From positions 1 to 38,442 of the forward strand of contig JAFMCI010000016.1 in the NCBI GenBank assembly GCA_017857855.1: a stretch of 38,442 bases of DNA. Direction: 5' to 3'. Positions 1 to 38,442 of this stretch are shown here, one piece after another (position 1 is the first letter of the stretch; each line of letters starts with the position of its first letter). The notes below the pieces were generated by a model, which saw only the letters and a list, made by a program, of their open reading frames with translations, had not been told where the DNA came from and did no database searches. This DNA is from Bacteroidia bacterium (GTDB lineage Bacteria > Bacteroidota > Bacteroidia > NS11-12g > UBA9320). A program made the position numbers and the translations under genes.

Positions 1-102
1 TTAAAATAATCTTCAATCATGGGTGCAGTGAGTACGTACTATTTAACGAAAAGGATTCTAAATAAGTTACAACGAATAGAATCAATCCTAGGGGTGGTAT
101 CT

Positions 103-510
103 TTATAGGTACTTCTTTGAGAGGGCGTCCAAGCGGCGCTCTCTTTTTGTTTTCAAGGTGTGGCATTCTATACACAATATCTGCAAATTATCAAAGTCAC
201 ACCAAATTCTAAAAAAGAAGTTCTCAATGTCCATTATATCTAAAAAGGAACCAACCTTCTTGATGTGGTCAACGTTGATCTTATCACCAGCAAACATACA
301 ACTACACTCCACGCACTGAAATCGAACCATAGGACGTTTGGCCACATCACCATTCTTCTTATACTGTACAGTCTCCACTCGCTTCGTACGCATAAATTCA
401 GCACGATATTTAGATCTTATAAAAGCTTGCCTTAGTCCAGTACGGATTGCAGTTAAATCTTTTCGATCTATATAACTATACGAATTATTTTCCGGGATAT
501 TATCAAACAT
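103..510 (-). CDS. HNH endonuclease-like protein
   Basis: CVEC...NVDHI...ILCIECHTLKT: paired CxxC/CxxCH and a DH core typical of HNH nucleases. The track ORF runs to 573; the Met at 510 is an alternative start. Neither start has a clear Shine-Dalgarno. Confidence 0.65.
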   Translation of the reverse strand: MFDNIPENNSYSYIDRKDLTAIRTGLRQAFIRSKYRAEFMRTKRVETVQYKKNGDVAKRPMVRFQCVECSCMFAGDKINVDHIKKVGSFLDIMDIENFFFRIWCDFDNLQILCIECHTLKTKRERRLDALSKKYL

Positions 511-558
511 GTTGACAGTGTATGATAGGACGGCTACGAAGTAAAAAGGATATATATT

Positions 559-801
559 ATGAACATAAAACAATACTTAAAGAAACATTCAATTAGTATC
601 AAGCAATTCTCAATTGCGATGGGGACTTCTGCCTCAACTATAGAAAAATATATATATCGAGATGCAACTCCAGGATTACTGATAGCATATCAAATAACCC
701 TTAGAACAAATGGAGAAATTTCATTTGAAGATCTAGTACCAACTAAATATAAAATTAAAAAAATTGATAAAGATAAACTTGCATCTTGGAATGTATTGTA
801 G
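559..801 (+). CDS. Small Cro/XRE-like helix-turn-helix protein
   Basis: YLKKHSISIKQFSIAMGTSASTIEKYIYRDATPGLLIAYQI has Cro-type HTH spacing. Divergent from the HNH gene. Confidence 0.55.
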   Translation: MNIKQYLKKHSISIKQFSIAMGTSASTIEKYIYRDATPGLLIAYQITLRTNGEISFEDLVPTKYKIKKIDKDKLASWNVL

Positions 802-813
802 GAGACTTAGAAC

Positions 814-1002
814 ATGTCAAATTTAGTATCAAATTTACATTCAACTACTTCTACCATCACATCATTAAATAATGTTAACGTATCATCAGGTGTACTGCTT
901 AAATCAAGTTTAGTTACGACTCAGTTAGTCGGTTTGCAACAAGGTAAATTTTTGAGAAAAACCGTTACAAGGTTGCACCATTTTTTAATCACTAGGTTAT
1001 AA
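814..1002 (+). CDS. Hypothetical small protein
   Basis: 62-aa ORF following the HTH gene, with GGAG upstream. No recognisable motif. Confidence 0.3.
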   Translation: MSNLVSNLHSTTSTITSLNNVNVSSGVLLKSSLVTTQLVGLQQGKFLRKTVTRLHHFLITRL

Positions 1003-1102
1003 GATACCGTTTTTGCATTGCAGTGTATATATTAGTTACAAAACCAGACAAATTCGAATAACACCAGATAAGGTGTACGTAATATCAGGAGAGAGAGAAG
1101 CC

Positions 1103-1192
1103 ATGATACTAAAATGTGTAATAGCTTATTGGGTGATAGGAACAATAATAGTTTTGGCCTTCTTTAAAGCAGTTGGTCGATTAAACAAATGA
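1103..1192 (+). CDS. Putative 29-aa single-TM membrane peptide
   Basis: MILKCVIAYWVIGTIIVLAFFKAVGRLNK. Preceded by the SD-like run aggagagagagaag. Below the length cut-off of the supplied track. Confidence 0.45.
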   Translation: MILKCVIAYWVIGTIIVLAFFKAVGRLNK

Positions 1193-1299
1193 AGTTAATT
1201 TATTATAAAATGATGAAGGTCCTCAAACCATTTCAACAATTGTTTGTGATGGCGGCGGCGGCTTATTTACTGGGGTATATATTACAATGGAGATATTGA
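1189..1299 (+). CDS. Putative 36-aa single-TM membrane peptide
   Basis: MKLIYYKMMKVLKPFQQLFVMAAAAYLLGYILQWRY. ATGA overlap with the preceding peptide, ends directly before the amidase ATG. Confidence 0.45.
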   Translation: MKLIYYKMMKVLKPFQQLFVMAAAAYLLGYILQWRY

Positions 1300-1731
1300 A
1301 TGAACAAAATGGAGAAGATTAATAAGGTGATAATTCATTGCAGCGCAAGTAACCATGTTTTTGATGATGATGTTGAGAGGATTAGGTTATTACATACTGA
1401 ACCTAAAGATAAACTCGTTATGTGGAACGATAAAATGATTTATGGTCGTGGTTTTAGTGCCATCGGTTATCACTTCATCATTACGAGGGACGGGAAGACT
1501 CATTTTGGTAGACCAATTCATTACCAGGGTGCCCATTGTTACGGTCATAACCAGGATTCAATAGGAATATGCCTTACAGGTGATACAAAGTTCTCCTTGA
1601 AGCAGTTTAGAGCTTTATTCGTACTCCTGGATCATATAGAAGAAGACCATGGGATTGATGAAGGTGGTGTTTTTGGCCATTACTACTTTGATAAGCATGG
1701 GAAGACATGTCCAAATTTCCGCGTGAATTGA
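1300..1731 (+). CDS. N-acetylmuramoyl-L-alanine amidase, T7 lysozyme (gp3.5)-like
   Basis: VIIHCSA, GYHFIITRDGKTHFGRP, GAHCYGHNQDSIGICLTG and KTCPNF match the T7 lysozyme motifs, including a Zn-ligand His and the KxC ligand region. Confidence 0.85.
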   Translation: MNKMEKINKVIIHCSASNHVFDDDVERIRLLHTEPKDKLVMWNDKMIYGRGFSAIGYHFIITRDGKTHFGRPIHYQGAHCYGHNQDSIGICLTGDTKFSLKQFRALFVLLDHIEEDHGIDEGGVFGHYYFDKHGKTCPNFRVN

Positions 1732-1732
1732 A

Positions 1733-1933
1733 ATGATGAAAACAAAACTAACTTACTACCCAGAAACAGAGGAAGATCTTAAACACCTATCCAACGCCAT
1801 TAGTAATGGTGTCAAACTGGATAACATATATGATGAAGTGTTTAGGAAGGTATTAAAATATAGTGAAAGTGAAAAGGAAGTAGAAGCATACACCCTTGTT
1901 TGGGATAAATTGAATGAGTATTTAAACGATTAA
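1733..1933 (+). CDS. Hypothetical small acidic protein
   Basis: 66-aa ORF directly after the amidase. Confidence 0.45.
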   Translation: MMKTKLTYYPETEEDLKHLSNAISNGVKLDNIYDEVFRKVLKYSESEKEVEAYTLVWDKLNEYLND

Positions 1934-1948
1934 ACTTAAAGGAACAAA

Positions 1949-2101
1949 ATGAGAAGCACAGAAGTAGATTTTAGCACAGTAGTCCACAACCAATTAAATT
2001 CATTAATCGCTGCAAACGGGATTAGTACCGAGCTTAAAATGCAGGATCATGGATACCAAATAAGTATCCTTGTAGAAAAGATTGAGGATGGGGAAGAGTA
2101 G
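1949..2101 (+). CDS. Hypothetical 50-aa protein
   Basis: MRSTEVDFSTVVHNQLNSLIAANGISTELKMQDHGYQISILVEKIEDGEE. AAAGGA upstream; stop overlaps the next GTG. Confidence 0.45.
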   Translation: MRSTEVDFSTVVHNQLNSLIAANGISTELKMQDHGYQISILVEKIEDGEE

Positions 2102-2238
2102 TGAGCGGAATATCATTTGAGCAAGTTGAAAACGATTACTACAAGAACCACGCGCCTTACGATGAAAAAGAGTTGTACTGCGAAGAGTGTAGTGCTGAAG
2201 AGAGAAGCCTTTGCATCTGCGAGTACTCTCATGAGTAA
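2101..2238 (+). CDS. Hypothetical 45-aa Cys-rich protein (GTG start)
   Basis: VSGISFEQVENDYYKNHAPYDEKELYCEECSAEERSLCICEYSHE. CxxC and CxC suggest a small zinc ribbon. Overlaps neighbours at both ends. Confidence 0.4.
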   Translation: MSGISFEQVENDYYKNHAPYDEKELYCEECSAEERSLCICEYSHE

Positions 2239-2818
2239 TTATAAAAAAGAGGAGTGGGGTGATATAGTAGGGTATGAAGGTTTATATAAAGTAAGTAGTA
2301 AAGGGAGGGTTAGAAGTGTTGAACGCTATCGAATTTATAGACCAGGAGAGTGTAGGCTAGTAACTGGAAGAATACTGAAGTTGAATAGAAATGCCTCCGG
2401 GTACCCCCACGTGAAGCTGTACACAAACGGGAAACACAAAACATTTACAGTACATAGATTGGTAATAACAGCATTTGGAGTTAACCCCCTAAAAAACCCA
2501 AGTGTAAACCATATCGATGGATGTAAAACCAACAATGAATACGAAAATTTAGAGTGGGTGACCCACCAAGAAAATATAATCCATGCTGTAGACAGTGGGT
2601 TAAAGCCTTTATCCCAGGGTGAAAACCATAGGTCCAGTAAATTAAAGGTAAAAGATGTACTTGATATAGTATTAAAGGCTAGTGAGGGACGTAAAAAGAC
2701 AGAAATAGCGAGAGAGTATGGGATAGCTAGAGACTCAGTGTACAATATATTGAATGGGGTAACTTGGAGAACCGTAACAGGATTCCCTAGGGTATGTATT
2801 TGCGAGGAAGGTAAATAA
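2231..2818 (+). CDS. NUMOD4-HNH homing endonuclease with C-terminal HTH
   Basis: EEWGDIVGYEGLYKVSSKGRVRS (NUMOD4), VHRLV...VNHIDGCKTNNEYENLEWVT (HNH), and a C-terminal HTH (KTEIAREYGIARDSVYNIL). Start moved to the internal Met of track ORF 2117. Confidence 0.85.
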   Translation: MSNYKKEEWGDIVGYEGLYKVSSKGRVRSVERYRIYRPGECRLVTGRILKLNRNASGYPHVKLYTNGKHKTFTVHRLVITAFGVNPLKNPSVNHIDGCKTNNEYENLEWVTHQENIIHAVDSGLKPLSQGENHRSSKLKVKDVLDIVLKASEGRKKTEIAREYGIARDSVYNILNGVTWRTVTGFPRVCICEEGK

Positions 2819-3071
2819 AGAAGTAGGAGGGACCAAAACACCGGAATATTTTTATCCTTCCTACTTACCTAGGATATATACAAAGAACTGATTAGAAAGC
2901 AAATACACAATAAAGGTAAAAACCAAAGAAAAAGAAATCTTCCTATATAAACACTTTATAGAAAACCATTGACAGGTTGTAAAGGTTTATTCCATATTGT
3001 GTACAGGATATATATGTAGTTTTAAATTAGGGTGAATGTATAACAGGCTGTAAAATTAAAAAAAGGAATTT

Positions 3072-4625
3072 ATGTCGATTAGTTCAGAAGTGCGCACCAA
3101 ATTACAAAATTTAGTAACCTCATTTATGGAAAACCATACCGTAAAGCCTAGAGGAACCTCCTCATTTATCATTGATGGTATCCAAACTAGGGTAAATTCC
3201 CTTTACAATAAAGTAGTAGAGGGTGATTTAAAAAAACTTAAAGATTTCGATTTAACGGAGGATTTCTTTGAGTGGGATGAAAAGGATAAGAATGAGATCA
3301 GTGAGGAAGTATGCAGGACAATAAACGGAATAAATAGGTCCGCTAAACTAAATGAGTTAGGTGTTGTGGACGAGGGCGGGATCCCTATTGAATTTACTGA
3401 TTACCTACCGTTCTACGATCTTAAGACAGCTAACTCGGTACTAGTGTATCGATCAAGTGGAGCTATCTCCCCATTAAGCCCTATACTATGGGAGAAGTTT
3501 GTTTCTAAGGAATCTAAGGCCATGTTACATCCAATAGTGGGTTACTTAGTTTTTAATCCTTATGAAAGTAGCCTATATACGACTTGTGATTTTGATGGGA
3601 CTCAAATACAAAAACTAAATTTATATGAACCACCTAAATGGATGGGTTCTAGGAAGGATAAAATTTCCGCTGAAGAGATAGAGGAACTAACTTGCCCTGA
3701 AATAGTTATGGAATTTATGTCTCATTTATTTCCTGATGAAAAGTGTAGGGACTTTGTATTCTCCTGGATGCATCATGCACTTGCTAAAAGAGCAGAAACC
3801 TACCTTGTACTCAATGGTAAAAAAGGTGCAGGTAAGGGTTTATTTTGTGAAGTACTCCTAATGAATTTGATGGGTGAAAATAACTATCGTATTGCACCTG
3901 AATCAATACTCGATTCTATATTCAATTCCGCACTTGATAAAACTAGAATGTTGGTGATGGATGAAATTAAAGTAGATAGTTTAAAACATTTGAATAGATT
4001 AAAGAAATATATAAATAATAAACAAAATATTGAGAAGAAAGGAATCGATGCGGATACCGTAGTTGAAACTTTCTCCTCTAACGTCATATCAAATAATAGT
4101 ATTACAGATATGATGCTTGAGTATGATGAAAGAAGGTTTTCAGTACCGGAAATAACTGAGGTGCCGCTGATAAAATCATGGGGTCAAGATAAGATTGATG
4201 ACCTTATGTCCGCTATGGAAGATCCTGAAGTCCAACGTCAATTTGGGTTTTGGGTTTTGTATAAGGCTAAGGTTGAACACAGTACACCCTTTTCAGTATG
4301 GAAGGGAACTCGTTTCAATAGGATAGTGTATGTATCTCTAGCGGAGTGGAAGAAAACTATTGTTGATACTGTACTTAGTAAGGAACATACCGAGATTTCA
4401 ATTAAAGATTTACGTAAGATGTATAAAAGTCGGGTTGAATCCACCAATGTTAGATTCCCTAGTAACATCCCTAGGATAGTTTCTTTTGTTGAGAATTATC
4501 TACATGAAGGTGAGCATAGTTTAGGCGAAGTTGTTTACGAGCAAGGCGATCATTTTATAATCCCTTCCAACAAATATTTACCAGTGAGTAAGACTAAGTC
4601 CGGTAACTTTACGGATCTTCTGTGA
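3072..4625 (+). CDS. SF3-like replicative helicase / primase-associated ATPase (DUF5906/D5-like)
   Basis: Walker A LNGKKGAGKGLF, Walker B RMLVMDEIK, sensor-like FSSNVISNN. Immediately upstream of DNA polymerase. Confidence 0.75.
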   Translation: MSISSEVRTKLQNLVTSFMENHTVKPRGTSSFIIDGIQTRVNSLYNKVVEGDLKKLKDFDLTEDFFEWDEKDKNEISEEVCRTINGINRSAKLNELGVVDEGGIPIEFTDYLPFYDLKTANSVLVYRSSGAISPLSPILWEKFVSKESKAMLHPIVGYLVFNPYESSLYTTCDFDGTQIQKLNLYEPPKWMGSRKDKISAEEIEELTCPEIVMEFMSHLFPDEKCRDFVFSWMHHALAKRAETYLVLNGKKGAGKGLFCEVLLMNLMGENNYRIAPESILDSIFNSALDKTRMLVMDEIKVDSLKHLNRLKKYINNKQNIEKKGIDADTVVETFSSNVISNNSITDMMLEYDERRFSVPEITEVPLIKSWGQDKIDDLMSAMEDPEVQRQFGFWVLYKAKVEHSTPFSVWKGTRFNRIVYVSLAEWKKTIVDTVLSKEHTEISIKDLRKMYKSRVESTNVRFPSNIPRIVSFVENYLHEGEHSLGEVVYEQGDHFIIPSNKYLPVSKTKSGNFTDLL

Positions 4626-6742
4626 GTAGATACTGCTATCTAGATTTTGAGTTCAACAGGACCAAACAACGTTATGTTAATTTAGTTTGTTGCTCGTTAT
4701 CTACTACTGAAGACCCAAACCCAGTAGAAGCTTGGTTACACCATGAGCATGGACCCGATGCTGATTTAGCTACCAGATTAGACGATTTGAACGAGCAAGG
4801 TTATATCTTCTTAGCATGGGCGGCGGTAGCAGAAGCAAGATCGTTTATTTCGTTAAACCTTGACCCTACTAAATTTAAGTGGATCGACATGTACCTCGAA
4901 TATCGTTGCCTTATAAATCATTCTAACAGTCTCGGTTTCGGCCGCCAGTTAATCGATGGTGTGAAATGTTATACAAATTCGAACAAATGGGCAAAAAACT
5001 ATAAGAAGCCCGAGGTGAACTTAGCAGCGGCGGCGTATAAATTACTTAATGTTGAACTAGACACTGAACATAAAGACTTTATGCGTGATCTTATTATATC
5101 TGCCCCTGCTGAGTTTTCCGATCAAGAAAAAGGTTGGATTCAGAAGTATTGTAGCTCAGATATCAAATATCTGCCTCGGATGTTCGCTGAGATAGTCAAA
5201 TTATACACAAAAAGGCTGCCTAGGGAGCACCAGGAGAGTTTAAAAGGTGAAATGTTGCTTAGAGGAGAGTACGCTGCGAGAACGGCGGTTATGGAGGCAG
5301 ATGGATATCCTTATAATCCACAATCTATTAAAAACTTTGCTAACTCGGTATCTTATATTATGGATGATCTTGCGATTGACATAAATAGTCAGTTTCCAGA
5401 AGAGAAGATTTTCGTAAGGAAACCAGCAACAAGAAGATTTTCAAAGAAAGAGCAACCTCAAAGGGATTGGATATTAACCACTCCCTACGCAGATAAATGG
5501 GACATGACTAAAGGTGGAAAGTTTGGGAAGAAACAACTTTCCTTATCCCTGGATGCATACCAAAAGTTCTACAACTTCACCCATGATTACCCTAGAAACA
5601 ATTTAGGTGCTCAAATGGTGAGGTTCTTAAAAACTAAACAATCGTTAAACGGTTTTCTTCCAAAGAAACCACAAATAAAATATTGGGATACACTACGTTC
5701 CGACGGTGAAAAGATTATAAAGCAGAAGTCTCTTAAGAAATCTAAAACATTTTTTGATAGTACGGACCCGAAGGAAGGTAGAGTTCACCCGTATATGAAT
5801 ATTTATGGCGCGCAATCTGCCCGTTCTCAGCCTGGTGCTACTGGTTTTATTCCGTTAAAAGCTGCGTGGATGCGAGCACTCATTGAACCGAAACCTGGAA
5901 GGGTTATGATCGGAGTCGATTGGGGTCAAATTCAATTCTTCTTAAAGATGTTGATATCGAAAGATAAGAAGGGGATCAAAGCCTACCAATCGGGTGATGT
6001 TTATTTGTACTTTGCTAAAGAAGCTGGTGCCGTTCCTCAAGATGCTACGAAAGCTACACATAAAGCAATGAGGGATAAATTTAAAGCGACCACGTTGGCC
6101 ATACAATTCGGTATGACTAAGTTTGGTCTTGCTATAAAACTTACTCAAGATACTGGTATTGAACACACTGAAGATGAAGCCCAGGAACTAATTGATTTAT
6201 TTTACGAAGTCTTTCCTGATGCTCATGAAAATGATGAAGACATCACTGAAGATTATGAGAGTGATGGTTTCTTGAAAGCTCCAGGCGGTTGGTACATGTG
6301 GGGAGATAATACTAACGAGAGGTCAGTTCGTAATTGTCCTTTCCAGATGTGGGAATCAGATATCATGCGGTTGGCAGTAGGTTACATCCAAGATGAAGGT
6401 AGGATGGTTGCTTATACCCTCCATGATGCTATTTATGTCGAATGTAATACCGAAGATAAAGATTTAGGGATATCTGAGATGGCGTCTTTCATGGATAAAG
6501 CATTTAGGTTTTATCTACCGAAAGAAATGAAAGAGGTAGGTTACTGTAAAGTCGATGCAGATGTTTGGGGCCCAGATTTACCCGCTGAAACTGTGTATTA
6601 TGATTTGACGTACGAAACGGAATATGGTGAATTTGAGATACCAGTGAAACAACAACAAATTTATATCGATGAAAGAGCACAAACAGATTACGACAAGTTC
6701 AGTAAGTATTTTGTAGATATATTTAAAACCCATCTATTGTAG
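4622..6742 (+). CDS. Family A DNA polymerase with 3'-5' exonuclease domain
   Basis: Exo I YLDFEFN, Exo III YCSSDIKYL. Polymerase motif A VDWGQIQFF, O-helix RDKFKATTLAIQFGMTKFGLA, motif C LHDAIYVE. Confidence 0.9.
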   Translation: MSRYCYLDFEFNRTKQRYVNLVCCSLSTTEDPNPVEAWLHHEHGPDADLATRLDDLNEQGYIFLAWAAVAEARSFISLNLDPTKFKWIDMYLEYRCLINHSNSLGFGRQLIDGVKCYTNSNKWAKNYKKPEVNLAAAAYKLLNVELDTEHKDFMRDLIISAPAEFSDQEKGWIQKYCSSDIKYLPRMFAEIVKLYTKRLPREHQESLKGEMLLRGEYAARTAVMEADGYPYNPQSIKNFANSVSYIMDDLAIDINSQFPEEKIFVRKPATRRFSKKEQPQRDWILTTPYADKWDMTKGGKFGKKQLSLSLDAYQKFYNFTHDYPRNNLGAQMVRFLKTKQSLNGFLPKKPQIKYWDTLRSDGEKIIKQKSLKKSKTFFDSTDPKEGRVHPYMNIYGAQSARSQPGATGFIPLKAAWMRALIEPKPGRVMIGVDWGQIQFFLKMLISKDKKGIKAYQSGDVYLYFAKEAGAVPQDATKATHKAMRDKFKATTLAIQFGMTKFGLAIKLTQDTGIEHTEDEAQELIDLFYEVFPDAHENDEDITEDYESDGFLKAPGGWYMWGDNTNERSVRNCPFQMWESDIMRLAVGYIQDEGRMVAYTLHDAIYVECNTEDKDLGISEMASFMDKAFRFYLPKEMKEVGYCKVDADVWGPDLPAETVYYDLTYETEYGEFEIPVKQQQIYIDERAQTDYDKFSKYFVDIFKTHLL

Positions 6743-6754
6743 GTGGGGTAACTT

Positions 6755-6780
6755 AAGTCTTAATTCTAAGTCTTAATTCT
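6755..6780. repeat. 13-bp perfect tandem duplication (aagtcttaattct x2)
   Basis: aagtcttaattct occurs twice back to back, just before the aaggag Shine-Dalgarno of the next gene. Confidence 0.9.
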
Positions 6781-6791
6781 AAGGAGAAAGT

Positions 6792-7229
6792 ATGAGTAAA
6801 GGATTTCGCGAGATTGGTGGATCAAAAAAGTATCGTGCATGGGCATTGTGGTTAGAAGAAGATTACATCGTAGGTAAATTTGTTGGTACATCGACTGATA
6901 AATACGGAAAAACTTCATGGCATATTGCAGTAGATGAAACAAACATTGAGTTTGATTCTGCTCATGGGTATACGAACCAATTCAACAAATGGGTACCTGA
7001 TGTTGAGATAGTTGAGGGTGAGACAATCGCTTTAAACTCTAACGGCGGGCTTGATCATAAAATGGAACAAACTGAGCAAGGTGAAATCGTTAAGATCATC
7101 TACAATGGTATGAAACCTTTAACTAAAGGACCCTTCGCAGGCAAGGAATGTCACGATGTTTCTGTGTTGGTTGCTGAAGATGGTGACGAAGAAGCTGAAG
7201 GCGCAGTAGAAAGTTTTACACAACTATAG
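6792..7229 (+). CDS. Hypothetical protein, possible ssDNA-binding protein
   Basis: Small protein directly after polymerase, beta-rich composition, acidic C-terminal tail (EDGDEEAEGAVESFTQL). Confidence 0.45.
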   Translation: MSKGFREIGGSKKYRAWALWLEEDYIVGKFVGTSTDKYGKTSWHIAVDETNIEFDSAHGYTNQFNKWVPDVEIVEGETIALNSNGGLDHKMEQTEQGEIVKIIYNGMKPLTKGPFAGKECHDVSVLVAEDGDEEAEGAVESFTQL

Positions 7230-7235
7230 TCAATT

Positions 7236-7253
7236 GGGAGGGTAAAACCTCCC
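7236..7253 (+). other. Intergenic RNA hairpin (weak terminator or attenuator candidate)
   Basis: GGGAGG-gtaaaa-CCTCCC. Only TT follows, so it is not a classic terminator. Confidence 0.4.
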
Positions 7254-7273
7254 TTCATAACATTGGAATAATA

Positions 7274-8338
7274 ATGAAACTAGGTTTAAATAAGGATATC
7301 ACAAATCTTGAGTATCATGCTCAATTGTCACCAGAGGAACACTTCTATTCATCATCACAACTTAAGACGATGTTAGATGACCCTGAAACTTTTTACAAAA
7401 AATATATTACAAAGGAGCTTGGTAGTGATTGGATTCCTGCGTTCGACATTGGGACTTATTACCATACTGCGATTCTTGAACCGCACTTACTCGAAAAGGA
7501 GTGCGCAGTTTATACAGGAAAAGTACGTAGAGGCAAGGAATGGGAGGCGTTCAAAGGCTTGCATGCAGGAAAAGCTATCATTACTAAGTCTGAGTACGAA
7601 CAAGCGAAAAACTTAATCGTTGCTACTAGAAACTCAAAGGTAGCGGTCGATCTTTTAGAAGGTGGTGTAGCAGAGGTTTCTTTGTTCATCGAAGTTTACG
7701 TAAAGTCTGGCGGTGTTTACATACTTACTAACAGTAAATCGATTTATAGACTAGGGGCTAAGGGATGGGAGATTTATGCAAACGCTCCTACGTTCCTAGA
7801 GAAAGGTGCTTTAAAGTTACGTCTAAAAGTACGTGCCGATATGATGAACATAGAAAAAGGATTTATCCTTGATTTAAAATCGACTAAAGGCAATGCTAAA
7901 AACTTACAGAAGACTAGGTATAAAACTTCTGATTTTGTTTACGATTTATCAGCGGGTATGTATGTCGATTTATTCAATGCTTGGTATATAATCCAAGGTG
8001 AAGCACCTCCATTCAAAACATTCTGGTGGGTATACGCTTCTAAGGATTACTCAAATTGTAAATCGTATTGGTCGGGAGTAGGTCCAGGCGGTGAGATAGG
8101 GGATAAGACTTTAAGAGTAGGTCGAGCTAAGTGGGTAAAAGCTGCTAAAGATATCTCAAGATTTCATCACTTAGATTGGGAGATCCCTGACGAACCATCT
8201 TGTTTAGAATCATTACCATTTGAAGATGAGTGGTTAGAGATTAAGGAAAAGAAAGAGTCCCCAACTAAACCAGGAAGACGAGAAGCAAACCCAAAAGCAA
8301 AACAAAATAACCAACAACGAGCAGTAGACTTACTGTAG
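7274..8338 (+). CDS. PD-(D/E)XK exonuclease, RecE/exoVIII-like
   Basis: YSSSQLKTMLDDPETFYKKYI, FDIGTYYHTAILEP, KVRADMMN...FILDLKSTKGN: GxxxH and D...DLKS core of the RecE/PDDEXK_12 type. Confidence 0.75.
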   Translation: MKLGLNKDITNLEYHAQLSPEEHFYSSSQLKTMLDDPETFYKKYITKELGSDWIPAFDIGTYYHTAILEPHLLEKECAVYTGKVRRGKEWEAFKGLHAGKAIITKSEYEQAKNLIVATRNSKVAVDLLEGGVAEVSLFIEVYVKSGGVYILTNSKSIYRLGAKGWEIYANAPTFLEKGALKLRLKVRADMMNIEKGFILDLKSTKGNAKNLQKTRYKTSDFVYDLSAGMYVDLFNAWYIIQGEAPPFKTFWWVYASKDYSNCKSYWSGVGPGGEIGDKTLRVGRAKWVKAAKDISRFHHLDWEIPDEPSCLESLPFEDEWLEIKEKKESPTKPGRREANPKAKQNNQQRAVDLL

Positions 8339-8347
8339 GAGTAAACA

Positions 8348-8542
8348 ATGGCAAGAAATAATAAGGCAATTAGTACCATGAAAAAAGAGATCCAATCCTT
8401 AAGGGACCAAAAAACGAATGCTATTGCGGAAAGAGATGAGATAACAGCACATCTAGTGAGAGTTGGGGATCAAATTACTGCCCTCAACTTAGAAATTACA
8501 GAAATTAGAGACTCTTTAGACTCTTTGGAACTAGAAGTATAA
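8348..8542 (+). CDS. Small coiled-coil protein
   Basis: Heptad-rich KEIQSLRDQKTNAIAERDEITAHLVRVGDQITALNLEITEIRDSLDSLELEV. Confidence 0.6.
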   Translation: MARNNKAISTMKKEIQSLRDQKTNAIAERDEITAHLVRVGDQITALNLEITEIRDSLDSLELEV

Positions 8543-8563
8543 CTAAAACTAAAAGGAAACAAC

Positions 8564-9283
8564 ATGCAATCACCAACAATGGCCACAGCGGCACAATTAG
8601 CAAATGATAAAGTAATTAGTAGAGAAGTAATTAGTTACGGCGAAACTAAAGATGGCAAGTATAGAGCTTTTATTAAAACAGTCGGGTATACGACTGATAA
8701 AGTTGATGAAAGATCTGATGCTAACTTAAGACTAGAAACCTCATTTTATTACATCCCTTCAGTTGGTTTGTCAGAAGAGACAGCGATTGCGATACTTATG
8801 TCTATGGCGACATACGCCTTCTTGGGAACGGATTACCAAGAGATCGGTACTAAGTGTATCCAGGAATTAATAAGTGGGACGAAGAAGCCAGCCGCAAAGA
8901 CCGCAGCAAAAGAAAAACCAGCAGCAAAGGCAGTTAAAGAAGCAGCACCCGAAGCAGCTCCAGCAGTTGAGCAAGAGGTTGAACAAGAGAAAGAGGCACC
9001 AGCTCCGGCAAAAAAAGCTCCAAGAAAAAAGGCAGCTCCGAAGAAACCAAAAACAATCGCTTACAATAGAGAAAACAACGAGCACAAAAAGCAGCTTGGA
9101 TCTTTATTTAACGATGCGGAACCAACTTGGGGAGAAGACGAATTAAAAACAAAGATAGCAGTAAGTCTTTCTTTAAGTCTAGCTGGGAAGCCGTTCTTAG
9201 ATACTAAAGGTGAGGTTTTAGAAAGTGTTATTGAAATGATTACTGATGCTTTTAACAAGCCGTCAGGTGTCGATGCTTTATAA
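8564..9283 (+). CDS. Two-domain protein with Ala/Lys/Pro/Glu-rich linker, function unknown
   Basis: Folded-looking N- and C-terminal parts joined by a low-complexity AKPE linker (KKPAAKTAAKEKPAAK...APRKKAAPKKPK). Confidence 0.65.
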   Translation: MQSPTMATAAQLANDKVISREVISYGETKDGKYRAFIKTVGYTTDKVDERSDANLRLETSFYYIPSVGLSEETAIAILMSMATYAFLGTDYQEIGTKCIQELISGTKKPAAKTAAKEKPAAKAVKEAAPEAAPAVEQEVEQEKEAPAPAKKAPRKKAAPKKPKTIAYNRENNEHKKQLGSLFNDAEPTWGEDELKTKIAVSLSLSLAGKPFLDTKGEVLESVIEMITDAFNKPSGVDAL

Positions 9284-9774
9284 TGGATAATAATTGTTGG
9301 ATGGATGTTCTTGGGTACGAGTCTTTCTATAGAGTATCTGACGGAGGGGATGTCTTCTCTAAGATACGAAATAGAAAGGTAAAACCGTACCTTACCAAGA
9401 AGGGCTATCTCCACATTGATTTAAGGGGCAAGACTGTTACTGTACACAGGCTTGTCCTATCCCATTTCGGTAGTGTTAAGGATATGGAAACTCTTCAAGT
9501 AAATCATCTGAACTCTGATAAAACGGATAACAGAAGAGTAAATTTGGAGTGGTGTACCAATCAAGAGAATAGTGACCACTCTTGGGCCAATGGTAGACAA
9601 GCTGCTAGGGGATCTTCTTGTAATTCTAAATTAAAAGAATCACACGTACTGGCTATAAAAGCATTGTTGAGAGAAGGTCTATTTACCCAAAAGGAAATAG
9701 GGGAAAGGTACGGGGTAGCAAAATCGACTATAGGTAAAATAGCGACTGGTAAAAATTGGAGTTGGTTAAAATGA
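9283..9774 (+). CDS. NUMOD4-HNH homing endonuclease with C-terminal HTH
   Basis: MDVLGYESFYRVSDGGDV, VHRLV...VNHLNSDKTDNRRVNLEWCT, HTH FTQKEIGERYGVAKSTIGKI. Confidence 0.85.
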   Translation: MDNNCWMDVLGYESFYRVSDGGDVFSKIRNRKVKPYLTKKGYLHIDLRGKTVTVHRLVLSHFGSVKDMETLQVNHLNSDKTDNRRVNLEWCTNQENSDHSWANGRQAARGSSCNSKLKESHVLAIKALLREGLFTQKEIGERYGVAKSTIGKIATGKNWSWLK

Positions 9775-11081
9775 TTTACGAGAATTATTTAAACCATATG
9801 CCAATGGACTACCAAAAAGAAGGTATACAGTTTATGATAGAACATCATTACTGTATTAATGCTATGGATATGGGCTTGGGTAAGACTATGCAGGCGATTT
9901 CAGTATCCTTGATAGGCATGCACAAGACCCTTGTCATATGTCCAGCATACTTAAAGTTAAACTGGGAAGATGAATACAACTTCTTCGCTAAAAACCCAGT
10001 ACGTATTTTCGTATGCATGACTTCAAAAGAGTTAACACAACTAGATCCAACTAAATACGATGTGGTGATTACAAACTATGAACAACTTAATAATAAGAAC
10101 ATGCCTGAACTTTTTAAGTGGGCCGATTATGTGGTGGCAGACGAAGCGCACGCGCTCAAGAATATTAAAGCGAAGAGAACAAAGGCGTTCCACCATTATA
10201 TCTATGATCACCGACCAGAAAGACTTTCCTTATTGTCGGGAACCCCTATTACCAATAGTGTCGGCGACTGGTACAGCCTTATTATGCTCACTTCATACAA
10301 TGCCAAGAACACCAGTGGAATTGGACTCGACGGAGTTAGTTATTGGGACTTCTGTTCCAAGTTCTGCCTTCAACGAACTCAGCCCATCGGGGGCGGAAAA
10401 ACTACTAGAGTATTTTACGGCCTTAGAAACGTTGAAGGACTCAAAAAACTATTACGAGGAAAGTATATCCGACGATTGGCAAAAGATGTACTCGACCTTA
10501 AGGAAGTTGTAGAGAAAACAGTTATCGTTGACGTTGCTAGTGATCCCTCCTTAGAGGATGCTTGGATCGAGTATAAAGAGACTGAAAAGTTATCCGTCAA
10601 CGCTACTATTAAGAAAGCATCTGCCATTATGGTTGCGCCATTTACCGCAGATTTAGCGGTGGGTATGTTAAACGGTGGTTCTGGCCCATTAGTAATCTTC
10701 TCTGACCATGTAGATCCAGTGCGGATTATAACTGATGGTATTATGAGAAAGAACTCTGGGCTTGTTGTACGAGAGATCGTCGGCGGTATATCCATTAACG
10801 AACGTAAGCAGATAACTGATGCTTATAAGCAGGGGAAAGTTGATGTAATCGTTGCCACAATCCCTGCGGCTTCCACTGGTTTGACATTAGTCGCTGGTAA
10901 TAGAATAATCTTTAACGATCCATCTTATAATCCAGCTCAAAATGCACAAGCATTTAAAAGAGTCCATAGGATAGGTCAAACTAAACCAGTATTCGCATAT
11001 TACGTAGCACCGAAAGGTATCTACAGTAAGATAATAAATAAACTAAGAGAGAAGATGAAAGTACTTAGGGAGGCCATGTAG
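9771..11081 (+). CDS. SNF2-type DEAD/H helicase
   Basis: AMDMGLGKTMQA (I), VADEAHALKN (II), LLSGTPITN (III), STGLTL...RVHRIGQTKPV (V/VI). ATGA overlap gives start 9771. Confidence 0.88.
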   Translation: MIYENYLNHMPMDYQKEGIQFMIEHHYCINAMDMGLGKTMQAISVSLIGMHKTLVICPAYLKLNWEDEYNFFAKNPVRIFVCMTSKELTQLDPTKYDVVITNYEQLNNKNMPELFKWADYVVADEAHALKNIKAKRTKAFHHYIYDHRPERLSLLSGTPITNSVGDWYSLIMLTSYNAKNTSGIGLDGVSYWDFCSKFCLQRTQPIGGGKTTRVFYGLRNVEGLKKLLRGKYIRRLAKDVLDLKEVVEKTVIVDVASDPSLEDAWIEYKETEKLSVNATIKKASAIMVAPFTADLAVGMLNGGSGPLVIFSDHVDPVRIITDGIMRKNSGLVVREIVGGISINERKQITDAYKQGKVDVIVATIPAASTGLTLVAGNRIIFNDPSYNPAQNAQAFKRVHRIGQTKPVFAYYVAPKGIYSKIINKLREKMKVLREAM

Positions 11082-11657
11082 ATGAAAAGAACTAATGTAA
11101 AAATACACGCCATTAAAAAGGCGACTGAGAAAGAATCGGAAGCATTTAAAGCCGCCGCTAAAGAGTTTGAGTTTGAAATAAATGATCCCGATTTCTGGTA
11201 TGATGTTTCTAGGGTGTACAACAATTGGCACCACCGCAAATTGCTGGCACCTTACAACTATGAGAAGCAATCGTTTAAGTTATTTAAAGAAATGGTTTTA
11301 TCTGGTGTTGATGATTTCAATAAAGAAAAAGATTATGCTATCGATATCTCAGTTTCCTTCTACTACTCATGGAGAAGTGTAGTTGGATACACGCTACCAT
11401 CAACATGGTTTACGTGGGTCAATAGGAATATATTCAAAGGGTTTGACCTAGCGGATATAGCAGGAAACCAAGCACATGAGTACTTACATAATTGTGGACT
11501 TGATCATCCTGGTACTGATAGGCAATCGGTAGTTTACCGTTTCGGTTATCTTGTTAAGGATAGAATAAAAACAAGACTAGGTATCGCCCCTAAAGTAGTG
11601 TATAGACGTTCTTTTTGGACAAGGGTTAAATCATTTATGAGGGCGGTATTTTTATGA
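11082..11657 (+). CDS. Zinc metallopeptidase-like protein (HExxHxxGxxH)
   Basis: QAHEYLHNCGLDHPGTDRQSVVYRFG contains a full HExxHxxGxxH metzincin/gluzincin-like signature. Confidence 0.6.
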   Translation: MKRTNVKIHAIKKATEKESEAFKAAAKEFEFEINDPDFWYDVSRVYNNWHHRKLLAPYNYEKQSFKLFKEMVLSGVDDFNKEKDYAIDISVSFYYSWRSVVGYTLPSTWFTWVNRNIFKGFDLADIAGNQAHEYLHNCGLDHPGTDRQSVVYRFGYLVKDRIKTRLGIAPKVVYRRSFWTRVKSFMRAVFL

Positions 11658-12121
11658 GCGAAGAGTGGAGGATCATACCAGAACATCCTGGGTATAAGGT
11701 GTCTAATCAGGGTAGAGTAGTAAACAGTATAACGGGGGTTATCCGAAAGTTATCTAATGACGGAGCTGGGTATAAAAATATCTCTTTAAACAGAAAAACC
11801 AAACGAGTCCATAGATTAGTTATGTTAAGCTTCTCTCCACTAGAAGACGCAAGTAAATACCAAGTTAACCACTTAAATAGGGATAGGTCCGACAATAGAT
11901 TGACCAACCTAGAGTGGTGCACTAGTTCCGAAAATTTAAAACATGCTTTCCGTAATGGAAGAAAGGCAAGTTATAAAGTAAAACTAAGTGACTCCGAGGT
12001 AATGGAGATACGAGGTATGTTATCCAAGGGCAACACCCAACAAAAGGTGGCTGACTTCTTCGGGATAAGTAGATCTCACGTAAGTACTTTATGGTTAAGA
12101 AATTCGAGGAGAAACATATGA
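11654..12121 (+). CDS. NUMOD4-HNH homing endonuclease with C-terminal HTH
   Basis: EEWRIIPEHPGYKVSNQGRVVNS, VHRLV...VNHLNRDRSDNRLTNLEWCT, HTH TQQKVADFFGISRSHVSTL. ATGA overlaps at both ends. Confidence 0.85.
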   Translation: MSEEWRIIPEHPGYKVSNQGRVVNSITGVIRKLSNDGAGYKNISLNRKTKRVHRLVMLSFSPLEDASKYQVNHLNRDRSDNRLTNLEWCTSSENLKHAFRNGRKASYKVKLSDSEVMEIRGMLSKGNTQQKVADFFGISRSHVSTLWLRNSRRNI

Positions 12122-12672
12122 GCATTATAGATTTTAACAGTAAGAAGAAAAGAGCAGAGAACGTATTAGGGAAAGAAGAGTCTTTAGTGTCCAGGACTGA
12201 ATCCGATAGTGGGTTTAGTTTGAAAGGTACCTTTGATGAGTCAAAAATGAAGAGGTATCAAATGGCCCTAGAGAAAAAGGCTATCCTCTTTGATAAGGAA
12301 GACGAACATGGTGTGGATTATACCCATTTCGACTTTATCCTCTCTACTGGTTGCGGTTTCCATAAGGGGATGACAAACTTAGTAGCTGTCCAATTATTTT
12401 GGAAGACATTCTACCCCTACCTCAAATCTATAACTGAAAATTACGAAAGGTTCTATGAACAATTCAGAAATATAATAGATGATCAAGAAGAGGTTTTAAA
12501 GAACCACTCTAATCTAGATTTTAAATACAAGTGGGCGATGGAGTTTTTGAAGGGAACTAAACTAGATAAGAAGTTTGAGTACTTTTTAGAAATGAAAACT
12601 CAAGAAGCTATTAAAGGTGCTGTTCATGTTAAGAGAGCGGCTGATAATTTACCCGATTTAAAAGAAGAATAG
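12118..12672 (+). CDS. Hypothetical protein, last gene of the rightward block
   Basis: Start from ATGA overlap with the HNH gene (MSIIDFNSKKKR). Track ORF begins at 12091. Confidence 0.6.
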   Translation: MSIIDFNSKKKRAENVLGKEESLVSRTESDSGFSLKGTFDESKMKRYQMALEKKAILFDKEDEHGVDYTHFDFILSTGCGFHKGMTNLVAVQLFWKTFYPYLKSITENYERFYEQFRNIIDDQEEVLKNHSNLDFKYKWAMEFLKGTKLDKKFEYFLEMKTQEAIKGAVHVKRAADNLPDLKEE

Positions 12673-12684
12673 AGCAATCATCAA

Positions 12685-12708
12685 AAGAGACTGCATTCAC
12701 AGTCTCTT
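12685..12708 (+). terminator. 9-bp perfect hairpin at the convergent junction
   Basis: AAGAGACTG-cattca-CAGTCTCTT. No strong U-run. Confidence 0.5.
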
Positions 12709-12730
12709 AAGAGGAAGTAAACATAACAAC

Positions 12731-12768
12731 AGAAGTAGAGGGAGAAAGGAACTAAACCCTCTGTTTCT
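12731..12768. terminator. 12-bp hairpin at the convergent junction, possibly bidirectional
   Basis: AGAAGTAGAGGG-N14-CCCTCTGTTTCT (two G-U pairs), between convergent gene blocks. Confidence 0.5.
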
Positions 12769-12798
12769 ATTGTAAACGTCTACATGAATTAATACTAT

Positions 12799-13149
12799 CT
12801 ATTTTTTACGATCAAAGCCGACTAACCATACTCTCATGTTTTCCATCCAAGTAGTAAGAACGCCATATTCTGCAGGGGAATACCCGATTACTTTATGGCA
12901 TTCTCTTAGGTCCAGTACGATACTTTCTGATATAGGGCCAATGTACCCTCTTTCAACTCTATAATTACGTGATATACAGCCAGATCCATCTAGAGGGATG
13001 TATAATTTCCCGTCTATTTCTACATGTTCTGCCAGGAAAACGGATAATTGTTCTTGATCGTTTGGGGTTTTAGGTTGTTCTTGACCGTTACGATTACGGC
13101 AACTTATTATGAGCATCCCTAGCATCATTAATGTTATCAGCGTTCTCAT
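12799..13149 (-). CDS. Lipoprotein, o-spanin candidate
   Basis: Lipobox MRTLITLMMLGMLIISC. Start overlaps the upstream small membrane ORF by 56 nt in another frame. Confidence 0.55.
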   Translation of the reverse strand: MRTLITLMMLGMLIISCRNRNGQEQPKTPNDQEQLSVFLAEHVEIDGKLYIPLDGSGCISRNYRVERGYIGPISESIVLDLRECHKVIGYSPAEYGVLTTWMENMRVWLVGFDRKK

Positions 13150-13294
13150 AGTCTTCCACCTTCCCTGTGTTCTTCTTCTTCAACTTACGTTTTCTCCACC
13201 AATCTTTGAGGGATTCTTTAACGTAAATAAATAGGGCCACCACCGACTTTTGAATCAGTGGCATTAATAATGTATGTACTAATTTGGCCCACAT
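13094..13294 (-). CDS. Small membrane protein (lysis-cassette candidate)
   Basis: Hydrophobic LVHTLLMPLIQKSVVALFIYV followed by a basic/polar tail. Confidence 0.5.
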   Translation of the reverse strand: MWAKLVHTLLMPLIQKSVVALFIYVKESLKDWWRKRKLKKKNTGKVEDYENADNINDARDAHNKLP

Positions 13295-13295
13295 A

Positions 13296-13514
13296 CTATA
13301 AACTTACTTCGATCTTATCTGCCATGTCTCTAGCAACACCTTGGATAGCTGCAAAAGCAACATCATCTATTGCATTTTCAGTGTCCTTCACTAGTTCTTC
13401 AACGATATCAATCGCAAGATGAGCAAGACCTTTTGCTCCATCATTTAAAGAATCTTCTAGTAAATTAATTCCTCTAAGCTGGGCCATCGCCATTAATTTG
13501 TCTTTGTTTAACAT
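13296..13514 (-). CDS. Hypothetical small protein
   Basis: 72-aa ORF with upstream GGAG (ctctcc on the plus strand), in an operon with neighbours. Confidence 0.5.
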   Translation of the reverse strand: MLNKDKLMAMAQLRGINLLEDSLNDGAKGLAHLAIDIVEELVKDTENAIDDVAFAAIQGVARDMADKIEVSL

Positions 13515-13528
13515 AATACTCTCCTATT

Positions 13529-13873
13529 CTATGTGGACTTTAACTCTTCCACTGTTTTTTTTAAAGCCTCGAACTCCAGCCCCATTAATTGCTGTTTGGT
13601 AACAGATTTATTTACCACCTCATGATACCTTTCTCTTAGAATGTTCATATCATTCTCAAGCCCGGTTATCATGTGCCTGTGGTCATCCAGTCTTTGATCT
13701 TTAGTAATATCTTTCTCAACTAATTTAGTGATACTAATATTTAAACCGCCGATCGATGTTTGGATTTTATCCATAGAAGAGCGGAAACCGTTAAGTATAA
13801 ATACTCCAAAGAAAAAACATAAAGTTGTTATCCCTTGTAAGACTATTAAAATAATATTTCCACTAGACTCCAT
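13529..13873 (-). CDS. N-terminal TM plus coiled-coil protein (holin / i-spanin-like candidate)
   Basis: IILIVLQGITTLCFFFGVFIL TM segment followed by long helical/coiled-coil sequence. Confidence 0.5.
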   Translation of the reverse strand: MESSGNIILIVLQGITTLCFFFGVFILNGFRSSMDKIQTSIGGLNISITKLVEKDITKDQRLDDHRHMITGLENDMNILRERYHEVVNKSVTKQQLMGLEFEALKKTVEELKST

Positions 13874-13874
13874 T

Positions 13875-14315
13875 TTACAACCCTTCTTTTATTCTGAGGT
13901 ACTCAATTAGATCTTCTAACTTAGCAGAACCGTCTAACAGTTTAGCTTTTATAGATTCAATCGTAATACCATCAGCGTCTTTTTTAGCTTTTTTAACGTT
14001 TACTTCAGCGGTGATATCAGTCTCAGTTATTGTGTATTCAACAGGTCTTTCACATTCTTGACCGATAACCACATCTTCCCTGTCCTTAAGATCTCTCATT
14101 TGAAGGCAATCAGTTTGATCGGTAAATAACTCCCACCTTTGCTTCTTACCCCATGAATCGTTAGAAATATTATCTGCTTTCCAGGTATCAACTTCGAGTT
14201 GGGTTTTAAAGTTACAATTCCCGCCGCAGGGACTTTGCCCATCTGACATAGTAACAGTGACCGCTATTTCGGCGTAGGAAGTTAAACTTAATAGCATAAA
14301 AATTAAATATTTCAT
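13875..14315 (-). CDS. Exported protein of unknown function
   Basis: Signal peptide MKYLIFMLLSLTSYA followed by a Cys-containing soluble domain. Confidence 0.55.
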   Translation of the reverse strand: MKYLIFMLLSLTSYAEIAVTVTMSDGQSPCGGNCNFKTQLEVDTWKADNISNDSWGKKQRWELFTDQTDCLQMRDLKDREDVVIGQECERPVEYTITETDITAEVNVKKAKKDADGITIESIKAKLLDGSAKLEDLIEYLRIKEGL

Positions 14316-17300
14316 TATTTTATCCCCTCAATGGTTACATAGTTGTAGGTAGCATCAGTATGTGGGGTAAGTGCCCCGCCTGATCCTTGGATCGGTCTTA
14401 TGTCAATATAGTCGCCCTTGACTAAATCTAAAGTCGTACCTCCGGAGACAGAAAGGAATATCGACGAAGCTGAGGTTGCCGGTAGTTGTTTATATCCAAG
14501 GTTGGAGTGGATTGCCCCGTTCTTCCATAAAGCTATACCTGCTGTTTCTGCAATCCCCCATCCAGTTGTTGTTGAGAATAACAGGTTTGTTTTTACGGAA
14601 TACTTTGAGGTTACTGGTGCCGTAAACTTCCAAGCAGCTCCAGTAGTAACAGCTCCATGAGTGTCATACTCTAAATCTTCAAAATCCATTATGGTTGATG
14701 CATTATCAGGGATACTAGGAAGACCATTATTACTAGAAAACCTAGCTGCAACCGTTTCGGTTTCAAGAACTGTTTGAGGGGATGCTAATTTAGCTCCACC
14801 AAAAAAGGAACCACTTGTGGATGCTCCTACAAAGGTAAGCGCCCCTGAAAAAGTTTCTATAAAGTAAGCTCTTACTGTATCTCCTTTTACTAGATCCAAA
14901 GTTCTACTACCCGATTGAGTAGGTTGCATTATAGATCCAGGTGTTGCTTGGTATTCGTACCTAAAGAGCCTATGGTTAACAGAACCATTAACCTCTAGAT
15001 CCATAGCGACTACTTCCCCCGCCGAAGGAGTGATAGAAAACTCCATTCCTGCATTAAATATATATTTGCCTGATTCTGGTATTGTAAACTCATAGGTAGA
15101 TGTATCATATGATGCGGTTGTATCGTAGGCTTCTGTATCAAAATTTAAAGTACCGCTACCCGAAATAACTTGATTTGCCGATCTTGTTGCTAAAAAAGAT
15201 ACTTCCCTACCGCCTAGGTCTTGGCTCATTCTAGCCGTCGATTCCCAGCCAACTATGGGCACTCTATAAGTTAAAGTTACTATATCACTAGCTCCTACAG
15301 TAAAAGGAGTAGTTATATTTACCGCTGATGATTGTGCTGTAACAGCTGAATCGACCATAACTCTAATCGCAGTTGTGGAACTATAGAGGGCATGTATATC
15401 CCAGTTATTCCCGCCAGATTCGTATATAGTACCTTTTGCATTAATTGAACCTCTCGTGCTAGTTCCACCTGGTAGCTTGGCCGTGTCCATAACATGACCG
15501 GATGGCAGGTTTATCGTTAAGTCGGCGGATGAAGGTGCTGATGAAAGAGTCAGGTTTACTGAGGCTACAAGAAACTCGTTTTCCCTCCAGTATTTACCAA
15601 CATAGGTTGTACCATTCCAGGAACCGGTTGTGGTTAAAGTCCCTAAGTTGGTAGCTATTGAGCCAAATGCTAATTCTGTAGGACCAACGGCGACTTGATC
15701 TGAGTAAGCTGAAAACCCGGTAGTGTTAGTAGCATCAGTTTGCATTACAATTAATCTATAAGAAGTTGAATCACTTGCAGTTTGGAATTGGAAATAATGA
15801 ACGCCTTTTCCACTCTTTGTATCTTCGCCATTAACTCTTATGATATTTGTGTTCGTTTTATCGTATATAAATACTTTTACTTCATCATCGTTGAAGCCAG
15901 CATCAGAAAAATCATACCAAAAAGATCCTACTAATTTACGTGCCTTCATCCCAGAATCAATATCAAAATCAACCGAGCAGCCATGTCCTTGAACATCACT
16001 GGCTGCAGCGACAATTTTCAAATCCCCTGTTAATCTTAAGGGAGTCGTAGTATTTCTTGCACATGTCCAGTTAGCGTTTCCGCCACCAGTTCCATCTACA
16101 GGAACAGTGACAGCACCATCATCAAATGCAACCCAGTTACCTACACTTACTTCAAAGTCACTATCTTTAGTATCTTGTAAATAATTAATTCCGCCAGAAC
16201 CAGAACCACCAAGATCACCCCAACTACTATTAGCAAAACCTTCAAACGATTCAGAATCAGAGTTGTATCGGATATCTCCATTAGCTCCCGTCGGTCTTTG
16301 AGCTAAAGTACCATTTGGTAAACCTAGAGCGGTAGTTGAGACAATATCTAAATCACCCGTAGTTAAATCACCTTTTATAAGATCAGCAATATTAAGTTCG
16401 GAACTTGCTGTGGGTGAACTAGTCGAAATATTATAACCAATTAGTATATTATCTGAAGCTGTAGTTGATGTAGTCCCAGTATTATAACCAAGCATTAAGT
16501 TTCTACTACCTACTGTTATATTTTTACCCGCTTCAGAACCTAAAGTAGTGTTCCCTGCTGATGTGCTAAATAGATCCTGCAATCCGTGATAACCGACTGC
16601 TGTATTATTAGATCCTGTAAGATTACCAGCACCACTACTAGCGGTAGAAGCCCCAAAAAAACTATTGTTATTTCCTGCAAAAACTTTTAGACCGGCTAAA
16701 TTTCCGACTCCAGTATTATTTACACCTACTGTGTTAGTAGTAAGAGCACTCCCGCCTATCCCTACGTTTGCGTTAGTAGTTAAATCATCTGCGGCACCAG
16801 CACCACTACCCATGAATACAGAACCTCCTAGACCTGTTTGGTCTATCCGTCCATCATCATCAATAACAACAGAAGAGTCCTGGATTAGTTTCCCAGTGGT
16901 ACTATCCCATCTTGCGATGGCGTTATCAGTTGAACTTACTCCACCTGAAACAGAACCATCTATATCGCCCCAAGCGGAACCATCGTATCCCTCAAAGGCC
17001 GTAGTCGTTGAGTTAAACCTGATCATACCGCTATTAGGAGAACCACTTCTTTCACCTGTCGTTCCTACTGGAAGATCAAGTTGTCCCGTTCCTGCCATTA
17101 AAATATCGGCTGCAGAAGTAAGCCCGTTTATAGAAAGATCACCATTTTTATCCCAGGAAAATAAAGAAACCGCTGATATTTTAGCGTGATCTTCAACTGG
17201 GTTAGTGGATAATCCGTTTCTAGTTCTTGTAATTCTAATTAAAAATTCTGCCCCTACACCTACTGCCCATGAAGGAATATCAGCCTCAAGCCATACAACA

Positions 17301-19021
17301 AGACCAGTATTTCTAAAACCACTCGTACCATCGATAGGTGAGAAAGTGGCCCAAGTTCCTGATCCAGTACTGTACTCAAATGTAGGTTGTACGTTTTGTG
17401 AAGCGGCTGTCTCTAATACAAATTCTAAAGTTTCAAATTTAGAAGCATCTCCAAAAGTTATAGAGTCATTGTCAGCTACAAAGAAGTCTACGTTGTTAGC
17501 TCCACCAGGGTCAGAAGTTGTCCAAGCAGTTATGTTATCTACTGCTATGGTTAAGGCACTATCCATATCTATGAATGTCCCTGACTCTTGTTCTATTACA
17601 TTTACCGTTGGTCCAACACCAAGAGCGTATACGGTTGCTGATCCTTCAGTCGCTAGGACTTCCATCCCGTAAACATCCCCACCAGTAGCTAAGGTTTCAT
17701 CTATGTTTACAAGTATTGCAGCCTCGGCAGATCCAGCAGCTAAAGCTCCCGTTACATAATCGATATCTAAAGCTTCATTTCCTCCGAAACCAGCAGCGTG
17801 CATATCAATTTCTAGCGCATTATTATCGGAGGTTGTTGCTGTGTAATCTATTATGGTTTCGCCATTAGAAGTTAATGAGTCTACCGTAAGAAGACCGGCT
17901 GCACTTAAGCTCATTTTAGAAGTTGAACTTAAATTATGTGAATCAGTAACATCGGTCCACCACTCAAATCCAAAGTTTCCATCTACTGCATTTACTGTTT
18001 TATTATAACCCTCGTTGTAGATAACCATAGATTCGGCTATTCCAGGAACGGCTGTATATCCACTACCTACCATAGAGATTGATGATCTATGAGAAGCATC
18101 GTTTAACATTGTGTATGATGTACTCGCCGAAGTCCCTGCGTTTTGATTTACAAGTTGGTACCTGACTATACCATTATGGTCACTAGCTAATGTATGATGT
18201 TCTATGTCTATAAAGATAACACCTAGAGAAGCATGGACTCTCACAACTCTAGCAATCTTCATTATTCCTTGTACCCCTGTAGGATGTGTAGCTGTCAATT
18301 GACCTGCTGTAGAATCAAGATACAAATCATCACCTTCTGTATATGAAGAAGTATCTATTCCCGATAACTCTCCAAAATTTTGGAAAGTTATAGTGGCGTT
18401 ATTTGCACCTGCTTCAGTAGCGACGGCGATAGCATCGATTTTTGAAAAGTCATTATTAATGGCAAGACTAGCTTCCATCTGATTTCCGGTTGCTCCATTT
18501 ATGTAAACAACTTCACCAAGGGCAACACCGGCTGCTTCATCAACTCTTGCTGAGAAAGTTACTGGGTGCTCTTCTAGTGGAGAGGCTTCATCCCAATTTG
18601 CAATATCTCCTGCGAAAGTAGCCCCTGCAGTATGCCCTGTGTTTGCTATCCATATTTTAAAATCTGGTGTTGTATAAACAAAGGCCCCTGTTCCGTATGT
18701 TGTTCCGGTTAACCAGGCAGATAAACCCGTCCCAGAACCAGCACCTACCCAAGATGCTCCCGTCCAATACTCAGTTGTAGCTGTGTCTGTGTTGTAGACA
18801 CAAGATCCGGTGGCGGGGGAAGATATTGCGTCCCTTTGGATTTCAGTCATTTTTGGACAAGGTATAGAAGACTCGGTGGTGGATTGAACTATAAAAGTCG
18901 CTCCCGCCTCTGGTTTCGTATTATCCCCTATGGCTATTGTCCCAGGAAATAGGGTGTATTTTGCTTCAACCGAACCGATTAAGGTCAAGGTCACGCATAA
19001 AAGTAGTATTAAATTTTTCAT
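14315..19021 (-). CDS. Giant fiber-like protein with N-terminal signal peptide and two C1q-like C-terminal domains
   Basis: MKNLILLLCVTLTLIGSVEA signal peptide with GGAG SD. Three modules like QRxAxxxPxxGxxxYNxDTxxxExWxGxxW. YadA/haemagglutinin-like NNTAVGYxxL, NTTLGSEAG, NLMLGYNT repeats. Two C-terminal segments with C1q/TNF-like ...AWKFTAPVTSKYSV.../...EFTIPESGKYIFNA... and ..LDLVKGDxxxxY/R.. motifs. Confidence 0.75.
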   Translation of the reverse strand: MKNLILLLCVTLTLIGSVEAKYTLFPGTIAIGDNTKPEAGATFIVQSTTESSIPCPKMTEIQRDAISSPATGSCVYNTDTATTEYWTGASWVGAGSGTGLSAWLTGTTYGTGAFVYTTPDFKIWIANTGHTAGATFAGDIANWDEASPLEEHPVTFSARVDEAAGVALGEVVYINGATGNQMEASLAINNDFSKIDAIAVATEAGANNATITFQNFGELSGIDTSSYTEGDDLYLDSTAGQLTATHPTGVQGIMKIARVVRVHASLGVIFIDIEHHTLASDHNGIVRYQLVNQNAGTSASTSYTMLNDASHRSSISMVGSGYTAVPGIAESMVIYNEGYNKTVNAVDGNFGFEWWTDVTDSHNLSSTSKMSLSAAGLLTVDSLTSNGETIIDYTATTSDNNALEIDMHAAGFGGNEALDIDYVTGALAAGSAEAAILVNIDETLATGGDVYGMEVLATEGSATVYALGVGPTVNVIEQESGTFIDMDSALTIAVDNITAWTTSDPGGANNVDFFVADNDSITFGDASKFETLEFVLETAASQNVQPTFEYSTGSGTWATFSPIDGTSGFRNTGLVVWLEADIPSWAVGVGAEFLIRITRTRNGLSTNPVEDHAKISAVSLFSWDKNGDLSINGLTSAADILMAGTGQLDLPVGTTGERSGSPNSGMIRFNSTTTAFEGYDGSAWGDIDGSVSGGVSSTDNAIARWDSTTGKLIQDSSVVIDDDGRIDQTGLGGSVFMGSGAGAADDLTTNANVGIGGSALTTNTVGVNNTGVGNLAGLKVFAGNNNSFFGASTASSGAGNLTGSNNTAVGYHGLQDLFSTSAGNTTLGSEAGKNITVGSRNLMLGYNTGTTSTTASDNILIGYNISTSSPTASSELNIADLIKGDLTTGDLDIVSTTALGLPNGTLAQRPTGANGDIRYNSDSESFEGFANSSWGDLGGSGSGGINYLQDTKDSDFEVSVGNWVAFDDGAVTVPVDGTGGGNANWTCARNTTTPLRLTGDLKIVAAASDVQGHGCSVDFDIDSGMKARKLVGSFWYDFSDAGFNDDEVKVFIYDKTNTNIIRVNGEDTKSGKGVHYFQFQTASDSTSYRLIVMQTDATNTTGFSAYSDQVAVGPTELAFGSIATNLGTLTTTGSWNGTTYVGKYWRENEFLVASVNLTLSSAPSSADLTINLPSGHVMDTAKLPGGTSTRGSINAKGTIYESGGNNWDIHALYSSTTAIRVMVDSAVTAQSSAVNITTPFTVGASDIVTLTYRVPIVGWESTARMSQDLGGREVSFLATRSANQVISGSGTLNFDTEAYDTTASYDTSTYEFTIPESGKYIFNAGMEFSITPSAGEVVAMDLEVNGSVNHRLFRYEYQATPGSIMQPTQSGSRTLDLVKGDTVRAYFIETFSGALTFVGASTSGSFFGGAKLASPQTVLETETVAARFSSNNGLPSIPDNASTIMDFEDLEYDTHGAVTTGAAWKFTAPVTSKYSVKTNLLFSTTTGWGIAETAGIALWKNGAIHSNLGYKQLPATSASSIFLSVSGGTTLDLVKGDYIDIRPIQGSGGALTPHTDATYNYVTIEGIK

Positions 19022-19032
19022 TGTCGCTCCGT

Positions 19033-20244
19033 CTAACTTATTATAACTGGGATTTCTTTGCCAAGCCAAGTGATCTCACCAGAATATCCTGTTCCTAGCA
19101 TATTATCTGATGTATATGAAACCAAGCCTACACCGAATCCATCCGTGGCCACGGTGAAGACAAGGCCATCAGGTTCTCCATCGTTGAGCACAACGGTAGA
19201 TTCCCTTCCAATAAACCATGCTCCACTTATGTAATGCATAACTAGGGTGACTTGCACGAAACGAGTTTCTATACTATCACTTCGTTTTATCAGGCATGTT
19301 GCCCTAGTAAACTCAGTCCCAGTGTTATTTCTGGAGAAAGCATCTCCATATTTAGGAGCTTCTGCTATATCTGCACCAGCTCCTTCTAAGGCTATTCCAG
19401 TAACCTCATTATTTTGAATTGCTTGAGTCCCTGAATACTGATTAATATCAAGGTTATTTTCTACGGTTGTCAGTCTCGCTCTAGCATCTGCAATCAAAAC
19501 ATCTTGTGCCGTTTGAGCAGTATCTATCAAAGTTTGGGTGTAGTAATCAAGTAAACGATTTGCTATTGCTTGCTCAGTTCTTAAAGCTGTCATGGCCTTA
19601 GTATTTTCTACACCAGCTTCGGCTTCTGTTTGGTTAGCAATAGCTGTGATTAAACCATCAGCTCCATCACCGCCATTTGTTCCGGTGGCACCAGTAGCAC
19701 CTGTGGCACCAGTAGCACCTGTGGCACCAGTAGCACCTGTGGCACCTGTGGCACCAGTCGCCCCTGCCACCGCAGTTAAGTTTTCAAGTGCAGTACCATT
19801 CCACCCTAAGTATAAACCGTCTTCCGCTTCTGGAAGTGCGGTCGGAAGGTTGTCGGCAGATCTAGGGAAGAGCAAAGCTCTATCTAGTTTATCATTAACT
19901 TCTTGTAACATTAAGGTTAACCGATCCGTTTGATCTTCAGTAAGTTGATCAGCGGTCGGGAAGTCTGTTTCTTGGTTGATAACTGTTTCTCTATAAATCA
20001 ATATTTCGTCAGTAACTAAAGGAGCTATAGCGTATACGATCTTTGTAGGATCGGTAGCATCATCAAATGACCAATGAGTAGGGGCTGTTTGTGCTGTCTC
20101 AGTCGGAGGGGAAACGGTAGTATCCCTCTTAATAACTTTTATACTTGTGACTTCACCAGATAAATAAGCAAAGTTCAGAGCAAAGTCTACGTTTGCGCCA
20201 TCCCCTGCGTATTTTATCTGGGTATCTAAATCGGCAATACTCAT
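19033..20244 (-). CDS. T7-type tail fiber/adaptor with collagen-like (GAT)n stretch
   Basis: N-terminus KYAGDGANVDFALNFAYLSGEVTSIKVI... resembles the T7 gp17 N-terminal domain. AGATGATGATGATGATGATGATGATGTNGGDGADG is a Gly-X-Y repeat. Confidence 0.75.
   Translation of the reverse strand: MSIADLDTQIKYAGDGANVDFALNFAYLSGEVTSIKVIKRDTTVSPPTETAQTAPTHWSFDDATDPTKIVYAIAPLVTDEILIYRETVINQETDFPTADQLTEDQTDRLTLMLQEVNDKLDRALLFPRSADNLPTALPEAEDGLYLGWNGTALENLTAVAGATGATGATGATGATGATGATGATGATGTNGGDGADGLITAIANQTEAEAGVENTKAMTALRTEQAIANRLLDYYTQTLIDTAQTAQDVLIADARARLTTVENNLDINQYSGTQAIQNNEVTGIALEGAGADIAEAPKYGDAFSRNNTGTEFTRATCLIKRSDSIETRFVQVTLVMHYISGAWFIGRESTVVLNDGEPDGLVFTVATDGFGVGLVSYTSDNMLGTGYSGEITWLGKEIPVIIS
19687..19749. 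repeat. 18-bp in-frame tandem repeat (ggcaccagtagcacctgt) within the collagen-like region
   Basis: Three perfect 18-bp copies (19687-19740) followed by a 9-bp partial copy. Confidence 0.9.
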
Positions 20245-22619
20245 CGTCGTGCTCCTGTGTTCATTAATAAGTGTATATGATCATATATCTCTTTGTTAAG
20301 TTTGTTTTGGATGAAAGGAAGTGCAGTATTTTTCTCAAGTCTCTTTAGTATCTTACCCATTTGTTTATCGGCTTCCCTGGGATCTCCGTCAAGTGCGCTA
20401 TAGACGTACTTTCCGGCTTCTATGGTTCCCTTAATAGCGTCAGTCATAACCCTTGGTCCTGGTCCTGCCATATCTTTTACGGGATCTCTCCAAATATTAG
20501 TTGAGTAATCTACTGACAAGAAATCTGCATAAATCCCGCCCACTCCTGACTTTAGTGCTGTCTCTGCCCAAGTTTTTGGGTCCGTAGCATCAGGCGGCTC
20601 TTTCCCATCATATATTGCTCTTAAATAATCTACCCCATAACGTAGTGTGGTGGCGGTTATAACTGCGGAGGCCAGTCTAGTTCCTGACTTCATGTTTATA
20701 GCATCAGCGCCCTTTATTCTCATTAAGGTTTTCTCCATAGAAAAAGAGAACGATTTGAATTGCCCCGCTAGTCTAGCGGCTGCCCCTAATGGGGTATTTG
20801 GGTTAGATTGCTCCACCCAATGCATAGTTTGGGAGTTTGGTGTAGGTGAAGAAGACTCAGCAAACTCTACAAGCATTGCATTGTAGTTTGTGGCCAACTC
20901 ATTTCTTTTAAATTTCTTTTGTGTAGCAGATCCGCTAAAATTATCTAGATCCATGTCTAGAATTTCTAAAGAATCTATAACTCCCCTACCGTCTGGAAGT
21001 TCAGCGCCCTCACTTTTACTTATAATTGACCACTCATCTGCACCAATACCATACCTATCGAACAGGTTTTTAGTCCCGGTATCTAGGGCGTCGAAAGCGG
21101 TTCCTCTATTATTAAACATTATGTGGTTAAAAGCGTTTGCATTTGCTGTCTTAAACCACCTTGATTGCATAGGAAGACCAGTCGCCTTCATATAGAAATC
21201 ATGAGTCTTATCAAACCAGTTTGTAACTAAACCGTTCTCATGGAAGTTGGTGTTGAAGGTCGAGTCCAAAACATCTTGTAGGAATACTGATCCTTGGATA
21301 GCGGCTTGTTTCTGATTAGGGAAAGTTTTTAGTACAGAGTTTAGACTAGCTCCTACCGACTCAAGCATGTTTTTACCAGTATCGGCTGACAATATGTGAG
21401 GACCAAATGCCATATCCGTTCCAGTTGAAAGCAAGGTTTTTGCTCCTAACATAGTCATATTTGCTATTTTCTTAGGGACATTTGCCACATTAGACCAAAA
21501 TCCAGATCCCTTACCTTTGGATCCGTAAACTGTATTATTGAATTGGCTGTCTAAACTAGCTCTTCGGTAATCAGTCATCTCCACTTCAGACATAATTTTA
21601 GTCCAGTTAGCAGAGAAGTTTGGCCCAAGGGATTCAACAGCAGATATTTTACCAGAATCTCTCTCCACTTCGATCATTAAAGAAGTCAGAAGGCTTTGAC
21701 CCCCATTAACTTCTTGATCGTATATGTGGGCGGACTCAGCATCTTTGAAATGTACTGACCTACTAGCACCCATATTTTTAGTAGAGGATTGTATCGTGAT
21801 CTCATCTAGATCATCGCTTACGCCTTGTATGAACTTGTGTCCGGTGTTTGAAGTCCTGTTAGTCCAGATATCATCCAATCGTTTTACAATATCTTCTTCA
21901 GTCTTCAAGCCCATCTTTTCAAAATCCATACGATCTCTGGCCAAGGCTTTCCATTTGGTTTCACCGTATCTGATCATACCTGGTCCACTATGGAATTGTT
22001 TCCCTACTCTATTTTTTTGATAACCAACATCTAGACCAGCTTGATTCTTTACTTGATGTAAATGGTCTTGCATTTTTCTAGCGTTGTTGGCCATGGCGAT
22101 TAAGTCTGGATCCATCCTACCCATCTCGGCTTCGGATACTTCACCAGCTAATATCTTTTTTATCTCTAAGTCATATTGACCTGAAGCGAATTTCTTAATT
22201 TGAGCATTGTCTAGGTTACGAACTAAAAGCCCCATGGAGATATTCTGTAAAGCTTCTCTCCTACCGTAAATGCTGGCGGTTTCAGCTTTGTACTTATGAC
22301 CACCCTCAATAGCGATTAAGGATTGTATTCCTCTCCAAAGATCTTTATCTTTGAACTCATCTACCTGAGTTCTTGCTCTTTTATATGCTTCTTGGTTTAG
22401 ATAATTTTGCCTAGCTTTTTGACGAATCTTTAAGGTCATATCCTTAGTGGCGTTGGACAAAGCTATCTCAGGCGAGACACCTTCTCTTTCTGCCTTAGTT
22501 ACAATATCTTGTATTAATTCATCAAACTTAAGTAGTTTTTTATCGAGGTCTTTCTCACCAAAAAATTGTTTTAAGGTATCCTTAACAATTAATGAACATT
22601 CCTCATGAGTCTTTGCCAT
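20241..22619 (-). CDS. Internal virion / ejection protein
   Basis: Large alpha-helical protein at the internal-core position, with C-terminal GVDYLRAIYDGKEPPDATDPKTWAETALKSGVGGIYADF typical of podovirus internal proteins. Confidence 0.55.
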   Translation of the reverse strand: MAKTHEECSLIVKDTLKQFFGEKDLDKKLLKFDELIQDIVTKAEREGVSPEIALSNATKDMTLKIRQKARQNYLNQEAYKRARTQVDEFKDKDLWRGIQSLIAIEGGHKYKAETASIYGRREALQNISMGLLVRNLDNAQIKKFASGQYDLEIKKILAGEVSEAEMGRMDPDLIAMANNARKMQDHLHQVKNQAGLDVGYQKNRVGKQFHSGPGMIRYGETKWKALARDRMDFEKMGLKTEEDIVKRLDDIWTNRTSNTGHKFIQGVSDDLDEITIQSSTKNMGASRSVHFKDAESAHIYDQEVNGGQSLLTSLMIEVERDSGKISAVESLGPNFSANWTKIMSEVEMTDYRRASLDSQFNNTVYGSKGKGSGFWSNVANVPKKIANMTMLGAKTLLSTGTDMAFGPHILSADTGKNMLESVGASLNSVLKTFPNQKQAAIQGSVFLQDVLDSTFNTNFHENGLVTNWFDKTHDFYMKATGLPMQSRWFKTANANAFNHIMFNNRGTAFDALDTGTKNLFDRYGIGADEWSIISKSEGAELPDGRGVIDSLEILDMDLDNFSGSATQKKFKRNELATNYNAMLVEFAESSSPTPNSQTMHWVEQSNPNTPLGAAARLAGQFKSFSFSMEKTLMRIKGADAINMKSGTRLASAVITATTLRYGVDYLRAIYDGKEPPDATDPKTWAETALKSGVGGIYADFLSVDYSTNIWRDPVKDMAGPGPRVMTDAIKGTIEAGKYVYSALDGDPREADKQMGKILKRLEKNTALPFIQNKLNKEIYDHIHLLMNTGARR

Positions 22620-23887
22620 TATATTACCCTACATTTAGCGTATTCTTCTTGTATTTTTGTGATAGCTGTATCTCTCTCCATCTCTTCTTTTATCTTAACA
22701 GTTTCAGCATCCATCTCTACAGGAGTACCGTCCTCGCCAGTCTTCTCTTGGAAGATAGTTTCGACTTCCTGATCTAGTTCAGCTCTCACCTTCTCAGGAT
22801 CATATCCGTCCAGTGTTTGGGCCATTTCTTCCGAGTCCTTATCATAGGATAGGTCGGAGCTTTTATCGTTCATTTTGGCATCAAAGTCTGCTAACTCAGC
22901 ATCGGTATGGGTGAAGGAGTATTCAGAGTCAATTAAATCGACAGCTCTATCATCCACGACATCAGATTCTAATACTCGACTGATGTAACCCTCCACATCA
23001 GTTTCACTTATCCTCTCTTCTTCAACGGCCTTCCTGATGTTTGCCGCAGTATCCACAAGTGTTTCACCTACTTCTACTTCGTCACCAAAGGATTCTTTAA
23101 TAATTATATTTGATTCATCTGTGTGGGTGATTGCTTTATCCATAACCTTCAGTATTTCGCCGACGGCATCAGGATTTTTTTCATTATCTATTAAGGTATC
23201 CACCACTTGTTGAGTATTCCTTAAGTATTTGTCACCGACTTTTGCAGCCGATTTCAAAATTTTGGCCCCACCGTGGATAGCACCTGTCATTATGACAGCT
23301 CCACCTACGGCATTCGTAAGGAAATCTTTAGTTGTGTACTCTTCGAAGGTTTCCTCCCTATCTTTCCAGACCAAACCTTCTGCTACGGAGTTACCAATAG
23401 TGTTATCAACTGCATCTAAAGCGAATTTACTTGCCCCTTTTAGAGCAACACCTCCGGCGGCTTTAGTAACCACTTTACCTAAACCCCATCCTGTGAAGGC
23501 CCCTATACCAAATCCTATTGGATCCGCCATAGAACTTGCGGCACCAACAACAAAAGGAAGTGCAGTTCCCTGCCAAAACCCACTGGCGGAGCCTACAATA
23601 GCATCCCTTTTACGTTTTTCTTCTTTGCCATCAAATACGAATTGGGCTTCTTGTGCTGTCATTTCTCTATCAGCATTCAACCCTTTAAACTGTTCATTTA
23701 GTTTTGCAGGAGAAATTTTCTCCCCTACTTTAGACAGAGATTCCCTAGCTTGCATCTTAGCAATGATGTTGGTTTCTCTATCCTCAAACCCAGAATCCCA
23801 AGCTGATTGAACTATCCTGGAAGTGGATGTAGGCGGAACGAATGCGTTCTCTGGTGAATATGGGTCTTCACTGAAGGGCATTGCCAT
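22619..23887 (-). CDS. Internal virion protein with Gly/Ala-rich hydrophobic segment
   Basis: GFWQGTALPFVVGAASSMADPIGFGIGAFTGWGLGKVVTKAAGG; syntenic position in the internal-core cluster. Confidence 0.55.
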   Translation of the reverse strand: MAMPFSEDPYSPENAFVPPTSTSRIVQSAWDSGFEDRETNIIAKMQARESLSKVGEKISPAKLNEQFKGLNADREMTAQEAQFVFDGKEEKRKRDAIVGSASGFWQGTALPFVVGAASSMADPIGFGIGAFTGWGLGKVVTKAAGGVALKGASKFALDAVDNTIGNSVAEGLVWKDREETFEEYTTKDFLTNAVGGAVIMTGAIHGGAKILKSAAKVGDKYLRNTQQVVDTLIDNEKNPDAVGEILKVMDKAITHTDESNIIIKESFGDEVEVGETLVDTAANIRKAVEEERISETDVEGYISRVLESDVVDDRAVDLIDSEYSFTHTDAELADFDAKMNDKSSDLSYDKDSEEMAQTLDGYDPEKVRAELDQEVETIFQEKTGEDGTPVEMDAETVKIKEEMERDTAITKIQEEYAKCRVI

Positions 23888-26067
23888 TACAGATCTCTCC
23901 CTCTACCGCTACGTTTTTTCACAAACTCATCAAACTTTCTTGCTTTCTCTTTTTTCACATCGTTTGTGTAGACTTCATTATTTATTTGTTCAAAAGTTCT
24001 TATTACAGGTTTCCCCTTATTATCAAAAACAGGGCCATACCTCCCAAGATCGTTCCTACCCATTAAGGTAAGTCCCTCGGCTTTACGGTTATAGACCCAA
24101 CGACCCTCTGTTTTTAAGGAATCGTTCATTTCTTCTTTAGTAGTAGAAATCCCGCTTGGTTTTTTCGGCAACCTAATGTCAAAATCCTTAGTGAAATCTG
24201 CACCCGATGTGTATGTATCTATAAAATTCTGAGTGTTAACAGTATTATGTTTTCTGCTTATAGGTATAGTGCCTCCCCTTGATTTAAGGGTAACGTACCT
24301 TTTCTCGAAACCTTTCCAGGCTTCTTTAATAGCTGTCTTGTGATCCATATTAGGGTTGGTCACAACTACTCTTTTGTACTCATTATAAACGGTATCGTAC
24401 ATAGCTTTAGTATGTTGAGCCCCAGCCCTAGTACCGCCATCTTGTACGGACATCGCTTCTAGGATAGGATGTCTCGAAAGATCAACTTTGATATCTCCCT
24501 CTTTTAAATTTGAGTCCAATCTTCTTAGATCGTAAGCTCCTTTAAGTTCAGTATCCATCAAGTTTTTCACAGCGTTTAATCTATCTTGCTTATCAGGTAA
24601 TTCGGAAACTACAGCGTATTCTTTTGGAATATCTAATTCGTCAAAGTGTTTGTGCCCGGCACCGTTTGTCATAGTGTCGAAATCAGCGATAAGAGCTTCA
24701 GCACTTTTATGATCACCATTAGTAATAAATGTTTTAAAAGATCCTTCAAAGTGGTTCTTTATAGGTGCTGACATGAACTCTCTTTGATTTACAGGAGTTC
24801 CCATCTGATCATATCTTGAGTTCATAGCGTTCATCATGTCATTGTAAGCTCTAGGGTTTTTTGTTGCCACCATCTCTCTAGCACTTAAAGCTACACCAGA
24901 ATCGTTTTTAGCTATGTAATTAGCAGGATCATCTTTCATGTCTTTCAACATAGTTTGTCTTTGAGACTCTATGATCTTACCGACCCTACCTTTACTGGCA
25001 GCTTGTTGAAGGGGGTCGCTGATACCAGAAGATATTTCTGAGGCAGAAACCTTCGAGTCAACCTTATGTACGTCGAAAGCATGTTCGCTTAATAAATTAG
25101 AAGCTGCTTCGTGCGCCTCGATATTAGCTATTAACTCCCGACCAGACTCACCCATCTTGGTGCCGATTTCATTTTTTAAATTGGTTAGTATTTGTTTATG
25201 TTCTGGGTTTTTAGGCTTTAAAGTACCCATACTCAGACCAGTAATCCCGTCAGAATATTTACCTTTTACTTCATTAATCCCTTCGGTTTCCTTATACTTA
25301 AGTTTACGTTCAAGGCTAGTTTTAGCTTTGGTAACTACTTTAGGATCCATTTGTCCATAGACTCTTCCCATAACAGGATCATCCATAGAATCTAGAACTT
25401 CCTTCATTTCAGCGGTATTTTCCCTATCAAGGACACCATTCAACATATCTTTAGGTAGTTCGTTTATCTGGTTACGTAGTACTGCTTTACCCCTAGCATC
25501 GAATAGGGAAGAACTTTCTACGGATACCGCTAGATTATTCATCTTATTCATTACTTCAATAGGATCTGCCGTTTGGTACGAGTCCTGAGAAGCTAACTTA
25601 AGTTGATTCTTGGTTTCAAAGGTAGCGTATTGTGATTTTTGGAAAGATTCTTTATTTTGAAATCTACTCTCCATCTTTGCCATTTTCTCATCAAATGCCA
25701 GGTTTATCGAGTCTCTAGCAGATTCAGGAGCCTTTTCTAAAATAGAATCCCTTCTCTGATTCAATCGTTCCATTCCATCTTCAGCGTACCCGTCGAAGTT
25801 TGGTTTGTTAGATCTGTATTCTTCTTCCATTTCTCTATCAAGATCATTGAAGTTTTTAGAGAGTTCAATATTGGATTTAGTATAAGCTACCTTATTGGAC
25901 TCAGCTATTTGCTTCCTCCTAAGATTCATTAAACCTTCACCCATTTGACCAGCTATTTGTGATACTTGTCTAAAACCAGCTCCTGCCTCTCCAGGTCTTT
26001 GAGTGGGAGATATGTTCGCTCTGGTAGATACTCTAGGAGCATCCGATAATGTAGGTATTCGTGCCAT
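23887..26067 (-). CDS. Internal virion / ejection protein (helical)
   Basis: 726-aa helical protein in the internal-core cluster. No lysozyme/SLT motif recognised. Confidence 0.5.
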   Translation of the reverse strand: MARIPTLSDAPRVSTRANISPTQRPGEAGAGFRQVSQIAGQMGEGLMNLRRKQIAESNKVAYTKSNIELSKNFNDLDREMEEEYRSNKPNFDGYAEDGMERLNQRRDSILEKAPESARDSINLAFDEKMAKMESRFQNKESFQKSQYATFETKNQLKLASQDSYQTADPIEVMNKMNNLAVSVESSSLFDARGKAVLRNQINELPKDMLNGVLDRENTAEMKEVLDSMDDPVMGRVYGQMDPKVVTKAKTSLERKLKYKETEGINEVKGKYSDGITGLSMGTLKPKNPEHKQILTNLKNEIGTKMGESGRELIANIEAHEAASNLLSEHAFDVHKVDSKVSASEISSGISDPLQQAASKGRVGKIIESQRQTMLKDMKDDPANYIAKNDSGVALSAREMVATKNPRAYNDMMNAMNSRYDQMGTPVNQREFMSAPIKNHFEGSFKTFITNGDHKSAEALIADFDTMTNGAGHKHFDELDIPKEYAVVSELPDKQDRLNAVKNLMDTELKGAYDLRRLDSNLKEGDIKVDLSRHPILEAMSVQDGGTRAGAQHTKAMYDTVYNEYKRVVVTNPNMDHKTAIKEAWKGFEKRYVTLKSRGGTIPISRKHNTVNTQNFIDTYTSGADFTKDFDIRLPKKPSGISTTKEEMNDSLKTEGRWVYNRKAEGLTLMGRNDLGRYGPVFDNKGKPVIRTFEQINNEVYTNDVKKEKARKFDEFVKKRSGRGRDL

Positions 26068-26511
26068 CTATTTAGCTCCTGCGCTCATAAACCCGCCGGC
26101 CATGGAACTGAATGCGCTCATTTTTCCGGCCGTGTCTGCTGCTTTTGCTCTATCCCAATCGAGATCCGCTTCCAATAGGAGCATGTCTCTCTGGGCTTCG
26201 GCCTCCATTTCGTCAACCAGTATTTGTCTTTCTATTTTTTTACCAGTGTCTTCCAGTACTGCAAGGGCGAAACCGGATCCAACATCGATACCAGAATCAG
26301 CTAAGGCCCCTATCTGTTTACCCTTGAATGTTTCACCAGATAACCTAGTGAACTCAGAGTTCATATCTGATCTTTTAATTAAGTCTTTTGCTGCCCTACG
26401 TTTGGCTATTGCAGAACCCTTAAAAGCCCCTGCTTCAGCTTCACCCGCTTTGTATTTACCCCATGCGGATATAGTCGTTCCCGCCATTGCCGCTACTAAA
26501 GGAATTGCCAT
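26068..26511 (-). CDS. Internal virion protein, T7 gp14-like position
   Basis: MAIPLVAAMAGTTISAWGKYKAGEAEAGAFKGSAIAKRRAAKD...DSGIDVGSGFALAVLEDTG resembles phage internal core proteins. Confidence 0.65.
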   Translation of the reverse strand: MAIPLVAAMAGTTISAWGKYKAGEAEAGAFKGSAIAKRRAAKDLIKRSDMNSEFTRLSGETFKGKQIGALADSGIDVGSGFALAVLEDTGKKIERQILVDEMEAEAQRDMLLLEADLDWDRAKAADTAGKMSAFSSMAGGFMSAGAK

Positions 26512-26523
26512 TATATTCTCCCG

Positions 26524-28809
26524 TTAATCATAAGCTATCCCCTTACTCACTAACGCTAATATGTTAAGTGGTGTTGGGGTAGTACTTCTAATCACAATTT
26601 GCCCATCCGTATCCGGATTATCCATTAACTGAATCCTTTGGTCGGTCGTGGTTAGGTCATCATATTCTACATCTTCAAAAGAAAGGTCAGTTTGGCTTCG
26701 TTTATCAATAGACCCTATAGAGAAATTCTTAGTTCTATAAAGTTTTAAGTAGGATTCATGGATCTGCTTAATATCCCCCATAGATGAGCCGAATTGTCCC
26801 CCAGCTTCAGGAGGTAATGTCTTAATATTGGAGACATATTTGTAGCCAAATATAACGTATTCTGAGGCAGCAAAAGTGTAGTCTAATTTAGACCCACCAG
26901 CACCATCTGTAATGATATCGATATCATCAACGTACCCAAAGGTGGTGGTGCTGAAATAAGTGGCCGTAACTACCCTGCCAATGAAAGCCACATCTAAACC
27001 AGTGACAATACCGGAACCATCTGCTTGTTCATGCACAGCTAAGTCCAAAAACCTAGGCATGTTGTTCATACTGTTGTAATAACCAGTTGTTGATGAGTAT
27101 ACGTATGGGTCTATTTTCAAACTAGTTTCATAATAAGGGATCGTTAGTTTTTCAATAAAGTAGGAATCAGAAGAACCATCATTTCTTCTAACCAGTAGGA
27201 ATACTTCTTCAATATCTCCAATGGTGTTTTTAAGACTAGTGACCGATATTACGGAAGTAGTATGTCCCGTTTCTATACCTAGAGTGACAGTGGACCAGCC
27301 ATTTATGCCATATTCAGGATCATTACCTAGTACGTATAGAGTGTTGCTCATAGCAACGAATAGTAATTTATGTTCAGCGTTCCATGTAAAATCCAGCACG
27401 TTTTTAGAGTAAGGCGTACTTGTGAAGTTACCATCATTGAAATCATCTAGTTTTACGGATAAATCATCAGAAACCCACGATCCGTTTTCATCGGAATATC
27501 TATAAGTTCTAAAGTTTCTTCGTGTGGCCCCTGCGAATACGATATCTTTACCCATTCGAATAGCTTGGTATGATGAAGAGCCGTAGTTTGAGTTTGCTTC
27601 AATGGTAAGGGTATCCAACCCAATATTTTTTATTAGGTACTCTCCACCTGTAGTTCCGACTGTTAGAACTCTGCCGCCTGTCATCCATTGGATAGCATTT
27701 GACTCGGTAGAACCTACCGGAAGGGAGAAAGGATCCGTACCCACTTGGAGCTCGCCAAAGAAGTTAAGCCCTGATGAATCAGTGGAGGCATCCTGGGTAA
27801 GCCTAACTGAATTTAGGTGGAATAAATTTCCTGTTAAGGAAGCCCATACTGTATCGGGGAAGCTTAAGTTCCCTCCCCATAATAGTTTTTGATTTTGATA
27901 TGCTACTGATTTGGGCCAACCATGTCCAACAATAGAAAGGGTAGCATTAGTAGGATTTCTCCATAGTGATTCTCTCCAATCATCAGTGGCCGTGATATCT
28001 CCTGAACCAATAACATTGGAAACAGTAACTATTGTAGTGGAGGTTATCGCCGTTACTATTAATACTCTTGTCGACCCGGCAGATTCTACCGCAAAAAGTG
28101 TCTGGCTTGAGGACATTGAGGAATTAAAAAGAGCTGCACTGGCAGTAAGCGTAGACCCAACAAGGGTTAATGTAATAGCACTAAGATTTGGTTCACTCAT
28201 AGGAACCAGTAAAGTCTGACTCATACCCGCATTATTGGTAGTGTATTGATCAACATAATTTATATCGAAAGCATCTACCGCCGTTCTAGTAATTACTAAA
28301 GGACGTTGCTCCCCCGAAACGTGGGTAAGAAAAAGTAAATCCCCTACCTGGCAATAATTCCAAGCATGATTTCCGCCGAAAGTACTAAGGGTAGCTGTAT
28401 TTGGAGTCCATGTATCACCCCTATCTCTAGCGGTTATTTCTGTGGCACCGTAAATGTTGGCAGCTTTAGTACGATCATTATGGAAAATATGTAAGTAGGT
28501 GGCGAAATTTGCCATCGTTATAGTATGGGAGGTTAGATAAATTATGTAACTTTCACCGTCCCCGGCTTGAAAGGGTATCCCTCTATAGCTAGGACGATAC
28601 GCATTCCCTGACGTAGAAGCCAATGTAGAAGTAATGTCAGCGATCTGAATTGTACCAGTTCTTTTAAAGGCCCCACCTATCTTATCAGGGAGCATGTTGT
28701 CCATTTCTTCTAGGCCATTTTGGTAGGCAGGCAAGTCGAAACGACCCTTAAATTTCTCAGAAACCTTTCCGCCTGAAAAGTTATTGTAAACCGTGGTAAA
28801 TTTTGTCAT
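26524..28809 (-). CDS. Tail tubular protein B (T7 gp12-like)
   Basis: NNFSGGKVSEKFKGRFDLPAYQNGLEEMDNMLPDKIGGAFKRTGT, characteristic N-terminus of the podovirus nozzle protein. Confidence 0.85.
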   Translation of the reverse strand: MTKFTTVYNNFSGGKVSEKFKGRFDLPAYQNGLEEMDNMLPDKIGGAFKRTGTIQIADITSTLASTSGNAYRPSYRGIPFQAGDGESYIIYLTSHTITMANFATYLHIFHNDRTKAANIYGATEITARDRGDTWTPNTATLSTFGGNHAWNYCQVGDLLFLTHVSGEQRPLVITRTAVDAFDINYVDQYTTNNAGMSQTLLVPMSEPNLSAITLTLVGSTLTASAALFNSSMSSSQTLFAVESAGSTRVLIVTAITSTTIVTVSNVIGSGDITATDDWRESLWRNPTNATLSIVGHGWPKSVAYQNQKLLWGGNLSFPDTVWASLTGNLFHLNSVRLTQDASTDSSGLNFFGELQVGTDPFSLPVGSTESNAIQWMTGGRVLTVGTTGGEYLIKNIGLDTLTIEANSNYGSSSYQAIRMGKDIVFAGATRRNFRTYRYSDENGSWVSDDLSVKLDDFNDGNFTSTPYSKNVLDFTWNAEHKLLFVAMSNTLYVLGNDPEYGINGWSTVTLGIETGHTTSVISVTSLKNTIGDIEEVFLLVRRNDGSSDSYFIEKLTIPYYETSLKIDPYVYSSTTGYYNSMNNMPRFLDLAVHEQADGSGIVTGLDVAFIGRVVTATYFSTTTFGYVDDIDIITDGAGGSKLDYTFAASEYVIFGYKYVSNIKTLPPEAGGQFGSSMGDIKQIHESYLKLYRTKNFSIGSIDKRSQTDLSFEDVEYDDLTTTDQRIQLMDNPDTDGQIVIRSTTPTPLNILALVSKGIAYD

Positions 28810-29393
28810 TAATCCGCATCCAATCCAGTTACTCTAGCATCAAGCCACACATCGGCTTGGAGCTTTCTAGTTTTACTTGTTCTTCCAATCTTAGCATCGT
28901 AGAATCTTCCGTTACGTAAAGCAAGGTCGGCTTTTACCGCCATAGATTCACTAAGCCCGGTGCTTTGTTTTAACGGGTAAGCAAGTTCAGCAGCCAGCAT
29001 GTAGGCAAGAACTTCCTCAAAAACAACGTCAAAAAGTGAAACATCGGTCACATCATATATGTATTTTAGTTGGCAAGTAGAACTATTTATCAGAATGGTT
29101 TGACCCTCTTCTTCCCAATCGTCGTCGATATCGACTTCAATAGGTAAAAGGTTATCTGCGGGCAATTGAAATGCAGCTCCATACCCAAATAAGGGAACGG
29201 CTACAAGTTTGGCCAATGAAGCTCTTTTTACAGCAAAATTCCATAAGTGTTCACGAAGAACTTTCCTACGTATTTTGTCATACTGGAGATTACAAAGGAC
29301 AGAGGCTTTAGATGTTTGGGCAAAAGACGCTATCTTCTCTACGCCTATTTTAGAGAGCGCAGAATTACAGATATCTATCTTAGATGTTGCCAT
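28809..29393 (-). CDS. Tail tubular protein A (T7 gp11-like)
   Basis: DICNSALSKIGVEKIASFAQTSKASVLCNLQYDKIRRKVLREHLWNFAVKRASL. Confidence 0.85.
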   Translation of the reverse strand: MATSKIDICNSALSKIGVEKIASFAQTSKASVLCNLQYDKIRRKVLREHLWNFAVKRASLAKLVAVPLFGYGAAFQLPADNLLPIEVDIDDDWEEEGQTILINSSTCQLKYIYDVTDVSLFDVVFEEVLAYMLAAELAYPLKQSTGLSESMAVKADLALRNGRFYDAKIGRTSKTRKLQADVWLDARVTGLDAD

Positions 29394-29409
29394 TAAAACC
29401 TTTTATATA

Positions 29410-29427
29410 GGGAGAGTTTCCTCTCCC
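29410..29427 (-). terminator. 7-bp hairpin with GAAA tetraloop between capsid-accessory and tail genes
   Basis: Minus strand GGGAGAG-GAAA-CTCTCCC. No strong U-tract, so could be processing or attenuation rather than termination. Confidence 0.45.
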
Positions 29428-29434
29428 ATATTAA

Positions 29435-29896
29435 TTAATTAATTACGTAAGTAATCCAAAAACTGATTGTTACACCAGTTGTTGCTGTAGAGGCTTCAGT
29501 CATGATCGCTTCAGTTCTAACAGCCGCTAGAAACTTCTTATCAAGACCAGCACTTCCGATAGCAGCTTTCGCTAAAACAGCAGCACCACCACCATCAGCT
29601 TGAAGAACAAATGCGTTAGGATCAGCAACTTCAAGTCCATCAGCAGAAGCTTGGTATCCAAGATCTAGAATCCCGCCAGTACCTAAAGTAGCATCAATCT
29701 TAACAGCTGCATCAAGAACTCTTGCGCCTTTTGGTAGCATTGGACCAGTGATAGTATCGCCGATAGCAAGTACTGCACCAGCTAAAGCGTACTCTTCTCT
29801 AAGGTAATGAACAGATCCGAAAACCTCGCCATTCTCAATTTTTGCCTTTGGTGAGGCAGTTTCTTTTGTATAATTTACACCAGATAAAGATGCCAT
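29435..29896 (-). CDS. Putative head decoration / accessory capsid protein
   Basis: Small beta-rich protein directly downstream of the major capsid gene. Confidence 0.45.
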   Translation of the reverse strand: MASLSGVNYTKETASPKAKIENGEVFGSVHYLREEYALAGAVLAIGDTITGPMLPKGARVLDAAVKIDATLGTGGILDLGYQASADGLEVADPNAFVLQADGGGAAVLAKAAIGSAGLDKKFLAAVRTEAIMTEASTATTGVTISFWITYVIN

Positions 29897-29966
29897 AATA
29901 TTTCTCCAATTTAAAATTTAAGTTTACGGCAGCTCCTAGAAACCACCGTTACTAATTATTTGTTGA

Positions 29967-30956
29967 TTATGCTTCTAAACAAAGAATCTCAACAACTTTT
30001 TCTTCTTCCATACGTACAGCACCAACTTGGTGAGCAGCATATACTTGAGTTGAATATCTCTTAGTTGGAAGTTCATCAACTCTAACGATCATATCGATAC
30101 CAGTTGCAAAGATCATTCCATCTTCGGCCCAAGCAATACATCTTCTTGCTCCAGCGGCGATCGTATCAGACCCACCAGTGATTGCTCCTGTAGCAGCAAC
30201 AAATGATGTAATAGAAGCAGAGGTGACCGGAAGTCTTTCAGATCTAAGGAATTTAAATCCCATGAAAGTATCTACTTCACCATGAACTAAAGCTCTTACA
30301 GTATTGTAATCTGCAGAGGTAACTTCTGTTTCATTCAATAAGTTTTGCTTTTGTTTACCAGAGTAAGCAAGGTACTTAGGGATATCTTCATCAACATCGT
30401 TTGAATCAAATTTTTCAAGAGCGATAGTAAGAGTGAAAACGTTAAGCCCACTTGAAGCTGTACCGTTTGTAGCTCCGATTCTTTGGCCTGAAGAAAGTGC
30501 AACATTAACTGTTCCTTTCTTCCCGCTTCTTGCATTACCAAGAGCAGCCGCGATCCAAACATCATCTTTGTATCTATTGATACCCATAACAGCAGCTTTA
30601 ACATAAGCATCGTCTGGGTTGATAAGTAATTTAACTCTATCCATCTTATCGATAAGATCAGAGTAATCTGCTTCTTCAAGATCTACAGCTCTTCTTGTGT
30701 GAGGAGTGTTTGAGTGAACAGTATCACCGTGACGATCAGTAATCTTGTTAGCTTCCGCTAGACCTAATCTCTCGTAGTAATCTGTCTCTCCACCTTGTTG
30801 TTCTTGACGACAGCTTCTAGCTAGTCTGGCATCCATTTGCTGAGAAAGCATATAGATGTTTGATTTGTACGTTTCAACAAAAGCTTCATCAATTTCGAAA
30901 GATCCTCTTTGACCTAACATATTGAAGAAACTGATTAACATATTTAGTAATTTCAT
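29967..30956 (-). CDS. Major capsid protein
   Basis: SFEIDEAFVETYKSNIYMLSQQMDARLARSCRQEQ...DTVHSNTPHTRRAVDLEEADYSDLIDKMDRVKLLINPDDAYVKAA: podovirus capsid family pattern at syntenic position. AAGGAG SD. Confidence 0.8.
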   Translation of the reverse strand: MKLLNMLISFFNMLGQRGSFEIDEAFVETYKSNIYMLSQQMDARLARSCRQEQQGGETDYYERLGLAEANKITDRHGDTVHSNTPHTRRAVDLEEADYSDLIDKMDRVKLLINPDDAYVKAAVMGINRYKDDVWIAAALGNARSGKKGTVNVALSSGQRIGATNGTASSGLNVFTLTIALEKFDSNDVDEDIPKYLAYSGKQKQNLLNETEVTSADYNTVRALVHGEVDTFMGFKFLRSERLPVTSASITSFVAATGAITGGSDTIAAGARRCIAWAEDGMIFATGIDMIVRVDELPTKRYSTQVYAAHQVGAVRMEEEKVVEILCLEA

Positions 30957-31092
30957 GGGGTAGTTCTCCTTGCCCTGGTTAATAATAAAAAATTAAATAA
31001 AACATTTATCTCGGAGAAGTGTCCAAAAGGGTTCTACCTAATCTCTACCATTATTGGGTCCGTAAGGAGTTTCCTGTAGAGGATGTAATTTC

Positions 31093-31122
31093 AGTTTAAA
31101 GGGACATGCCCATCAGTGTCAA
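31093..31122 (-). promoter_or_regulatory. Candidate promoter for the major capsid gene
   Basis: Minus strand TTGACA, 18-nt spacer, TAAACT, immediately downstream of a terminator. Confidence 0.45.
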
Positions 31123-31152
31123 GAAAAAAAGTAGACGTGGGAGCGCCTACTT
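31123..31152 (-). terminator. Rho-independent terminator after the scaffold gene
   Basis: Minus strand AAGTAGGCG-CTCCCA-CGTCTACTT (one G-U), then a T7 run. Confidence 0.85.
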
Positions 31153-31159
31153 GTACGTA

Positions 31160-32032
31160 CTATCTTCTACCAGCTAATTTGATTCTTTGTAGTTTCATCA
31201 TCTTTTCTTGGTAAAATTTTCTTTCTGGGTGTCCTTGAGTCATGAAAGGGTGTCCTTTCACGTAGTATTTTTCTATTTCTGAAGCAGCTTCGGTTGAAGT
31301 AAGTCCAAAAGTATTCCCGCCTTTTACTTGAAGAGAATCCTCGGACATTCCTTCGGCCACTTTATCGAACAGCTTAGTTACTAAAGAGCTGTCCAAAAGT
31401 CCTTTTGACTTCATTCCTGCGATTTCTTCTTTAGATGCAAATTGCTCTAAAGCTGAAAAAGCCCGCTGAGTCTTTCTTTCGTAGGCATCGCCCCACTCGT
31501 TCTTAAGAGAAGTTAAGTCTGCATTATATGCGATTTGAGACATTTCATTATTTTTTGCCACGGATTGTCCAAGAAAATCATTCATGAAGTTGGACATTGC
31601 CTGCGCCTGTTTTGGTGCTAGACCAGCAGTATAAGCAGCATCTTTAAAACTATCAAAAAACTCTTTATTAGCCTCAATGTTATCGGGCACATTGTTTTCA
31701 ACGCCATATTCTTTTATATCTGCCGGACGACCTAACTTATTGTAAAGATCGCTGTACTGGTCTTCTGTCCAAGTTTCGTCTGGAAGTGTTACCTTATCTT
31801 TACCAATCATACCAGTAGCATGAACCAAAGATTTCATTATTTTAGGTACGTTAAATTGGCCTTTATCGTCTGCAAACTTTAAAAGGGTAGCATTTCCTTT
31901 AAGTGTTTCATCAAATCCTTCAGGGTATGAATATTCGATCCCGCCTGGTTCACCGCCACCAGTACCAAGATCTCCACCTGAATCACCGCCGCCATCACCA
32001 GAATCACCGCCACCTTCGCTGCCGCTGCCCAT
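31160..32032 (-). CDS. Scaffolding protein
   Basis: Acidic helical protein between portal and capsid genes with a Gly/Ser/Asp-rich N-terminus. AGAGGAAG SD before ATG at 32032. Track ORF extends to 32092. Confidence 0.7.
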   Translation of the reverse strand: MGSGSEGGGDSGDGGGDSGGDLGTGGGEPGGIEYSYPEGFDETLKGNATLLKFADDKGQFNVPKIMKSLVHATGMIGKDKVTLPDETWTEDQYSDLYNKLGRPADIKEYGVENNVPDNIEANKEFFDSFKDAAYTAGLAPKQAQAMSNFMNDFLGQSVAKNNEMSQIAYNADLTSLKNEWGDAYERKTQRAFSALEQFASKEEIAGMKSKGLLDSSLVTKLFDKVAEGMSEDSLQVKGGNTFGLTSTEAASEIEKYYVKGHPFMTQGHPERKFYQEKMMKLQRIKLAGRR

Positions 32033-32051
32033 GAAGCTTCCTCTTTCATTC

Positions 32052-32375
32052 TTAATCATCGAAATAATTGAAAAGTTTTTCATTTTCCTCACTACTTCCT
32101 CCTTTTTTTGTTTTTTGTGTCTGTGTTCCTATTAAATCCATAATGTCTTCCACATTATAAGTGACCATATCCATTATATAGAGGACAAGTTCCCGCTTGC
32201 CTTCATTTAGTATTGAGTGCCTATCACCGTTTACTGAGGAAGTTGGTTTTAAAATGTGGCCCTTTTCCATAAGATCGAGGAGAACTCTCTTCCCCTCATC
32301 ACTATCGAATAGGTGTAAATAATCTTGCACCAGGCTTACTTTTGCCTGGGCCATTTCCTTTTGCTGTTCGTCCAT
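32052..32375 (-). CDS. Hypothetical protein between portal and scaffold
   Basis: 107-aa ORF in the collinear structural operon. Confidence 0.55.
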   Translation of the reverse strand: MDEQQKEMAQAKVSLVQDYLHLFDSDEGKRVLLDLMEKGHILKPTSSVNGDRHSILNEGKRELVLYIMDMVTYNVEDIMDLIGTQTQKTKKGGSSEENEKLFNYFDD

Positions 32376-32376
32376 C

Positions 32377-33987
32377 CTACACCTTACTTACTGCGCTCGC
32401 CGTTGTATCCATAGTGTCAGCTTGAGCTTGATCCATTTGGGCTTGCTGCATTTCTTGTTGTTGTTGTTCCCTAGCTTGTCTTATTTTTTTAACTTCTTTA
32501 GGTTCCTTCATAGTATCTTGAGGGGAGCCATAAATATCCGCTAAGTAGGCTACTACCCCATCTAAATCTAAATTATCCATTACACTAGGATCAAATTCCG
32601 CAAGTGGAGCGACCGAAGATAAGAATCTATTCCAGTTATTTCCTTCAGACATTTTCTGAGCTTTTGCAATTTGAGAAGAATAAAAGACTTCAATCCCTTG
32701 ACCTTGTAATTCTTGAGGAGGATTGTCAGGTAATTCACCTTTACGTTTTAATATACCCAAAATTCTCACTATTAATGGTTGGAGTAGTTCAAAATGGAGT
32801 CTTCCTAAGATCGGTCCTAATAAACGTAAATGTTCATCGGTCCTAGCATTTACTTCAGTGGCGGTCATTTGTGGACCTTCACGAAGTTGAAGTTGATCTA
32901 TGAAATAAGACTCTTTAATCCTTTCTCTAGTATCACGAAGGATTTCCATCCCTATTCCGATTTGTCCTCTAATCTCTATTGGGTACACCTTATCTTGTGT
33001 TCCCGATCTATATGGGTTTAATCCACCTGGCTTTGTATTGAAATTCATGAAGCTATCATCAGGAATCATAAGAGGGGGATCAACCATTTTTTGAGCTGCA
33101 CGAATAATCGTTCTCATCATAGCGTTGATCATCTTAATCTCTGGAAGTGCTTTCATACCAGGAGATCGACCGTATACTTCCATGGAGTCTTTCATCCATC
33201 TAGGGAATACTGCAGGGAACTCATCAAAGCCACCTTCTTTTAATATAAGTCCTTCCTTCTCGTATATGTGGAGGGAGCTATATATTTTACCTTTAGAGTC
33301 TTTTCGTTTTATGTCACGGTCAGTGTTTGGAGTGACCATCATTATGACGTTATGCGTATCGTCCGGTTTTTCCTTGCAAATTTTGCAAAACTTGTCCGAT
33401 AAATTTTCCTCGCCATACTTTTGAATTAACTGTCTTGCACTCATGGGCATTTCTATAAAAAATGTATCCACTTCGTGTTTGAAGTTCTCTTCAATATAAA
33501 ATTGGTATATTGGTCTTGAGCTGAACGTGATTATGTTTTCATCATCTTCACTTATTAACATGGCCCCGGTACCGAAAGACCCAAGGTCTAGATAGAGCTC
33601 GTGGATTTCAGTTTGGAAATTCGTATTGTTGAGTATTTGATGGATACGCCGAACAGTCTTCTGTAAGTAGTCTCTAACTTTTGGGTTCTTATCGATTTCT
33701 CTATTTCCCGTCGTAAGCTCAAACCATTGTACTGACGGATTTGTGAGCATTGAGTGTAGAGCGGACGCGAGCAATTCGTTGAAATGAGCTGCTGAAGAGT
33801 CATAGAGTCGAAGACCTTTCTTATCGCCTTTTGCTCTGGACTTATAATCGAAGACGTTTTCTTTATTTGGGATAACATATCTAGCAACGTCTCTCCAGTG
33901 TTCATCCCAGTTTGTCCTTTTACTCTTAGCGGCCTTATATCTTTTGATATGTTGCTCGGTTATTGACTTATCTTGTTTTATCTTCAT
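32377..33987 (-). CDS. Portal / head-tail connector protein (T7 gp8-like)
   Basis: RTNWDEHWRDVARYVIPNKENVFDY...LRLYDSSAAHFNELLASALHSMLTNPSVQWFELT. Confidence 0.9.
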   Translation of the reverse strand: MKIKQDKSITEQHIKRYKAAKSKRTNWDEHWRDVARYVIPNKENVFDYKSRAKGDKKGLRLYDSSAAHFNELLASALHSMLTNPSVQWFELTTGNREIDKNPKVRDYLQKTVRRIHQILNNTNFQTEIHELYLDLGSFGTGAMLISEDDENIITFSSRPIYQFYIEENFKHEVDTFFIEMPMSARQLIQKYGEENLSDKFCKICKEKPDDTHNVIMMVTPNTDRDIKRKDSKGKIYSSLHIYEKEGLILKEGGFDEFPAVFPRWMKDSMEVYGRSPGMKALPEIKMINAMMRTIIRAAQKMVDPPLMIPDDSFMNFNTKPGGLNPYRSGTQDKVYPIEIRGQIGIGMEILRDTRERIKESYFIDQLQLREGPQMTATEVNARTDEHLRLLGPILGRLHFELLQPLIVRILGILKRKGELPDNPPQELQGQGIEVFYSSQIAKAQKMSEGNNWNRFLSSVAPLAEFDPSVMDNLDLDGVVAYLADIYGSPQDTMKEPKEVKKIRQAREQQQQEMQQAQMDQAQADTMDTTASAVSKV

Positions 33988-34421
33988 TACACTAGCCTTG
34001 TTTGGGATAATCCTGGTTTTGCTCGTTTACCAAAAACTTCATCTTGTCTAAGAGTAAAAGCAGATACGAATCCCTTCATTTGATCTTCTGTTACTGAGAG
34101 AGTTTTGCCCTCCCTTAATTGTCTATTAAATTCTTGTGTGGTTACGCTTAGTGATTTTTCTTTAGGTGCCAGGCTATCAACATCAACTCTTTTCTTTGAT
34201 GAAGCTATCCCACCCGCAGCTTTTTGGAAGTTTGCCAATTCCTTTGGATCAAAACCAGTGAATGTATGTCTAGCGGCACCTACATCTCTGTTCGTAGGAC
34301 TGAAAAACTCACTCGCACTTCCTGAACCAACCCCAAAAGGTTTGGCGAAAAAGTCGTTTTTCCCCTTGTTACTTCCTAGTAAATCAATATCCTTACCACC
34401 AAAAAAACTACCCAAACCCAT
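33987..34421 (-). CDS. Hypothetical protein between terminase and portal
   Basis: Start set at the ATG (MGLGSFFGG) preceded by AAGGA. The track start is a TTG. Confidence 0.5.
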   Translation of the reverse strand: MGLGSFFGGKDIDLLGSNKGKNDFFAKPFGVGSGSASEFFSPTNRDVGAARHTFTGFDPKELANFQKAAGGIASSKKRVDVDSLAPKEKSLSVTTQEFNRQLREGKTLSVTEDQMKGFVSAFTLRQDEVFGKRAKPGLSQTRLV

Positions 34422-34440
34422 ATACAATCCTTTTCTAAAG

Positions 34441-35883
34441 TCAATACTCTAATTCATTATAATCGCTATTGGCTGTGCGTGGCAAGTTATCCCTACGCAT
34501 CTTCAATTCCTTAGTATCTTTGTCATCTAAGGCATCGTACCTAAAAGCATCTGCCCCGTGAGAAGCCCAATCATGTTTTGGCTTATTCCGGAATAACATT
34601 AATTTTGAATCCCATTCTCGTTGATAGTTCTTAAGACAGTCAAGAAGCCTAGCACATTTTTGAGCATCAAACCTAGATGTTTTCAACCGAGTACGTACTG
34701 CTTGGATACCATCATCGACCGATTGTTTGGTTTGAACTTCCCACTCCCAGCCAGGTTTTAATTCCCTAACTACTTCAAGTCTAGTTTGACCAGTGATAAA
34801 ATCCCTATTCTTCCCATCATGGGGCCAAACATGTCGACCATAAGAGTACGGTTTCCGTTCAAGTTCTTTAATGAACCAATCGACACCTTTACCATTCGAT
34901 TCTATATAATCTATGTAGTGCCAAATACCGTGGACTTTTTGACGGAATACAATCCCACACGAATCCCCAATACCAATATCCCAATGTGTATCGACAGGAT
35001 ATCTTGGATTCCATGGAACATAACCGATTTGATCACCGTCCCCATCTTCCATTTCACGTAGGGCTTCACCGTAGTACGATCCCCTAACGGCAGCATGGAA
35101 GGAGCATTCAAGTTCTTGCTCTATTTCTTCCGGTTCCATATCAGACATCATATCTTCTAATTCGTCTTGAGGAAGTACTCCGGTTTCTGATGCTTTATAA
35201 ATAGCGGTGAACCAAGTTTCTGGTAAAGAGTCAGCTTTCTCAAGCCGTCTATAAAAATGATTCTGTCCTTTTGGTGTACCGATGAATATGGCCCAACCCT
35301 TACGATCTGCTAAAGCCGGTCTAACAATCTCACCCCAAATAACAGGATCACATTGAGCGTACTCATCAAGGACAGCACCATCTAGGTAAATACCACGAAT
35401 TGAATCTGGGTTCTCTGCCCCGAGAAGCATGAACTTTATCTTGTCTGGTTTCTTGGCCCAACCGCCTGAAGAGTTCTTAATCCCTTCCCGTAGTATCTCG
35501 ACCGACAATTCAGACTTATTTACTTTCACTCCTGGTATTTCTGAAGTGGAATCTACAATATATTCCCAGGCGATCATCTTCGCCTGTTTGTAGGTTGGGG
35601 CTATGTAGGCATATTGAGGATTATGTTTTTGATTAGCTATCCCCTTGTTAATCGTCTCATTGATAACTAGGAGAGTTTTACCAAACCTACGATGACAAAC
35701 GAGAACATTGAATCGTTTTAATCGCGAATGGATGACCGCTTGTAATGGCCTTGGAATGTACCCAGTGGATACCTTCTTAATCTCTTTCTTTAATTCCCGG
35801 TTGTAGGGAAGTTCCATGCTAGAAATCTCTGGACCATTGTCCATCAATTCCTTATCCGCTGAATACTTCCCTAACCAAGACAT
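34441..35883 (-). CDS. Terminase large subunit
   Basis: Walker A VLVCHRRFGKT, Walker B GIYLDGAVLDEYAQ, nuclease-domain DTHWDIGIGDSCGIVF. Confidence 0.92.
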   Translation of the reverse strand: MSWLGKYSADKELMDNGPEISSMELPYNRELKKEIKKVSTGYIPRPLQAVIHSRLKRFNVLVCHRRFGKTLLVINETINKGIANQKHNPQYAYIAPTYKQAKMIAWEYIVDSTSEIPGVKVNKSELSVEILREGIKNSSGGWAKKPDKIKFMLLGAENPDSIRGIYLDGAVLDEYAQCDPVIWGEIVRPALADRKGWAIFIGTPKGQNHFYRRLEKADSLPETWFTAIYKASETGVLPQDELEDMMSDMEPEEIEQELECSFHAAVRGSYYGEALREMEDGDGDQIGYVPWNPRYPVDTHWDIGIGDSCGIVFRQKVHGIWHYIDYIESNGKGVDWFIKELERKPYSYGRHVWPHDGKNRDFITGQTRLEVVRELKPGWEWEVQTKQSVDDGIQAVRTRLKTSRFDAQKCARLLDCLKNYQREWDSKLMLFRNKPKHDWASHGADAFRYDALDDKDTKELKMRRDNLPRTANSDYNELEY

Positions 35884-35886
35884 TTA

Positions 35887-36378
35887 CTATAGGTCTTTTA
35901 AAGCATCTTCTGTTTTAGCTTCTTCGATAAGTTCTTTGAGCTCCGCTATAGTAGTGATTTCTTCAAAGTCTACACCTAGATCTTCCGCTTCCAATTGAAG
36001 TTTCTTCTTAGGAGTTAAAGGTTTTGGTTGGATATCAACAACTACTTTTGGTCCTTCAACAACTACTTCTTCTTTTGCAACGGTAGCACCTAGTTCCATC
36101 TTAGCGTTAATTTTCGCTAACATTTCACCTTGTTCTTTAATAATAGCTTTAAGATCATCATTCTCAGACTTAAGTCCAGCTTCAGATTCTTTAGCCTTGT
36201 GGTCTTGGTATTCTTTATTATGTCTTAATGCTTTCTCTCTGAATTGTTCAGCAGCAGCTTTTTGACCTACTTTAATTTCATCTTGGATTTCTTTTGATAA
36301 TGAAGTTACTGGTCTCCAATTACCATGATCATCTAGTACACGTTTACCTACTCCTGATTTCCCAGTTACATCTGTCAT
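35887..36378 (-). CDS. Coiled-coil protein with C-terminal HeH/LEM-like motif
   Basis: LTPKKKLQLEAEDLGVDFEEITTIAELKELIEEA; sits between TerS and TerL. Confidence 0.55.
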   Translation of the reverse strand: MTDVTGKSGVGKRVLDDHGNWRPVTSLSKEIQDEIKVGQKAAAEQFREKALRHNKEYQDHKAKESEAGLKSENDDLKAIIKEQGEMLAKINAKMELGATVAKEEVVVEGPKVVVDIQPKPLTPKKKLQLEAEDLGVDFEEITTIAELKELIEEAKTEDALKDL

Positions 36379-36406
36379 ACTTGCTCCTTATTTAATGTGT
36401 AATTAT

Positions 36407-36916
36407 TTATAATAAGTCTATGGGAGACTTAACGTCAACTTTCTCAGTAACCACAACATCTGGTGTAGTGGGTCCTTGTTTGATACCAGTGTCTACCACA
36501 ATCTGTACTGGCATCACATTACCACCTTCGTGTTTAACTTTAGTACCGTACTTCTCAGGGTTGTCCATCTCAGCTAACCACTTCAACTTCTCAAAGATTA
36601 ACTTCTCACCAGGAACTTCGTCCTTATATAGAGTACGCATTACCTTCTTACCGGTAGGCGTATCATCTTCATCCAATTCATCAGCATACATTCTATCCTG
36701 GATGATCGACCTGAATGAATCAGCTCTCTGCTTTCTAGCTTCTTTTACTGCACTTTCAAATTGGGGATATTGGATAATCCACTGAACGAATGTTCCACGT
36801 TTAACTTTAAAATGATCACATACAGTCTGCTCATCTGCGCCACCAGCGATCATATCAAGTACGTCTACCGCGATTCTCTCTAACTTTTTGTCTACGACTA
36901 ATTGATTGTTGCTCAT
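36407..36916 (-). CDS. Terminase small subunit
   Basis: HTH-like MIAGGADEQTVCDHFKVKRGTFVQWIIQYPQFESAVKEARKQRADSF, plus position upstream of TerL. Confidence 0.75.
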   Translation of the reverse strand: MSNNQLVVDKKLERIAVDVLDMIAGGADEQTVCDHFKVKRGTFVQWIIQYPQFESAVKEARKQRADSFRSIIQDRMYADELDEDDTPTGKKVMRTLYKDEVPGEKLIFEKLKWLAEMDNPEKYGTKVKHEGGNVMPVQIVVDTGIKQGPTTPDVVVTEKVDVKSPIDLL

Positions 36917-37024
36917 ACCTTATTCCAATATAGGAACCCATTTACACTTTTGCAACCTAAAAGACCAAACCCTTTAGAACAAATGGAGCGAATACATAAA
37001 ATTGCCTTACTAACTCCACTACAT

Positions 37025-37144
37025 CTAACTCTCTGTGTCAATCAGATATCTTAAATTCTACATTGTCTGTGTTGGGGTAGGAACTACACACTAACTCTCT
37101 GTGTCAATCAGATATCTTAAATTCTACATTGTCTGTGTTGGGGT
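37025..37144. repeat. 54-bp perfect direct repeat, two copies with 12-bp spacer (66-bp period)
   Basis: ctaactctctgtgtcaatcagatatcttaaattctacattgtctgtgttggggt at 37025-37078 and 37091-37144. Confidence 0.95.
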
Positions 37145-37192
37145 CGGCACTCCAACAAATAGACACGCAACTTTGGGGTGCCGGGTGCTTAT

Positions 37193-37349
37193 ATACGCGC
37201 GTTGAGATTAAGCATCCCCGTAGTGTTATCGCGCGCGCGTGTTGCCTACATTATCCCTCGTGTCATCGGGCGCGCGTATTGTGTCACTCATGTGTAGTTA
37301 TCACGCGCGTGCGTGTATGTTCCACGTAGAACATGTGCCATCGCGCGTG
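37193..37349. repeat. Five CGCGCG-rich iterated elements
   Basis: CG tracts at about 37196, 37230, 37271, 37304 and 37342, four of them preceded by (T/C)ATC; spacing about 33-40 bp. Confidence 0.75.
37318..37333. promoter_or_regulatory. parS-like 16-bp palindrome
   Basis: TGTTCCACGTAGAACA versus bacterial parS consensus TGTTNCACGTGNAACA: one mismatch, in the central CACGTG. Confidence 0.45.
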
Positions 37350-37378
37350 TGTATAGTACGGGTACGTCGCATGGTACG

Positions 37379-37672
37379 TCATAACCTGCGCTTTATCTTA
37401 CGTAGCTCCTGTTCCTTCTTATAAGTACGCCTGTACCTACGTGCATGTGATAGTTGTATACGCAATCCTTTATTAATATTCGTCAGATAGTAACGGTACA
37501 AGTGGTAGTTTAACCCCACCTCAACGCAAATGGCCCCATCAGTCCACCCTCTTATAATTAAATGTATAATTCGCGCCTTCAACTGGGACTTCTTATTAGT
37601 CAAAGCCTTGTCCATACTCTTTAAAGAATCATACTTGATAATAAACTCCTCATTTACTCTATATATAAACAT
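37379..37672 (-). CDS. Small basic DNA-binding (HTH-like) protein candidate
   Basis: KARIIHLIIRGWTDGAICVEVGLNYHLYRYYLTNINKGL has HTH-like spacing, followed by a strongly basic tail (HARRYRRTYKKEQELRKIKRRL). Confidence 0.45.
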   Translation of the reverse strand: MFIYRVNEEFIIKYDSLKSMDKALTNKKSQLKARIIHLIIRGWTDGAICVEVGLNYHLYRYYLTNINKGLRIQLSHARRYRRTYKKEQELRKIKRRL

Positions 37673-37709
37673 TTTTATTTTTATAACACCACATGTAAAT
37701 ATTACACAA

Positions 37710-37742
37710 GGCGTTGTAATACGCCCGATTATACGCTATACT
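37710..37742 (+). promoter_or_regulatory. Sigma70-like promoter with operator-like inverted repeat, overlapping a divergent -10
   Basis: TTGTAA (37714-37719)-N17-TATACT (37737-37742). Palindrome GGCGT-N6-ACGCC (37710-37725) covers the -35. A perfect minus-strand TATAAT lies at 37733-37728. Confidence 0.6.
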
Positions 37743-37773
37743 ACTTTCAGACAACACCTTAAAGGAGTTTAAC

Positions 37774-37959
37774 ATGTGGTTATGTTTTGAAAATATCAAA
37801 CTTGTATGTGACGTCAGTGACAAGGTTATAAATAAGACAATTGAAGTAATCGAGAGAGATTACGACTATAAAGACCTTAACTTTGAAGATACGTGCGAGT
37901 TATTTGATAATGTACTATACGAGTACGGTTCCTTAATACTACTTGAAAAGACTAAATAA
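37774..37959 (+). CDS. Hypothetical small acidic protein
   Basis: AAAGGAG SD and promoter directly upstream. Confidence 0.6.
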   Translation: MWLCFENIKLVCDVSDKVINKTIEVIERDYDYKDLNFEDTCELFDNVLYEYGSLILLEKTK

Positions 37960-38001
37960 ATAAATAAGGTAATAATGCCTTAATACCTAGGAAGTATAAC
38001 A

Positions 38002-38271
38002 ATGAAAACAATCGCAACAATCGCAACAATCGCACTACTTACGATCACAACTTCATCATTTGCAGCTTGTAAATTAACTTTAAGCCTTAAAAAAGAAGGT
38101 GCGAAGACCGCATATGCTGACGACGGTGTATCAGTATCGCAAAAGATACAAGACGCGCTAGCAGTTCAATGTACCATCACCAAACGGATAATGCCTAAAT
38201 CTGAAGTAAACGCTATGAAGTTGGCCACCGCTAAAAAGAGATATGAGAAACTACTTAACGAGTCTAAATAA
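38002..38271 (+). CDS. Small exported protein
   Basis: MKTIATIATIALLTITTSSFAA signal peptide, two Cys in the mature region, aggaag upstream. Confidence 0.6.
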   Translation: MKTIATIATIALLTITTSSFAACKLTLSLKKEGAKTAYADDGVSVSQKIQDALAVQCTITKRIMPKSEVNAMKLATAKKRYEKLLNESK

Positions 38272-38276
38272 TCAAT

Positions 38277-38301
38277 GGGGGCGTGAGTCCCCTTTATTTT
38301 T
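38277..38301 (+). terminator. Rho-independent terminator with GUGA tetraloop
   Basis: GGGGGC-GTGA-GTCCCC (one G-U) then TTTATTTTT. Confidence 0.8.
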
Positions 38302-38321
38302 ACTTTAAAGGAACCACCAAT

Positions 38322-38442
38322 ATGAAAACAATGATATTACTTTTACTTATAACCACCAATATTTTTGCAGCATCCGCAAACCTGGACGCAGCATCAATAC
38401 CTGATATTAAATTCAATACCAATTACATGTACGGTGATGGTG
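38322..38442 (+). CDS. Exported protein, truncated by the window end
   Basis: MKTMILLLLITTNIFAASANLDAASIPDIKFNTNYMYGDG...: signal peptide, AAAGGA SD, open to the last base. Confidence 0.55.
   Translation, partial: MKTMILLLLITTNIFAASANLDAASIPDIKFNTNYMYGDG

Follow-up and report, generated by a model that had tools for sequence, protein, structure and literature searches.

A 1568 amino acid fibre-like protein encoded by a T7-like podovirus is very probably exported by Sec, and we consider it an even call whether this exported protein forms the distal, receptor-binding section of a tail fibre in two parts and meets the virion only at lysis. The argument is built from sequence, in which the signal peptide, the position of the gene, its recurrence in other phages, an exported partner and the pairing of cysteines can be read directly. 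The window, i.e., the whole 38,442-nucleotide stretch analysed, is the entire 38.4-kb contig (C79) of a 2.2-Mb metagenome-assembled genome (MAG).

The giant fibre gene and its product

The features discussed are listed below; all lie on the minus strand.

14315..19021, minus: the giant protein (1568 aa), fibre-like, headed by a Sec-type signal peptide and with C1q domains at its C-terminus (ORF list, Pfam, scripted rule, family profile)
18962..19021, minus: signal peptide, aa 1-20, predicted cleavage A20/K21 (scripted rule and our own reading of the sequence)
18749..18961, minus: "PxxMTxxQRDA" fibre unit, aa 21-91, with Cys55/Cys74; widespread in secreted Bacteroidota proteins (sequence comparison)
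17177..17494, minus: unit common to the solved structure PDB 9efk orf18, aa 510-615 (E 8e-10)
16382..16837, minus: YadA-head-like NTAxG repeats, aa ~729-880 (BLASTP to L050; no Pfam match)
15668..16189, minus: carbohydrate-binding-like domain, aa ~945-1118, with Cys987/Cys1015 (sequence comparison)
14795..15196, minus: C1q domain, aa 1276-1409 (Pfam PF00386)
19033..20244, minus: tail fibre/adaptor, 403 aa, T7 gp17-like N-terminus, collagen-like repeat, no signal peptide (Pfam, sub-threshold; scripted rule)
13875..14315, minus: predicted exported partner, 146 aa, signal peptide MKYLIFMLLSLTSYA (scripted rule; conserved after the fibre at six loci)
12799..13873, minus: small genes downstream; they encode, among others, a predicted membrane protein (13529-13873) and a predicted lipoprotein (12799-13149) (scripted rule and our own reading)

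The initial annotation had described an ORF of about 1,568 amino acids, with a quoted N-terminus, and given no strand. The frame is indeed open and the coordinates were right; the gene runs along the minus strand, from an ATG at 19021, with GGAG 5 nt upstream, to a stop at 14315. The frame extends upstream to a TTG at 19069, 16 codons before the ATG; a start there is possible, but a long polar stretch would then precede the signal. The N-terminus reads MKNLILLLCVTLTLIGSVEA followed by KYTLF, with cleavage predicted by our rule after SVEA, and the mature protein would be 1,548 residues long. That rule is a home-made script considering n-region charge, the h-region and an AXA site; it finds n-, h- and c-regions, in agreement with the Sec-type signal first proposed. 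The site is of the SPI type, the rule detecting no lipobox and no Cys at +1, and neither a beta-barrel nor a YadA-type outer-membrane anchor was found in the protein. The only other ORFs of the late minus-strand block that pass the rule, 13875-14315 and 12799-13149, are both small.

Mosaic fibre modules lie between the signal peptide and two C-terminal C1q domains. The C1q assignment held for aa 1276-1409 (PF00386, 32 bits against a cut-off of 23.7, E 1.6e-7), and a second C-terminal, C1q-like unit aligns with PDB C1q chains in the family profile, with weak E-values. The "YadA/haemagglutinin-like repeats" held in part: Pfam gave no match to YadA head or anchor domains at E<=0.1, but aa ~730-880 align with the NTAxGxxAL repeats of L050, a secreted fibre-like protein of Bacteroidota. 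The predicted structure of the C-terminal part was poor (pLDDT 58), too poor for a fold search.

Neighbouring genes and origin of the contig

As had been proposed, the gene belongs to a structural cluster. The window encodes a terminase, a portal and a scaffold, the major head protein, two tail tubular proteins and internal virion proteins; adaptor, fibre and partner come next, and the giant fibre sits between the tail-fibre/adaptor gene and the small membrane/lipoprotein genes. Its place in the T7-like late operon is equal to that of a T7 gp17-type tail fibre, but here a separate gene, upstream, encodes the gp17-like N-terminus; the corresponding domain, PF03906, scores 16.5 bits in the adaptor, below the cut-off of 25.2, and is absent from the giant fibre by Pfam. 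T7 gp17 is not known to carry an export signal.

The partner follows the fibre in six loci (the window, L023, L024, L041, L043 and L078) and conserves an SWGK motif and Cys residues; phi1422 and L087 have no partner gene. Its structure model (pLDDT 72) consists of strands and two C-terminal helices, and a fold search with this model returned no confident structural match. From gene position we would guess that the partner is a putative periplasmic chaperone, and a lysis role for the small genes at 12799..13873 is likewise a guess. Elsewhere in the window, an Amidase_2 protein (1300-1731, Pfam E 2.6e-14), a candidate endolysin, is on the opposite strand and far from the late genes; three NUMOD4/HNH homing-type endonuclease-like proteins (2117-2818, 9283-9774 and 11654-12121, by our own reading) lie amid replication genes; a 64-base repeat in two tandem copies, 95% identical at a spacing of 66, occurs near the terminase genes (37025-37154); and a short plus-strand ORF (38002-38271) has a signal-peptide or lipoprotein-like N-terminus, MKTIATIATIALLTITTSSFAAC.

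The MAG carries what we read as Bacteroidota-type proteins. Shine-Dalgarno starts (at least four matching bases) precede 23 of 33 phage genes versus 0 of 39 in the MAG, and because the phage uses such starts and the MAG is without them, the phage contig (1-38442) was probably mis-binned. The nearest portals to that of the window, at 44% identity, belong to HTVC010P-like Pelagibacter phages. Neither portal nor partner occurred in any of 296 other Bacteroidota genomes, and scans of genome contigs found no relative. A Bacteroidota host was thus rejected as unproven, given the Shine-Dalgarno mismatch and the missing portal and partner.

Recurrence of signal-bearing fibres

Relatives were gathered by searches with the fibre C-terminal domain and with the partner. 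Fibres with a signal peptide were found at 12 distinct phage loci (the window, L004/L022, L023, L024, L025, L028, MW202898, L041, L043, L078, phi1422 gp68 and L087), each immediately preceded by a gene for an adaptor or short tail protein that itself has no signal peptide. The window locus takes in three near-identical IMG/VR contigs, and several relatives' contigs end inside the fibre gene. In L041 and L043, the n-region is long when read from the first ATG and only an inner start passes the scripted rule; the annotated fibre start of MW202898 is 11 codons ahead of the likely one. The signal segments are unrelated in sequence across loci, but charge, hydrophobic core and AXA site are kept. 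The backbones also differ, comprising a T7-like podovirus, tape-measure phages (L025, L028, L041 and L043), a lambda-J type (L078; phrog_31, E 2e-96) and the dwarf myovirus phi1422. By the scripted rule, the fibres of the remote homologues L026 and L027 are without a signal peptide, and the arrangement was not seen in MW202510 or MW202485. Where its tail block ends, MW202510 does encode a 181-aa signal-peptide protein annotated FN3 (L029 21322-21867), but no fibre with such a signal.

The dwarf myovirus phi1422 infects Bdellovibrio bacteriovorus (PMC3391216). In its genome (JQ177062), the tail fibre gp67 is followed, as in the window, by a fibre-like protein with a signal peptide, gp68, whose N-terminus is MKFMIAFIIALFSVTMATA followed by QIKG. 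An hhalign comparison finds one module common to gp68 and the window family (E 1.2e-4), and since L087 matches both families (E 8e-22 to the window family and 8e-89 to gp68), the homology chain from the window to phi1422 holds. L087 (1-8999) is IMG/VR contig 2576861479, and its signal-peptide fibre joins the two families. Apart from its backbone, gp68 differs from the window fibre in having 614 aa, no downstream partner and an annotation as hypothetical only. As a control, the phiPLPE-group sisters of phi1422 that have other hosts (CP-T1, 56 and ZF40) have fibres without a signal peptide. Such a fibre is missing from phi1402, which is also a tailed Bdellovibrio phage; the idea that all Bdellovibrio phages have one was rejected, and an exported fibre is thus not a rule of this host.

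The mature window fibre contains exactly four cysteines, forming two conserved pairs, 55/74 and 987/1015, that both recur in L022 and L023 with unchanged spacing. Among 12 sequences, C987/C1015 is all-or-none: seven have both (the window, L022, L023, L024, L025, L028 and L078, all signal-bearing), five have neither (L041, MW202898 and L087 with a signal, L026 and L027 without), and none has a single one. This is the pattern expected of a disulfide, with which the pairing is consistent; it is supportive, not proof. L041 and L043 bear a signal, yet their mature fibres have no Cys. Overall, the reading of the protein as exported gains support because the signal, though not its sequence, is conserved in 12 loci, the predicted exported neighbour is conserved and the cysteines are paired.

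Alternative readings and a proposed assembly route

Secreted fibre-like Bacteroidota proteins with a "VGIGT..PRMT..QRDA" signature resemble the window fibre: in the two inspected, L048 and L050, a signal peptide is followed by the aa 21-91 unit, and L050 also has NTAxG repeats. Both differ in being chromosomal and lacking Cys at positions 55/74, and the C-terminus of L050 is an S74 chaperone. Of 38 genomes in the family to which the MAG belongs, 21 contain the unit, and the MAG is one of these through the window contig. By description, the layout also resembles that of the mosaic adhesive trimers (MATs) of Bdellovibrio bacteriovorus, which combine a signal peptide, a ~130-aa domain that reportedly follows it in all of them, and a long mosaic fibre of phage-fibre-like modules with C1q/TNF-type or S74 tips (PMC10769870). 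The MATs are secreted or surface cellular proteins, whereas the window protein is phage-borne; a PDB search with the fibre sequence gave no Bdellovibrio-named chain among the matches listed.

These layouts favour display by the infected cell, with the protein serving as a surface adhesin or blocking superinfection, as the initial annotation had allowed beside late addition or release. We regard this as rather improbable: with no outer-membrane, lipobox or YadA-type anchor found, late addition or release is more likely than stable display and superinfection block. T5 Llp-type superinfection-excluding lipoproteins have the lipobox that the giant fibre is without. The late-gene position also argues against display, as does the lack of any evident benefit to a lysogen, given that the window showed no integrase. 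That the hydrophobic N-terminus is instead an uncleaved virion anchor, a non-working signal on an ordinary cytoplasmic fibre, would suit the gene order, and L026 and L027 show similar domains working without export; nevertheless, it is quite improbable in view of the charge, core and AXA site retained by otherwise variable segments, the signal of the next gene and the paired cysteines.

The same evidence for export would also fit a protein that never enters the virion but builds up in the periplasm until lysis frees it to act as a multivalent adhesin or receptor decoy, for example keeping progeny off debris. Pfam finds no T7-type virion-binding N-terminus in the giant protein, and the adaptor alone might already make up a whole short fibre. 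Against this, in the loci examined the gene directly follows the adaptor or last tail gene, the protein has a unit in common with the 818-aa orf18 chain of PDB 9efk, and a C1q binding tip is typical of fibres; we judge a free decoy unlikely.

Addition of the giant fibre to the virion after export is, in our estimate, about evenly balanced. In the two-part fibre that we propose, the adaptor would be synthesised and attached to the virion inside the cytoplasm, while the giant protein, forming the distal, receptor-binding part, would pass through Sec and lose its 20-residue signal. Trimerisation and disulfide formation would follow in the periplasm, where the 146-aa partner may assist folding, and the protein would meet the adaptor once lysis opens the inner membrane. 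Cleavage, trimerisation, docking on the virion and a chaperone role for the partner are steps that we infer. More tentatively, adaptor, exported fibre and exported partner may be a mobile two- or three-gene module common to podo-, sipho- and myovirus-type phages, serving periplasmic folding of disulfide-bonded fibres and two-compartment assembly with its last step at lysis.

The whole virion of tailed phages is thought to be built in the cytoplasm, and we know of no tailed phage that has been demonstrated to add an exported fibre to its virion; a literature search, incomplete in coverage and mostly of titles and abstracts, found no paper on exported tail fibres. The recurrence of an export tag on fibres of unrelated phages suggests that some finish their fibres outside the compartment in which the particle is built. 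If so, the receptor-binding apparatus matures in part beyond the cytoplasm, and the exported fibre would be a tail fibre variant, recurrent across phages. The model is directly testable in the cultured phi1422, and annotation pipelines could adopt the rule of a signal-peptide gene directly after a fibre adaptor. A recurrent exported fibre would change views of how fibres fold, of disulfides and host range, and of the timing of lysis.
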